Positions 1 through 64,000 of a DNA stretch of 64,000 bases are shown one piece after another. A program made the translations under genes and the position numbers. Position 1 is the first letter of the stretch; each line of letters starts with the position of its first letter. Below the pieces are notes generated by a model. The model ran no database searches, was not told where the DNA came from, and saw only the letters and a list, made by a program, of their open reading frames with translations. This DNA comes from an uncultured Prochlorococcus sp. (GTDB taxonomy: Bacteria > Cyanobacteriota > Cyanobacteriia > PCC-6307 > Cyanobiaceae), in assembly GCA_902535175.1 (NCBI GenBank), contig CACASR010000001.1, forward strand, positions 62,001-126,000, given 5' to 3'.

Positions 1-659
1 ATTGGTTCCAATAATTCATTAGTCCACATTCCAGATGCAACTATTAATTGATCAAAAATTACAGGTTGATTTCCTATTATTTCAAGAGAATTATTTTTGT
101 CGTCTATTCTTTTAATTCTGCAACCTTCGTAAATCTTATTACCATTATTTCTTATGATTTGAATCCAATTTTCAATCGCTTTATTACTTAATATTGCTCC
201 TGCACTTGGTTCAAAAAGTCCTACAAAATGGTCTTTAGGTTTTATAGGAAATCTTTCAGAAATCTTTTCAGATGTTAAAAACTCATAAGGTATATTTTGC
301 TCATCCATAACTTTCTGAGCACCAGGTATAGAACCTTCTATGGTTTCTTCATCCCATGATTCACCATAAAACAATAATCCATGTTCTTTTCTGAGAGAAT
401 ATTTTGATACTGATTCCTGCTCAGCCCATAATTTATTTGATTCTTTAGCAAGTTTGCATAGCACAGGATCAGAATACATTTCTCTATACATTCTGGACTC
501 TCCAAAACTACTCCCATCGCAATGAGCAAGTTTTTCAGATTCAAAAACAGCTACATTTTTTACTCCCATTTGACTTAATGATGCTGCTGCACTTAGGCCT
601 GCCATACCTCCGCCGATAATTGCCACATCAACATTTTCAGGGATATTAATATTATTCAT
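1..659 (-). CDS. FAD-dependent oxidoreductase, sarcosine oxidase / N-methyltryptophan oxidase-like (C-terminus off the window edge)
   Basis: Reverse-strand reading gives MNNINIPENVDVAIIGGGMAGLSAAASLSQMGVKNVAVFESEKL...SSFGESRMYREMYSDP..., a GxGxxG dinucleotide-binding motif plus an MSOX/MTOX-like 'G(E/D)xR' segment; open to the window edge. Confidence 0.8.
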   Translation of the reverse strand, partial: MNNINIPENVDVAIIGGGMAGLSAAASLSQMGVKNVAVFESEKLAHCDGSSFGESRMYREMYSDPVLCKLAKESNKLWAEQESVSKYSLRKEHGLLFYGESWDEETIEGSIPGAQKVMDEQNIPYEFLTSEKISERFPIKPKDHFVGLFEPSAGAILSNKAIENWIQIIRNNGNKIYEGCRIKRIDDKNNSLEIIGNQPVIFDQLIVASGMWTNELLEP

Positions 660-663
660 TAAT

Positions 664-1710
664 TTAAAATAACTCTCCTATGATTTCCTGCTTTTCATTT
701 TTTATTAATTCTAAAATTTCCTGAGAAGCTAATCCACTCTGCTCAAGAGATAGGTATGAAATACATTTTTTCTTTACTTTATTCTTTACAAAATCATATA
801 CCTTTTCAGGTGATGTTTTAGACCATTTAACCGGTGCATATCTTTCAATTGAATCAGCTATTACAGCTCCTGCATTAACAAGAGGATCAGGTACTATAAC
901 AACATTCGAATCTCTCAACTTTTGAGGAATCTTATCATTTTCAAAAGGAGCATTTGCAGCTGAAATAATAGCTTTAGAATTTAAAAGAAACTGAGAAATA
1001 TTTTTATTTATTAATCCCGAGATTGAGCAGGGGAGAATCACATCAAAATCCTTGCTGTACCAATTTTCGTCATTTCCAAGGGAAATAGCGCCCTCAATAT
1101 CAGTTTTTTCTAAATCAATATCAACAACATAAGTTTTTATATCTCTTTTAATTAATTCATAAGCGACTATACTGCCAACCGAGCCGCATCCATGAACCAG
1201 AACACCATTTGAAAGATCGCACTGAATACATTTCTCAAAAGCTTCAAAGGCTCCTATAACTCCCATCGCAGTGGCAGTACTTGCATCAACATTACTATTA
1301 ACAGCTGCAAGGACATGAGGAGTCAATTTATATAATTTTTCCATATCATTCACATCAGTATTCAAGTCACATCCGGTTATCATTCTTCCATCAAGATTTT
1401 CTAGAAGTTCAGATGTTACTGAGATAAGTTTTTCTTTCACTGATGAAATATCTGAAGATCTCGCAACAACTTTCCCGCCAGAAAAACCAGTGGAATATAG
1501 ATCATGTTTACACTTCATAAGATTCGCGAGTCTGAACCCATCCTGAAGACATTCCATATCAGTTTCATAATTAAGAAGCCTTAAACCTCCATTTGCAGGG
1601 TGATCGTCAGGTTTATTTTCAGCAACTATGAAAACTGATAATTCATCACTTATGTATTCAGCAAGTACACCTACTTCACTTTTTAATTGAGTCTGTAAAT
1701 TAACCATCAA
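664..1710 (-). CDS. Glu/Leu/Phe/Val dehydrogenase family (leucine dehydrogenase-like)
   Basis: HPANGGLRLL, LMKCKHDLYSTGFSGGKVV, TGCDLNTDVNDM and GCGSVGSIVAYEL match Leu/Phe dehydrogenase motif order. Confidence 0.8.
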   Translation of the reverse strand: MMVNLQTQLKSEVGVLAEYISDELSVFIVAENKPDDHPANGGLRLLNYETDMECLQDGFRLANLMKCKHDLYSTGFSGGKVVARSSDISSVKEKLISVTSELLENLDGRMITGCDLNTDVNDMEKLYKLTPHVLAAVNSNVDASTATAMGVIGAFEAFEKCIQCDLSNGVLVHGCGSVGSIVAYELIKRDIKTYVVDIDLEKTDIEGAISLGNDENWYSKDFDVILPCSISGLINKNISQFLLNSKAIISAANAPFENDKIPQKLRDSNVVIVPDPLVNAGAVIADSIERYAPVKWSKTSPEKVYDFVKNKVKKKCISYLSLEQSGLASQEILELIKNEKQEIIGELF

Positions 1711-2762
1711 ACTTTCTCCATCATCAGGTGATGCTCTACGTAATCAAGGCTCCAGTTTTCAGGATCAGATTTTATTCTGCTGGTTAATCGATCAAAAAGG
1801 ATATCAGCGGGATTAACATTTCTCGAATTATTCTCATCCAAAGCGGCGACGAAACTGTGTTTACTCCAACTACGAATGGTCTCCATCAAGCCAATGGAAA
1901 ATTCCTCAGTATTTTGAGTTTCCCTCCACTTTTCCTTGTAAGGACAGTCCACATAAACTGTTCGTTCCTTTAAAAGCCTCAATCCATTTTTATAAGCAGC
2001 AGAATCTTCATTGGTTAAAGGTGATGTAAATTCTTCAGGAGACTTATAGAAATTCTGAATTGTGCCATTTCTATATTCAATTTCGGTAATAAGATTTTCA
2101 TCGCGCAATTCCTTCCAGATTGAATGAATCTGATCATGAACATTTACAGTTTTTCCTCCGTTATTTCCGAGATATCTATCTTCGTAGTCTCTAGATAAAT
2201 TTACAGTAAGTAATTTACCTCCGACTTTAAGCTCTCTGCTCCTCATTTCAAGAATCTGATTCCAGTCAAACAATGCCTGTTCAAGAAAATCTTTTCTTGC
2301 CCTCTTGTTGTCTGAAGCAAGTACATGGGTATGATCCACAAGAGTTTCCACCTTCTTATTAAGCCAGTGCATTGCCGTGGCAGAGAAACCGAAATCAATG
2401 AAACTATTAGGGACAAGCTGATCATAAAAACTACCGGTACATATAAGGGTAGAGATTGATTCTTGACCGGAAGAATGGAGTGAGAGATTCTTTATAAGAG
2501 CCTGATTATCATTTGAATAAAGATCATTTCCGATGAGCGAGATCTGAGAAGTTGTCTTTCTTTCTTGAATATCCTTTATTATCTTTCCCCAGAATTCAGA
2601 AGCCGTTCCACCATCGGCCGCGCCATAATCCATGAGGAATAAATTATCTTCAATCTTTAAATCTGCGATACATTCACCTGCCCAGTCACTTGCCAGATCA
2701 ATGCAAAGCTTGGCCCCAGCGGTCTGCTCGCTGTAGCCCTTCGTCATTGCTATTACCATCAA
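1707..2762 (-). CDS. SABATH-like SAM-dependent carboxyl methyltransferase
   Basis: LFLMDYGAADGGTASEFW and FIDFGFSATAMHWLNKK resemble SABATH (PF03492) motifs; 4-nt overlap with the downstream dehydrogenase. Confidence 0.75.
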   Translation of the reverse strand: MMVIAMTKGYSEQTAGAKLCIDLASDWAGECIADLKIEDNLFLMDYGAADGGTASEFWGKIIKDIQERKTTSQISLIGNDLYSNDNQALIKNLSLHSSGQESISTLICTGSFYDQLVPNSFIDFGFSATAMHWLNKKVETLVDHTHVLASDNKRARKDFLEQALFDWNQILEMRSRELKVGGKLLTVNLSRDYEDRYLGNNGGKTVNVHDQIHSIWKELRDENLITEIEYRNGTIQNFYKSPEEFTSPLTNEDSAAYKNGLRLLKERTVYVDCPYKEKWRETQNTEEFSIGLMETIRSWSKHSFVAALDENNSRNVNPADILFDRLTSRIKSDPENWSLDYVEHHLMMEKV

Positions 2763-2820
2763 ATATTAAGAAATTATTAAGACCTGTTAATACTACATAG
2801 ATATTTTTATTTCCGCGGAC

Positions 2821-2862
2821 GATCTATAAAATGAGGTTTTAAAAAGCACAGTTTTATAGATC
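2821..2862. promoter_or_regulatory. Inverted repeat GATCTATAAAA-N20-TTTTATAGATC upstream of the methyltransferase operon
   Basis: Perfect 11-bp arms (2821-2831 / 2852-2862). Confidence 0.6.
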
Positions 2863-2894
2863 ATTATTTCCAGAAAAAATTGATCGATTTCAAA

Positions 2895-2935
2895 AAAAAA
2901 TGGACTTAGAGCAATAAACATCAGTCCTTTTTTCC
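2895..2935. terminator. Bidirectional rho-independent terminator
   Basis: GGACT...AGTCC stem flanked by A-run and T-run. Confidence 0.6.
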
Positions 2936-2988
2936 AAGTTCTTAAAAAAATCAAATAAATTCATTTCTCTATTCAATTCATTTAAATT

Positions 2989-3360
2989 TCAAGTATTAAA
3001 ATAAGGTATAAGATTATTCTTAAATATATTCACTGAAAGGACAAATAAGGAAAAAATGGTTAGCTGGACAATAAGCCAAGTTAACATTTTATAGTTAGGA
3101 TTTTTTGTGAAAAGTGAGATATTTTTTGTGATAAGAGAATTCAAGTGAAAACTCTCCTTATTTTTGACTACTTTGATCAAATCTTTTTTCTCATTTTTAT
3201 TTTTATCTTTTAAATCTTGATTCATAAATGTCTCAATTGGTTTTTTTGATTTGTTTATTTGGGGCGTTTTATTTTGTAGTTTCTTTACTAATAGGATGTT
3301 TCCATATATCCAAAATGAAAATCCTATAACTAGCGGAAATAATGATTTGAAATTTATCAA
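2989..3360 (-). CDS. Hypothetical membrane protein
   Basis: 123-aa ORF with N- and C-terminal hydrophobic segments, followed by terminator. Confidence 0.5.
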   Translation of the reverse strand: MINFKSLFPLVIGFSFWIYGNILLVKKLQNKTPQINKSKKPIETFMNQDLKDKNKNEKKDLIKVVKNKESFHLNSLITKNISLFTKNPNYKMLTWLIVQLTIFSLFVLSVNIFKNNLIPYFNT

Positions 3361-3669
3361 AATTTATTCTCTTAAGCTTATCCCAAGTCTTAATGCTAAG
3401 GTTCCTGCAAAGATTACAATAAGCATTCCTAAAGCAATAAAAATTATCTCGTCAGATGATTCCATTTTAAAATTTTCTTTAATAATTCTGTTTTTTTCCA
3501 ATTAACAGGTAAACAAGAGCTTCAAACATTTTTAATCTAAAAATTTAAAATAACTAATAAGATTTATTTTCAAGATAGGAATAAAATATGAACTTCCAAA
3601 AGATAAATTTTATATCCTTCAAAGTAATCAATGAATTTGTTTCAATAAATTTTTCAAAAGTTGAGAAAA

Positions 3670-4092
3670 CTAAACTTTATTTATCCTTCCTCCATAACAC
3701 CCACTCCCAATTCTGAAAAAACCAGAGACAGCCTTCAGTAAATCTGCGTTATTAGTAATTCCTAATAATTTTGAGGATAAACCTGAAAATAAAACCATGT
3801 TCACTTCATGTGATTTAATTTTTGTTTGATATGGGTGCCATATTTTCCCATCTTTAAAAAGTATCGCTTCACCATTTAATTTGGTTTCTCCGTTTTCAAA
3901 GCTCCAGCTTGAAGGTTTATCTTTAATTGGTCTATGAGTATAAAAATTACCCTTAAGATTGCTATTCGATGAGATTGATCCTTTTAATGCATTTGATCTT
4001 CGTTCTTTTAAAATTATTGAAATGCTTGGAACTTCTTCTGAAATTAAAAAGCATTGTATAGGGTGGCTTATCTCAGCTAAAAAGGGATACAA
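3670..4092 (-). CDS. Hypothetical protein
   Basis: 140-aa ORF, no family recognised. Confidence 0.5.
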   Translation of the reverse strand: MYPFLAEISHPIQCFLISEEVPSISIILKERRSNALKGSISSNSNLKGNFYTHRPIKDKPSSWSFENGETKLNGEAILFKDGKIWHPYQTKIKSHEVNMVLFSGLSSKLLGITNNADLLKAVSGFFRIGSGCYGGRINKV

Positions 4093-4274
4093 AATTATGA
4101 TGAAATTATAGGATTTTATTTTAAAACAATTTTCAAAAACAAAAGAGTTCAGTTTTTAAAAGTTTTGACTTGGAGTAAGTCGACTTGTATTTATTTAGTA
4201 ATGCCAAACCAACCAAAATAATCCGCAGCCATAAATAATTCCTATAAAAACTATTACTGGAATAAATAAGGATT

Positions 4275-4484
4275 TCATTTGACTAAAAATCTACCCATAT
4301 CATTCATAAAAAACCAAATTACAATTGAAAGATTTAAGAGCACTGTAAGAGAAATAGAGATTATTAAAAACTTTTTCCCCACTCCTGATTGATTAGTATC
4401 TTTGCCAGCAACTGAAATCGATTCAAGTTTCATAAAAGAGATGATTTGATTGCCTTCTATTTTAGATCTTTTGTCAATCTTCAA
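4275..4484 (-). CDS. Hypothetical small membrane protein
   Basis: 69-aa ORF with one hydrophobic segment; overlaps next ORF by 11 nt. Confidence 0.45.
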   Translation of the reverse strand: MKIDKRSKIEGNQIISFMKLESISVAGKDTNQSGVGKKFLIISISLTVLLNLSIVIWFFMNDMGRFLVK

Positions 4485-4725
4485 AATTTGATATCTCTTT
4501 TTCTGCCTTTATATCTCTTCCATGACTTTCAATATATTTAGTCATATCTATCTGCCATTGCCTTATTTTATCGATATTAAATAAAACATTGCTTCTGGAT
4601 TTACCTGTAACGTATATCCAATGCTTACCAGCTTCCAGTACTTTTGTGCTCTTTAATTCCCAAAGTGATGATGATGAGATTCCTAGAAACTTTGATGCCT
4701 CTGCACTTTTTAAATATCTATCCAT
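4474..4725 (-). CDS. Small helix-turn-helix/excisionase-like DNA-binding protein
   Basis: MDRYLKSAEASKFLGISSSSLWELK... resembles HTH 'AAxxLGISxxTLxxW'. Confidence 0.5.
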   Translation of the reverse strand: MDRYLKSAEASKFLGISSSSLWELKSTKVLEAGKHWIYVTGKSRSNVLFNIDKIRQWQIDMTKYIESHGRDIKAEKEISNFED

Positions 4726-4856
4726 ATAAAAAGAGAATTGTTACTTTCCTCTTAACTCAAAAAGATTATCAATCAACCCAATTGTATATCAGGAGTTCAG
4801 GAGATGTAGTAAAGAAATAAACATGAAGTCGCTGATGTTACGAACTAATCTAAAAA

Positions 4857-5012
4857 ATGAAAAAATATGAAATAATTTTATTTTTATTAATTGTTATGGC
4901 ACTGATCCCTTTTAAATCAACAGAAAAACAAGGTAAAGCTAATAGTAAAAGTATTTTTAGCCTTGCCTTATTAATGTTCTCATTGGTAGCTTGGATGTGC
5001 TTATTTAGATAA
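4857..5012 (+). CDS. Small membrane protein (51 aa)
   Basis: MKKYEIILFLLIVMALIPF...LALLMFSLVAWMCLFR*, not in supplied track. Confidence 0.45.
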   Translation: MKKYEIILFLLIVMALIPFKSTEKQGKANSKSIFSLALLMFSLVAWMCLFR

Positions 5013-5018
5013 AAAATT

Positions 5019-5153
5019 ATGGCTAAAAAAGAAGGAAAAGAATTAGCTACGGTGAAGGTCTATCTTAATACGGGCATAATTGCAGTATTAATTGGGGTTG
5101 GCTTTGTTGCCTCAACTTTAGTTTTTGGAGTACTACTTCTAGTCTTGAAATAA
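5019..5153 (+). CDS. Small membrane protein (44 aa)
   Basis: MAKKEGKELATVKVYLNTGIIAVLIGVGFVASTLVFGVLLLVLK*, 6 nt after previous ORF. Confidence 0.5.
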   Translation: MAKKEGKELATVKVYLNTGIIAVLIGVGFVASTLVFGVLLLVLK

Positions 5154-5488
5154 ATTTTTAAAAAAGATTTTAATTCTTTTTCACTAGATTCAGAAAAATC
5201 ATATGAACAGATTGATTTAACATCAGATTTGAAAATTGTTAAAAATTTATTTTCATCTTTTATGGAATCATAAGGAAGAGATGAGAAGAAATATTCATAT
5301 TTCAAGGTTTCTTCCTTATCGAGTCCTTTAAAGAGATTTTTCTTTAGAGAATCACAATATTTAATGGCCAATTGATTATTGGCTATTTTTTTTTCTTTAT
5401 ATATTTCTCCAGATACAGGCAGACAATTTGTTACGTTGATTGCCAATATTAATCCAAGCAAAAACAATGAAATAAGAACTAATTTCAT
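5060..5488 (-). CDS. Hypothetical secreted protein
   Basis: 142-aa ORF with N-terminal signal-like segment. Confidence 0.5.
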   Translation of the reverse strand: MKLVLISLFLLGLILAINVTNCLPVSGEIYKEKKIANNQLAIKYCDSLKKNLFKGLDKEETLKYEYFFSSLPYDSIKDENKFLTIFKSDVKSICSYDFSESSEKELKSFLKIYFKTRSSTPKTKVEATKPTPINTAIMPVLR

Positions 5489-5666
5489 TAATCATCTTTT
5501 GGATTTAAAAATGGCCTTATTTTATTTTTCAGTTCGTTCAGTGGCTTTTCAATAAAATCAGGTTTTTTTAAAACTGCGAGTAAAACCCATCCTGCACTTA
5601 TTGCTAGAACCATTCCTAAGTAAGCAAAACCATAAATCATAAAAACTCTAAATAATTTACTTTTAA

Positions 5667-5882
5667 TTATGATTCTTTTTTGAGTTCCTCTTTGGGTTTA
5701 ATTTTCCCCTCTTCTGCAACCTTATCCACTTTTTCCCCTTTCGCTATAACTTTATCTTCTTCTTTGATATTTTTTTCTTCCTTTATTATTAATTTACTCT
5801 CAGTTCTCCCAAAATCATTTTTACCTGCAATAAAGAAAATTAGTGCGCTGATAAAAAAAAGTGCAAAAAGCAAAACTTCCAT
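5667..5882 (-). CDS. Hypothetical small membrane-anchored Lys/Glu-rich protein
   Basis: 71-aa ORF: hydrophobic N-terminus and charged KEE-rich tail. Confidence 0.45.
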   Translation of the reverse strand: MEVLLFALFFISALIFFIAGKNDFGRTESKLIIKEEKNIKEEDKVIAKGEKVDKVAEEGKIKPKEELKKES

Positions 5883-6234
5883 TTACTTATCCGATTTAAT
5901 TAAATACAAACTAATTTAGAGAACTAATTTTAATCAACATCAAATAATACAAATCATAGTAAATTTAGTTAAATCAAAAATAAAATATAAAATTCTTTAT
6001 TATCAATCAATTTAAATATTTAAGAACCTTAAAGTGTTATATTTCTTACTTTGAAAAATATTTTTAAAATATAATAGTTGTAATTATTAGTTTTAATATT
6101 AATTTTTTTATTACACATTGATCATTAATTATTTATATTTAGGGATGATTTTTACCTCATGGATATATAAACTTTGAACTTGAATAAACCCTTAAATATC
6201 TTTATGTTTACTCGAGTAATTTAATTTGTAGAAA

Positions 6235-6450
6235 ATGTTAGGAACAATCAAAGACCCAACTTTGTTTTTACTTTTTGGCAGTGTTGGACTTTTACTTTTT
6301 GGCTCAATAGGTTCTGGAATTTATACAACAGTTGGACCCTCTTCTCACAAATTAAGGGACACAATTCAAGAGCATGCAAGAATGCATGAATTAGGCATTG
6401 CTCATGGCCACAATGGTCACAATCATAATGAAGCAGAACATATTCATTAA
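6235..6450 (+). CDS. Small membrane protein with His-rich C-terminus
   Basis: ORF ends HELGIAHGHNGHNHNEAEHIH. Confidence 0.6.
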   Translation: MLGTIKDPTLFLLFGSVGLLLFGSIGSGIYTTVGPSSHKLRDTIQEHARMHELGIAHGHNGHNHNEAEHIH

Positions 6451-6459
6451 GATCTATAA

Positions 6460-6597
6460 ATGTATTCATATTTCTTTGATTCTGAGTTAACGACGCAATT
6501 CTTCTTTATTTCGATTCTCTCTGGAGCATTATTATCTTTTTTTATTTTTCTGTTATTTTGGTTGACTAATCAAAATGCAATGTTTAAAAAACAGTAG
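6460..6597 (+). CDS. Small membrane protein (45 aa)
   Basis: MYSYFFDSELTTQFFFISILSGALLSFFIFLLFWLTNQNAMFKKQ*. Confidence 0.45.
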   Translation: MYSYFFDSELTTQFFFISILSGALLSFFIFLLFWLTNQNAMFKKQ

Positions 6598-6757
6598 ATT
6601 TGCTTTTGAAAATTTCAGAAATGCAACTTTGATTTTTAAGTAATACGTTTAAAAACTTAGAAATTGCTACATTACTGTGACAATGAATCATTTTATACAT
6701 ACATCTCTCAAATTTTGTTTACGATTAGTAATATTTTAGTAATATTTCTTAATCTTA

Positions 6758-6874
6758 ATGGACTCAAATAAGGATATTCTCGACAGAGCCATAGGAAGAC
6801 CAGCAATGATGGCTTTCATGCTCTTAGTGGGAACATACGTAACAACTGGTCAACTTATCCCAGGTATTTTTTAA
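6758..6874 (+). CDS. hli: High-light-inducible protein (38 aa)
   Basis: MDSNKDILDRAIGRPAMMAFMLLVGTYVTTGQLIPGIF*, HLIP C-terminal signature. Confidence 0.8.
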   Translation: MDSNKDILDRAIGRPAMMAFMLLVGTYVTTGQLIPGIF

Positions 6875-7017
6875 TGAAAAATCAAAATCAGCAAAGAAAC
6901 ATTGATCCGCAAAAGACAAAAGCAGAGAAATTAAATGGTAGGTTTGCTCTCGTTGGTCTAATTGCTTTAGTTGGAGCGTATGTAACAACTGGACAAATTG
7001 TACCTGGAATTATTTAA
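6874..7017 (+). CDS. hli: High-light-inducible protein (47 aa)
   Basis: MKNQNQQRNIDPQKTKAEKLNGRFALVGLIALVGAYVTTGQIVPGII*; ATG overlaps upstream TAA. Confidence 0.9.
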   Translation: MKNQNQQRNIDPQKTKAEKLNGRFALVGLIALVGAYVTTGQIVPGII

Positions 7018-7042
7018 TTCTTTTACATATAATTATCATTTA

Positions 7043-7074
7043 GTCAGTTTGTAAATTTACAAGCTGGCTTTTTT
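7043..7074 (+). terminator. Rho-independent terminator after hli pair
   Basis: GTCAGTTTGTAAATTTACAAGCTGGC palindrome (with G-U pairs) then T-run. Confidence 0.75.
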
Positions 7075-7212
7075 AATGGAGTTGTTTATATGATTTTTGC
7101 AAAAAATTTTTATTTAACAATGTTCCAATAAGGTTCCTTTTAAACAAGTTTATGGTTCATTTTTATTTTTATTGACAATATTGAAATAAGTAAATAAAAG
7201 AATTTTAAATTT

Positions 7213-8403
7213 GTGACTTCTGAATCATCTCAAGATCAAGATTTTAAAAGAAAGCATCCCAGCGAAGGAATGGATGCTTTAGAAAAAGAATCAAAATTAC
7301 CTCTTAAAGGATGGGAAAATGAGGTTGCCCGAGCAAAGGAATATGGATTAGAAGGAGCAAAAAGTATTGTCGATAGAAATATATCTACATTTTCAAGAGG
7401 AGAATTACCCCATTTTGCAGGTATCAATACTTTCATGAAAGTTCCTTATGTTGAAAATGTAAATGAAGTGGGAAATTATGATGTTGCGATCGTTGGTGTT
7501 CCTCATGATTCTGGAACTACTTATAGACCAGGGACAAGATTCGGACCTCAAGGTATAAGAAAAATTTCTGCTCTTTATACTCCGTACAATTATGAAATGG
7601 GAGTGGATTTGAGAGAGCAGATTTCAATATGTGATGTAGGAGATATTTTTACAATTCCAGCAAATAATGAAAAAAGCTTTGATCAAATCTCGAAAGGGGT
7701 GGCTCATATTTTTGCTAGTGGTGCATTCCCAATTATTTTGGGTGGAGATCATTCAATAGGTTTCCCTACAGTTAGAGGAGTTTGTCGCCACTTAGGAAAT
7801 AAAAAAGTAGGAATCATTCATTTTGATAGACATGTAGATACTCAAGAAACAGATCTAGATGAAAGAATGCATACCTGTCCATGGTTTCATGCCACTAATA
7901 TGAAAAATGCACCTGCAAAGAATCTTGTTCAATTAGGAATTGGAGGCTGGCAAGTACCAAGAGAAGGAGTAAAAATTTGCAGGGAACGGAGTACGAATGT
8001 TTTAACAGTTACTGATATTTGTGAAATGGGGTTGAAGGAGGCCGCTGATTTTGCGATTGAAAAAGCTACTGATGGAACTGACTGTGTATACATTTCTTTT
8101 GATATTGATTGTATTGATGCTGGATTTGTCCCTGGAACTGGTTGGCCTGAACCTGGGGGTTTATTACCCCGAGAGGCATTAAAACTTTTGGAGTACATTA
8201 TTAGAAAAGTAAATGTATGTGGCATTGAGCTTGTTGAGGTTTCGCCTCCATATGATGTAAGTGATATGACAGCCTTATTAGCTACAAGAGTTATTTGTGA
8301 TTCAATTGCGCATCTTGTAGTAAGTGGTCAGCTTCCAAGAAAATCTAAACCAGAATGGATTTCATATAAATGCAATATGTCAGTTGATCAAAAATGGAGA
8401 TAG
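7213..8403 (+). CDS. gdmH: Ureohydrolase family, guanidine hydrolase (GdmH/Sll1077)-like
   Basis: Arginase-family motifs GGDHSIGFPT, FDRHVDTQETDLDERMHTCPWFHATNM, SFDIDCIDAGFVPGTGWPEPGG; directly followed by HypA/HypB-like genes; GTG start. Confidence 0.8.
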   Translation: MTSESSQDQDFKRKHPSEGMDALEKESKLPLKGWENEVARAKEYGLEGAKSIVDRNISTFSRGELPHFAGINTFMKVPYVENVNEVGNYDVAIVGVPHDSGTTYRPGTRFGPQGIRKISALYTPYNYEMGVDLREQISICDVGDIFTIPANNEKSFDQISKGVAHIFASGAFPIILGGDHSIGFPTVRGVCRHLGNKKVGIIHFDRHVDTQETDLDERMHTCPWFHATNMKNAPAKNLVQLGIGGWQVPREGVKICRERSTNVLTVTDICEMGLKEAADFAIEKATDGTDCVYISFDIDCIDAGFVPGTGWPEPGGLLPREALKLLEYIIRKVNVCGIELVEVSPPYDVSDMTALLATRVICDSIAHLVVSGQLPRKSKPEWISYKCNMSVDQKWR

Positions 8404-8409
8404 ATTTTC

Positions 8410-8766
8410 GTGCATGAAGTAGATATGACAAAATGCCTTATTCTTTCCATGGAAGAGTGGGCAGAGAAAAAAAATAAAAAAAAGATAGTTGTTGAAAAGA
8501 TTAATCTTAAGATTGGCGAATTTACTTGCGTAGAACCAATATCATTAATTAATACTTTTAATGCTGCAGTATTGGGTTCTTGGTTAGATTCCTCTGAGAT
8601 TACAATTGAGATAATACCTTTTGAAGGGAAATGCTCTAAATGCAATAGATTATATTTTCCAAAGAAAGAGAATGGATATAAATCTCCATGTTGCAATTTT
8701 AATTTAGAGGAAATTATTAGTGGGAGGGAATTAAAAATCGCATCTATTGATTTTAAAGAAAAGTAG
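8410..8766 (+). CDS. HypA-like nickel metallochaperone
   Basis: MHE N-terminus and CSKCN...CCN zinc site. Confidence 0.8.
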   Translation: MHEVDMTKCLILSMEEWAEKKNKKKIVVEKINLKIGEFTCVEPISLINTFNAAVLGSWLDSSEITIEIIPFEGKCSKCNRLYFPKKENGYKSPCCNFNLEEIISGRELKIASIDFKEK

Positions 8767-8806
8767 AAATTTAGTATCTAGAATAAAAACGTATTTTCAA
8801 ATATAA

Positions 8807-9490
8807 ATGCATTTACCAATTTCAGACAAAATTGAATTAAATATTCTTCATCAAAATAGTCATCAAGCTGAGAAAAATAAAGTTAAGTTTAATAATTATA
8901 ATTTGCTTTGCTTGAACATAATGAGTAGTCCTGGTGCAGGAAAAACGAGATTACTTGAAATAACTCTAGAAGATCTTTCAAAAAAATTTCACAGTGCTGT
9001 TTTAGAGGGTGATATGACCACTAATCTTGATGCGGCAAGATTAGAAAAATTAAATATTCCAGTAGTACCAATTACAACTGGAAGAGCATGCCATCTCGAT
9101 GCAAATATGGTTAGTGGAGGTTTGAAATTACTAGAAAAAAAAATAAATCCTGATTTACTAGATATTTTGTTAGTGGAAAATGTTGGAAATTTAGTTTGTC
9201 CTGCAGAATTTGAGATTGGAGAACATTTTAAAGTTGCACTTTTAAGTATTACCGAAGGTGAGGATAAACCTTTAAAATATCCAATAATGTTTAGAGAAGC
9301 AGATTTAATTTTGATAACTAAAGTTGATTTGTTACCTTATTTGAATTTTGATATTAACGAATTAAAATCGAACATAACTTCAACTAACCCTAAGGCAGAT
9401 GTGATAGAAATTTCTTCGGTAACCAAGTCTGGATTCGATTTATGGCAAGATTGGATTAGTAAAAAGATTCTGAAATTTAAAAATAATTGA
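8807..9490 (+). CDS. HypB-like GTPase nickel chaperone
   Basis: SSPGAGKTRLLE, EGDMTTNLDAARL, TTGRACHLDANMV motifs. Confidence 0.9.
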   Translation: MHLPISDKIELNILHQNSHQAEKNKVKFNNYNLLCLNIMSSPGAGKTRLLEITLEDLSKKFHSAVLEGDMTTNLDAARLEKLNIPVVPITTGRACHLDANMVSGGLKLLEKKINPDLLDILLVENVGNLVCPAEFEIGEHFKVALLSITEGEDKPLKYPIMFREADLILITKVDLLPYLNFDINELKSNITSTNPKADVIEISSVTKSGFDLWQDWISKKILKFKNN

Positions 9491-9520
9491 TATTGATTAA
9501 GTAAAAGTAATCTCTTAAAA

Positions 9521-9534
9521 GTATCAGTCATTAC
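9521..9534 (+). promoter_or_regulatory. Candidate NtcA-binding site GTA-N8-TAC
   Basis: GTATCAGTCATTAC 57 bp before the transporter ORF. Confidence 0.45.
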
Positions 9535-9590
9535 AACTTTAGATTTGCTTTTTCTTAAGTATTGATAGTACGTAATATTTTTTTCCAAAA

Positions 9591-10589
9591 ATGTTTAAAA
9601 AATTGAGAGTTTTTGTTGCCTCTTTGCTGGCTCTAATATTAGCGATTTCATTAAGTACACTATCAAGTCCTGCAGCTCCAAAAGGTGAACCAATCACTTT
9701 GGGATACAGTAACTGGGCAGGATGGTGGCCCTGGGCGATAGCTGTTGATCAAAAAATGTTTGAAAAAAATGGAGTTAATGTTCAGATGAAATGGTTTGAT
9801 GGATATGTTCAATCCATGGAAACTTTTGCTGCTGGTAAAATTGATGGAAATTCGCAGACTCTTAATGATACTATTTCGTTCTTGCCAGGAGAGAATGGAG
9901 GGGAAGTAGTTGTTTTAGTTAATGATAATTCTGCGGGGAATGACCAAATAATTGCAGATAAATCAATTAAAAGTGTTGCTGATTTGAAAGGTAAAACAGT
10001 AGCAGTAGAAGAAGGTGTTGTGGATGATTTTTTACTTGTTTTAGCTCTGAATGATGTCGGATTAACTCGAGATGATGTCATTATTAAAGGTCTCCCAACT
10101 GATCAGGCTGCAACTGCATTCGCAGCAGGAAAAGTTGATGCAGTTGGTGCATTCCCTCCATTTACAGGAACTGCAATGAAGAGGCCTGGAGCAAGAGTTA
10201 TTGCTAGTTCAAAAGATTATCCCGGTGCAATCCCAGATTTATTAGCTGTAAGCGGAGATTTGATTTCTGAAAGACCAGATGATGTTCAAAAAATTGTTAA
10301 AACATGGTGGGATGTAAGAGAATTCATGGAAAAAAATCCAAGAAAATCTGAAAAGATTATGGCAAAGCGAGCTGGGATCCCAACACGCGAATACAAACAA
10401 TATAAGGGTGGCACTAGGTTCTTTTCTTTGGAAGAAAATTTAGAAGCTTTTAGTGATGGGTTCGGGATGAAACATATGCCTTATGCAGCGAAACAAATGG
10501 CAGACTTTATGGTAAAGGTAGGATTTATTCCTGAAAAACCAGATATGAGTAAATTATTTGACTCTTCGTTTGTTAAAAACATTAGTTAA
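9591..10589 (+). CDS. ABC transporter substrate-binding protein (nitrate/taurine/NMT1-like)
   Basis: Signal peptide, LGYSNWAGWWPWAIAVDQKMFEKNGV... typical of the family. Confidence 0.85.
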   Translation: MFKKLRVFVASLLALILAISLSTLSSPAAPKGEPITLGYSNWAGWWPWAIAVDQKMFEKNGVNVQMKWFDGYVQSMETFAAGKIDGNSQTLNDTISFLPGENGGEVVVLVNDNSAGNDQIIADKSIKSVADLKGKTVAVEEGVVDDFLLVLALNDVGLTRDDVIIKGLPTDQAATAFAAGKVDAVGAFPPFTGTAMKRPGARVIASSKDYPGAIPDLLAVSGDLISERPDDVQKIVKTWWDVREFMEKNPRKSEKIMAKRAGIPTREYKQYKGGTRFFSLEENLEAFSDGFGMKHMPYAAKQMADFMVKVGFIPEKPDMSKLFDSSFVKNIS

Positions 10590-10605
10590 TTAATACAAAA
10601 TTAAA

Positions 10606-11424
10606 ATGGTTAGTTCGAAATTAATCAAGGGGGATAAATATTTTTTATCCCTCTTTTCATTTGGTAGTGAACCGAAAAAATTAAATAAAATTTTTCTTCA
10701 AATAGCCTCACTTTTGCTTCCCCTTTTAATTTGGACATTAATTTGTCAATTAAAACTTGTGAGTGAAATGTTTTTACCATCGCCTTTAGCGGTCTTTTAT
10801 TCTCTTTTAGATATGGCTGAAAGTGGAATATTATTTGAAGATATTTTTGCTAGTACTGGCAGGGTATTTGCTGGTTTTATAATTGCGACAATTTTTTCAG
10901 TTCCTTTAGGAATTTTAATGGGTTCTTTCCCTTCTTTTTGTGCTTTATTTGAACCATTAATTGCAATGCTTAGATATATGCCTGCAGCTGCTTTTTCTCC
11001 TTTACTTATTATTTATTTAGGCATTGAAGAGGCTCCAAAAATCGCATTAATATTCCTTGGGACCGTTTACTTTAATGTTTTGATGGTTATGGATTCAGTG
11101 AAATTTGTACCCAAAGAACTCATTGAAACAACGCTTACTTTAGGAGGAAATTCAAAAGATTTATTGATCAGAGTAATAGCCAGATATTCATTGCCAAGTA
11201 TTATTGATACTTTAAGAATTAATATTGCTACTTCATGGAATTTAGTTATTGTTGCAGAGTTAATTGCAGCAGAAGTTGGTTTAGGTAAAAGGATTCAACT
11301 GGCTCAAAGATTTTTCCGTACAGATCAAATATTTGCAGAATTAATAGTTCTTGGATTAATTGGTTTTGCTTTGGATATGAGTTTTAGATTTCTACTAAGA
11401 AGTACTTGTAAATGGGCTGTTTAA
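10606..11424 (+). CDS. ABC transporter permease
   Basis: BPD transporter permease, SsuC/TauC-like, follows SBP. Confidence 0.9.
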   Translation: MVSSKLIKGDKYFLSLFSFGSEPKKLNKIFLQIASLLLPLLIWTLICQLKLVSEMFLPSPLAVFYSLLDMAESGILFEDIFASTGRVFAGFIIATIFSVPLGILMGSFPSFCALFEPLIAMLRYMPAAAFSPLLIIYLGIEEAPKIALIFLGTVYFNVLMVMDSVKFVPKELIETTLTLGGNSKDLLIRVIARYSLPSIIDTLRINIATSWNLVIVAELIAAEVGLGKRIQLAQRFFRTDQIFAELIVLGLIGFALDMSFRFLLRSTCKWAV

Positions 11425-12186
11425 ATGAAATTAGATGTTAATAATATTTCAAAATATTTTGGGGAAGGTTCAAATAGAAAAAAGGCTATCGAGGGGATAA
11501 ATTTTTCAATAAGCTCTGGCGAATTTAAAACTCTTGTTGGGAGCTCTGGATCAGGTAAAAGTACTATATTGAGGATTATTGCTGGGCTTGAAAGTCCATC
11601 TAGAGGGAACGTAAAAGTAGATGGGAAAATAGTCAGTGGACCAGGATTAGATAGAGGAATGGTTTTTCAGAAATATAGTCTTTTCCCTTGGCTCACTGCA
11701 TCTGAAAATATTGCATTTGGAATGAATTTAAATTCTTATAAACTGAAAGAAATAAAATTTAGAACATCTTATTTATTAGAAGTAGTAGGCCTTCAGGACT
11801 CTGGAAACAAGTATCCAAAAGAATTATCTGGAGGAATGCAACAAAGGATTGCAATAGCAAGAGCTCTAGCGACTAACCCCAAGATCCTACTTTTAGATGA
11901 ACCTTTTGGAGCCTTGGACTTGCAGATAAGAGAATCTATGCAGAAATTTCTCTATGAATTATGGAAAAAAACTTCATTAACAGTTTTACTCATAACACAT
12001 GATATCGAAGAAGCATTGGCTCTCTCTCAGCAAATATGTATTTTGGCACCTAATCCTGGAAGAATCATAAAAGAAGTTAGTGTAGATTTACAGAAAGGAG
12101 ATTTAGATAAATTGAAACTTGATTCTGATTTCTCAAAATTAAGATATGAGTTATCTGATTTTTTAAGGGGCCTCCAAAAAAATTAA
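11425..12186 (+). CDS. ABC transporter ATP-binding protein
   Basis: Walker A GSSGSGKST, signature LSGGMQQR, Walker B ILLLDEPFG. Confidence 0.95.
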   Translation: MKLDVNNISKYFGEGSNRKKAIEGINFSISSGEFKTLVGSSGSGKSTILRIIAGLESPSRGNVKVDGKIVSGPGLDRGMVFQKYSLFPWLTASENIAFGMNLNSYKLKEIKFRTSYLLEVVGLQDSGNKYPKELSGGMQQRIAIARALATNPKILLLDEPFGALDLQIRESMQKFLYELWKKTSLTVLLITHDIEEALALSQQICILAPNPGRIIKEVSVDLQKGDLDKLKLDSDFSKLRYELSDFLRGLQKN

Positions 12187-12189
12187 ATA

Positions 12190-13212
12190 ATGTCAACTAG
12201 TTTTTTGCCTACTTGGCTTTATAACGACAAAATAATTTTTGAACTTGAACTAGATAACTATTCAAAAAATTATTGGCACCCATTGATTTTTATAGGAGAA
12301 ATCAAACCTGGCGAAATATTGGAAAAAAAATTCTTTAATCAATCATTATTAATCTTGTGTTCGGAAAATAATTTAATAACTGTTTTTAAAAATAGATGTC
12401 CTCATCGTGGTTCAAAATTGTGTTTGCCAAAAACAAAATTAAATCCTTCTAAAAATATTTTTTGTCCCTACCATGGCTGGACTTTTGATAGTTTTGGCAA
12501 ACTTAAAACCTTGCCATTAAAGTACGATTTTGAGAAAAAAATAGAAACGGAGGATTATTTTTTAGAAAAAGTTAACTCTTTAATAAATGGACCTTTAATT
12601 TGGATTAATTTCAGTAATAAACCAATATCTATAGATGATCAAATTGAGCTTGTTGGAAGAAAATGTAATGATGATTGGGATATGAATTACAGCATTTTTT
12701 CTGAATTTTCTGATACCTTAAATTGTAATTGGAAAATTGCCCATGATAATACACTGGATGATTATCATGTAGCAATAGCTCATAAAGATACACTACATAA
12801 AGAACAAGGTCCAATTAAAAATTACAGGTATTTCTTCAGTGAATTTTGTAATGTACTTGTTACCCCTCTAAGGAGTAAAGGAAATCTATATACCTTTGGA
12901 TTACTCCCATGGACCCATCTAATAATCTGGCCTGGTAAAGGGATTGTTTTAATAAATTATCTTCCTAAAAATATTAATCAGTGTATTATTGAACTTAAAT
13001 TAGCTTCTGCTTCTTTAGGTGAAAATGATTTAGAAAATTGGAAAAAAAGTATATTGGAATTTCTTGGGGAAGATAAAGTTATTGTTGAATCAGTTCATAA
13101 GTCTTATCTGGAAAATTTTACACTTGGTCCGCCTAATAGACTTGAACAAAGGATTATACACTGGCAAAATATATATAAAGAGTTTCTAAATGCATCGGGT
13201 ATTACTTTCTAA
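12190..13212 (+). CDS. Rieske [2Fe-2S] non-heme oxygenase alpha subunit-like
   Basis: CPHRG...CPYHGW Rieske ligands; NWKIAHDNTLDDYHVAIAH mononuclear iron motif. Confidence 0.85.
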   Translation: MSTSFLPTWLYNDKIIFELELDNYSKNYWHPLIFIGEIKPGEILEKKFFNQSLLILCSENNLITVFKNRCPHRGSKLCLPKTKLNPSKNIFCPYHGWTFDSFGKLKTLPLKYDFEKKIETEDYFLEKVNSLINGPLIWINFSNKPISIDDQIELVGRKCNDDWDMNYSIFSEFSDTLNCNWKIAHDNTLDDYHVAIAHKDTLHKEQGPIKNYRYFFSEFCNVLVTPLRSKGNLYTFGLLPWTHLIIWPGKGIVLINYLPKNINQCIIELKLASASLGENDLENWKKSILEFLGEDKVIVESVHKSYLENFTLGPPNRLEQRIIHWQNIYKEFLNASGITF

Positions 13213-13325
13213 TATAATTCCTATTTATTGCACTGATATTATTAATTTAATTAAATTTTTAATTTGGTAGGTATTTAACTATATATTTAATAGGCTTTAT
13301 TGATAATGTAGTTAAGTAAAAAAAG

Positions 13326-13649
13326 TTGATTATGAAAAATTTTATTCTAATAATTGTCTCATTATCTTTCATATCTTCTTGCAGTAATGACAAAGATTTT
13401 TTTCTCACTGAGGAGAACGCTTTATTAAGTTGCGGAGGTAAATCTCGTATCATCGAAAATGATAAAGAAGAGATAATAAATACTGAAGTCAAGGATTTAA
13501 GAGATGGAATTGGTAAATACATTGAATTTACAGTTGTTGAGACTGATAAAAAAGGAGGCAAATATAGAATTATTAATTGTTTCCCAAGTGAAGAACCACA
13601 AGATTCAATAATTAAAACAGTGAAAACAAATTATAAATTAAGTAATTAA
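13326..13649 (+). CDS. Hypothetical lipoprotein
   Basis: Signal peptide with SFISSC lipobox-like sequence. Confidence 0.55.
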   Translation: MIMKNFILIIVSLSFISSCSNDKDFFLTEENALLSCGGKSRIIENDKEEIINTEVKDLRDGIGKYIEFTVVETDKKGGKYRIINCFPSEEPQDSIIKTVKTNYKLSN

Positions 13650-13677
13650 AAGTTATTTAAAAATAATTAGCTTACTT

Positions 13678-14541
13678 TTAATCTGAGATTTTTGATGATT
13701 TGATTATTTCCCATGCTTCTGATGCGGTGTCTGCATATTCGAAAAGATTTAGGTGGTCATCTTCAATTAATCCAAGATCAGCTAAATATTCAAAGTTAAT
13801 TATCTTATTCCAATACTCTCTACCAAAAAGTATGATTGGGATTTTAGTTTTCATTCCTGTTTGACAAAGTGTCAATAGTTCAAATAATTCATCTAGTGTT
13901 CCAAAACCTCCAGGGAAAAATACAGCAGCCACTGATCGCATGACAAAATGGATCTTTCTTAATGCAAAATAATTAAACTTAAAGCAAAGACCTGGAGTTA
14001 TGAAAGCATTTGGGATTTGTTCATTAGGGAGACTGATATTTAACCCTATAGATTTACAATTTGCTTCAAATGCACCTCTATTAGCAGCTTCCATAATTCC
14101 AGGCCCCCCTCCTGTCACAATCACGTGAGAATTACAGTTTTTATTTTGATTACTAATTGAAGCAAGTTTAGAAAACTCCCTTGCGGATTGATAGTAATGA
14201 CTTATTAGAAGCAAATTTTCTAATCTATTTAAATTTCGTTTTAAAAGTAGCGATTTAGGATTTTTTTTAATTAACTCTTTTATATTTTCAAGTCTCTTTT
14301 TTATATTTGATTCTTCTGTAATGCTTGCGCCACCAAAAATAATTATTGTGGAAAGAATTTTATTTTCTTCAAGGATTAAATCTGGTTTAGTAATTTCAAG
14401 AAGCATTCTGACTCCACGCATTTCATTTCGGCTAAGTAAACCAATATCTTTGTGAGCCAATTTATAAGTATCAGAATTAATAATTAAATTAAGGTTTTTT
14501 AAATTATTACTAGGGGATATATGTTTTTTCATTTCAAACAA
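13678..14541 (-). CDS. LOG family / TIGR00730 Rossmann-fold protein
   Basis: GGGPGIMEAANRGA and PGGFGTLDELFE motifs. Confidence 0.9.
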   Translation of the reverse strand: MFEMKKHISPSNNLKNLNLIINSDTYKLAHKDIGLLSRNEMRGVRMLLEITKPDLILEENKILSTIIIFGGASITEESNIKKRLENIKELIKKNPKSLLLKRNLNRLENLLLISHYYQSAREFSKLASISNQNKNCNSHVIVTGGGPGIMEAANRGAFEANCKSIGLNISLPNEQIPNAFITPGLCFKFNYFALRKIHFVMRSVAAVFFPGGFGTLDELFELLTLCQTGMKTKIPIILFGREYWNKIINFEYLADLGLIEDDHLNLFEYADTASEAWEIIKSSKISD

Positions 14542-15052
14542 GAGTTTTAACTTTTTTTTCTAGAGGATTAAAATAAACTCTTTTGATTTTGTTATTTTCG
14601 TAAATCCAATAAACAGGAGGACTTTTTCTTGCCTTAATTAAATTAATTTTGTCTAATTTTTGAGGGGTAAATTCTTTATAAGGATCAAAAAATTTATCTC
14701 TTTTGGGTTGGTTTAAAACAATACTACCTTCTTTCCCTGAGATAGATCTGTGATAAGTTCCTTTAGGAATTTCTAATGCTCCCATAGATCTATTTAAATA
14801 AATCACATGATGAGGTTCATCCCAGGAAGGATTTATTAAAACAAATGTCCTTTCTCCAGTGATAACTAGATTGTGGTCAATTTGATGCTTATGAACGTAA
14901 TATTGCTCATCTTTTAAATCATCTGGAGGAGATATAGCTTCCCCAGAATGGATCACAACATCAGAACCATTAGAACTATATATGCCTGCATCGAAGAATG
15001 TGACTTTTGGAGTCTCTCTAAAAATATTTATTGGAAAGAATCTTAATTCCAT
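14534..15052 (-). CDS. Hypothetical cupin-like protein
   Basis: 172-aa ORF overlapping the LOG gene; HKHQID and PKGTYHRS segments. Confidence 0.5.
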   Translation of the reverse strand: MELRFFPINIFRETPKVTFFDAGIYSSNGSDVVIHSGEAISPPDDLKDEQYYVHKHQIDHNLVITGERTFVLINPSWDEPHHVIYLNRSMGALEIPKGTYHRSISGKEGSIVLNQPKRDKFFDPYKEFTPQKLDKINLIKARKSPPVYWIYENNKIKRVYFNPLEKKVKTLV

Positions 15053-15130
15053 AGTGCTAACTCCCTTTAGAAAATTTATAAATACTAATAAAAATTTATT
15101 TACTTTTAAAAAACAGCTATTTTTTGATTT

Positions 15131-15277
15131 TTAATTGCAACAAACCAGGCAATCTACTTGATTTTGATAATCTATACATTCTTTATTTAAAATTTCTTCT
15201 AAAAAATCTACTTTTTTAACATAATCAAGATTTTTTAATTTTTTGTTTGGAACCGTTAATTGAGTTTGTAGTTTCAT
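15131..15277 (-). CDS. Tiny Cys-motif protein (48 aa), C-x8-C-LVC-C-N tail
   Basis: MKLQTQLTVPNKKLKNLDYVKKVDFLEEILNKECIDYQNQVDCLVCCN*. Confidence 0.5.
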   Translation of the reverse strand: MKLQTQLTVPNKKLKNLDYVKKVDFLEEILNKECIDYQNQVDCLVCCN

Positions 15278-15292
15278 TTTTTATTCTCCTAA

Positions 15293-15394
15293 TTAATACT
15301 GTTTTTTGAACCTATTCCAAGTTTGAGAAAACCTTAATCCCAGATAAGAAATTAAAATTGTCCAAAATAAAATTTCTATACCTAAATTAGTCAT
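15293..15394 (-). CDS. Small single-TM protein (33 aa)
   Basis: MTNLGIEILFWTILISYLGLRFSQTWNRFKKQY* preceded by strong SD (GAAAGGAGGCC). Confidence 0.55.
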   Translation of the reverse strand: MTNLGIEILFWTILISYLGLRFSQTWNRFKKQY

Positions 15395-15480
15395 TTGCTT
15401 GGCCTCCTTTCTATCTGATTATTCTTTAGTACGGGTATTATGTAAAAATCAAGCGTAAGAATACCTAAAAGTTAAAGTTT

Positions 15481-15633
15481 TTAATCACAAAAAATTTTGC
15501 AATGGTTGTTACTTGGATGTTCTGCACATTCATTATTCCAATAAGGTTCAATTTTTTTGAGCTTATTATCAAATGAAAGGTCTTTTTTATCCAAATTAAT
15601 TTCTTGGATAGAAAATGTGTCATTTAATGCCAT
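15481..15633 (-). CDS. Tiny CP12-C-terminus-like protein (50 aa)
   Basis: MALNDTFSIQEINLDKKDLSFDNKLKKIEPYWNNECAEHPSNNHCKIFCD*. Confidence 0.5.
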   Translation of the reverse strand: MALNDTFSIQEINLDKKDLSFDNKLKKIEPYWNNECAEHPSNNHCKIFCD

Positions 15634-16000
15634 AAGACTTACCCCTTGATCACAACTATGTTCTAATTCATTTGAATAGTAAATTTCAAGTTTTATGTGT
15701 GCGGTTAGAGGAACAAAATTTTACGGATTAAGGATCAAAAAAAAATCTCAAAATATGAATAATTACAAGGAAAATATCTTCAAAAAATTTATTCCAACTT
15801 TAAAAAAATTTGTATAAATTTTGCTAGAAATTTTATTTTATTAATACCTTCTTTGGTCAGCTAGTATCTATCATTCATCTAATATATCTGTATATACTCT
15901 AAAAATCACAGCCATCTTCTGAAGTGGAATTTCTAATTGATATTTTCTACAAAAATCAAAAAATTTATCTAAGAAATCTTTATTAAAGAAGATAAAAAAA

Positions 16001-16087
16001 TTAGCGTTTCATTTTAAAAGTAAAGTATGCAAACCCACCAAGCAATAAAATACTCACAACCCCATAAGTAATCGCTATGCCATACAT
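16001..16087 (-). CDS. Small single-TM protein (28 aa)
   Basis: MYGIAITYGVVSILLLGGFAYFTFKMKR*. Confidence 0.4.
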   Translation of the reverse strand: MYGIAITYGVVSILLLGGFAYFTFKMKR

Positions 16088-16092
16088 GTAAG

Positions 16093-16233
16093 TTATTTAT
16101 TTATAAAGACATAAGCAGAATATAAATAAACTAAGAAAACTCCTATAGCTATGGAACTTCCATAAATAAGAAAGTTCCAAAATCTATATAATTTAGGTTT
16201 TTTAAATTCTTTTTCTTCTTCTTTAGTAATCAT
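16093..16233 (-). CDS. Small membrane protein (46 aa)
   Basis: MITKEEEKEFKKPKLYRFWNFLIYGSSIAIGVFLVYLYSAYVFINK*. Confidence 0.45.
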   Translation of the reverse strand: MITKEEEKEFKKPKLYRFWNFLIYGSSIAIGVFLVYLYSAYVFINK

Positions 16234-16411
16234 TTATTTTCTTTTTCCTTTCTGGCAGCATTACCTTTTGCTCTTAATACCAAAGTTATTGTTAGGGCAG
16301 CGCTTAATATCACAGCATCAATTAATAGGTGTGGGGAAATATTCATCAACTGAAAAGAGAAATAAGAAAAGTCATTATCTTTTCATCAATAAATCTATTA
16401 AACATTAAAAA

Positions 16412-16429
16412 AGAGGGGTTTATCCCTCT
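16412..16429 (-). terminator. Rho-independent terminator (reverse strand)
   Basis: AGAGGG-ATAAAC-CCCTCT then TTTTTT on the minus strand. Confidence 0.6.
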
Positions 16430-16497
16430 AAGTTTAGACCGACTGTCAATCACAGTCTATTTTAGCTTTTTTGCTTCTCTAAAAAACAGTATTTTAT

Positions 16498-16653
16498 TTA
16501 ACCAGAGCAAGAGAAGGCACCTGCAAGAATATTTTTAAAAATTGGTGCTTGACCCAAGGCGTACAAAAAGAAAGTTGATGATGCGAGAGTGATAGCTATT
16601 TTAGAAGACCTGTTAACTTTTAAATTTGAGACTTTTGCAAATGCAGAGTTCAT
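16498..16653 (-). CDS. Small membrane protein (51 aa)
   Basis: MNSAFAKVSNLKVNRSSKIAITLASSTFFLYALGQAPIFKNILAGAFSCSG*. Confidence 0.5.
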   Translation of the reverse strand: MNSAFAKVSNLKVNRSSKIAITLASSTFFLYALGQAPIFKNILAGAFSCSG

Positions 16654-16729
16654 TTGTTTATTTATTTAATGAATTTATAATAGCTGCAAAAATTAAATAT
16701 TCAGCATCAATATTTACCAAAGAATAATT

Positions 16730-16933
16730 TTATTGCTCCTTTTTCTCAGCTTGCATTTTTACTAGCTCAAATTCTTTTTTAGAAACTATTCTGATTTTGT
16801 ATGCTGGATATCTCGTCTTCCACCATTTATTGATCGAAATAGCTACTCCTTCTAAATTTTGGCTACATATATTGACCCATAGAATTTTAGTTTCAACTTC
16901 TCTGTAGAATTCCCAACTTGTAGGTGAAGCCAT
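16730..16933 (-). CDS. Hypothetical protein
   Basis: 67-aa ORF, MASPTSWEFYREVETKILWVNICSQNLEGVAISINKWW... Confidence 0.55.
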   Translation of the reverse strand: MASPTSWEFYREVETKILWVNICSQNLEGVAISINKWWKTRYPAYKIRIVSKKEFELVKMQAEKKEQ

Positions 16934-17260
16934 TAAAAATCGAAAATGAAAAAAATCAATAAATTATGGGAAATGGCCCATAAGCTAAAACTTTTGTTTT
17001 TTTAATAAGAGGATTTAGTTGAAGATATAGATTTTTCATTAAGTGGGAATAAAAAACTTTAAACAAAAGATTTACATCACTTTCGCCTTCTAGCAAAGTA
17101 TTACTTTAATTTTATAACGAGTTTCAATTTAAAAAATATTTCCGCAAAGAAGGGGCCAAAAATTGACCCCTCTTGGTGAAACTCTTCCAAAGAAACACCA
17201 TTAAAATCTTACTCTGAAAGTTGCAAAGTTAAACAAATTAACAAAATCAAGATTAACAAT

Positions 17261-17470
17261 TTATGCGGCCTTTTTAAAAGGGTTCATATTCCTTAAAAAG
17301 TTATTACTTTTGTGGGCACTCATTTTTCTATATCTTTGATTTATATCCAGGATATACTTTCTAGCTTTCTTATCACTTTCAATTTTCTTTTTTCGAAGAC
17401 GTAAAGCTCTTAAATCTTCTATGGACATGAGCCCATCATCTTCATTGAAATTTAAATGATCAAATTTCAT
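17261..17470 (-). CDS. Hypothetical charged protein
   Basis: 69-aa ORF. Confidence 0.45.
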   Translation of the reverse strand: MKFDHLNFNEDDGLMSIEDLRALRLRKKKIESDKKARKYILDINQRYRKMSAHKSNNFLRNMNPFKKAA

Positions 17471-17727
17471 CAGTCTAAGAAATTAATTTTCTTCTTTAAG
17501 TGCAAGATTAACAACCTTTTCTTTATTTGCAATAGAGATAATTAACCAACTTAACTCAAATTAGTTTTTCAATTTTCAGAAAGCTTCGAATTTAAGTATA
17601 AAACTTTCTAAATTCAAAAAAAACTTTTGATTGAATTAGATGGAACTTCTGCAGATACAAATGATTCTCCATAATGAGATTCGGCTGATCTTATAAGTAA
17701 CCAGTAAAAGAAATTTACTAAAGCTTT

Positions 17728-17928
17728 CTCCACGAGGATTTAGTAACTAATTTAAATAAACTCATCATTTTTGTAATAGCAATATACAAAATAAGTTTAT
17801 TACGCAATCAAGATATTTACCTTATAAAACATAGTTGAATATTAATTAAGAAAAATTTTCACTCTCAGATTTTAGGCAGCGGACTAAATCCTCGTGGAGT
17901 ATTGGACTTTAGCCCGCTCTATTTTTTT
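17728..17928 (+). ncRNA. Candidate structured RNA / attenuator with antiterminator-like arm and terminal hairpin
   Basis: CTCCACGAGGATTTAGT (17728-17744) is the exact reverse complement of 17883-17899; the latter overlaps hairpin AGCGGaCTAAA...TTTAGcCCGCT (17878-17918) followed by T7. Confidence 0.45.
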
Positions 17929-18126
17929 AGCAAAAGAAAAATAGTACTGCAAGGTAACTAAATCACCAATTTTTATATTTGACTCTGAATAAGCTAATTG
18001 ATCAAGAGTATCTGAGAATATGTTGGTGTTGTTTATTGTATAAAATTGCTACGAAACTTTTGTTATATCAATGGCTTCAGTATTTTTGCTCATTGATATA
18101 TTCATTCTTAAATAATATTATTATTG

Positions 18127-18243
18127 ATGCCTAAAGAAGATTTAATTATGAAAAAAATAATTAATTTTTTTAAACTGCTCAAGCGAAGAATCGATATTCT
18201 TAATGCAGAGACTGAATTGAAATTTATATTGGAAAATAAATAA
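18127..18243 (+). CDS. Small protein (38 aa)
   Basis: MPKEDLIMKKIINFFKLLKRRIDILNAETELKFILENK*. Confidence 0.4.
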   Translation: MPKEDLIMKKIINFFKLLKRRIDILNAETELKFILENK

Positions 18244-18326
18244 TGGGATTCCCACATTGTCCTATTTGTGTAGTTCTAGCATTTGTTTCAGTTTTTATGG
18301 GAGTTACTCGTAGTTATATGTCCTAA
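18243..18326 (+). CDS. Micro-protein (27 aa) with CPIC motif
   Basis: MGFPHCPICVVLAFVSVFMGVTRSYMS*, TAATG overlap with preceding ORF. Confidence 0.35.
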   Translation: MGFPHCPICVVLAFVSVFMGVTRSYMS

Positions 18327-18446
18327 ATGCTTGTTCGGGAGTTTATAAGAACCGAATCTACTTTTAAATTGAAGTTTAGTTTCTATTAATTGTTGACATC
18401 TAAGTATAAATACTTTATAAATAGATTGTAGTGAATACTACAAAAT

Positions 18447-18525
18447 CGTCCGATCTACCATCTGATAGACCGCAGTACGACTCAAGCCATAGGACGGGGA
18501 CTTGAGCAACTTCAGGAGCTGCATC
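18447..18525 (+). promoter_or_regulatory. GC-richer structured leader before a DUF4278-like micro-ORF
   Basis: TCTA...TAGA and CTCAAG...CTTGAG inverted repeats in otherwise AT-rich DNA; ends with CAGGAG SD. Confidence 0.45.
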
Positions 18526-18627
18526 ATGGTAAACATGTATTTCAATGGAAAGTCATTCGTATATTGTAGAAAACAAGAAGAAAAGATTATAAAGCTTACT
18601 TATAGAGGATCTATTTATATGAAATGA
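18526..18627 (+). CDS. DUF4278-like micro-protein (33 aa)
   Basis: MVNMYFNGKSFVYCRKQEEKIIKLTYRGSIYMK*; 'KLTYRG.xY' is the DUF4278-like signature. Confidence 0.55.
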   Translation: MVNMYFNGKSFVYCRKQEEKIIKLTYRGSIYMK

Positions 18628-19105
18628 GATTTCTAATTTCTTTTTAAAAAAGTTGGATATTTATTGACGTTTTCGGATTAAGTATTTATTAATACTTTAT
18701 AAGAAGAACTTATAGTGAATATATTTTTTGCCTATTTAAAAATTCATATATTCGTATATTTAGTAACGAGAAATTTATTTTAAAATAATTAATTTGTAAT
18801 TAGATTTTTAAAAGGTTATGCAACCTATTTCTGAGGAACTTTACAAAAAAATAGTTGAGAGTTCTAAAAAATGAGTAAGTTACTAATTGCTTTATTGGCT
18901 TTAGATATAGGCGTTAGTCTGTCTAAAGTTTTTATTTTTACTTGATAATCAAATTACTTAGCATAAAAGAAGCAATTTTTTTCTAAAACAAGAAATAGTT
19001 ACTGGCTATTATTTATTTAATCTATTTATTTTATAAAATACAAAATTAAACCAACAAAAGAACTTCCTACAAGTAGTAGCACCATTAAAAGTGCTATTAG
19101 CTTTG

Positions 19106-19492
19106 CTAATCCCATAAAGATAAATCCGAGTTTCCTGTAGATCTTTGCATCCAGTGTATTTTCCAAGCATTATTTACTTTTTTAAAAATTGAAGTAACTG
19201 TTGGGAAGTCATTATTAAGTTTCCCTTTATAAGTAAATTTTGAACCTAGTGTAAAAATGCACATTACTATATTTTCGCTTAAAAATTCGAATCGGTGAAT
19301 TTTGGTTATTTCACCCTTTTCTTGAACTATATCACTAGTAATCATTTGTTCGAATCCTTTTGCATCTATAGGATTACCACTGGGTCTTATGAATAAAAAA
19401 TCTGGAGTCGCATTGTCAATAAAAAAAGAGGCCGTGTTTTTTGGATTAGCAAACTCATTTAATAATGAAATTATTGTTTCTTTATCATTCAT
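19106..19492 (-). CDS. SnoaL/DUF3804-like nuclear transport factor 2 fold protein
   Basis: NTF2-like pattern ...FEFLSENIVMCIFTLGSKFTYKGK...TVTSIFKKVNNAWKIHWMQRS. Confidence 0.6.
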   Translation of the reverse strand: MNDKETIISLLNEFANPKNTASFFIDNATPDFLFIRPSGNPIDAKGFEQMITSDIVQEKGEITKIHRFEFLSENIVMCIFTLGSKFTYKGKLNNDFPTVTSIFKKVNNAWKIHWMQRSTGNSDLSLWD

Positions 19493-19778
19493 AAAAAAAG
19501 GAAGATAACAATTTTAGTTTAGATCTATTGTTTAAAATGAACAAATCGAAATGAGATAATTCGAAAAAAATTCGTTAGGATGTTCAAAATAATTAGATTT
19601 TTAATGTAAATCATGATCAATTCATTAAACAAAATATTGCCAGTTGGCAAAAAGGTAAAAAAATATTTGCCTTTCTTTATTGGATTTAAATTACTTACAT
19701 TTACAGGCTTTCTTACTTATTTAATGAACCGCTAATTGATATATCTTTAACAATAAAGTTCAACTAATTTAAGATCTA

Positions 19779-19982
19779 GTGAATAAAGAAGAACGAACAA
19801 AACGATTTAAGTCTATGTCAAGTATGCAAAGACAAGAATTGATATTAAAGATGATGAAAGAGAGAGGCATAGTGATTGGAAGTGGAGTTCCTAATAAAAA
19901 ATACGACAGCCAAGAGGTTTATGAATTAATTCATATTGCTAATTGCTTCCCAGAACTAAGGAATGGGAAAAAAAATATTTAG
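19779..19982 (+). CDS. Hypothetical protein
   Basis: 67-aa ORF. Confidence 0.45.
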   Translation: MNKEERTKRFKSMSSMQRQELILKMMKERGIVIGSGVPNKKYDSQEVYELIHIANCFPELRNGKKNI

Positions 19983-20001
19983 GTTTCTTTAATTAAGTAA
20001 T

Positions 20002-20382
20002 TTATTTTGGTTCCCTTATTGCAGTAATAATTAATCCGCCTATCAATGCGAGATTCATAAATACTGCTCTTTGATGAAGAGGGAATACATGAAAAATTAT
20101 TGTTGTTGGAATAATAAATAGTAATAAAAAAGCCGAACCAATTTTTTGATTTTCTCCAAATATAAAAAATCCCGAACCCAAGATAAGACATATAATGGCT
20201 CCCACTAGAAGGATAGGTGAAATTGGTTCAGGAATACCTTTTGAGGAAATATATTCCACTGTTCTTGTGAAATCGATTATTTTGCTTGGTATGGCTGAGA
20301 CAAATATTGCTGAAATTGATACTCTTGAAAAAAAATCTAAAAAGGATTTGATACTTTTATTTTTTAAAAAAGAAATTTTCAT
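20002..20382 (-). CDS. DoxX-like membrane protein
   Basis: Four hydrophobic helices, RVSISAIFVSAIPSKI... / FHVFPLHQRAVFMNLALIGGLI. Confidence 0.75.
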   Translation of the reverse strand: MKISFLKNKSIKSFLDFFSRVSISAIFVSAIPSKIIDFTRTVEYISSKGIPEPISPILLVGAIICLILGSGFFIFGENQKIGSAFLLLFIIPTTIIFHVFPLHQRAVFMNLALIGGLIITAIREPK

Positions 20383-20679
20383 AGCATCATTATAAGAAAA
20401 AAAATTTATGCGTTTGAAAAATACTTAATTAGTGTGAAATACTTTTAAATTTTTCTCAAAGAGTTTTGGCAAAATAAGACAAGAATCTATTACAAAAAGA
20501 GTACATCAAAAAGATAAATAAAAGAAAAAAAGAAAAAAAGAAAGTTATTTTTGTTGGTAAATTTCATAAATCATGTTTATAAATCATCATTAATAGTCAA
20601 GTTATTATTAATTATAATTTTATAGATTTCTAAGGCTCTAATTATTTGATTGTTTTTTGCATATTAGTTTGCAGAGAAT

Positions 20680-20838
20680 TTATGATTTAGACTTTCTTGT
20701 GCCACCGTAGGAATAATCATTATGTTTAGAAATTAAATTCCAACATTCTTTACAACAAAAAATCCAGTCTCTATGAATTATGGATTTAACTCTGTAATGA
20801 ATTTTATCTGGCTTATGACATAAATCACATTTTTTCAA
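20680..20838 (-). CDS. Small zinc-finger-like protein (52 aa, TTG start), not in supplied track
   Basis: (M)KKCDLCHKPDKIHYRVKSIIHRDWIFCCKECWNLISKHNDYSYGGTRKSKS*; CxxC...CCxxC. Confidence 0.7.
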   Translation of the reverse strand: MKKCDLCHKPDKIHYRVKSIIHRDWIFCCKECWNLISKHNDYSYGGTRKSKS

Positions 20839-21184
20839 TCATCTTTAACTTTGCTAAATTAATTTTATATAAAAATTGTTTTGATTTGAAATATTCACGA
20901 AAAAATTTTTATCGTGTCATTATAAAAAAGCACTCTACACATCCTGAAGCAAAGCAGTGGTCTTGTCGGGTGCGAATATTTTAATTACCTTATAAAAATT
21001 TTTATTATCTACTTTTTAAAATTTGTTTTGGTAATCTAATCATTTAATTAAAATTTATAAGAAATTCTATTCATCTTTTATTAAAAATAAATAACTTACT
21101 ATACATCTAAACTAGAACTTTAAAAAAAAACTCACGAATCATATTTAATTAATTTTATTATAGAATTCTGTTGATTTTATTAGT

Positions 21185-21328
21185 ATGAACATTTATCTAT
21201 TCTGGATATTATTTTTAGCTTTATGGGCAATAGTCCCGTTAATGATTATTAAAGGTAGAGTAGACGAAGAGCCTAAGATTCAGACTTCGCCAGAAGTTAA
21301 AGCAAAGAAAAAAGGATGGTTCAATTAA
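21185..21328 (+). CDS. Small membrane protein (47 aa)
   Basis: MNIYLFWILFLALWAIVPLMIIKGRVDEEPKIQTSPEVKAKKKGWFN*. Confidence 0.55.
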   Translation: MNIYLFWILFLALWAIVPLMIIKGRVDEEPKIQTSPEVKAKKKGWFN

Positions 21329-21667
21329 TTGAATCTTTGGAACGGTAAAAATAATATGCAAAGTAGTTCTTGATAATTTCAATTAAAATTGAAGTAATAA
21401 ACTTTATTTTTCAAAATCGAAAAAAATTAGAAAAATTTTTTTTAGTAGTTCCTTTATGAGGATTAAGAAAAACAAAAAAATTAAATATATGATGTTAGAT
21501 GAGTTGTTGGATCTAAAATTGAGGATACATAAGATACTCTAAGAAAGTGTTGGTTTCGATCTCCCAAAGGTTTGAATACTGATAGCTATGCAAAAATAAG
21601 ATATTTAGATTGCTATAAGATTAATTTAATAAATTTTAAAAAAGATAAAATAGATAAAAAGCAATTA

Positions 21668-21700
21668 GTAAAAAATAAGTAAAAAATAAGTAAAAAATAA
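21668..21700 (+). repeat. Three tandem copies of 11-bp GTAAAAAATAA
   Basis: Direct reading. Confidence 0.8.
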
Positions 21701-22080
21701 TTAAAAAACATTCAAGGTTTGTCAATATTTGAGGCTATAATGCAACTTCTATCTAAGAAAAAAATTGGTTTTGATTGGTTACGGCTTCAACTAAATTAGA
21801 GAAAAGATTATAGCTAAATCTAAATGGCTTATTGGCTCTAAAAAGAAGCATAAAAATTATATTGCTTCCCTAGAAATTTTATTTTGTTGTCGTGATTTTG
21901 TAACTATAAAAAAAATAAGTAATTGGGAAATAGAATTAACTCCAGATAATAAATTTATTCAAGCTAACAATCATCCTGATTGGAGTGTTAAAAAAATAGA
22001 CGGGAAATAAAGATTCAAGAATCTTTTCTTGCAAAATAATTTTATTAAAAAATCATATTATTATGCATTTTCTTTAAATA

Positions 22081-23286
22081 TTAAAAAGAGCTTGATTTCC
22101 TCATGAAATAAATTCCGCCTCCTAAGGAAATTAAAACCGGCAACCATGCAGCAAAAATTGGAGGTAATATCCCTTTTACTCCGAAGGAACTAAATACAAA
22201 TGACATTACATAATAAATTAATATAAGTATTACGCTCAATCCGAATCCCTGACTTTTAGAAGACCTTAGATTAGATTTAGAACCAAGACTGCTTCCTATT
22301 AAACCAAATACTAAGCATGCAAATGGTAGAGTGAATTTTTCTTGTATACGTACCTGAATTCTTCTTATCTCTTTTAAATTTCCAGTTTTTTTATAAATCT
22401 TTTCTGCTTCTAAAGCCTGTTTTAAAGTCATTTCAGTGGCATCTTTAGGCACTTTTGCTAACTCCAATGGACCCTCTACGAATGGGTAGGTATATTCTTT
22501 AAATTTAATATTTGTAGTTTGGCCACTTGGATCAATTGATACTATACTTCCCTCAGAAAATATCCAGGAGGAGTTTTTTGAGTCAAATTTTGCTGTCTTT
22601 GCCTTTAAGACTTGTTGAAAATCTTCTCTTGAAAAATCCAATACTGTAACACCCTCCATAATGTTGTTTTCGTACCATGAAGCATAAAATATATGAGTAA
22701 GGAAAGTATTTGTTTTTGTTGGCTTTTTAGTTGATGCATTTATCCTAGAACCATATCTAGAAAACATAATGTTATCTTTACCTGTTTCACTACTAAATGA
22801 ACTACCAATTCCTGCCCTTAATGTAACTTCTGCCAACTTGTTACTTGCAGGGACTAAATTATCATTGAAATAGAAAGTTAAGCCCGTCATAAATATTGAA
22901 AGAGCAATGGCAGGAGAAATAATTCTCGAAGTTTTTATCCCTAAAGATTTCAAAGCTAACAGTTCTGAATTGCTTGATAATTTCCCATAGGCTAATAATG
23001 TAGAAAGCAAAACTGCCATAGGGAATGACAAAACTAAAAAGCTAGGCAAACTAAAAAAAAGAACTTTTAAAGCTAAAAATAGAGGTAAACCAAATTCAAC
23101 AATTTTTCTTATGAGATCGAACATTACCCCAACGGATAATGAAATAACAGTAAATGCAGAAATTGCAAATATCATAGGAGGGATTATTTGACCTAATAAC
23201 CACCTATCTATTAAAGGTATTGAATACCAGGGAGCAATGATTTTATTGAAAGCTTTTTTAATTACTAGTTGATTTGAAAGTTTCAA
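22081..23286 (-). CDS. LptF/LptG family permease (YjgP/YjgQ)
   Basis: 401-aa membrane protein with YjgP/YjgQ-type pattern. Confidence 0.85.
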   Translation of the reverse strand: MKLSNQLVIKKAFNKIIAPWYSIPLIDRWLLGQIIPPMIFAISAFTVISLSVGVMFDLIRKIVEFGLPLFLALKVLFFSLPSFLVLSFPMAVLLSTLLAYGKLSSNSELLALKSLGIKTSRIISPAIALSIFMTGLTFYFNDNLVPASNKLAEVTLRAGIGSSFSSETGKDNIMFSRYGSRINASTKKPTKTNTFLTHIFYASWYENNIMEGVTVLDFSREDFQQVLKAKTAKFDSKNSSWIFSEGSIVSIDPSGQTTNIKFKEYTYPFVEGPLELAKVPKDATEMTLKQALEAEKIYKKTGNLKEIRRIQVRIQEKFTLPFACLVFGLIGSSLGSKSNLRSSKSQGFGLSVILILIYYVMSFVFSSFGVKGILPPIFAAWLPVLISLGGGIYFMRKSSSF

Positions 23287-23984
23287 AAGAAATTTATTTA
23301 ATTTGTACTGTCTTTTTCCGCATTATAAAATATGAATGTTGTATAAACCAAAATAAAATTTGTATGAAAAGAAAATTTTAATTTACAAATGTTCAAAAAA
23401 ATAGTTTTTTACTTGCATTAAAACAAAAAATTCGTTTTCTTAAAAAGAAAGGGTTTAGGAATGAAAAATAAAACTCATATATACGAATGCAATTGCATAC
23501 ACTGCGAACAAAAACAAAATCAAATTAATAATGCAAAACTATATTGGGAAAAATTAATTTTAAGAAAAAAGTTGGTATAGTTTTTACTAAATTTTCTAAG
23601 GTTTTCAAACTTTTTTAAAGTAATTGTTTTAAAGTATATTTTTTAAAGGAAAAATATAATTTGTACGATCTATAGATCTTTAATATTAAGCCTTTTAGAA
23701 TAATGACATTATTTAACCTTTTGATTTTTTTTGTAGATCATATTTTCTCTATTTAAAAGAAAAAGGATAATCAAAATACAAGATGGTATTAGAATAAAAT
23801 CTAAAGACATAAATTTTGTTCAGTCTATTTTCTATTTAGCAAATAAATAAATCTTTGACATTATTTTATTATGTTCAAGTTTGTATTCAATGGGTCAATA
23901 ATTATCTGAATGCCTAATATATTAACTTGCTTTTAAAATTGAAAGAGCCTGCAAGTATCCCACTGGCAAGCTCATGACGACCTA

Positions 23985-24010
23985 GTTAATTCAGATTTTT
24001 CTGACTTAAC
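23985..24010. other. Stem-loop GTTAA-T-TCAGA-TTTT-TCTGA-C-TTAAC
   Basis: Inverted repeat inside a locally GC-richer intergenic island. Confidence 0.5.
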
Positions 24011-24272
24011 CAGCTAAGCACTTCCTAAATGCTAGAAATACTCTACTAAGTAAAACTACTTACTGTGAGTATAAATGCTTATTTTTTATGAATGATTGCG
24101 AATTTTATAAAAAAAGTGATTTGATTCAAAAAAATGTAGCTTGTTAATTTTTTTTAAACAGAATTGCCACATTTTGACCCATAATATAAATATTCAGAGG
24201 AAGATTATTGAAGCTTTTGGTTTACATAAGTTAATGTTCATGTTACATTAGTTAACAATTATTATCTTTTTA

Positions 24273-24479
24273 ATGACAAAATCAGGAGTTACTACAGAAT
24301 CAGGTGGAAGACAGAATATGTTCCCATCAGAAACCAGGCCTTATATTGACGAAACAGTGTCTTACGATGGATATCCTCAAAATGCGGAAAAAGTAAATGG
24401 TAGATGGGCTATGGTTGGTTTTGTTGCACTATTAGGTGCCTATGTAACAACAGGTCAGATAATTCCAGGGATTTTTTAA
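24273..24479 (+). CDS. hli: High-light-inducible protein
   Basis: EKVNGRWAMVGFVALLGAYVTTGQIIPGIF. Confidence 0.95.
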   Translation: MTKSGVTTESGGRQNMFPSETRPYIDETVSYDGYPQNAEKVNGRWAMVGFVALLGAYVTTGQIIPGIF

Positions 24480-24552
24480 TACCTAAATAACTGTTTTTAT
24501 AAAATTTTTATTTAAGTTATATTATTTATCCTTTTGAACGAAAATTAGATGC

Positions 24553-24681
24553 TTATTTTAAATTTGAAAATAAGAAAAACCAAACAACTGTTATGGCATT
24601 CAAGCTAAATATTATTCCTAGAAATATATAAGCAAACTTTTTGCCAATAAATGCTGTTTCTGGTTCAAGCTTTACTCTCAT
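24553..24681 (-). CDS. Small membrane protein (42 aa)
   Basis: MRVKLEPETAFIGKKFAYIFLGIIFSLNAITVVWFFLFSNLK*. Confidence 0.5.
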   Translation of the reverse strand: MRVKLEPETAFIGKKFAYIFLGIIFSLNAITVVWFFLFSNLK

Positions 24682-25032
24682 TAAATCCTCTAATTATCTT
24701 GATAAAGATAGCATCTATTAAAGAATAAATTTAAGTTTTTAAGGAGAAAATAATCAAATTAATATTCTTTTTAAAATGATTTTTAAATTAATCATTTTCC
24801 TTCTTCAGATATCTAGTACGAAAATTATGCTCTTCCATATTGTTGCTAATAAACTTTCTTAGTTTAATTTGTTTCCCGCGAATATAGATTATAAAATTAA
24901 CCAAAAAACACTTCGAATCTAATATTTATAGATGAGATAGTTTTTTTATGTTGATTTTTAGCATACTATTTTTTTTCAAATAGGATTATTCAAACCTTAA
25001 TTAATAAAGTCCATTTATTATCAAAAACCACT

Positions 25033-25071
25033 AAAAAAAGCCTAATTTAATTTTAAATTAGACTTTTTTTT
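25033..25071. terminator. Bidirectional terminator after hli pair
   Basis: GCCTAATTTAATTTTAAATTAGAC with flanking A7 / T8. Confidence 0.75.
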
Positions 25072-25091
25072 ATGAAAATGAAAAAATTTAT

Positions 25092-25232
25092 TTAGATAAA
25101 ACCAGGAATGATTTGACCTGTAGTTAAATATGCTCCAACTAAAGCCACAAAACCTAGCATCGCGAATCTACCGTTAAGCTTTTCAGCTACAATCTTTTCT
25201 TTTTCAACTATTTTTGGTTCTTTATTTTTCAT
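25092..25232 (-). CDS. hli: High-light-inducible protein (46 aa; true start is internal to the supplied ORF)
   Basis: MKNKEPKIVEKEKIVAEKLNGRFAMLGFVALVGAYLTTGQIIPGFI*. Confidence 0.9.
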   Translation of the reverse strand: MKNKEPKIVEKEKIVAEKLNGRFAMLGFVALVGAYLTTGQIIPGFI

Positions 25233-25339
25233 TAGAACCAACCTGGTATGATCTGGCCTGTTGTGACATATGCACCAACTGCTGCAACGAAACCTAACAT
25301 TGCTGCCCAACCATTAAAACGTTCTGCTTCTGGAGTCAT
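25232..25339 (-). CDS. hli: High-light-inducible protein (35 aa)
   Basis: MTPEAERFNGWAAMLGFVAAVGAYVTTGQIIPGWF*; its TAA overlaps the next ATG. Confidence 0.9.
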   Translation of the reverse strand: MTPEAERFNGWAAMLGFVAAVGAYVTTGQIIPGWF

Positions 25340-25529
25340 TTTGTTTATGTAATTTGTTAATAAATATAACATAATTATTTAATAATGTAAAGAAAAACAT
25401 TAATAATTCCTCGATTTATAAGGAAAATTTGAAAACTGCTACATATATGTGTCGAAATATACCTCATTGATATTTTTATTTTTCTTCTGATTTATTAAAT
25501 TTGGAAAAAAATAAATAAGCTTTTCACCT

Positions 25530-25623
25530 TGTTTTTTAGGGGCATATCCTCATTTAGAGGTAAATTAAATTAATATATTACAAGAGTCAGCTAGTAGGGA
25601 TACAGGCTGACTCTTTTTTTTTT
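25530..25623 (+). ncRNA. Candidate orphan small RNA ending in strong terminator
   Basis: CCTCATTTAGAGG hairpin then AGAGTCAGC...GCTGACTCT-T10; no same-strand ORF immediately upstream. Confidence 0.5.
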
Positions 25624-25918
25624 GAGAATTTTTGGTTTTTGGCTAAAAGTAGTTTTTGAATTCAAATAATTGCTATTAATAAATTAGATATATATGAAAT
25701 TATGTCACTAGCAACCTACTACATGCATTTAATTTTTGGAAGGATTCCTTCTCTAATGAGTTCTGATTTAATACTTTATATCTTGCCGGCTCTTACAATT
25801 TCAATATTATTCTTTAGCATTAAAATAATGTTTTTTAAGACTCCTAAATTGAGAAAGGTTAAATAATAAAGAATTTTAGAATTATTAATTTTACTGAAGC
25901 GCACAATTTTTTTTAATT

Positions 25919-26536
25919 TTGGATAATAGACTTTTTTTTCCGGCAACTCAAAGAAATAGAGACTGGATTGGTGATGTATTATCCCGAATTATAAAAAAAG
26001 GTTTAGTATTGGAAATCGGGAGTGGCAGTGGTGAACATGGAGTGTTTTTTCAAAAACGATTTCCTGGAATAATTTGGCAAACAAGTGACCCAGAGTTAGT
26101 GCATAGAAAAAGTATAAGTTCTTGGATTGAGTATGAAGCGCTAACTAAGAAAATGCCGAAGCCTCTTGAGATTGATGTTGAAAAAATTCCTTGGAAAATT
26201 CCATTGATATTAGCTAATTCTTTGCAGGGAATAGTCGCTATAAATATGATTCATGTAGCGGAGTGGTCTTGTACTGTAGCACTATTTAGAGAGTCAGGAA
26301 AATTACTCAATAAGGGACAATTTTTGATTTTGTATGGGCCATTTAAAATTTGTAATAAGCATACAAGTGAAAGTAATGCATTTTTCGATAATTCATTAAA
26401 AATGCAAAATGATCTTTGGGGTATTAAAAATCTTGAGGAAGTTTATGATGAGGGTAAGAAAAATGGTTTTTCTCAAGAGGATATTATTAGTATGCCCGCA
26501 AATAATTTTTCAATAATTTACAGAAAAGTTTATTGA
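25919..26536 (+). CDS. DUF938-like SAM-dependent methyltransferase
   Basis: VLEIGSGSGEHGVFF... INMIHVAEW. Confidence 0.8.
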   Translation: MDNRLFFPATQRNRDWIGDVLSRIIKKGLVLEIGSGSGEHGVFFQKRFPGIIWQTSDPELVHRKSISSWIEYEALTKKMPKPLEIDVEKIPWKIPLILANSLQGIVAINMIHVAEWSCTVALFRESGKLLNKGQFLILYGPFKICNKHTSESNAFFDNSLKMQNDLWGIKNLEEVYDEGKKNGFSQEDIISMPANNFSIIYRKVY

Positions 26537-26587
26537 TAAGGCAAATGGAACTATCAAAAATTAATTAAAATTCATCATATTAGATGA

Positions 26588-26749
26588 TCAACCTGATAGT
26601 TTTTTGCTCCATTCTTTATGCTTTTGATCTAAATCTGAAATTTTTTCGCCTAAACTCAAATGTCTTTCTAATAATTCAACTTTTGTAAGTGTTATTTTTT
26701 CCGAATAAAATTTAATAGGTTGCTTACCATGCAAATTGTCGCCACTCAT
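26588..26749 (-). CDS. Small hypothetical protein (53 aa)
   Basis: MSGDNLHGKQPIKFYSEKITLTKVELLERHLSLGEKISDLDQKHKEWSKKLSG*. Confidence 0.5.
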   Translation of the reverse strand: MSGDNLHGKQPIKFYSEKITLTKVELLERHLSLGEKISDLDQKHKEWSKKLSG

Positions 26750-26871
26750 AGGATTAATTTATTTAGGTAATATCTAAGATGAAAAATTTGTTATTGCTAA
26801 TTCTTTTATATTCTTTTCAGATTTGCGTAAATTAATGTGATAAAGAATTGATCCTTTTAATTATTATATTT

Positions 26872-28038
26872 TTAATCCACCATTTTGTATGAAGATTGCC
26901 ATATATATCTTCCTCCCTTGATATCTGACTTAACAGCAACGCAATTACAAGCAATATTCCATAGAGCTTTGTGTATTGGATCAGGATTAAAAAGATATGC
27001 TTTTTTAAAGGCTTTTTTAATTAAGACAGTTGCCTTTTTTGCATGATAATGAGGGATCGTTGGACATACATGATGAACGACATGGCTAGAACCTATATTA
27101 TGGTGAAGAAAATTAAGGACTTTACCGTAAGGCCTGTCAATAGATAGAAATGCCCCTCTCATAAAGGAAAATTCCGTATTTGAAAGATGAGGTACATCAG
27201 AATCTGTATGATGAAGCCATGTATAAACAACTAGCCAACAATTAACAACTAATAAAGGACCAAAATAAAGGGCAATTACTGGAAATATGCCACACTTGAG
27301 AACTAAAAAAACAATGCCTAATAATGTCAAACCTACACCAATGTCTGATATCCAAACCTTCTTGGCCCATATTGATGGCCATAATGCTTTAGAAAATGGT
27401 TTAATTGGCCAAAAATGATTTGAAGTTCCATATCTAATACCTCCAGTACTTCCAGTAAGTAAATAAGCAGGCCAGCCAAATATTAGATGTAAAACAAGTT
27501 GAAGAATTCCATAATTTTTCTTACCTAAGGAATTTGAAAAATGTAATTCTTTTTCTCCGCCAACTTTTTCTGTGACTCCATTCCCTTTAATTACTAAAGG
27601 TACGTGAGTTTCTCCGTTGGTTATGTTATTTGTGAATCTATGATGAACTGAATGAGAACGCTGCCAAGAAAAATAAGGTACTAGAAGTAATGAATGTAGT
27701 AAATAACCAGTTATAGATTCCAATATCTTGTTTTTAGAGAATGCTCCATGTCCACATTCATGGGCAATTACCCAGAATCCCATTGCAGTGGTACCTGATA
27801 GAAATGCATAAATAATCCAAATTGGGATCATTTTGGGGGTAAATGGAATAGACAAACCTATCGCAACTACTAATGATTGAATTAAAGCTGATTGTAGAAG
27901 GTACCTCAATGAAGTTTTGGTATTGCACTTAAAGTAGTGATCTGGGATAACATCCTGAAATTCTTTTATGCTTGGAATATCTTTATCCTCTATTACAAGC
28001 GCTTGGCCTTTAAGACCTGAAAGATTTATATTACTCAA
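26872..28038 (-). CDS. desA: Membrane fatty acid desaturase (DesA/delta-12-like)
   Basis: Histidine boxes HECGHGAF, HSVHHRF, HVVHH. Confidence 0.85.
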   Translation of the reverse strand: MSNINLSGLKGQALVIEDKDIPSIKEFQDVIPDHYFKCNTKTSLRYLLQSALIQSLVVAIGLSIPFTPKMIPIWIIYAFLSGTTAMGFWVIAHECGHGAFSKNKILESITGYLLHSLLLVPYFSWQRSHSVHHRFTNNITNGETHVPLVIKGNGVTEKVGGEKELHFSNSLGKKNYGILQLVLHLIFGWPAYLLTGSTGGIRYGTSNHFWPIKPFSKALWPSIWAKKVWISDIGVGLTLLGIVFLVLKCGIFPVIALYFGPLLVVNCWLVVYTWLHHTDSDVPHLSNTEFSFMRGAFLSIDRPYGKVLNFLHHNIGSSHVVHHVCPTIPHYHAKKATVLIKKAFKKAYLFNPDPIHKALWNIACNCVAVKSDIKGGRYIWQSSYKMVD

Positions 28039-28275
28039 ATTTTTTTTGTTAAGAATTTTGTTAAATAAAAGTGAATTTATGTATTCTATTATCCATCACA
28101 GGAACTCATAATGAAAAGAATTTATAATTTTTTTCGATAAAGTTTAAAAATATTAATTTCATCTTCAAATAAAACCATTCGGCCAAGAATTTTATTTTAT
28201 TCTTTTACCTTAAACTTATCAATTATTTCTTTTTTTATGCTGATTGTCTTTGATCTTCTTTAAAGCTTAATTAAT

Positions 28276-28407
28276 TTAAAGACCGCGTATATATCTCTTA
28301 GGTAAACCAGATTGTTTACGTGGCTTTACTAAAATAGGTAAAACAATAACTCCTACGGTAAAAAGACAGATTGGAGCAACTACCATCAATATAGATTCTA
28401 GAGACAT
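28276..28407 (-). CDS. Small membrane protein (43 aa)
   Basis: MSLESILMVVAPICLFTVGVIVLPILVKPRKQSGLPKRYIRGL*. Confidence 0.5.
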   Translation of the reverse strand: MSLESILMVVAPICLFTVGVIVLPILVKPRKQSGLPKRYIRGL

Positions 28408-28597
28408 AAAGAATTTTGAATTTATTTATTGATAGCAGGATTTTTTTTTAAAGTCATGCGTATTTATATCTATTTTGTGAGAATAGATTCAAAATTTTTA
28501 TAAATTATTAAGTAAAAAAGAAAAAAAGATTAAAAAAAATCAATTTTTTCATAATTCATCCTATTTACTTAATTGTTATTTATCGAAGAAATTAGAC

Positions 28598-28750
28598 ATG
28601 GATGAGGAAAAAAAGTGGATGCTTATGACTTATTATTGTCCAACCCATGGTGATTCAGGTTTTGTAAAACCAATTCAACTAACAAAAAAAGAAATTGGTA
28701 AAACATTCTTAAAAAAAACTAGGAGTTCTAAAATCAATTTTTTAGAATAA
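28598..28750 (+). CDS. Small hypothetical protein (50 aa)
   Basis: MDEEKKWMLMTYYCPTHGDSGFVKPIQLTKKEIGKTFLKKTRSSKINFLE*. Confidence 0.4.
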   Translation: MDEEKKWMLMTYYCPTHGDSGFVKPIQLTKKEIGKTFLKKTRSSKINFLE

Positions 28751-29022
28751 ATCTAAGATACTTCGAAAATGTTCTAAATCTTTATTGAAATCTGCTTTAT
28801 TAAAATTGATAACTTACAAAAATCCCATAATTTGCTTTTTTTTCGTCATTATTTGTAAATATATTTAAAAAAACAACTTAATTTGTATCAGAATCGCATG
28901 TTAATTCACATTGATTAAGATCATGGGATGATATCTTTTCTAAAATTCTTAACATATCAATTTCGGAAAGCTCTCCATTCGAGTTCCATTTTAAAGTTGT
29001 TTTCCTTTGAGGTGAATTTTTT

Positions 29023-29232
29023 TTATTCATTTTGCTCACCCCCCTTTAAATGAAATTCTAAACAACGGGTAATACATTCTTGATGACCATCCACAATACT
29101 GCATTCAGTAATACACTCAAAATATGAATTAATAGAATCTATTTCTGTGTTCTGGTTAGTAGAAACAAATGAATCATTCATAATATTTTCTAATTTATTT
29201 GGAATAGAGATATAGCACGAATTTATGTTCAA
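29023..29232 (-). CDS. Small protein with twin Cx3C motif
   Basis: CITECSIVDGHQECITRC. Confidence 0.5.
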   Translation of the reverse strand: MNINSCYISIPNKLENIMNDSFVSTNQNTEIDSINSYFECITECSIVDGHQECITRCLEFHLKGGEQNE

Positions 29233-29470
29233 TAATTTAATTTATTAAGTGAATTAGAAAAAATAAGTATTATTTACTAAAGCTATATTCCACCTAGTTT
29301 GCCTTTAGAAAGGGAGTATTATTATTCTTTTAAAAGATAAAAGAAAAACCCACTTTTGATAATTTAATATTAATTTTATAAGTTAATCTCTCAAAAAAAT
29401 CAGCATAAAGACTGATTTACTTTTTGGTAATTTAGTTAGAAGATAAAAAAGTACACTTTTAGATTTTCAA

Positions 29471-29623
29471 ATGAAATCATTAATTAATTGGCTTTCGAAA
29501 ATGTTAGAGAGTATGGCAAATGCTTTTATGCATCCTTTAAAAAATGACTTGCCTCCATCTATTGGCACGCATGCCTATAGCAGTATTCCCATAAAAAGAA
29601 AATTGAGAAGAAGGTTGAATTAG
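29471..29623 (+). CDS. Small hypothetical protein (50 aa)
   Basis: MKSLINWLSKMLESMANAFMHPLKNDLPPSIGTHAYSSIPIKRKLRRRLN*. Confidence 0.45.
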   Translation: MKSLINWLSKMLESMANAFMHPLKNDLPPSIGTHAYSSIPIKRKLRRRLN

Positions 29624-29626
29624 GTA

Positions 29627-30733
29627 TTAACTTATAGGAATTAATTTTTCATTTTTATTATCCCAAATAATATATTTGAAGCAGTTTGAAAAATCGCTCA
29701 ATTTTAAGAACTTTGATTGTTGGAGTAGATGAATGTTTGCTTTATGACAAGCTCTTAAGTTGTAATTTGGTATTCTCTCAGAGAGATGATGAATGCTGTG
29801 GAATGATATGTCTGCTAAAAACCAATTTAGCCAATTAGGAATATCTAAATTACTACTACCTAAAATAGCTCCATCGATGAGATCCCAATTTTTTGTATTT
29901 CTAGCATATGCATTTTCGTAATTATGTTGGACGAAAAAAACACATATTAAAATTGCTGCTGATAAAGTTAATACAATTGAATAAAATGATAAGAAAAAAA
30001 ATACTCCAAACCATTTACACATAAAAATCCACCCAATTATTACTATTATATTATTGATTATTAATTCACATAGTTCAGTGAAATTATCTCCATAATCAGA
30101 AAAAGGTGGTTTGACTTTTGAATTAATAGCTAGAAATTGAGAAATTTCTCTGTTTTTTATTTTTATAAAAGTCTCTTCCAATATATCTTTAATGAAATTA
30201 AAAATAATAATAATAAGTCCTAATCTAGGTTTTAAAACTAAGTAAAAAAAACCGCCAGGGAAAAGCATCATCCAATTTCGACTTATTTTATAAAATATTT
30301 GCTCTCTTTTTGTAAGGGATTCATATTCTTCAATGCTTAAAACATCTATCGGCCCTTTGTAAATTTCCCAATTTCCATTATTTCTATGATGAAATTCATG
30401 ATCAATTGACCATGACTTCTGGGGAATACCATTAACCAAGCCAAGTAAAAATCCAAAGAAGCGGTTTAATTTCCGTTTTGTAAAAAGAGAATTATGACCG
30501 CAATCATGCATTAATGAGAATGTTCTAGAAGAAAATAGAGTTAGAAGAACTAGTAAAGGTATTAATAGAAACCCTTTAATCAATAATGAAAAAGGTTGAT
30601 TTATTATGTGGTAGATGATTAACCAAATAGAAATTATTGGGAAGATGGTAGAAATAATTTGAGAAGAAGCTCTAATATTATTTCTTTTTAGAAAAGGCTT
30701 TATTAAAAAATCACCTCTATTTGCTTTAAGCAT
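29627..30733 (-). CDS. Second membrane fatty acid desaturase family protein
   Basis: HDCGHNSLF, HEFHHRNN, HSIHHL boxes. Confidence 0.85.
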   Translation of the reverse strand: MLKANRGDFLIKPFLKRNNIRASSQIISTIFPIISIWLIIYHIINQPFSLLIKGFLLIPLLVLLTLFSSRTFSLMHDCGHNSLFTKRKLNRFFGFLLGLVNGIPQKSWSIDHEFHHRNNGNWEIYKGPIDVLSIEEYESLTKREQIFYKISRNWMMLFPGGFFYLVLKPRLGLIIIIFNFIKDILEETFIKIKNREISQFLAINSKVKPPFSDYGDNFTELCELIINNIIVIIGWIFMCKWFGVFFFLSFYSIVLTLSAAILICVFFVQHNYENAYARNTKNWDLIDGAILGSSNLDIPNWLNWFLADISFHSIHHLSERIPNYNLRACHKANIHLLQQSKFLKLSDFSNCFKYIIWDNKNEKLIPIS

Positions 30734-30813
30734 ATTTCTCTTTTTTTTTTGATAGTAACAATTTTCAAAAAGTATTGATTATTTAATAAAGAATAAATAT
30801 TTTAAAAATCTTA

Positions 30814-30969
30814 CTAAAGAATAAATTCTTTAGACATAGTTCTCAATTGATCTAGATTTAATCTTTGCAAGTAATTTTTAAAGTCATTAAGATTCTTAGT
30901 AGAGTCGTACTTGTTACTCTCGTAAAGAAGACTGTTAGAAATTAACTCAATTAGATGATCTTTATCCAT
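30814..30969 (-). CDS. Small hypothetical protein (51 aa)
   Basis: MDKDHLIELISNSLLYESNKYDSTKNLNDFKNYLQRLNLDQLRTMSKEFIL*. Confidence 0.4.
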   Translation of the reverse strand: MDKDHLIELISNSLLYESNKYDSTKNLNDFKNYLQRLNLDQLRTMSKEFIL

Positions 30970-31054
30970 AACTCCTTATAGACCAAAATTCCTGTTTAAA
31001 AAATTAAGGTCTTGAATTCGAGACCATTAACTCATCTGTATAAAGAGTAATTTT

Positions 31055-31273
31055 TTATAAATTTTTTAAATCTTGTTCTATTTTTTTTAATTTTTCATTT
31101 AATTCTTTTTGTTCTTTAACTAAAGCTTTTTTCTTTTCTGCAATCTCTTTGTTCAAAGGAGAATTGAAATATTTTTGGTATGAGACAAAAAAAACTGCTA
31201 TTGCTACTGTAATGCCAAGAGCACCAATTATTAATATTGGCGATGAAGGAAAGTCGTAAAATGGAATTGACAA
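31055..31273 (-). CDS. Small membrane coiled-coil protein
   Basis: TM segment followed by KKKALVKEQKELNEKLKKIEQDLKNL. Confidence 0.5.
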   Translation of the reverse strand: MSIPFYDFPSSPILIIGALGITVAIAVFFVSYQKYFNSPLNKEIAEKKKALVKEQKELNEKLKKIEQDLKNL

Positions 31274-31485
31274 TGTAATTTTTCTAAAAACGAATTCTAG
31301 CTATCCCATAAACAAAAAAATGAGTAATAAATACTTATTCTTTAAGAAGCTTGATGGGTAATTATTATGCTAGTTATTTTTAAAAATAAATAAGAATTAT
31401 CTTTAATTAAATTTTAAAAATAAGTAATTGTACAGCTGTCAAAGAATGAATAACTAATGATGATTAAACTAGAAAAAAATTTTTC

Positions 31486-31791
31486 ATGAATAAAATCATA
31501 AATAAAAATGAACCATGGTTTAAATGGTTAACGAGAGAATTTAATTCTTATGAAGCGTTTCAGGATTTCGAATTAGGCAAGAATCCACGAGATGTTGCAG
31601 AGGATTTTATTTCTAGAAATAGTATTGCTATTTCAGAAGTTTTCGAGAATTTTGATGAAGAAGATAAAGATACACTCGATCAGTTTCTTAAATTAACGGA
31701 ATGCGAGTTGCATGTGTTTAAAATTCTTGAAAAACAAATAGAGTTAAGAAACAAGATAAGATTTGTAGATTTCAAAAAAAGAAGAAAATGA
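31486..31791 (+). CDS. Hypothetical protein, paralogue of 42113-42379
   Basis: Shared 'WFxW...PxxxAExFI...L..F.KL.E.ELH..K' pattern. Confidence 0.6.
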   Translation: MNKIINKNEPWFKWLTREFNSYEAFQDFELGKNPRDVAEDFISRNSIAISEVFENFDEEDKDTLDQFLKLTECELHVFKILEKQIELRNKIRFVDFKKRRK

Positions 31792-32201
31792 AGAGTTAAT
31801 TTATATATAAGTTTATTTTTCCCCATTACCTGTCTTACCAAAGCCTAGCCAGATGAACCACAAGATCCATCCAAAGATAGGTATTTAATTAATATCCATT
31901 TCCAATCTTTTCCAAAATCTCTGATTCTTCTTATATCAATAGCTATTTGAGGAACTATACAAACTAGTTCATAGGCATTGAAACCAAACATTTTTAAAAA
32001 TATTGGGATAGTTATTACAGAAATTATAAGATTAGCTAATTGAACTTACCACCAGTCCGATCGAGATGTGAATCCTTTGAAGTCTGTAGCTTTAATCCAA
32101 AACTCTTTATAAGCACTGAAAAAGTCATTAAGCATAAATTAAAAATTTAAAATCGAACATATTCTATTTAATCTTTAATTTATTAAATTGTTATTTTTTT
32201 C

Positions 32202-32366
32202 CTAAACAGGATCAAATAAATTCATATCATTCGAATCTTGTTTTGGGATCTCATCCTGATTTGGTAATGAACAGAATCCGTCTTTGCAAATCATCTTTGC
32301 TTTTGCAATAATTGTAGTCTCTGAGAATATATTTTTGTTATTGTTATTTGAAGATTCTTTCAGCAT
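32202..32366 (-). CDS. Small hypothetical protein (54 aa)
   Basis: MLKESSNNNNKNIFSETTIIAKAKMICKDGFCSLPNQDEIPKQDSNDMNLFDPV*. Confidence 0.4.
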   Translation of the reverse strand: MLKESSNNNNKNIFSETTIIAKAKMICKDGFCSLPNQDEIPKQDSNDMNLFDPV

Positions 32367-32586
32367 TTATATAAAAAAATTAAATCCAATATTTAATTAA
32401 TAACTCAATTGATTTTAATAAGCAATAAATTTAATATTAATTATTTACTTTTTTTGATTTGGCAAGTCTCTCCAAAATAGCGCCATTATATAAATAAATA
32501 AAGATATAGAGCAAATATAAAGTAAAGAATTTAGATGCATTTTTACTTATTAAAGTAATTAGTAGGAGAGCCCGGTCACAAAAAGG

Positions 32587-32610
32587 AACAACTATGAATT
32601 TGTAGTTGTT
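32587..32610. other. Stem-loop AACAACTA...TAGTTGTT
   Basis: 8-bp inverted repeat, 8-nt loop. Confidence 0.5.
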
Positions 32611-33297
32611 TAACTTAGTAATCCTTCAAATTCTAGTATTTATTTAAGTTTTTTACGATTTATCCTTATTTATATCTGTTAAAGCTTTTCTACCTTCTTT
32701 AAGGGTTCTCAAGACCAGCCAAGACAGAGAAGAAATGATAAGAATGATAAGTGTAATTAGGGATAAATGAGTTGTATCAATATTGTTAATCAATTTACTG
32801 AAATTTTTAAAAATTTAACTTAAAATCTAAAAGATTTCAAATGTCAGATCTAGAGTAAGCAGGTATAAGCATTCCACCATCTTGGTCATCATTATCATCA
32901 TCAAATCCGCCCCCAAGAAGTAACTCAATAATTACGAGTACAGCTATTGGGTAGAGACACCATAATATCGCGGTAAAAGGACTTACTGCTGAAGAGGCTG
33001 AATACAAATCTGTCATGGATTGATATTAATCTAAAGAAACAAGAATTGTGGCTCCTCCGGGAAGTGTTATTCAATATTTCCATAAATATTTTTTAAACTT
33101 TTCTCTGTCTCATGAATAAATCTGTAGTATTTATTGAAATTTTTATACTTCAATATAAATTTGAATAATAATTTTGTTCAACCTTATTAGAAACTAATAA
33201 TGACATAATGAATCGCGTTATTGTTATTTTTTATACTTAACAATAATTGTACAATTTTGATTCAAAAACTATTATTTATTTTGATTTTATAAATTCT

Positions 33298-33429
33298 ATG
33301 TTTTCTTTCACTTTTGATCCTTTGGCTGCGATATTTGGTATATCAGGAATTGTAGGCTTCTTTTTCTTTGTTTCTGCTGCTAAGGGAACTTCCAGTATCA
33401 ATACAAAACCAAAAAAGGAATTAGATTAG
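33298..33429 (+). CDS. Small membrane protein
   Basis: MFSFTFDPLAAIFGISGIVGFFFFVSAAKGTSSINTKPKKELD*; likely start internal to the supplied ORF. Confidence 0.5.
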   Translation: MFSFTFDPLAAIFGISGIVGFFFFVSAAKGTSSINTKPKKELD

Positions 33430-33495
33430 AACTGATTCTGTGAGAAAACTAAATTGAGATTTTAAATCTAGTATTCTTAAAAGGCTTGTTAATTA

Positions 33496-33666
33496 TTACT
33501 TATTCCATTGTTTAGAAATAAACTCAAGAAAATCTTTTAGGTCCTCTTCAGGACAATTTGTTTGTTTTTGCAAATCAATGCAAATCTGCTTAATATTTTC
33601 AAAAGCTTTTTTTACTATTTCGTTTTTTTCAATAACCTCAAAATATTCTTGATCAGTAAAAGGCAT
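33496..33666 (-). CDS. Small hypothetical protein (56 aa)
   Basis: MPFTDQEYFEVIEKNEIVKKAFENIKQICIDLQKQTNCPEEDLKDFLEFISKQWNK*. Confidence 0.45.
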   Translation of the reverse strand: MPFTDQEYFEVIEKNEIVKKAFENIKQICIDLQKQTNCPEEDLKDFLEFISKQWNK

Positions 33667-33758
33667 AATATTAGTTCCCCTTTTGAAAATTATTTATTAA
33701 TCATATTTTATCTGCATTGACTTAGCAGTAAAGAAAGAAAAAATCTTATTTCTTAAAT

Positions 33759-34034
33759 CTAGCTGCCCAATCGATAATGTTTTTTAATACTTTTGGTTAT
33801 TTCCCATTCGCAGTAAAGTCCTGCAGGAAACTCAACAAGATCTCCAGCTTTAATAAAATAAACGTCACCGTTTTTCGTTCTAATTTTCGCTTGGCCTTCA
33901 ATAATTAAGCAAATTTCTTTATCATCGTAATTCCATTGAAATTTTCTTGGCTCACATTCCCAAATGGGCCAACCTTTTATTCCATACTGAATTATTGTGC
34001 TTGCACTACAAGGGGAAGTGATTATAACTTTCAC
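33759..34034 (-). CDS. Cupin-domain protein (DUF861-like)
   Basis: WECEPRKFQWNYDDKEICLIIEGQAKIRTKNGDVYFIKAGDLVEFPAGLYCEWEI. Confidence 0.75.
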   Translation of the reverse strand: MKVIITSPCSASTIIQYGIKGWPIWECEPRKFQWNYDDKEICLIIEGQAKIRTKNGDVYFIKAGDLVEFPAGLYCEWEITKSIKKHYRLGS

Positions 34035-34150
34035 GAAATAGTTTGGATATTTTTTTATTTTACAAATAAAGGAAATTTATATTTGCAAGAATGTGTATTT
34101 GTTTACTGTCTTTTATTTTTTTTGGTTTATCATAAAAAAAATTAAAATTT

Positions 34151-34285
34151 ATGGACGAGCTTTCTGTATTGTCAATTTCATTATCTATAGCTTCTCTCGG
34201 GATATTTTTTATTTTTTTCGCGTCAAACGATGATGATGATCAAGATGGAGGTAAGTTGATTAAATCATTCCAAAGAATTAATTAA
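34151..34285 (+). CDS. Small membrane protein with Asp-rich segment (44 aa)
   Basis: MDELSVLSISLSIASLGIFFIFFASNDDDDQDGGKLIKSFQRIN*. Confidence 0.45.
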   Translation: MDELSVLSISLSIASLGIFFIFFASNDDDDQDGGKLIKSFQRIN

Positions 34286-34481
34286 TCTCAAGTAAATAAA
34301 ATATTTAATAGAGTTTTATAACCTATAAATCCTATGTAAATGCAGCTTAAAAAAATAAAATAAACCTCTATTGTTCCAAGTCTTTTTTTCTTTAAAATTT
34401 TCATTTTTCTGAGTTTTTACATGATAATTCTATTTAATCTGATTTCTATTAACATGAGTATTTATTACATTAACCCTTAGA

Positions 34482-35354
34482 TTAAATAATTATTAATGTT
34501 AAGCCAAAAAATAAAAAACAAGTAAAAAATATTATTTTTTTGGTAATTTCTCTTTCCTCATTCTTAGCGAAAAGTAAAGAAATTACAGGAGATGTGCTTA
34601 ATAATGCCCAACCTATTCCTATGGGAAGAGTTTTAAATACAATTTGTTGTAGCAATATTCCTATATTCGTTCCAAGAAGTATTGAAAGCAAAAATCTTTT
34701 TTGTTCTTTTTTTTCTATGTTTTTTAAAAAAAAATTGATCTTAAACCCTTTTAAAGTTATTAAAAAAATTATTGCACCTAATAATCTTATCTCAGTTGTA
34801 ATGAAAGGCGATAAATTGCTTTGTAAAAAAACCATCCTAGAAAAAAGACCTCCAATAACAGCACATAAAACTGATAAAAAAGGAAAAGCAAAAATCTTAA
34901 AATTATTTTTTTCTGAGAAAGGTGAGTTTTCATCTTTAAAATCATTCCCTTTTTTGAGAATTATGAATAGCGAAATCGATACTATGATTACCCCAACCCA
35001 TGATTTAATTGTTAAATCTTCATTAATAAAAATTTCCCCTGAAAAAGCCGCCATTAACGGAGAAAGAGTTTCTACAGATAAAGTTTTTCTTGTGCCGATT
35101 GTTTGTAATGACTTTAGGTAGAAAGTATCACCTAGACCAATACCTATTATTCCACTAACTAATAGGATAAAAATGTTTTTTAATTCACTTGTAGGACTAA
35201 TATTGATAAAGGCAGGTGTAAAAACTAAAAAAGCTATTATATTTTTTATTAAATTAATATCTATTGTTTTATATTTCTGAGTTTGCGAGCGCCAAATAAA
35301 GCACGCGTAAGTCCAAGATGCAGCAGCTCCAAAAGCAGATAGGATTCCAATCAA
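34482..35354 (-). CDS. EamA/DMT family transporter
   Basis: Ten-TM-like 290-aa protein, DMT repeat pattern. Confidence 0.8.
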   Translation of the reverse strand: MIGILSAFGAAASWTYACFIWRSQTQKYKTIDINLIKNIIAFLVFTPAFINISPTSELKNIFILLVSGIIGIGLGDTFYLKSLQTIGTRKTLSVETLSPLMAAFSGEIFINEDLTIKSWVGVIIVSISLFIILKKGNDFKDENSPFSEKNNFKIFAFPFLSVLCAVIGGLFSRMVFLQSNLSPFITTEIRLLGAIIFLITLKGFKINFFLKNIEKKEQKRFLLSILLGTNIGILLQQIVFKTLPIGIGWALLSTSPVISLLFAKNEEREITKKIIFFTCFLFFGLTLIII

Positions 35355-35499
35355 AACGAGTAATTTTTAAAAATTTTATTTTATAAATTGAGTAAATGCT
35401 AAAAAGAATACATAAATAAGAATCAAAATCCCTGGTAAGTACTGAATTAGTGATTTGAAATTATTTTTTTTCATATTAACTTAAAATAATTTGTTAATT

Positions 35500-35736
35500 C
35501 TAAACAGTTTTTTTATTACTAGGATATAAACTTTCTAATTTCTTTCTTCTTTGAACTTTCGCATTAATTCTTTCTTCTTTTTCTTTTTTCTTGATCTCAT
35601 CATTTATCTTGTTTTGTCTGTAACCAAACCAAAGTAAAACCCAGATAATAGAAGTGATTAAAAGAAGAGCCGTATATTGACCAGTCATATGAAAACTGGC
35701 CTCAGAATATTTGACGTAAGAAAATATTAGACTCAT
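35500..35736 (-). CDS. Small membrane protein
   Basis: TM segment plus charged tail. Confidence 0.5.
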   Translation of the reverse strand: MSLIFSYVKYSEASFHMTGQYTALLLITSIIWVLLWFGYRQNKINDEIKKKEKEERINAKVQRRKKLESLYPSNKKTV

Positions 35737-35917
35737 TTAATTAACTTAAAGCATAATAATAACGACTGCGTTAATTTTTTTTTGATATTTAAAAATTAGT
35801 GAATTGCAGCTATTTATTATGTAGTTTTTTTATTTATTTTTTTTGATAGTTTTTGGAATAATTTTTCCTTATAACTCCTTGCTATTATCAAATAGAAGCA
35901 TATTGAATGATTAGTTT

Positions 35918-37162
35918 TTGGAACCTTTTGATTTAGCAGTTGTAGGAGGAGGTGCAGCTGGGTTTATGACAGCAATAATTGCTGCTGAAAATGGAGTAAA
36001 AAAAATAATAATTCTTGAAGGCACTTCAAAACTTATGGAGAAAGTGAGGATTAGTGGAGGGGGAAGATGTAACGTCACTAATGCGACATGGATACCGAAT
36101 GAACTAGTTGAGAATTACCCCAGAGGTGGAATTCAGCTCTTGGAATCATTTAATCGTTTTGCTGCTGGAGATGTATATGATTGGTTTGAGAAAAAAGGGT
36201 TAAAATTAAAAATTGAGGAAGATCTTAGAGTTTTCCCAGTATCTAATTCTTCTTCAGATGTTATTGATTGTTTGAGAAAAAGTGCTTTATCAAAAAACGT
36301 AGAGATATTAACAAAATTTTTTGTAAAAGAAATTTCAAAAACTCCAGATAATATATTCAAGATTTTTAGTCTTAAAAAAGCAAAGGTAACTGCAAAAAAC
36401 ATTATTCTTTCAACCGGAGGTAATCCAAGCGGATATAAATTAGCTCAAAATCTTGGACACACCATTGTTAAACCTGTACCATCGCTTTTTACTTTTTCTA
36501 CAAAAGAACCAAATTTGGATGAATGTAGTGGGGTATCGATAAAGGGCATAGATATAGAAATTAAATTAAACAATAAGAATTTTCAAAATAGAGGCGATTT
36601 ACTAATAACGCATTGGGGGTTTAGTGGGCCAGCAGTATTAAAACTTTCATCAATTGCAGCAAGAGAACTTTATAGCCAAAAATATAAATTTAATCTAATC
36701 ATTAAATGGTCTTCTTTAAGTTATAAGGAATTAAAAGAAAAAGTTAATTATTTAAGATTAAATAAAGGCAAGGTGAATCTTATTAATAGTAGACCTGTTC
36801 CACTATTAACAAAAAGATTATGGATTTTTTTATTAAAGAAAATAGGTATTGATAAAGAGAAAAAGTGGGCTGATTTACTGGCGGATGAAAGAGAGAAAAT
36901 GATAAATACCCTAATGAGGGATAAATATATAATTTCGGGCAAAGGTCCATTTGGAGAGGAATTTGTTACTTCTGGAGGCATAAAAATTAATGAGGTTAAT
37001 TTTAAAAGTATGGAGAGCTTAATTTGTCCAGGGTTATTTTTTTCTGGAGAAGTTTTGGATGTTGATGGCATCACTGGCGGATTTAATTTTCAACATTGTT
37101 GGACAAGTGGATGGATCGCTGGGATGGCAGTCTCAAAGTTAAATCAATCAATAATAAATTAA
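35918..37162 (+). CDS. HI0933/BaiN-like FAD-dependent flavoprotein
   Basis: VVGGGAAGFMTAIIAAENG, KVRISGGGRCNVTNA, FSGEVLDVDGITGGFNFQ. Confidence 0.92.
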   Translation: MEPFDLAVVGGGAAGFMTAIIAAENGVKKIIILEGTSKLMEKVRISGGGRCNVTNATWIPNELVENYPRGGIQLLESFNRFAAGDVYDWFEKKGLKLKIEEDLRVFPVSNSSSDVIDCLRKSALSKNVEILTKFFVKEISKTPDNIFKIFSLKKAKVTAKNIILSTGGNPSGYKLAQNLGHTIVKPVPSLFTFSTKEPNLDECSGVSIKGIDIEIKLNNKNFQNRGDLLITHWGFSGPAVLKLSSIAARELYSQKYKFNLIIKWSSLSYKELKEKVNYLRLNKGKVNLINSRPVPLLTKRLWIFLLKKIGIDKEKKWADLLADEREKMINTLMRDKYIISGKGPFGEEFVTSGGIKINEVNFKSMESLICPGLFFSGEVLDVDGITGGFNFQHCWTSGWIAGMAVSKLNQSIIN

Positions 37163-37280
37163 TAAGTTATAAATCAATAAGTAACAATTCAATAAGTTTA
37201 TCTTTTTTTATTAAGTATTAGACGGAAAAAATTTTTTGGAGAAACTTTAATTTTAAAGTTTTAATTATTGGTGAAGATTA

Positions 37281-38030
37281 ATGCAGAATCTTGTATCAAA
37301 AAAAGAAGAAGAGGAAAGAAGATTAAAAGCTTTAGCAGAATATAGGATTTTAGGAACCAAGCCAGAATCATGTTATGACGATATTACAAAAATTGCTGCC
37401 ACAACCTGTAATGTGCCTATTTCTTTAATGACTTTGGTAGACAAAGATAAACAATGGTTTAAATCCAAAATAGGACTTCAAATATCAGAAACTAGAAGAG
37501 ATTGGTCTTTTTGTACACATGCAATAAAAGAAAATAGCCCATTAATTATTCATGATGCTTTCCAAGATGAAAGATTTATAAATAATCCACTGGTAACTGG
37601 AGATCCAAAGATTCGTTTTTATGCAGGTTTTCCTCTTAGAAATAGTGATGGTAATAAGCTTGGAACTCTGTGCGTAATAGACAGAAAGCCAGGAAATCTA
37701 ACTACACAACAATTTAATATTATGGAATTATTATCCAAGCAAATAGTTTCATTTTTAGAGCTTAGAAAAAAGTCATTAAATTTGCTAGATGCTTTATCTA
37801 ATTTGCATAAACAGGAAGGGATTTTATCTGTATGTTCATATTGCAGAGAAGTGAAAAATAAGGAGGGCGATTGGATGCATTTAGAAAAATATCTTTCGAA
37901 AATTAGTGATATTAGATTTAGTCATGGGGTTTGTGATAATTGTATGGAAAAACATTTCCCAGATGTAATAGAAGTGTGGAATAAAAAGGATTTTTTTGAA
38001 GATGGTCAAAAAAGGTTTTTAGAGTCCTAG
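37281..38030 (+). CDS. GAF-domain protein with C-terminal CxxC...CxxC module
   Basis: GAF pattern VPISLMTLVDKDKQWFKSKIGL...CSYCREVKNKEGDWMHLEKYL...GVCDNCMEKHFP. Confidence 0.85.
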   Translation: MQNLVSKKEEEERRLKALAEYRILGTKPESCYDDITKIAATTCNVPISLMTLVDKDKQWFKSKIGLQISETRRDWSFCTHAIKENSPLIIHDAFQDERFINNPLVTGDPKIRFYAGFPLRNSDGNKLGTLCVIDRKPGNLTTQQFNIMELLSKQIVSFLELRKKSLNLLDALSNLHKQEGILSVCSYCREVKNKEGDWMHLEKYLSKISDIRFSHGVCDNCMEKHFPDVIEVWNKKDFFEDGQKRFLES

Positions 38031-38118
38031 AATCAAAAATTTGCTTTTTATTGTTTAATCTATTTTCTAAACAAATTCTTTATTTGGTGGTTAGTATTGT
38101 ATAAATTTTGACTAGAAA

Positions 38119-38604
38119 ATGTTATTAGGAACTTTATTAACAGGTGAAATTGCTAAAAGTGCATTAGTAGCATATGTTCATTATTTAGGAATTATATTGT
38201 GTTTCGGTTCTCTTTTATTTGAAAGATTGACTCTCAAAGTAGGTCTTAATAGAAATGAGACGATTTCAATGATAATTGCAGATGTGGTTTATGGTTTGGC
38301 AGGAGTTGCAATATTGGTTACTGGGATTTTGCGTGTTAAGTATTTTGGTCAAGGAGGTGATTTTTATACAGGTAATCCTGTCTTTTGGATAAAAGTTTCT
38401 CTTTACATTCTGGTGGGATTACTTTCTTTATATCCAACAACAACCTATATCTTATGGGCCATTCCATTAAGTAAGAATAAATTACCTGAAATATCTGAAA
38501 ATCTAGTTAAGAGGTTCAAACTAATCATTACTACTGAATTAGTGGGCTTTGCAACAATACCTTTGTTTGCCACTCTCATGGCTAGGGGTGTAGGTTTAGG
38601 TTGA
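38119..38604 (+). CDS. DUF2214 membrane protein
   Basis: Conserved cyanobacterial 4-TM pattern. Confidence 0.7.
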   Translation: MLLGTLLTGEIAKSALVAYVHYLGIILCFGSLLFERLTLKVGLNRNETISMIIADVVYGLAGVAILVTGILRVKYFGQGGDFYTGNPVFWIKVSLYILVGLLSLYPTTTYILWAIPLSKNKLPEISENLVKRFKLIITTELVGFATIPLFATLMARGVGLG

Positions 38605-39137
38605 ATAATTTATTCCTAGAAAGAAATTGTTTAATAAGTGCTAACAAACTATATAGATGGAGTTTAAGTTATAAGATTTCTAAATCTAAAAAAGAAATTA
38701 TCTTTATTGGTTTAAATCCCTCATTATCGGATGAAGTTTTCTTGGATAACACAACAAAAAAGATAATCAAAATTTCGAAAAACCATAATTACGGCAAAGT
38801 AAAATTAATAAATCTATTTGCTCTTATTTCAAGCAAACCAGAAAAACTTTTTAAACATAAAAACCCTGTTGGTTATCTAAACAATAATCATATTTATAAA
38901 AACTTAAAACACTGGTCTGAAAGTAAAAATTGTGATTTATGGCTAGGTTGGGGTAACAAAGGTAAATTTCTAAATAGAAATAAAAGAATATCAAAAAAAA
39001 TAATCCAATATAACTCAATTAGGAAAAATAATTTTGATAATCCTCTTGGACCGCTTTTAATTAAGAAAACAATCAAAGATAATCCAATACACCCTCTATA
39101 TTGTTCTGATAATTCCATCCTCCAATCTTATTTTTAG
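38601..39137 (+). CDS. DUF1643-like protein
   Basis: IFIGLNPSLSDE...TKKIIKI...NLFAL pattern. Confidence 0.75.
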   Translation: MNNLFLERNCLISANKLYRWSLSYKISKSKKEIIFIGLNPSLSDEVFLDNTTKKIIKISKNHNYGKVKLINLFALISSKPEKLFKHKNPVGYLNNNHIYKNLKHWSESKNCDLWLGWGNKGKFLNRNKRISKKIIQYNSIRKNNFDNPLGPLLIKKTIKDNPIHPLYCSDNSILQSYF

Positions 39138-39219
39138 GTAGTAAGGCTCAAATGCAAACCAGTATTTTTAGCTATTCCATTAAATATGTGTTAATTTCTA
39201 TTTGTTAAGTTAATCTAAT

Positions 39220-39348
39220 ATGAAAATTTCAAAGCAATTAAATAAACTAAAAAACTTGAATGTTGAGGCAGAAAAATGTTCTACAAGAGAAGAAGCAAAA
39301 AAAATAATTAATAAAGCAAATAAAGCACAAAGTAAAATCAACAAATAA
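39220..39348 (+). CDS. Small basic hypothetical protein (42 aa)
   Basis: MKISKQLNKLKNLNVEAEKCSTREEAKKIINKANKAQSKINK*. Confidence 0.45.
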   Translation: MKISKQLNKLKNLNVEAEKCSTREEAKKIINKANKAQSKINK

Positions 39349-39434
39349 ATAGAAAGTAATTTCACTTTTCATAATTTATAATTTTCAAAAATATTTAATT
39401 TGCACAAATACACCATAATTATTTCTTAGTATTT

Positions 39435-40166
39435 ATGTCTTTGAAAATAATTAAAATAAGAAAATCGCACGAAAGATTTAGATCGACTAAAGAATGGCTA
39501 AATTCGATGCATTCATTTTCTTTCGCAGAGCATAGAGATCCAAAATGGGATAATTTTGGGAAAATTAGAGTTATAAACGAAGATATTATTTCTCCTAATG
39601 CAGGATTTAATACACATTCTCATGCAAATATGGAAATAATTACTTTCGTAACAAAAGGAGCAATAACTCATAGAGACTCTTTAAACAATCTTGGAAAAAT
39701 TCACAAAGATGAAGTGCAAGTTATGTCTGCAGGTACTGGTATCTCTCATAGCGAGAAGAATGAAGAAAATGAGGACTGTAAGTTGTTCCAGATTTGGATA
39801 TACCCTCAAAAAGAAAATATCAAACCTCGATATGATCAAATTTCATTAAATGAAAAGTTGTGGGACAATCTTATTTTTAATTACAAAGACAGTCAAAATA
39901 ATAAGCTTTTTCTAAATCAAAGTATCTCTTTATGGCGTTGTAAATATAAGCCAATTAAAGAAAAAAAATTGCCATTAAAAATCGATAAATATAATTGGAT
40001 ACAAATAATAGAAGGTAATCTTTTATTAAAAAATAAAGACTCTAATTCAAATATATTTCTCGAATCTGGAGATGGCTTGGGTTTTGAAGTTAATTATTAT
40101 GATGATGTCTCTTTAGATACTGAAAAAAACTTAGATTTTCTCTTATTTTCGATGCCTTCCTTATAA
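39435..40166 (+). CDS. Pirin family protein
   Basis: SFAEHRDPKWDNFG, FNTHSHANMEIITFV, DEVQVMSAGTGISHSE. Confidence 0.92.
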   Translation: MSLKIIKIRKSHERFRSTKEWLNSMHSFSFAEHRDPKWDNFGKIRVINEDIISPNAGFNTHSHANMEIITFVTKGAITHRDSLNNLGKIHKDEVQVMSAGTGISHSEKNEENEDCKLFQIWIYPQKENIKPRYDQISLNEKLWDNLIFNYKDSQNNKLFLNQSISLWRCKYKPIKEKKLPLKIDKYNWIQIIEGNLLLKNKDSNSNIFLESGDGLGFEVNYYDDVSLDTEKNLDFLLFSMPSL

Positions 40167-40180
40167 TTTATTTGTTACTT

Positions 40181-40495
40181 TTACCCATCAACTCCTTTAT
40201 TAAATGCATTTAAGGCTTGCAAAGCCATATTAAGGTGAACTTCCATAGCACCAAGTGCAATTAAAGAATTTGGTGATTTATCTTTTAGTAAATTATCTTT
40301 TCTTTTTGATAACTCGTTAACTAGCTTCTTAGTTGAAGCTTCCCAATTGTTTATTAACTCTTCAAATTCTTTTTTTTCGGGACTTTCTATTTCTGCTAAT
40401 TCATCAGAAAAATGAGCATCTTTTTGTGCCTTAAGCATCAAGTAACTTAATTTTTTATGACTTATTGCTTGAGGTAAATTGTTAGATTCACTCAT
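40181..40495 (-). CDS. Hypothetical protein
   Basis: 104-aa ORF. Confidence 0.5.
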   Translation of the reverse strand: MSESNNLPQAISHKKLSYLMLKAQKDAHFSDELAEIESPEKKEFEELINNWEASTKKLVNELSKRKDNLLKDKSPNSLIALGAMEVHLNMALQALNAFNKGVDG

Positions 40496-40581
40496 TACTA
40501 GAAGTTAACTTATAGCCAAAATCTAACTAATTAAGTGAATATTTGCTAGGGGGTAAACGGTTGTGATGACCGACCTGAAAA

Positions 40582-42060
40582 TTACGAAATAATACTTGAA
40601 CAAAAAATGGATTTATTAACCTTTAATTTTTCACTTATTAGTTTCTTGAAATAATCTCCACGCTCTTCATAATTTTTAAATTGATCAAAACTTGAGCATG
40701 AAGGTGAAAATAATAATGTTCCACCCCTATTATTTTGTAAATAATGAAAAACAAAATTTAAAAGCTCTTTTAGTTCTGAAAATTCAAAAATATTTTTTTT
40801 AAATCCTTCATTAATAAGCGCCATTTTTAGGACTTTTGAGCTTTCTCCAAACAGGAAAACACATTTAACTTTTTTCTTTAAAACTTTTATCCACTCACTA
40901 TATTCATTGCCTTTTAATCTACCCCCAGCAATGATTATAATTTGACCTTTAATTGAACTTAATCCCGCAATAGATGAGTCAAAATTTGTAGCTTTACTAT
41001 CATTAATGATTTCCAGATCATTATTTTTATAAATTGTTTCCATCCTATGGGGTAATTGTTTGTAATTAGATAAAGAATCTTTAATCATCTTGCCAGATAA
41101 TCCAACTTTTCTTGCTGCTGCAATCACCAATAAAAGATTTTGAAGATTATGCATTCCTTTTAAAGAAAAATGTTCAAGTTTGAATAATTTCTTCCCTCTC
41201 TCAAAAATGTATGCTTGATCATCTATCCAATAATCGCAATGAATAAAATTTGATTTATCGAAACTAGTTGTTATCCAAACCCCTCTAGATAGCGAACTGT
41301 AGTGATTTCTTAAGTTTTTATCGTCATAATTATAAATTCTAAAATCAGATTTTTCTAACAAACTTTTTTTTATGTTGAAATAGTTTTCAAGTGTTTTATG
41401 TCTTTCAAGATGATCTTCTGTGAAGGTTGTCCATATTCCAATATTAGGTTTTACTTCTGGAGATATTTCTATTTGATAACTACTTAATTCAGCTACAACC
41501 CAATCAACTTTTTTATGTTTTTTGGAGTGAGCATATTTACATAAAGGTGTACCAATATTTCCAGCAAAAGGAGCATATAATCCAGTATCGCAGAGTATAT
41601 GGCTTAGTAGATGAGTAACAGTAGTCTTTCCATTAGTGCCAGTAATACCTATCCAATTTATGTCTTTTAAAATTTCCCATGCAACATTAATTTCTCCAAT
41701 TACTTTAATTCCCTTTTTTTTTAATTCAATAATAGTTACATGGTCATAAGGTATTGATGGACTTACAACAACAGATTCAATCTCTTTCACAAAATGTTGA
41801 ATTTCTTCAAATACAAATTCTTTATTTAGACAAACTATTATATTAAGCTCTTCTAATGCTTTTTTTCTTTCTAAGAATTCTATCCCATCTTTACTTTCCC
41901 AAACAATTACTTTCTTATTGATGCTTCTCAAATACTTGGCAGCCCAAAATCCTGATTTACCTAATCCAATTACAAGATTAATATTTCTTTTACTTGAATG
42001 ATTATCTATCATTAAATTTATAATTACATTTATATTAATTGTGTTAAAGGGGTAATTCAA
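40582..42060 (-). CDS. murD: UDP-N-acetylmuramoylalanine--D-glutamate ligase
   Basis: [41 protein letters not shown]. Confidence 0.95.
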
Positions 42061-42112
42061 TCATGAGATTTTTCTTCAGTATTTATAGTATTCGCCCAAG
42101 AAAAGTTAATTA

Positions 42113-42379
42113 ATGGAAGATAATACTGCAAAATATTGGTTCTCTTGGTTTTATCAAAAGTGGGAGAAAAATGCTCCAGGTGAATTAATTGAACAGGGTT
42201 TAACTCCGTCTCAGATTGCTGAGCGCTTTGTTAATGAAAACCATGATAGTTTTATTAAATTGTCAAAAAAAATTGATGAAAAAAATTATGATGCCTTAAC
42301 AGAATTTATGAAACTCTCAGAGAGTGAATTACATATCTTGAAGTATTTTCTAAAATTAGTAAAAATGAAAAATTTATAA
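42113..42379 (+). CDS. Hypothetical protein, paralogue of 31486-31791
   Basis: See 31486. Confidence 0.6.
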   Translation: MEDNTAKYWFSWFYQKWEKNAPGELIEQGLTPSQIAERFVNENHDSFIKLSKKIDEKNYDALTEFMKLSESELHILKYFLKLVKMKNL

Positions 42380-43303
42380 GAAGTTATTAAGTATTTCGAG
42401 GCTTTTTTCCCATAAATTTTTTCTTTCTTTTTTATTCATAGCGAAAGGAGAAGTAGGGGATAGTTTTGGATGACCTCTGAAATTAAATCTAGGACCATAA
42501 TGATCACCGCCTCTTGCGTCTGGTGAAGTAGCTGCAAAAAGTTGAGGTAAAGCACCCATCTCAGCAGTTTGAAAAATAGGGCTAAATAATTCCAATGAGA
42601 ATGTTTCTAATGGACCAGGGTTAGGTTTTTGAGCAGTAAAGAGATTTGTTTTTGCAATTCCTGGGTGAGCAGCTAAGGAAAGTATATTTTTGTGCTTTAA
42701 GTTCTCATTTAGTTCCAAAGCAAACATTACATTTGCCAATTTGCTATTGGAGTAAGATTCCCATTTGTTGTAATAGTTCTCGGCTTTCAGATTTTTCCAA
42801 CCAACTTTGCCGAAAAATTGTGCACCTGAAGTAACCGTCACTATTCTAGATTCTTCTTTTTTTTCAATAATTGGAAGTAGCTTTAGAGTCAAAAGCATGT
42901 GAGCTAAATGATTAACTGCAAATTGTATTTCATATCCCTGGGCACTAAGAGTTTTAGGGGGATGCATAATGCCTGCATTATTGATTAGTAAATCTAAATT
43001 TTCAAAATTATCAAAAATTTTGGACTGAACTTCAGCAATATTTTTCAAATCTGACAAATCTAATTCTAGAGGTGTAAATAATCCTTCAGGATTAAGACCT
43101 TTAAGTTTTTTTATAGTTTGATTAGCTTTTTCTAGCGATCTACAAGCTATGACAACATGAGCATTTTTTTCTGCTAAGGCCTTTGCAGTGTAGTATCCAA
43201 GACCACTATTCGCACCAGTAATTAGCGCTGTTTTGTCTGCAAGGTTTGGAATATTAGATGTTTCCCAGTTAGAGATTTTTGGTCTTGAAATAGTGGCAGT
43301 CAT
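42374..43303 (-). CDS. Short-chain dehydrogenase/reductase (protochlorophyllide-reductase/retinol-dehydrogenase-like)
   Basis: ALITGANSGLGYYTAK, NNAGIM, SYSNSKLAN. Confidence 0.92.
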   Translation of the reverse strand: MTATISRPKISNWETSNIPNLADKTALITGANSGLGYYTAKALAEKNAHVVIACRSLEKANQTIKKLKGLNPEGLFTPLELDLSDLKNIAEVQSKIFDNFENLDLLINNAGIMHPPKTLSAQGYEIQFAVNHLAHMLLTLKLLPIIEKKEESRIVTVTSGAQFFGKVGWKNLKAENYYNKWESYSNSKLANVMFALELNENLKHKNILSLAAHPGIAKTNLFTAQKPNPGPLETFSLELFSPIFQTAEMGALPQLFAATSPDARGGDHYGPRFNFRGHPKLSPTSPFAMNKKERKNLWEKSLEILNNFL

Positions 43304-43411
43304 TTAGTAATCCTGCAAATTGTTTTGGAATTTAACCAAAATTAGATAACTATCCCACTGTAAATACTGGAAGTCAGTATCGTGAGATCTTTTTGTAGGT
43401 ACTATTTAATA

Positions 43412-44161
43412 TTATTTTTGAATTGCATATTGCCATTCGTTATTTTGAGTTAAACTTTTCTCTCTAAGTAACTGCAATTTCCTACTATTTATTTTTATAA
43501 CTATCCCATTAGTTGGATATTTCGCAAAAATTTTTCTCTCTAACCAATTTTTTTTATATATTTGGATTTCGCTTGTATGATTTGTGAAGTAACTTTCAGG
43601 GGTGCTGAAGCCACATTTTTTAAGATAGTTAAGGGTTTCGTATTGGTTAAGTCTTCCATTAAGTATTTGGAAACAGCAAAAGCGGAGACTTTCTCCAATC
43701 CCTTTCTTATCATTGAGGTATTTTCTTGTAATTCTTTGGGAAATGCCGGCAACTTGGTTTGTAGCGTATAGTTCACCTCTAATTTGAAAATCTCGTTTGA
43801 TAGGAATACAATCGGGGACATTTTTAATTTGTTGAATTTTGCTTGAGACATCTAATCCTTTTTTTGTAATAGCTTTATTAAAATTGCCATCTAAATATCT
43901 AATTGCAATAGCACAGCCATCAATTTTTGGTTGAATGCTTAATCTTGTTTTTGTTAATAAACTTTTCAAAAATTCTTTATAGTTTTCTTTAGCTAATTTT
44001 GGCAAAAGTTTATTATTTTTTTGATTAAAGTAGTTTGGTTCTGGATCAACAGGAATAAAGAGCTTTTCAAGTTGTTTAAATGCACCATCCGAAATTATGC
44101 CTTCACCTATTCTGTATTGTTCATCAAGATACTTAACATCTCTCACTAATAAATTATTCAT
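43412..44161 (-). CDS. Stand-alone NAD-dependent DNA ligase adenylation-domain-like protein
   Basis: IQPKIDGCAIAIRYLDGNFNKAITKKG (motif I-like KxDG), FQIRGELY, NGIVIKIN; only 249 aa. Confidence 0.75.
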   Translation of the reverse strand: MNNLLVRDVKYLDEQYRIGEGIISDGAFKQLEKLFIPVDPEPNYFNQKNNKLLPKLAKENYKEFLKSLLTKTRLSIQPKIDGCAIAIRYLDGNFNKAITKKGLDVSSKIQQIKNVPDCIPIKRDFQIRGELYATNQVAGISQRITRKYLNDKKGIGESLRFCCFQILNGRLNQYETLNYLKKCGFSTPESYFTNHTSEIQIYKKNWLERKIFAKYPTNGIVIKINSRKLQLLREKSLTQNNEWQYAIQK

Positions 44162-44436
44162 AATAATTCTGATAAATATTTTAAAAACCTTTTAAAAAAA
44201 ATATTTAAATAAAGATTTGAAAATTAAAATTAGATTTAAAAAGTAATTGACCACTGAATATCCTCCTACGCAGAGAGCGCTTTAAGAGTATAAAATGTAC
44301 AAATTAGAAGTTTAAATTAAATACTTCAATCAAACATATTTACTTAAATGTGAAATAGAAAATTTAAGGATTAATTTGAAGGCAAATTTTTGAAATTTCT
44401 ATCAATACAAAAAAAAATTTTTAAAGTTATCAGAAA

Positions 44437-45591
44437 ATGTCATTTTTATTAAAAGCTCAAAATACTTGGGAAAATTTTGCGAAATACAAAATTAATGATT
44501 ATGCAAAATTAAGAAATTTTGATTTTGGGCCTAATAAAGAAAGCTCAGTTTCAAAATTATCACCTTTCATTACTCATAGAATTTTATCGGAATATGATCT
44601 GATTCATGATATTAAAAGTAAGTACAAAATTAAAAATTCAACTAAATTTGTTGAAGAAATATTTTGGAGGGTTTACTGGAAAGGGTGGATGGAAAATAGA
44701 CCTAAAGTTTGGAGAAATTTTATTACAGAATACAATCTCGATTTTGATTATGAGCTTTATGAAAGTGCAATTAATGGCAATACAAAATTAGATTTTTTTA
44801 ATTCTTGGGTCCATGAATTAAAGAAGTACAATTATTTGCATAATCATACAAGAATGTGGTTTGCGAGCACTTGGATATTTAATTTAGGCCTTCCATGGCA
44901 ATTGGGAGCAAAGTTTTTCTTTAAGTATCTTTTTGATGGTGATGCTGCATCTAATATCCTTAGCTGGAGATGGGTCGGAGGATTGCAAACGAAGGGAAAA
45001 CAATATCTTTTTTCATCATCAAACCTCAAAAAATTTTCAAATAATAGATTTAATGCAGAAAAAATCAGTAATCAACAAATTCTTCTTGAAGAATCTAATC
45101 AAATACCACTAGAAGATGAGATTTATAAAAATGATATGTATCCTAAATCGGATAATCTGATTATGTTTGAAAATGACCTGCATCTTGCAACCCTTAAAAA
45201 TTTACTTAGAAGCTATAAAAAAGTATTTATTATCCTTTTAAAAAATGAACAAAGACAAATTAAATTGTCTGAATCTGTTTTGAAATTTAAACAAGATTTG
45301 GTCTCTGAATTTGTAAAGGATTTTGATAATATTGTACAGATTGATCCTTATTTACTGAAAAATACCCTTAAAAATACTAACGAAATAGACATTATCTATC
45401 CTGGAGTTGGAGAAAATTATGATTTCATAACTGAGTTTAAAAATTTACACCATAAAAAAATTTTTAACCTTGTTAGAGATGAAGATTTATTTGCTTGGAA
45501 ATTCGCCAAAAAAGGGTTTTTCAAATTTAAAGAAAATATTCCGAAAATCAATCAGAAAATATTAGAAAATTATTCAAAAAATAATTTTTAA
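44437..45591 (+). CDS. Photolyase/cryptochrome FAD-binding-domain-like protein
   Basis: NHTRMWFASTWIFNLGLPWQLGAKFFFKYLFDGDAASNILSWRWVGGLQ. Confidence 0.85.
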   Translation: MSFLLKAQNTWENFAKYKINDYAKLRNFDFGPNKESSVSKLSPFITHRILSEYDLIHDIKSKYKIKNSTKFVEEIFWRVYWKGWMENRPKVWRNFITEYNLDFDYELYESAINGNTKLDFFNSWVHELKKYNYLHNHTRMWFASTWIFNLGLPWQLGAKFFFKYLFDGDAASNILSWRWVGGLQTKGKQYLFSSSNLKKFSNNRFNAEKISNQQILLEESNQIPLEDEIYKNDMYPKSDNLIMFENDLHLATLKNLLRSYKKVFIILLKNEQRQIKLSESVLKFKQDLVSEFVKDFDNIVQIDPYLLKNTLKNTNEIDIIYPGVGENYDFITEFKNLHHKKIFNLVRDEDLFAWKFAKKGFFKFKENIPKINQKILENYSKNNF

Positions 45592-45725
45592 CTTAGTTGA
45601 ACTTCTAATTAGAAAAAATTCATTAGAACACTAAGTATAAATACTTAATTAGGAACGACTTTTGCGGTTTAATCCACGATGGATACTGTGACTAGTTATT
45701 TTTACTTAAGGATAATTTTTTTATA

Positions 45726-46277
45726 GTGCTTTCAACAATTCTTACCAAGTCGTTTAGCAAAGATACTGCTTTATTAATTCTTAGAGTTATAACTGGAACT
45801 GTTCTTATTCATCACGGTTATGAGAAATTAGCAAATATAGAAAATTTCGCTGATGCTTTTGTCAGACCATTGCATCTTCCTTTCCCAATATTTTTATCAT
45901 ACATAGCAGCATTCTCTGAAATAGGTGGTAGTTGGCTACTAATTATTGGCTTAGCTACAAGATTCGGAGCTTTGGCAATTGTAGGAACAATTTCTGTCGC
46001 TATATATCATGCACTTGTTACTGCAGGTTTTAATATTTTCTTACTAGAGCTTTTACTTTTGTATTTCGCTTCAGCAACTTCAATTGCATTAACAGGTCCT
46101 GGTAATTTCTCCTTAGATGAAGTCATTATCAGAATTTTGAAATCAGAAGACGAAGAGGAAATCGTTCCTTCAACAAAATCTAAAAATTCTAAGATAGTCG
46201 AAGTTAAAGAAGAAACAAGTAAAGGTGGCCTATTTCAGTTTCTACAAGCGAACATTCTTTCAGATACTTCAAGCTAA
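45726..46277 (+). CDS. DoxX family protein
   Basis: LLILRVITGTVLIHHGYEKLANIENFADAF... Confidence 0.88.
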   Translation: MLSTILTKSFSKDTALLILRVITGTVLIHHGYEKLANIENFADAFVRPLHLPFPIFLSYIAAFSEIGGSWLLIIGLATRFGALAIVGTISVAIYHALVTAGFNIFLLELLLLYFASATSIALTGPGNFSLDEVIIRILKSEDEEEIVPSTKSKNSKIVEVKEETSKGGLFQFLQANILSDTSS

Positions 46278-46516
46278 ATTTTTAGGATAAAGGTTATTGA
46301 TTAATTCTAACCTTTTTCTATAACTGTTTCTCTTTTCAAGTTTTATCTTAATTGTTGCTTCAGAAAGACTTATAAATAGCCCTATAGCAGTCACCCAAGA
46401 TAAAAAAATAAAAGGGTTTTCTGGAATTTCTGAGAAATTCATTTGAATAATACTTCTTTTTTAAAACTGACTGATCACTGTATGTTTTTCAACCTAAATA
46501 TACAATTTAGAAATAT

Positions 46517-47068
46517 TTAAGGATTAATTTCAACTTTTACCCATTTCTTACTTTTTTCCCAAAGATATCTTTTATGAACAGGTTGTTCTAATTTAAGAAG
46601 ATCTACTGAATCGATTTCAAAATTTAGAACTACAAAATTTTCTGACTTGGGAAGATTGGATAATATTTCATAAGAAGATTGGATTTCTGGGTTCATTTTT
46701 TCTCCAGGAGGTCCCCAAAACCAAGAAGCTTTTGATTTTTCTGATAATAAATTCCAATAATTTTTGTTATCACTTAATTCATGTATTTTCCCTTTGAATC
46801 TATATTGTGATTTGGTTTTCAAAAAGAACCATAATATTTCTGCATTAGGGTTGGATTTTAAATGCTCAATTTTTTCACTTCTTCTATCTGTAAAAATAAT
46901 CATTGAACTATCTTTATGCCATCCTCTGAAAACAACTGTTCTTAATCTTGGCTCATTTTCTTCGCTGACTGTTGCAAGCTGTATCCATTTATTAGAGGGT
47001 GATTTGCCCTCTTTTTTTCTAGAAGATTTTAAATCTTGCCTCCAACTGGGTAAGTTGTTATCAGGCAT
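46517..47068 (-). CDS. Pyridoxamine 5'-phosphate oxidase-family FMN-binding protein
   Basis: QLATVSEENEPRLRTVVFRGW, RSEKIEHLKSNPNAEILWFF. Confidence 0.85.
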   Translation of the reverse strand: MPDNNLPSWRQDLKSSRKKEGKSPSNKWIQLATVSEENEPRLRTVVFRGWHKDSSMIIFTDRRSEKIEHLKSNPNAEILWFFLKTKSQYRFKGKIHELSDNKNYWNLLSEKSKASWFWGPPGEKMNPEIQSSYEILSNLPKSENFVVLNFEIDSVDLLKLEQPVHKRYLWEKSKKWVKVEINP

Positions 47069-47678
47069 TTAATTTAGGCAATATAAGACCACTTTTCTTT
47101 TTGTATTCTTCGAATGAATCATATTTTGAGAGCGATTTATCTTTTTTTATCATTCTTGGTAGAAAAACTATAGAGAAAAATATTGCAAGAATTACTAATG
47201 GTATGAAACTCATTGAAAGTATGGCGAATGATAGATAAATTAGTATTTCTCCTAAATAATTTGTATTCCTTATATTTTTGAAAAATCCTTCTTTAATTAG
47301 ATCTTTTTTTAATTTAAGAGAAAAATATTTTTGGGCATCACTAGCAAAGTGTAGAAACACACCAATTATATTTATAGATACAGATGCAGCTATTACGATA
47401 TTTGGAACAGATTTCTGAGATGAGATAAGAATGTAGGGAGCTACCCAGTAACTTCCAAGGAAAATAAAACCAGTTACTGAAGTTAAAAAATTGATTTTTT
47501 CTTTAAAATAAGGATCTGGGAATATCTTTTCTTTTAAAAGCCAAAGTAATCCATAAGTACCATGCAGTGCTAAATAAACGTAAGGAGCGATCGTAAAATT
47601 ATCAAAAAATATCATAAGGCCTATCACTACAAATGCAGTAAGCCCCTTATGTAGATTAATTATTTGATTAAGTTTCAT
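47061..47678 (-). CDS. DUF1295/ICMT-like integral membrane methyltransferase/reductase
   Basis: C-terminal RNTNYLGEILIYLSFAILS...YDSFEEYKKKSG pattern. Confidence 0.7.
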   Translation of the reverse strand: MKLNQIINLHKGLTAFVVIGLMIFFDNFTIAPYVYLALHGTYGLLWLLKEKIFPDPYFKEKINFLTSVTGFIFLGSYWVAPYILISSQKSVPNIVIAASVSINIIGVFLHFASDAQKYFSLKLKKDLIKEGFFKNIRNTNYLGEILIYLSFAILSMSFIPLVILAIFFSIVFLPRMIKKDKSLSKYDSFEEYKKKSGLILPKLNA

Positions 47679-47743
47679 TTTTGAATAATCTAAAAAATGA
47701 AATTATTTTCTGTGGATATAAATTAGGTCTTCAAAAGTTTTAA

Positions 47744-47815
47744 TGGGCGATACTGGATTCGAACCAGTGGCCACTACCGTGTCGAGGTAGTGCTCTACCA
47801 CTGAGCTAATCGCCC
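47744..47815 (-). tRNA. trnV: tRNA-Val(GAC)
   Basis: GGGCGAT TA GCTC..GAGC A CTACC-TCGACAC-GGTAG ... ACTGG-TTCGAAT-CCAGT ATCGCCC A; cloverleaf complete without encoded CCA. Confidence 0.95.
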
Positions 47816-47864
47816 CAATTGAGGAATTTTTAATCCCCCTTATAAGAAAATAGCAGGTTGCGTT

Positions 47865-48656
47865 TCATTTTCTAAGTAATTTAACTTTCCATCGTTCTCT
47901 TTTGGTTATTTCTAAATTTAGAATTTCTATAAATCCTTTATTTTCAAGTTCTAGTTTGTCACCAATTTTTAGATTAATTGTTGGCTTATTAACTTTGCTT
48001 CCATTTAATCTGAGCAGTCCATTTTCTATCCTTTCAATGATTTTGGTTCGTGATACCCTAAAGCCAGCTGAAGCTATAGCATCTAATCTTGTTGAAGCTT
48101 CTACTGTATTGACAAGTTTTTTTGATCTTCCAGAAGGTATTTGTAATTCATCTATACTTACTATATTAACTTTTACTTTTACGTCTCTTAAATAAAAAAT
48201 CTTTTCATTTAGATGCTTAATATTTGAATTATCAATTATCCCTTGTGCTCCCCTATCGCCAATAGTCCATATATCTCCAACTTTTATTTGATTAACCCCA
48301 TTTTCAATCAAGAGGGATCTAAAGTCGTCTTGTGTAGCATTATCAAATAAAAAATTTCCATTTATTTTTATTCCTTGAGCTGGAAAATTACTTTTTAGCG
48401 CATCCTCTTCAGGAATATTATCTCCTCTAAAACAAGCTATCCTAGATCTTTGAGAAGAGGATAATCCTCCATAAATAAAAAATTTGAAATCATTTAAATT
48501 TTCAAAATCTTTTAAAATCTCTTCGCAAACATAAGTTGAATTAAACCCAGTCCAATATGTTTCCCAGTGTTTGTAGGCTAAGTTAGCAACATTAATTAAT
48601 TCCTCAGTTTCTTTTTTGTAGTTTGAATTTATTAAGATCTCTTTTAAGTCAATCAT
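47865..48656 (-). CDS. Photosystem II S4-domain protein (YlmH-like RNA-binding)
   Basis: STRLDAIASAGFRVSRTKIIERIENGLLRLNGSKVNK S4 domain. Confidence 0.88.
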   Translation of the reverse strand: MIDLKEILINSNYKKETEELINVANLAYKHWETYWTGFNSTYVCEEILKDFENLNDFKFFIYGGLSSSQRSRIACFRGDNIPEEDALKSNFPAQGIKINGNFLFDNATQDDFRSLLIENGVNQIKVGDIWTIGDRGAQGIIDNSNIKHLNEKIFYLRDVKVKVNIVSIDELQIPSGRSKKLVNTVEASTRLDAIASAGFRVSRTKIIERIENGLLRLNGSKVNKPTINLKIGDKLELENKGFIEILNLEITKRERWKVKLLRK

Positions 48657-49223
48657 TTAACCTTCTAAAAAAATTATATCTTTTGCTTCTGATTGTTTTA
48701 TCAAAGCCCATGGTAATTCAGCTCCAATTTGATTTTCAAGTAGAACAAGCCATTTACCATCTTTATTAAAATTAATGATCGATCTTAACTCTTTATTTCT
48801 ATTAATGTTGATACTTGCAGAAGAAACAATGCTTCCTAAATATCCTGAACCCATTCCTAAAAGACCTCCAATTAATGATTCCCCTATGTTATTTAAACCA
48901 AGAAAGCTAAAGGTAGATAAATTTGTCATATTAGAAAAAGCTATTCCAGCTATAAACCCAAATGGCATTAGCCATCTACTCATATCTTGTTGTCTGATCT
49001 TTCTATCAAGTTTAGGATTTAGGATTCTTATATCTTCAAAATTTTGAGATTTGAATAAGATATTTGCTTTCGCATTTAGCAATTCTGTTTCGTCTGATGA
49101 TATTTTCTCACTTATTGGTGGGATCAAAATAGCTTCAGAGAGCATTACTGAATTTTCTTTGAAAACATCAAATAGCTGGATACATTTATCAATGTCTTCA
49201 AATATCACGATACTTTTAGTCAA
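48657..49223 (-). CDS. Conserved hypothetical (glycine-zipper-like membrane segment)
   Basis: 188-aa ORF, coupled to S4 gene. Confidence 0.6.
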   Translation of the reverse strand: MTKSIVIFEDIDKCIQLFDVFKENSVMLSEAILIPPISEKISSDETELLNAKANILFKSQNFEDIRILNPKLDRKIRQQDMSRWLMPFGFIAGIAFSNMTNLSTFSFLGLNNIGESLIGGLLGMGSGYLGSIVSSASININRNKELRSIINFNKDGKWLVLLENQIGAELPWALIKQSEAKDIIFLEG

Positions 49224-49322
49224 ATTTCAATCCTCAAATGTTTGTGTTTTATTCAAATTAATAAAATAAGATACATACACTATAGATTAAGTTAAAGTAA
49301 AAGATTAAAGAACCAATCTTAA

Positions 49323-50909
49323 ATGACAAAAGTTCTCATTACAGATCCAATTGATCAAACAGGAATCGATATTCTTTCACAAGTTGCTCAAGTTGATCAG
49401 AAGATAGGAATCTCAGACTCTGAGTTGGCTTCCATTATTAAAGATTATGATGCTTTAATGATTCGATCTGGAACTCAAGTGACTGAAGAGATTATTAACT
49501 CTTCAAGTAAACTGAGAATTATTGGAAGAGCCGGAGTTGGAGTCGATAATGTAGATGTTAAGGCTGCTACACAAAAAGGAGTTCTTGTTGTTAATTCTCC
49601 AGGGGGTAACACAATAGCTGCTGCTGAGCATACTATAGCTATGATGTTGGCTTTATCTAGACATATTCCAATTGCTAACAGTAGTACTTTGTCAGGTAAA
49701 TGGGAAAGAAAGAAATTTGTTGGTAATGAGCTTTATAAGAAAAAATTAGGAGTAGTAGGTTTAGGAAAAATTGGCGCTCATGTAGCGAAAGTTGCTAATG
49801 CATTAGGAATGGAAGTTTACGGATATGATCCCTTTGTTTCAACTGAAAGAGCTCAACAAATACAAGTTAAACTATCTGAACTAGAGGATTTATTCAAACA
49901 ATCCGATTATGTAACTTTGCATTTGCCTCGCACACCAGAGACAGAGAATTTGGTAAATATAGATGTCCTCAAAAGTATGAAAAGTAGCGCAAAATTAATT
50001 AATTGTGCTCGAGGAGGCTTAATTGACGAAGAAGCATTAGCAGAAGCTTTAAATAAATCATTGATTGCAGGTGCTGCAATAGACGTCTTTTCAAAAGAAC
50101 CTTTGGAATCTAATTCACCACTTTTGAAGGTTGAAAAGAATCTTATTCTTACCCCTCACTTAGGAGCATCTACTCGCGAAGCACAAGAAAATGTAGCAGT
50201 TGATGTTGCAGAACAAATAAGAGATGTCTTACTTGGTTTATCTGCTAGAACTGCAGTAAATATTCCAGGTTTGAGCCCTGACATTATGGATAGTCTAAAA
50301 CCTCATTTGCAGTTGGCTGAAACAATGGGTCTTCTTATAAGCCAGCTTTCAGGTGGACAGATACAGAAACTAGAAGTAAAGCTTCAAGGTGAATTTGTTC
50401 AACATCCTTCTCAGCCATTAATAATAGCTAGTCTAAAAGGACTTCTAAGTAAAGCTTTGGGAGATAGGATTAATTATGTGAATGCTTCGCTAGAAGCAGA
50501 TTCAAGAGGTATTTCAGTGGTCGAGAATAAAGATGAGGCAAGACCTGAATTTGCTAGTGGATCGCTTCAGTTAACCACCTATGGAGATAATGGCGACCAT
50601 AGTGTAGCAGGAAGCATTTTTGCTGATGGGGAATTAAGAATTATTAGTATTGATCAATACCCAGTTAATGTATCTCCAAGCAGATATATGTTGGTTACTA
50701 GGCATAGAGATATGCCAGGCATTATTGGCAAGCTCGGGTCTTTATTAGGTAGCAACAATGTAAATATTGCCTCAATGCAAGTTGGGCGCAAAATTGTTAG
50801 AGGGGAAGCTGTAATGGTTCTAAGTATTGATGATCCAATACCTAATAAGTTGCTTGATACCATTATTGAAGTAGATGGGATTACAAACGCTAATCCAGTT
50901 ACTTTATGA
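49323..50909 (+). CDS. serA: D-3-phosphoglycerate dehydrogenase
   Basis: GRAGVGVDNVDVKAAT, LGVVGLGKIGAHVAK, C-terminal ACT domain. Confidence 0.96.
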   Translation: MTKVLITDPIDQTGIDILSQVAQVDQKIGISDSELASIIKDYDALMIRSGTQVTEEIINSSSKLRIIGRAGVGVDNVDVKAATQKGVLVVNSPGGNTIAAAEHTIAMMLALSRHIPIANSSTLSGKWERKKFVGNELYKKKLGVVGLGKIGAHVAKVANALGMEVYGYDPFVSTERAQQIQVKLSELEDLFKQSDYVTLHLPRTPETENLVNIDVLKSMKSSAKLINCARGGLIDEEALAEALNKSLIAGAAIDVFSKEPLESNSPLLKVEKNLILTPHLGASTREAQENVAVDVAEQIRDVLLGLSARTAVNIPGLSPDIMDSLKPHLQLAETMGLLISQLSGGQIQKLEVKLQGEFVQHPSQPLIIASLKGLLSKALGDRINYVNASLEADSRGISVVENKDEARPEFASGSLQLTTYGDNGDHSVAGSIFADGELRIISIDQYPVNVSPSRYMLVTRHRDMPGIIGKLGSLLGSNNVNIASMQVGRKIVRGEAVMVLSIDDPIPNKLLDTIIEVDGITNANPVTL

Positions 50910-50927
50910 AGAGGCTTTTCCTAGTTA

Positions 50928-51839
50928 ATGGAAACTAAAGATTGGTATAAACTAACTTTTCTGATAGAAAGTGATTCTGAAGAAATTATTATTTGGAAAT
51001 TAAATGAGCTGGGAATATTTAGTTTTTCATTTGAATATTTAATTAAAAATGAAAATAAAAAAGAAGTGAATATATGGCTTCCAATTGATGATTGGAGCGA
51101 GAGTTCTAGAAGTGGTTTTGAAAAAATAATTAGCAAACTTCTAAACATTAATGCACCTAACAATCAATTTTTTGACTGGCGTATTATTAAAGAGGAGGAT
51201 TGGTTAACACGCTGGAAGAAATATTGGGCTCCTGAATTAGTAGGAAATCATTTTTTAATATTGCCTTGTTGGATAAATCAAAATGAAAAATTTAAAGATA
51301 AACAAATTATAAAAATTGATCCTGGAGCAGCATTTGGTACAGGAAGTCACCCTTCAACTTATCTTTGCTTGGAAAAAATGGAGAATATTTTATTTACTGA
51401 CAAAAAGGTATTAGATATCGGTAGTGGTAGCGGGATTTTGAGTGTCGCTGCAAGATTACTTGGTGCTAAAGAGGTTTCTGCAGTGGATAATGATTATTTA
51501 GCTATAAATTCAACTAACTCCAATTTTCAACTAAATTTTGGTAATTTAAAAAACTTAAATACATATTTGGGAGCTTTTAATGAGGTAATTTTAAAAAACA
51601 AACTCAAGCAATTTGATTTTGTTTTATGCAATATTCTTGCTGAAGTAATAAAAGAAATGATTCCAAATATTTATAAGTGCTTGAGAAATAATGGGAAAGT
51701 CATTTTCAGTGGAATTCTGAATTCACAAAAAGATGAAATTATAAAAATATTAATTCAGAATGACTTGAAATTATTGGATGTATCAACTAGAAAAGATTGG
51801 GTATGCATTTCTGCGCAGAAAACCAGCCAATCAACCTAA
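50928..51839 (+). CDS. prmA: Ribosomal protein L11 methyltransferase
   Basis: [34 protein letters not shown]. Confidence 0.93.
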
Positions 51840-51973
51840 GTATAAGTTTTTCTTATACATACTCTTTCATACATTTTATTGTTTCATTTTTTACTTCAAA
51901 ATCTCACATATCAACCAAATCGATGTTAAAAATGTATTTGATAGGTATTAATTACCAACAATTTTTTATTTAA

Positions 51974-52273
51974 ATGGCTTCTTACAAAGTTACTCTCATC
52001 AGCGAAGGTGAAGGCCTCAATTCAACTATTGAAGTACCTGATGACCAATACATCCTCGATGCGGCTGAAGAACAAGGTATCGACCTTCCTTATTCCTGTA
52101 GAGCTGGAGCATGTTCAACATGTGCTGGAAAAGTTACTTCAGGTAGTGTTGATCAATCAGATCAAAGTTTCTTGGATGATGACCAACTAGAAGCTGGTTT
52201 TGTTCTTACTTGTGTTGCTTATCCAACATCTGACGTAACAATTACAACTCATGCTGAGGAAGAATTGTACTAA
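51974..52273 (+). CDS. petF: Plant-type [2Fe-2S] ferredoxin
   Basis: [15 protein letters not shown]...LTCVAYP. Confidence 0.97.
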
Positions 52274-52318
52274 TTATAAAAATTTAACTTTTCTAAGTTG
52301 ATTATTGATTATTTCTCT

Positions 52319-52347
52319 GCCACCCTCTATAAAGGTGGCTTTTTTTT
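52319..52347 (+). terminator. Rho-independent terminator of petF
   Basis: GCCACCctctataaaGGTGGC-T8. Confidence 0.9.
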
Positions 52348-52351
52348 GTAA

Positions 52352-52720
52352 ATGGATAAATTTGAATTTTTCAAGACTGGCAGCGTTCAATCAAGTTATG
52401 GAGGTCAGTATAGTTATAAGGTAATTGGACCATGTTGCAGGCTTTATGATAGGGAAGAGTTACCTTGGCCCTGTTCAAGGCTAGCTTGGAGAAGTAAAGA
52501 GCCTAGTTGGAGAAGAATAGGGTCTAGGTTCGTTGCGGATATGGCTTCAAGAAAATGCCCATCTTACTCAGTAGAGATTTTGGAGCCTGGATCAAAACCT
52601 GTTGAGACAGTTATAACTCTTTTTTCAAAGAAATTTTCTTCTGATATACAAGAATGGTGGTACAGCAAAAAGCCAGCCTCAAGGAAGCCTGGCAATATCT
52701 ACCCATATGAAGTTAATTAG
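52352..52720 (+). CDS. Conserved hypothetical protein
   Basis: 122-aa ORF. Confidence 0.6.
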   Translation: MDKFEFFKTGSVQSSYGGQYSYKVIGPCCRLYDREELPWPCSRLAWRSKEPSWRRIGSRFVADMASRKCPSYSVEILEPGSKPVETVITLFSKKFSSDIQEWWYSKKPASRKPGNIYPYEVN

Positions 52721-52728
52721 ATTGAATA

Positions 52729-53331
52729 TTAGGCTTTTGGTTTAGGAGGTGTGTAACCTTTTAAGCCAGAACATTCTAGGCTATCGGCTGTATTTACTCC
52801 TGTCTGTGAATTAGTACCTGTTGCTCTCTCGCAAAGTGATTTTCTTGTCTTTAAATCAAGGTTTGCGTCAGTAAAGTCTGCTCCATCAATAATTGCACCA
52901 TCAAAAACACTTTTCATTAGCTCACCATTAGTGAGATTCGCATCTGTAAAATCAGCATTATCAAAGCGTGTTGCATATGCAATAAGGTCCTTCATATTGG
53001 CTCCTTTAAAACTAGAGTTTTTTGCAGTTGTTACACTCATGTATGCGCCTTGAAGATTAGCTTCTCCTAAATCTTGATTAGATAAATCATATTTAACATA
53101 TTCAGTATTATGCAGGTCGGCACCGTGAAGATCATCTTTTAGTACGTCAACTGATGAAGGATCACTAGGATAAAGCGCATTTGCAGAGATTGGATTAATG
53201 AGTAAACCAATAATTAACGGAAGAAAAATAAATAGTCTTTTTAAAGACTTATGTAGTGATGAAAACATAGAAACCATTTCGATCAACATCAATATAGAAA
53301 ACCTATGACTATTATTCCATGGGTTGGTCAT
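52729..53331 (-). CDS. Pentapeptide-repeat protein with signal sequence
   Basis: YDLSNQDLGEANLQGAYM...FDNADFTDANLTNGELMKSVFDGAIIDGADFTDANL. Confidence 0.85.
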   Translation of the reverse strand: MTNPWNNSHRFSILMLIEMVSMFSSLHKSLKRLFIFLPLIIGLLINPISANALYPSDPSSVDVLKDDLHGADLHNTEYVKYDLSNQDLGEANLQGAYMSVTTAKNSSFKGANMKDLIAYATRFDNADFTDANLTNGELMKSVFDGAIIDGADFTDANLDLKTRKSLCERATGTNSQTGVNTADSLECSGLKGYTPPKPKA

Positions 53332-53363
53332 TTGCGACCCTTCTTCTCACGAACTGTTGCAGT

Positions 53364-54302
53364 TTATTTTATTTCTGCCGTTAGAAAATCTTTTGCAAGT
53401 TCAGTATTCGGAAAGACTTTTTGAGCCTCTTTAAGCAAATCGCTTGGCGTGATTGCATTTTTATTGGTGTATCTTGGACTTAAATGAGTAATAATTAATT
53501 TTTTTGTGTTAGATAATAATGCTGTTTTGGCAGCCATAATTGTTGTGGAATGTAATTTTTCGTAGGCCATGCTTTCATCCTCCTCTGAAAAAGTCGATTC
53601 ATGTACTAGTAAATCGGCATTTTTTGATAGTGAAACAGCTGATTCGCTAAATACTGTATCTGTGCAATAAACAAAACTTTCACCTTTTCTAGGAGGTCCA
53701 CAGAATTCTTTCCCATCGAATGTCCTACCATCCGCTAATACGACTTTTTTACCTTGTTGCAGTTCTGAATAAATTGGTCCAGGTGCTATTTTTAGAGACT
53801 CTGCTTTTTTGATATCAAATATACCTGGTTTATCTTTTTCACTTACCCTATAACCATAAGCAGGTATTTTATGTTTAAGGCAGGCACAATTTACTTTTAT
53901 TTTGTTGTTTTCAAATAGGATTTTATTTTCTGATGCAAAATTTTCAACTTCCACAAAATTTAATGGGAAAGACAATTTGCAAAAACTACTTTTAAGTGCT
54001 GAATTTATAAAACTTCGCAACCCTGAAGGACCGTAAATTTGAATACCCTCACTATTTCCTGATAAACCTAAGGTAGCTAAAAGTCCAGGCAAACCATAAA
54101 TATGATCACCATGCATATGAGTAATAAATATTTTCTTGATTTGTGAAGATTTAATATTGCTTTTCATTATTTGATGTTGCGTTCCTTCTCCGCAATCAAA
54201 AAGCCAAACTTCTGATGACTGTGATAATTTAAGTGCTAGGGAAGAAACATTTCTCGTTAAGGATGGGACACCTGAGCTTGTTCCTAAGAAGGTGATATTC
54301 AC
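53364..54302 (-). CDS. rnz: Ribonuclease Z
   Basis: FLGTSSGVPSLTRN, FITHMHGDHIYGLPGLL. Confidence 0.95.
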   Translation of the reverse strand: MNITFLGTSSGVPSLTRNVSSLALKLSQSSEVWLFDCGEGTQHQIMKSNIKSSQIKKIFITHMHGDHIYGLPGLLATLGLSGNSEGIQIYGPSGLRSFINSALKSSFCKLSFPLNFVEVENFASENKILFENNKIKVNCACLKHKIPAYGYRVSEKDKPGIFDIKKAESLKIAPGPIYSELQQGKKVVLADGRTFDGKEFCGPPRKGESFVYCTDTVFSESAVSLSKNADLLVHESTFSEEDESMAYEKLHSTTIMAAKTALLSNTKKLIITHLSPRYTNKNAITPSDLLKEAQKVFPNTELAKDFLTAEIK

Positions 54303-54375
54303 TTATTTATGATATTTTTATTGTTATATCTGGATTAAATTTAGACTTTTAGTCAAAATTAGGCAAATTAAGCAT

Positions 54376-55566
54376 TTGTTTTTAAACAAAGTGATACTTA
54401 AATTTAAAAATAACTATAGTAAATGCTGCCTGATAAGTATTTTATTTATTTGTGTTTTTCAGAGTGAAAGAGTTTTTGCTTCTAGAGAGCCAATAATTAG
54501 AGTTTTGATATCAAAGAGTAATAATTTAAGGATCAGATCGGATAGATCAATTCCTTTAACTATAGAGGGGAAATTATTTTCAAGTAAAAAAATAAAAGGC
54601 TTAACTTTGAAAAACGAGAAAAATAGAAAAATTTTATATTTTGATAAAAATAAACAAAAAAAATATGACTTAAAAAGTAATCAAAAATTTCAAGTTAGAT
54701 CTTCTGATGGAAGAGGTATATGGGTAGGTCAGAAGAGGTTTCCTGGTAAGCTTAATCTCTTTGTACTTGATTCTGAAATATTGGTAGTCAATGTTTTAGG
54801 AATAGAAAAATACCTAAGTAGTGTAGTGGGTTCAGAGATGCCAACAAAATGGCCTATTGAAGCGTTAAAGGCACAAGCAATTGCCTCTAGAACTTATGCC
54901 TTAAAGCAAAAGGGAAATAATTTATTTGATATAGATTCAACCCAGAAAAATCAAGTCTACAATGGCTTGGAGTCAAGAACTTATAAAACTATCAGAGCCG
55001 TTAAAAGTACAAGGTCTTTGATTTTAACTTATAAAAACAAATTAATTAATGCTTTATTTCATAGCAGCTCAGGAGGAATGACAGAAAATAGTGAAGATGT
55101 ATGGAAGAATAAATATCCATATTTATCAAGTGTGAAAGATTTTGATAAAAATAATCCAAAATTTAGATGGCAAAAAAAAATTTCGAGTAGTGAATTAATA
55201 AATCTATTTCCAAAGATTGGAGGTTTAAAAAATATAGAGATTATAGATATTACTAGAACAGGGAGGGTAAAAAATTTAAAACTTATTGGGGCTTATGGTT
55301 CTGATCAAATGTCTGGTGTAGCTTTCAGAAAAAGATTAGGCCTCAAAAGTAATTTTGTGAGATTTAAATTTTTTGAGGAAGAATTAAACAATGATTCTCC
55401 TATAAATAAAGGTTTGATAGTTTTTGGACAAGGATCAGGTCATGGAGTAGGAATGAGTCAGTGGGGGGCTAAATATTTGGCGTCTAGAGGCCAAAAAGCT
55501 GAAAGAATATTAAAGCATTTTTATAAGGGTGTGCAGATTAAACCTTTTAGAAAAGATTACCTATAG
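54376..55566 (+). CDS. SpoIID/LytB-domain protein
   Basis: VVGSEMPTKWPIEALKAQAIASRTYAL, GQGSGHGVGMSQWGAKYLA. Confidence 0.92.
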   Translation: MFLNKVILKFKNNYSKCCLISILFICVFQSERVFASREPIIRVLISKSNNLRIRSDRSIPLTIEGKLFSSKKIKGLTLKNEKNRKILYFDKNKQKKYDLKSNQKFQVRSSDGRGIWVGQKRFPGKLNLFVLDSEILVVNVLGIEKYLSSVVGSEMPTKWPIEALKAQAIASRTYALKQKGNNLFDIDSTQKNQVYNGLESRTYKTIRAVKSTRSLILTYKNKLINALFHSSSGGMTENSEDVWKNKYPYLSSVKDFDKNNPKFRWQKKISSSELINLFPKIGGLKNIEIIDITRTGRVKNLKLIGAYGSDQMSGVAFRKRLGLKSNFVRFKFFEEELNNDSPINKGLIVFGQGSGHGVGMSQWGAKYLASRGQKAERILKHFYKGVQIKPFRKDYL

Positions 55567-55569
55567 AAG

Positions 55570-56487
55570 TTATTTAGCATTAAGGACTAATTTTGGATTT
55601 ATGTTAGATTGCTCTTCATTTAAGAAACCTATCCCAAGTAGTATTTGTTTTTTATCTATTACTTTTATGGGTTTTTTGTAGTCAAAAGATTTGTTTTCCC
55701 GGAAGGAATTAATATCAACTCTAATTGATCTTCCTGTTTGCCAAAAATTGATTTGTTCTTCGTTACTTAAGACAAATGATGAAATGTGATTAAGAGCAGA
55801 AATTGTTGGAATAATGAAATTTTTCGAGTTTTTTTTACCTTTTTCGATATCAGATATCTTTATCGAGTTTTGTTCATCAAAGCCACAAGCTGAAATTCTT
55901 TTTAGTTGTAGAAGGCAACCCTCGGAATTAAGAATTTCTCCTAAATCTCTTGCAATTGCTCTTATGTATGTGCCAGCTGAACATTTGATTTTTATTTCTA
56001 TGATTCCGTTTATTTGGTCCCATTTCATTAAAGTAAGTTCGTCTATTTTTACTTCTCTTGGTGCTAATTCAAAAACTTCATTCCTGAATGATTTCTTATA
56101 AGCTCTCTCACCATTAACGTGCACACTAGATACTTTCGGCGGAATTTGTTTGATAATTCCTCTAAATCTATTTAAGTATTGATCTAATTTTTCATCACTG
56201 ATTTTAGGCCAACTTTTTTGATTAATTATTTCTCCGTGAATATCATCAGTGTTAGTTCTTATCCCTAATTTAATTTGTCCTATGTAAGTTTTACCCTGAG
56301 GGAGATATTGAATAAATCTTGTTGCACTGCCTATCGCGATTGGTAATATTCCTATAACTTCTGGGTCAAGAGTTCCTGTATGACCGACCTTTTTCGTATT
56401 AAGTAACTTCCTTATTTGTTTAACACAATCATGTGAAGTACATCCTTTATCTTTATTAATTACTAAGAATCCATCTTTAGTTTCCAT
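55570..56487 (-). CDS. truB: tRNA pseudouridine(55) synthase
   Basis: [37 protein letters not shown]. Confidence 0.95.
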
Positions 56488-56563
56488 TTTTAATATTAAG
56501 AATACTTTGAGAAAGATTTATAACCATCCTATGATTTTGATATTGGAAATTTAGAGAAAAAAA

Positions 56564-57304
56564 TTGAAAAATAATAATTTTATTTTAAAAGAGTTTTTAG
56601 ACAATGCTTTTAATTTGAAATCACATTTAATGGAATACTTATCTATTAGAGAATGTGATTTAGATGGATTCCTAGCAAATGCAAAGATGAATTTAGCAAA
56701 TTCACATCCTGGAGATGCCTTGAATGATGTTTCAGATTTTTATACTGAAATAGTTGGAGATCGGCATGTAGCTGATTTAGCTGCTTGGCACATCACAAGC
56801 AAGGAATACATCGCTGATACTTTAAAACTTCAGCAGAGATTTTCTAGAGATTTGGTTTTAGATTTTGGAGGAGGTATTGGAACGCATGCCCTAGCTAATG
56901 CTATGTCTTCAAAAGTTCAGCATGTTTTTTTTGTAGATATTAATGAGACAAATAGAAACTTTGTTGAATACAGGGCTAAGAAATTAGGAGTCGAAAAAAA
57001 ACTTACTTTTTGCAAGACAATTAAAGACACACAAATATCTAAATTTGATACGATAGTTTGCCTAGATGTTTTGGAACATCTTGCTAATCCAGCTTCTCAA
57101 ATTGAGATTTTCAATGAGTTTATGGATCCTAATTCTATTGCTTTATTTAATTGGTATTTTTTTAAAGGAGAAAAAAATGAATATCCATTTCATATCGACG
57201 ATATTCAAATTGTTGAAAAGTTTTTTGAGACTCTTCAATCAAATTTTTTAGAAGTATTTCATCCAATTCTTATAACTACAAGGGCCTATAAGAAAATTAG
57301 ATAA
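56564..57304 (+). CDS. SAM-dependent methyltransferase
   Basis: [30 protein letters not shown]. Confidence 0.85.
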
Positions 57305-57557
57305 CTATATTAACTCTTTTTCTATTTCTTAAGTTTCTTTTAATGCTTTCGAAACTTACCGTCCCTTCTTTAAGTGCAAAAAGGGTGTCATCTTTACCTT
57401 TTCCGACATTGATCCCAGGTAAAAAAGATGTACCTCTTTGGCGGATTAAAATTGATCCAGCAGTTACTTTTTCTCCACCATAAGCTTTTACGCCCAATCT
57501 TTTGGAATTTGAATCTCTTCCGTTTCTAGTAGAACCTGTTCCTTTTTTATGTGCCAT
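57297..57557 (-). CDS. rpmA: 50S ribosomal protein L27
   Basis: [31 protein letters not shown]. Confidence 0.97.
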
Positions 57558-57566
57558 TAGAAGTGT

Positions 57567-58010
57567 TTAATTTGTAGTTTTTTCGGATTTTGGTTTAGTT
57601 TCCTGTTTAACAGTTTCTTCCTTTTTAGAAGAAGACTTAAGAACACTCTTACCTTTCTTAATAGATTTTACCATAACTCTTGTAAGTTCTTGTCTATGAC
57701 CCATCTTTCTTCTTGTCTTTTTTTTGGGACGCATCTTGTATACAAGAATCTTCTTATCTCTTTTATGAGAGACAACTTCTAATTCAATTTTGGCGTCTTT
57801 AACGTAAGGTTTACCAATAGTTATAGACTCATTGTCCTTTAAAACTAAAACTTTTTCCAGTGTTATCTTGTCTTTCTCTTTTGCATTTAACCTGTCAATA
57901 TCATAGTATCTGTCAACTTCGAACCAAAATTGTTGACCTGAAGTTTCTGCTATTGCATACAATTCATTACTTTCAGAAGAATTGTTTGAGGTGTTTTTAG
58001 AATTTGTCAT
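57567..58010 (-). CDS. rplU: 50S ribosomal protein L21
   Basis: L21 core KIELEVVSHKRDKKILVYKMRPKKKTRRKMGHRQELTRV. Confidence 0.93.
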   Translation of the reverse strand: MTNSKNTSNNSSESNELYAIAETSGQQFWFEVDRYYDIDRLNAKEKDKITLEKVLVLKDNESITIGKPYVKDAKIELEVVSHKRDKKILVYKMRPKKKTRRKMGHRQELTRVMVKSIKKGKSVLKSSSKKEETVKQETKPKSEKTTN

Positions 58011-58153
58011 ATCTTAAAGACGCTATTAGGCTCAAATTAAAAATTTGATTAAGCCCAATAAGCAATCATAATAGTTTGTTTATTTTCTTATTTTGTAGTG
58101 TAATAAGTCAAGGGTTGTTTTAAATCTTTTATGTCTATTCAGGAACTATAACG

Positions 58154-58471
58154 ATGGCGGCAAGGAAAACATATATTTTAAAACTCTATGTTGCTGGAAA
58201 TACTCCTAATTCGATGAGAGCTTTAAATACCTTAAGAGAAATTTTAGATAATGAATTCAAGGGAGTTTATGCTTTGAAGGTTATTGATGTACTTAAGTAA
58301 CCACAACTTGCAGAAGAAGATAAAATTTTGGCCACTCCTACGTTAGCTAAAATTTTACCGCCACCAGTTAGGAAAATAATAGGTGATCTTTCAGATAGAG
58401 AAAAAGTTTTAATTGGTTTAGATCTTCTTTTTGATGAATTAACTGAAACTGAATATAGTGGAGATAAATAA
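58154..58471 (+). pseudogene. kaiB: kaiB with in-frame TAA at codon 49 (58298-58300)
   Basis: [104 protein letters not shown]. Confidence 0.9.
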
Positions 58472-58538
58472 TATATATAAAACTTTAAATAAAAAAAATT
58501 CAAAATTTATTTTATTTTTGTTTAATTAGCACAAAACT

Positions 58539-60068
58539 ATGAATGATAAAAAATTTGGTAAATCAAATAAAATGCAAGTACAAAAATTACCAACTGGTAT
58601 AGAAGGTTTTGATGATGTTTGTAGGGGTGGGTTGCCTGTATCTCGAAGTACACTCGTTAGTGGTACTTCAGGAACTGGTAAAACTGTTTTTTCTCTGCAA
58701 TATCTACACCATGGAATTTGCAATTTTGATGAGCCTGGAATCTTTGTAACATTTGAGGAATCACCCTTAGATATTATTAGAAATGCCGCAAGTTTTGGTT
58801 GGGATTTACAAGAATTAATTGATCAAAATAAACTTTTTATTTTGGACGCATCTCCAGATCCTGATGGTCAGGATGTGGCTGGTAACTTCGACTTGTCTGG
58901 TCTTATTGAGAGAATTAGTTATGCAATTAGAAAATATAAAGCTAAAAGAGTTGCCATAGATTCAATAACTGCTGTCTTTCAACAGTATGATGCTATTTAC
59001 GTTGTAAGAAGGGAAATATTTAGATTGATAGCAAGATTAAAAGAAATAGGTGTGACAACAGTTATGACTACAGAAAGGGTGGATGATTACGGACCAATTG
59101 CTAGATATGGTGTAGAAGAATTTGTATCTGATAATGTTGTCTTATTAAGAAATGTTCTTGAGTCAGAAAAGAGAAGAAGAACTCTAGAAGTTCTGAAGTT
59201 AAGAGGTACCGTACATATGAAAGGTGAATATCCATTCACTATGGGAATGGACGGAATAAGTGTGTTTGCCTTAGGAGCAATGAGATTAACGCAGAGATCC
59301 TCAAATATTAGGATTAGCTCTGGAGTCAAAGATCTTGATGATATGTGTGGTGGAGGATATTTTCAAGATTCCATTATTCTCGCCACTGGAGCAACTGGTA
59401 CGGGCAAAACAATGCTTGTGTCTAAATTTGTTGAAGATGCTTATAACAATAATGAAAGAGCAATACTTTTTGCATATGAAGAATCTAGGGCTCAATTGCT
59501 CAGGAATGCTACTAGCTGGGGTATAGATTTTGAAAAAATGGAAAGTGATGGATTATTAAAAATTATTTGTGCATATCCTGAATCAACTGGTTTAGAGGAT
59601 CACTTACAAATTATAAAAACTCAAATTAATCAATTTAAACCAAAAAGAATGGCAATTGATTCTCTATCTGCATTAGCAAGAGGTGTAAGTTTGAATGCAT
59701 TTAGACAGTTTGTAATTGCTGTTACTGGTTATACAAAACAAGAGGAAATAGCAGGCTTTTTTACTAATACTGCGGAAGAATTTATGGGAAGTCATTCTAT
59801 AACTGATTCTCATATCTCAACAATTACAGACACCATATTGTTGCTTCAATATGTAGAAATAAAAGGTGAGATGGCTCGAGCTTTAAATGTTTTTAAAATG
59901 CGGGGATCATGGCATGATAAGCGAATACGGGAATTTATCATTACAAATAGTGGACCAGAAATAAGGGATTCTTTTTCTAATTTTGAACAAATATTTAGCG
60001 GTGCCCCTCATAGAGTTGTGCCTGATCAAAATGTTCAAAATGTTTTTAAAGGAATCGATACTAATTAG
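58539..60068 (+). CDS. kaiC: Circadian clock ATPase KaiC
   Basis: Two Walker A motifs GTSGTGKT and GATGTGKT; SHSITDSHISTITD phosphosite segment. Confidence 0.97.
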   Translation: MNDKKFGKSNKMQVQKLPTGIEGFDDVCRGGLPVSRSTLVSGTSGTGKTVFSLQYLHHGICNFDEPGIFVTFEESPLDIIRNAASFGWDLQELIDQNKLFILDASPDPDGQDVAGNFDLSGLIERISYAIRKYKAKRVAIDSITAVFQQYDAIYVVRREIFRLIARLKEIGVTTVMTTERVDDYGPIARYGVEEFVSDNVVLLRNVLESEKRRRTLEVLKLRGTVHMKGEYPFTMGMDGISVFALGAMRLTQRSSNIRISSGVKDLDDMCGGGYFQDSIILATGATGTGKTMLVSKFVEDAYNNNERAILFAYEESRAQLLRNATSWGIDFEKMESDGLLKIICAYPESTGLEDHLQIIKTQINQFKPKRMAIDSLSALARGVSLNAFRQFVIAVTGYTKQEEIAGFFTNTAEEFMGSHSITDSHISTITDTILLLQYVEIKGEMARALNVFKMRGSWHDKRIREFIITNSGPEIRDSFSNFEQIFSGAPHRVVPDQNVQNVFKGIDTN

Positions 60069-62131
60069 ATAATTTCTTGAATTTCAGAACCTCGAAAAGA
60101 ATCTGAATTATTAATAGCTTTTGTCAATAATTCATCTTTATCAGATTGTGCCAAGGCTAAATCAAACCAAAACGTTGTTCCCACTCCTAATTCACTAGCC
60201 ATACGAATCTCCCCACCGTGTTTTTCAATTATTCCACGCACTATAGATAAACCTAAACCGGTTCCTTGCTCAGTATGAACAGAATTTTCTACTCTATAAA
60301 AACGGTCAAATATCTTTTCTTGATCAGCCTGAGATATTCCTGAGCCAGTATCAGCAATCTCAATTCTTACTTTTGGAAGTGGTGAAACTAATTCACATTG
60401 AGGAGCGGCTTCGTTTTTAATACTTGGAGGGAAAGCAGGACAGGAATCTGGCCAAGTATAAGCTCTTATAATTAAGGCGCTGTTTTTTGGACTAAATTTC
60501 AATCCATTTCCTAGTAAATTATCAAAAACCTGCAAAAGTAAATCAAAATTACCAAGAATTGGAGGAATTGTTTCCTCTATATCATGAGCTAATGAAACAT
60601 TTTTTTCTGAAGCATTAAGTCTATAATTTCTAAGAGTCTGTTCTATTGCGGGTTTTATGTCCATTTGCTCAAGCTGAACAATTTTCCCAGACTCCAATCT
60701 AGATAAATCTAGTACATCATTTACTAGCCTTGTTAACCTATCAGTCTCTGAATTTGCAATTCCTAAAAATTCTATTTGTTCTTCATCAGAAAGCTGATCT
60801 TTTAAATCATGTAAGGTCTCTACATAACTTTTGATATTAAAAAGAGGTGTCCTTAATTCATGCGATACATTGCTTATGAATCTATTTTGCGCCGCGTTAA
60901 GTTCAACTTCTCTAGTTAAATCTTGTATTGTCACAGCAATTCCTTTTAATTCAACTTTATTTGTATCTAAGACTGATTGAAGAACAATTCTTAAGGTTCT
61001 TGCTGGTTCTCCTAAACTGAATCTTAAATCGTCTTTCTCCTTTTCCCTGTTTAAAATAGACTCTATATTTGTATGTAAGTCGTTGGATAAAATTTCGGGG
61101 ATTTCATTTAAAAAATGTTTACCTTCTAGAAATCTTCCTTCCCAACGAAATAATCTCTTTGCTGTTGGATTAGTAAGTACAATCTTGCCTTGTGAGTCCA
61201 ATAATATTGCACCATCAGCCATTGTAGCTATTAATGATTGCTGCTTGATTTGTGCCGCTTTTAGTTCTTCTATATTTGCTTCATCATAATTTTCTAACTG
61301 CGTGGCCATTCGGTTAAATCCATTTAAGAGTTCTCCTAAATCACCTGTCATGGGTAAAGAAATTCTGGATTTAAAATTTCCTCTTGAAATTTCTCTAACA
61401 CCTCTTACTAATTCTCTTACTGGTCTTGTAATTGTCAGTGCATTAAATACAGCTCCAAGTATTACTAAAACCCAAATAGAGATAAAAACTGCAATGGTTA
61501 CTTCTCTAGTTAAGGCAGCACTGGCGAGTGCTTTTTTATTAGGGGTAACTCCCAACGCTAAAGTTCCAAGATATTTGCCTTTCCACAACATAGGGACAAA
61601 TACATCTGTTACTTGACCTTGAGGTGTCGCATGCTGCCTAACTAAGGGGAATTGCGGCCTCTTTTTTAATTCTGAAGGTAGTTTTAATTTTCGAGTGAGC
61701 TGAAACTGACTGTCTGAGCTTGTTGGGGTTGCACTGATAGGTATCCCAAGTTGAACAATATCTTCAGCATCAGTAAAGAAAATATAACGGAGGTTTCGAC
61801 TTGATCTCCAAAACTTCTCAGCTACATTTGAAATTTCTTTTTTTTGGTTATTAGCGACTAATTCTGTAACATTCCCAGATAACAACAAGCCAAGATCTCG
61901 AGCATATCTAGTATCATTCATTCCGGCATCTCTTTGGATACTATTTAACGCAAAAAAAGTTATTCCTGTCATTAGAAGACTTACGACAAGAGTTGCTATA
62001 GCTAACAACTTTGTTCTTAAACTGAATCCACTCCACCAAGCGATGAGTCCATTAATCCAATAGTTACTATGCATATCTTCATTTTCAGTCATGTTATATT
62101 TTATATTTTCTCGATTATTGGTATCTACCAT
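60065..62131 (-). CDS. nblS: NblS/DspA(Hik33)-type sensor histidine kinase
   Basis: HAMP, PAS, FISNVSHELRTPLFNIKSYVE, GTGLGLSIVRGI. Confidence 0.92.
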   Translation of the reverse strand: MVDTNNRENIKYNMTENEDMHSNYWINGLIAWWSGFSLRTKLLAIATLVVSLLMTGITFFALNSIQRDAGMNDTRYARDLGLLLSGNVTELVANNQKKEISNVAEKFWRSSRNLRYIFFTDAEDIVQLGIPISATPTSSDSQFQLTRKLKLPSELKKRPQFPLVRQHATPQGQVTDVFVPMLWKGKYLGTLALGVTPNKKALASAALTREVTIAVFISIWVLVILGAVFNALTITRPVRELVRGVREISRGNFKSRISLPMTGDLGELLNGFNRMATQLENYDEANIEELKAAQIKQQSLIATMADGAILLDSQGKIVLTNPTAKRLFRWEGRFLEGKHFLNEIPEILSNDLHTNIESILNREKEKDDLRFSLGEPARTLRIVLQSVLDTNKVELKGIAVTIQDLTREVELNAAQNRFISNVSHELRTPLFNIKSYVETLHDLKDQLSDEEQIEFLGIANSETDRLTRLVNDVLDLSRLESGKIVQLEQMDIKPAIEQTLRNYRLNASEKNVSLAHDIEETIPPILGNFDLLLQVFDNLLGNGLKFSPKNSALIIRAYTWPDSCPAFPPSIKNEAAPQCELVSPLPKVRIEIADTGSGISQADQEKIFDRFYRVENSVHTEQGTGLGLSIVRGIIEKHGGEIRMASELGVGTTFWFDLALAQSDKDELLTKAINNSDSFRGSEIQEII

Positions 62132-62135
62132 AAGC

Positions 62136-63467
62136 TTAATTCTCCTTAGAAAATTTTTTTCTGACTTGGTAACCTATGTCATTTCTGAAGTAAATACCCT
62201 CAAAATGAATTTTTTTTAAATTCTTATATGCTTTTTCAAAAACCTTATCGAAGTCTTTATCTTGGCAGACAATACTTAGGACTCTTCCTCCATTGGTTAA
62301 TAATTTCCCATCTTCACTTAAAGAAGTCCCTGAGTCGAAGATTTGACAATCATTTGTGTCAATCTCATCCATACTTATTTGAAAGCCAGTTTTATATTCG
62401 TGAGGATAACCTTTGGAGGTAGCTATTACACAACCACTAACTTTATCAGAAGTATTAATTATTTCATCACCAATTAAATTTCCCATTGAGCATTTTTCTA
62501 AAAGAAATACAAAGTTTTGATCCATCAAGGGCATTATTGTTTGGCATTCTGGATCGCCAAACCTACAATTATATTCTATAACTTTGGGCCCAGATTCTGT
62601 GATCATTAATCCAAAGTAAATTACGCCTCTATAGTCAATATTTCTTTTATTTAGTTCATTTATTGTAGGTTCAATTATCTCTTTGATAATTTTATTAAGG
62701 CAATCTTCTGTTAATAAAGGCGCAGGAGAATAAGCCCCCATACCTCCTGTATTTGGCCCCTTATCTTCTTCATTAAGTCGTTTGTGATCTTGGGCGGTCG
62801 GAAGTAAGGTGTATCTCTTCCCATCGCATAAAGCAAAAACTGAAACTTCTGGCCCTTGAATTTTTTCTTCTAGAACAACTATATTCCCAGAGTTGCCAAA
62901 TCTACCATTAAAAATCGACTCTGCTGCTTTAAAACATTCATCTTTTGAATTAGGAATAAAAACACCTTTACCTGAAGCTAGACCATCAGCTTTTACTACC
63001 AGTGGAATTGATGCAGAATTGATGATTTTTTTTGCTTCTTCAACAGAATTGACTTTCCAAAAGTTTGCAGTTGGAATATTTGCGTCTTGCATAAATTCCT
63101 TCGCCCAAGATTTACTAAATTCTAATTTTGCTCCATCTTTATTAGGACCAAATACTTTAAAATCTTTTTGGCGAAGAAAATCAGCTAATCCATTTGCTAG
63201 AGGTATTTCTGGTCCAATTACAACTAAATCTATGTTAAGAAAATCAAGCTTTTCTAAAAGTTCATTTTTATTATTTATATCAATTTTTATTCTTTCACAT
63301 TTATTTATTCTTTCTGAACCACCGTTACCAGGTATTAAATAAACTTTTTTAATTAATTCATTTTTTTGTATAGCCCAAGCTAAAGAGTTTTCTCTCCCGC
63401 CATTTCCAATAATTAAGATATTTTCTAATCTAATTATGCTCCTAGAACTTTTTGAATGAATTCCCAT
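62136..63467 (-). CDS. purD: Phosphoribosylamine--glycine ligase
   Basis: ILIIGNGGRENSLAWAI, VKADGLASGKGV, TGGMGAYSPAP. Confidence 0.97.
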   Translation of the reverse strand: MGIHSKSSRSIIRLENILIIGNGGRENSLAWAIQKNELIKKVYLIPGNGGSERINKCERIKIDINNKNELLEKLDFLNIDLVVIGPEIPLANGLADFLRQKDFKVFGPNKDGAKLEFSKSWAKEFMQDANIPTANFWKVNSVEEAKKIINSASIPLVVKADGLASGKGVFIPNSKDECFKAAESIFNGRFGNSGNIVVLEEKIQGPEVSVFALCDGKRYTLLPTAQDHKRLNEEDKGPNTGGMGAYSPAPLLTEDCLNKIIKEIIEPTINELNKRNIDYRGVIYFGLMITESGPKVIEYNCRFGDPECQTIMPLMDQNFVFLLEKCSMGNLIGDEIINTSDKVSGCVIATSKGYPHEYKTGFQISMDEIDTNDCQIFDSGTSLSEDGKLLTNGGRVLSIVCQDKDFDKVFEKAYKNLKKIHFEGIYFRNDIGYQVRKKFSKEN

Positions 63468-63599
63468 ATATTGTTTTTAAAGGTTATGAGGTTTCGATGA
63501 ATAATCAGTTAAAATGAAATAAAATCATTTGAAGTTGATCTCTAATAATTATGTTAATTATAAAAAGTACTTTAGTAATCATAATGAGGTTTTAAATTA

Positions 63600-64000
63600 A
63601 TGAATAATAAATATGAGTTGATATATGAAGGCAAAGCGAAAAAAGTATTTACTTATGATGATCTAGATAAAGTAAAAATTGAATTTAAAGATGATGCTAC
63701 AGCTTTTAATGCGTTGAAAAAAGAAAAATTTGAAGGTAAAGGCAAACTTAACTGCCTTATAAGTGCAAGAATTTTTGAGATTCTCATTAAGAAGAATATT
63801 CCAACTCATTTTATTGAACTTGAAAATGAAAATACAATGATTGCAAAAAAAATAAAAGTAATTCCATTAGAAATTGTTTTAAGAAATACTGCCTATGGTT
63901 CTTTGTGTAAACAAACAACTATTAAACCTGGAACTTTGCTATCAAAACCATTAATTGATATCTATCTTAAAAATGATGAACTTAATGATCCCCTACTTAC
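63600..64000 (+). CDS. purC: SAICAR synthetase (partial, runs off window)
   Basis: MNNKYELIYEGKAKKVFTYDDLDKVKIEFKDDATAFNALKKEKFEGKGKLN...EIVLRNTAYGS. Confidence 0.95.
   Translation, partial: MNNKYELIYEGKAKKVFTYDDLDKVKIEFKDDATAFNALKKEKFEGKGKLNCLISARIFEILIKKNIPTHFIELENENTMIAKKIKVIPLEIVLRNTAYGSLCKQTTIKPGTLLSKPLIDIYLKNDELNDPLL

Follow-up and report, generated by a model that had tools for sequence, protein, structure and literature searches.

Genes at the Locus

The window considered here is a stretch of 64,000 nucleotides from a 1.52-Mb draft genome (86% complete) of a high-light Prochlorococcus, whose nearest named relative is MIT 9401, with 98-99% protein identity. Three genes run on the minus strand at its left end, and these are collected in Table 1 together with the neighboring features.

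A preliminary description of the window had reported three minus-strand open reading frames in this region (at 1707..2762, 664..1710 and 3..659, the last of which is left open by the window edge). All three are real, as is the 4-nt gap at 660-663, between the stop codon of the dehydrogenase gene and the start of the oxidase gene. The 4-nt overlap reported for the other two genes holds if the dehydrogenase is taken to start at TTG. Both of the TTG starts, however, have an ATG one codon downstream, and the ATG reading is the better one in each case. With it, the junction between the methyltransferase and dehydrogenase genes becomes TGATG, a 1-nt overlap, with the methyltransferase stop codon (TGA) at 1709-1707. 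The suggestion in the same description that the contig be extended leftward proved fruitful: the oxidase gene, which passes the left window edge by 528 bases (residues beyond 219 lie outside the window), is complete in the extended contig and is followed on the same strand by a gene for a protein with a helix-hairpin-helix (HHH) domain. The latter gene is found beside the oxidase gene in HLII-type carriers of the three genes and in one further carrier (G270), not in HNLC or Synechococcus carriers, and probably lies outside the proposed homarine pathway discussed below.

Table 1. Features of the window and its left flank. Negative positions lie to the left of the window; L003 is the extended contig.
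Feature	Position	Strand	Remarks
SABATH-family SAM-dependent methyltransferase (MT)	1707..2759	-	350 aa from ATG 2759; 351 aa from TTG 2762
ELFV (Glu/Leu/Phe/Val) dehydrogenase	664..1707	-	347 aa from ATG 1707; 348 aa from TTG 1710
NikD/MSOX-type FAD amine oxidase	1..659	-	codons 1-219 of 395, remainder left of window; complete gene (395 aa) at -528..659 (L003:7472-8659)
HHH-domain protein	-1287 to -577	-	236 aa; 3' of oxidase; L003 6713-7423
Inverted repeat, 11 bp (GATCTATAAAA)	2821-2862		20-nt spacer; upstream of MT
Ureohydrolase and transporter cluster	7213-13212	+	agmatinase/guanidinase-like ureohydrolase, HypB-type nickel chaperone, SsuA-like ABC substrate-binding protein, permease, ATPase, Rieske oxygenase

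The families to which the preliminary description had assigned the three proteins are borne out, all with scores above the respective cut-offs: the methyltransferase matches PF03492, the family on which its designation as a SABATH enzyme depended, with 82.6 bits (E-value 4e-23, cut-off 29.8), the dehydrogenase matches PF00208 with 49.5 bits (cut-off 23.4), and the oxidase matches PF01266 (DAO) with 127.8 bits (cut-off 27.9).

Distribution and Linkage

Of 300 Cyanobiaceae genomes, 53 contain an orthologue of the methyltransferase, and one more yielded a match that is no more than a distant SABATH gene (E-value 2e-8). The profile of the oxidase finds exactly the same 53 genomes, and that of the dehydrogenase finds those 53 and a lone copy in one other. 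In the loci that were fetched, the genes lie in the order methyltransferase, dehydrogenase, oxidase, all in the same orientation and either closely spaced or slightly overlapping, and the coordinates of the matches in the remaining carriers agree with this order. Pairwise protein distances among the three genes are correlated at 0.975-0.980, in keeping with coevolution. Co-occurrence and adjacency in a single order to this degree are not a matter of chance. They support the earlier supposition that the three genes form one transcript, and the survey of neighborhoods that had been proposed as a check finds the genes located together in the carriers.

Fifty of the carriers lie outside the genus of the window (genomes of 1.5-3.3 Mb, mostly of Synechococcus size) and three within it, where many complete genomes are without the operon. 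Among the carriers with names are MIT 9401, MIT 9201 and HNLC1; a scan of named genomes with one dehydrogenase sequence gave matches only in Prochlorococcus. Beyond the Cyanobiaceae, the search covered 341 genomes sampled from the whole phylum and brought up no other close dehydrogenase orthologue outside the family.

Some Cyanobiaceae genomes depart from the common pattern. The lone dehydrogenase orthologue (in the 2.9-Mb genome G030, L096 8549-9673) retains the motifs NxGGLR and NAGAVIADSIE, and no methyltransferase or oxidase partner lies nearby. In two carriers, G242 (L062 6198-7231) and G239 (L063 6578-7632), a single frameshift divides the methyltransferase gene of an otherwise intact operon. 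The split could be either a real loss or a sequencing error; a real loss would leave these strains without the methylation step.

The Methyltransferase

The solved structure closest to the methyltransferase is that of a bacterial fatty acid O-methyltransferase (5f2k), followed by those of plant SABATH enzymes. With these (the plant enzymes including salicylate, loganate and xanthine methyltransferases) it shares the PF03492 family and its motifs, but the best score against any of them is only about 80 bits. SABATH enzymes methylate either carboxylates or ring nitrogens, and the sequence does not decide which. I propose that the protein is a picolinate N-methyltransferase and acts last in the pathway.

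A SABATH enzyme with 30% identity was found by tblastn against plasmids, on pCB3171_3 of Rhizobium sp. CB3171 (L094 9226-14339; PF03492, 120.6 bits). Its neighbors between the flanking transposons are a B12-binding/radical SAM-like gene, a transporter gene of the EamA/EmrE type and a gene for a DAO-family oxidase, and the row may encode a further small-molecule pathway. As a different system, this locus was set aside as support for the cyanobacterial operon. A transcript annotated as "SAM dependent carboxyl methyltransferase (crtF)" increases in Synechococcus under iron chelation (PMC9723758), and it may or may not be the methyltransferase considered here.

The Dehydrogenase

The structural homologues of the dehydrogenase are leucine and tryptophan dehydrogenases (LeuDH and TrpDH). 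The catalytic residues K67, K79 and D114 (K68, K80 and D115 in LeuDH) are present in all of 79 orthologue sequences, a set in which some genomes are entered twice, and N39 and D285 are likewise invariant in 79 of 79. I take these last two positions to be equivalent to L40 and V294 of LeuDH and to K89 and S380 of GluDH, and to be those that read the side chain of the substrate. In a MAFFT alignment with 13 homologues resembling Leu and Trp dehydrogenases, the column of D285 is Val in all 13, and that of N39 is Leu or Met in 12, with a gap in the other. The hydrophobic side-chain pocket of Leu and Trp dehydrogenases, formed by Leu/Met and Val, has thus not been kept, Asn and Asp standing in its place. 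The assignment of D285 is good but not certain, because HMMER aligns this region differently, placing a two-residue gap there.

An Asp in the pocket would suit a basic side chain, that of lysine above all, and the pair N39 and D285 is consistent with lysine as the substrate. The proposal is that the enzyme is an NAD+-dependent L-lysine 2-dehydrogenase and catalyzes the first step. The best NCBIfam match, to the tryptophan dehydrogenase ScyB (NF035922), reaches 107 bits, far under the curated cut-off of 600, and that assignment was rejected. ScyB and the leucine dehydrogenases have the ELFV fold and the catalytic Lys, Lys and Asp in common with the enzyme; they differ from it in the pocket, where they have Met/Leu and Val. 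AlphaFold2 models of the oxidase and the dehydrogenase, made from shallow alignments, had pLDDT values of 36 and 45, and both were discarded.

The Oxidase

The preliminary description had read the third gene as an enzyme of the MTOX/MSOX type, oxidizing an N-methyl amino acid, and this turns out not to be the best reading. A profile built from 23 orthologues of the oxidase, compared with solved structures, scores 149.7 bits with NikD, 130.4 with MSOX and 109.1 with MTOX, although the single sequence, used without a profile, places MSOX slightly above NikD. NikD is therefore taken as the nearest solved relative. The curated NCBIfam models for MTOX (NF008425, 185.1 of 257 bits) and sarcosine oxidase (TIGR01377, 149.8 of 479.65 bits) both remain below their cut-offs, and on that ground the assignment as MTOX was rejected.

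Four residues of the oxidase, R59, E108, Y264 and K361, align with R53, E101, Y258 and K358 of NikD, which presumably are functional residues there, and do not vary among 50 sequences. Around E101 the two proteins have a segment recognizably in common (ETIEGSIPG in the present oxidase, VTNEGQISG in NikD). K280 and D284 are also invariant in the 50 sequences. By way of the motif K/R-x-G-x-D/H, K280 is probably the counterpart of the oxygen-activating Lys265 of MSOX, and by K/R-x-G-x-D, D284 is probably that of D276 in NikD; both matches rest on reading the motif, because the HMMER alignment differs there, setting D284 two columns away.

The oxidase also differs from its relatives. At the position of the Cys that binds flavin covalently in NikD and MSOX there is a serine (Ser330), with no Cys nearby, in 50 of 50 sequences, so the flavin should be non-covalent, a real difference from both enzymes. 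NikD W355 is replaced by Gln. The function I propose for the protein, predicted from its likeness to NikD, is that of a piperideine-2-carboxylate oxidase in the second step.

An Associated Transporter

In loci of the Synechococcus type, the oxidase gene is followed by one for a BCCT transporter (PF02028, 420-430 bits), which was out of reach of the preliminary description, as it does not lie within the window. The distance to the oxidase gene is 35 nt in one such locus (L044) and 5 nt in another (L048), at a different chromosomal site. In a family search of the 300 Cyanobiaceae genomes, BCCT genes were found in 51, every one a carrier of the operon, with the gene adjacent in 50 and elsewhere in one (G270), and in none of the 247 non-carriers; these counts refer to related genomes rather than to independent events. 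Every one of the 50 carriers from outside the genus of the window has the gene directly downstream of the oxidase gene. Among the HNLC-type Prochlorococcus carriers, it lies away from the operon in three of four genomes, and the family search found none in the window genome (86% complete), MIT 9401 or MIT 9201. In transmembrane segment 8, the protein has Phe and Tyr at the positions of what I take to be Trp374 and Trp377 of BetP.

BCCT proteins transport betaines and related onium solutes. By this knowledge of the family, a partner of this kind suggests that the product of the operon is a quaternary zwitterion.

The transporter leads to a probable earlier sighting of the operon. In Synechococcus WH8102, the BCCT gene SYNW0229 ("BetT") is first in a predicted five-gene operon, SYNW0229-0233 (PMC2874817). 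Other Synechococcus genomes have the layout BCCT, oxidase, dehydrogenase, methyltransferase and a Ham1-type gene, which matches SYNW0229 with its four partners. By this match SYNW0229-0233 is very probably the operon considered here, and I infer from it that SYNW0230-0232 are the oxidase, dehydrogenase and methyltransferase genes. Where they discuss SYNW0229, the authors suggest that its partners might be missing subunits of the transporter, in contrast to the biosynthetic role suggested here. The same article places the genes for synthesis of glycine betaine (SYNW1913-1914) elsewhere, beside a ProVWX of their own (SYNW1915-1917).

A Proposed Route from Lysine to Homarine

The families of the proteins, the strict linkage of their genes, the conserved residues and the association with a transporter are established by the results above. 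The reading that I prefer, with a probability of roughly 0.7, is that the operon makes homarine (N-methylpicolinate), a compatible solute of the betaine type, from L-lysine. The dehydrogenase would remove the alpha-amino group of L-lysine oxidatively, with NAD+, to give 2-oxo-6-aminohexanoate, which would close spontaneously to delta1-piperideine-2-carboxylate. The NikD-like flavoenzyme would convert this ring to picolinate by a four-electron aromatizing oxidation, using O2 and releasing H2O2, and the SABATH enzyme would methylate the ring nitrogen of picolinate with SAM. The product of the fourth gene in Synechococcus, the BCCT transporter, would take up or recapture homarine. Every substrate and product of the three enzymes named here is what I infer. 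The preliminary description left substrate and direction open. Its idea of genes that make a methylated derivative of an amino acid is supported, whereas its MTOX-like reading of the oxidase is not the best one; the methyl group is more likely to be added last, to picolinate, than to be taken off.

The chemistry from lysine to picolinate is already known. In the biosynthesis of nikkomycin, an antibiotic of Streptomyces, a 2-aminotransferase converts L-lysine to piperideine-2-carboxylate and an MSOX-type enzyme converts that to picolinic acid (PMC4021061). This branch (NikC/SanL followed by NikD) resembles the proposed route in its intermediates and in its flavoenzyme. It differs in that an aminotransferase stands at the entry, where the present operon has a dehydrogenase, in the covalent-flavin Cys of NikD, in leading to a picolinate-CoA ligase, where the operon has an N-methyltransferase and a BCCT transporter, and in belonging to an antibiotic cluster rather than to marine cyanobacteria. 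What is new is the combination: the entry by a dehydrogenase, the methylation step and the transporter.

Homarine has been detected in both Synechococcus strains tested, at corrected concentrations of up to 18 mM in WH8102, the richer strain, and about 0.2 mM in WH7803 (PMC8269262; correction PMC10134881). The amounts in both papers on homarine were later corrected downwards. Both state that the biosynthetic pathway and genes are not known (PMC8269262; Boysen et al., PMC8269247), and the route they cite runs from tryptophan via quinolinate. I found no published genes for homarine biosynthesis in the open-access PMC literature. Several points weigh against the homarine reading: the origin assumed in print is this other one, SABATH enzymes can also methylate carboxylates, the presence of the genes does not account for homarine being roughly 100 times more abundant in WH8102 than in WH7803, the window genome, MIT 9401 and MIT 9201 lack a BCCT transporter, and the oxidase has Ser330 for Cys and Gln for W355 of NikD.

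Of the other readings, the one that survives best, though unlikely, takes ornithine or a different basic amino acid as the starting point for the first two enzymes, which would form a pyrrole-type or related ring acid by way of delta1-pyrroline-2-carboxylate; the methylated product of the SABATH enzyme would then not be homarine but possibly a methyl ester. The Asp in the pocket would suit ornithine too, O-methylation of carboxylates is common among SABATH enzymes, and the solved structure closest to the present one is that of an O-methyltransferase. Against this, NikD acts on a six-membered ring derived from lysine (PMC4021061), the BCCT partner argues for a quaternary zwitterion, not an ester, and homarine is known from these organisms.

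Less likely still is a catabolic role in nitrogen salvage, in which the transporter imports an N-methylated amino acid or betaine, the oxidase demethylates or oxidizes it and the dehydrogenase deaminates the product, leaving the methyltransferase a side role. BCCT proteins are mostly importers, and the family matches of the oxidase include MSOX and N-methyltryptophan oxidase. Yet neither curated cut-off is reached, the orthologue profile favors NikD, some carriers have no BCCT transporter at all, and the strict retention of the methyltransferase in the unit suits synthesis better than salvage. A pathway in which tryptophan or phenylalanine is deaminated to an oxo acid and a carboxylate is methylated, as in auxin-like or scytonemin-related metabolism, is very improbable: ScyB is the top NCBIfam match of the dehydrogenase, and plant SABATH enzymes include indole-3-acetate methyltransferases, but the ScyB score is a small part of its cut-off, the pocket has Asn and Asp, and neither the NikD-like oxidase nor the transporter would have a role.

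To return to homarine, it is an abundant metabolite of the ocean. The odds are somewhat in favor of this being the first genetically defined route to it in any organism, as judged by the open-access literature, comprising a cyclizing L-lysine 2-dehydrogenase, a NikD-like aromatizing oxidase that lacks the covalent-flavin Cys, as well as a bacterial N-methyltransferase of the SABATH family, in marine Synechococcus and some Prochlorococcus. If so, the operon would provide gene markers for mapping homarine production in metagenomes and metatranscriptomes and would predict which Prochlorococcus and Synechococcus make the compound, and in cyanobacteria the route from lysine would supersede the assumed origin from tryptophan and quinolinate.

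Other Features of the Window

The inverted repeat upstream of the methyltransferase gene is not kept in the close relatives MIT 9401 and MIT 9201, and it was dropped as a relevant element. A blastn search of the region against phages gave no match. Farther along the window, the ureohydrolase of the plus-strand cluster matches the agmatinase model TIGR01230 with 182 bits (cut-off 174.3), and the Rieske oxygenase weakly resembles glycine betaine monooxygenase (83.7 of 670 bits). My guess is that this cluster is a nickel-dependent system for hydrolysis of guanidine or an alkylguanidine.
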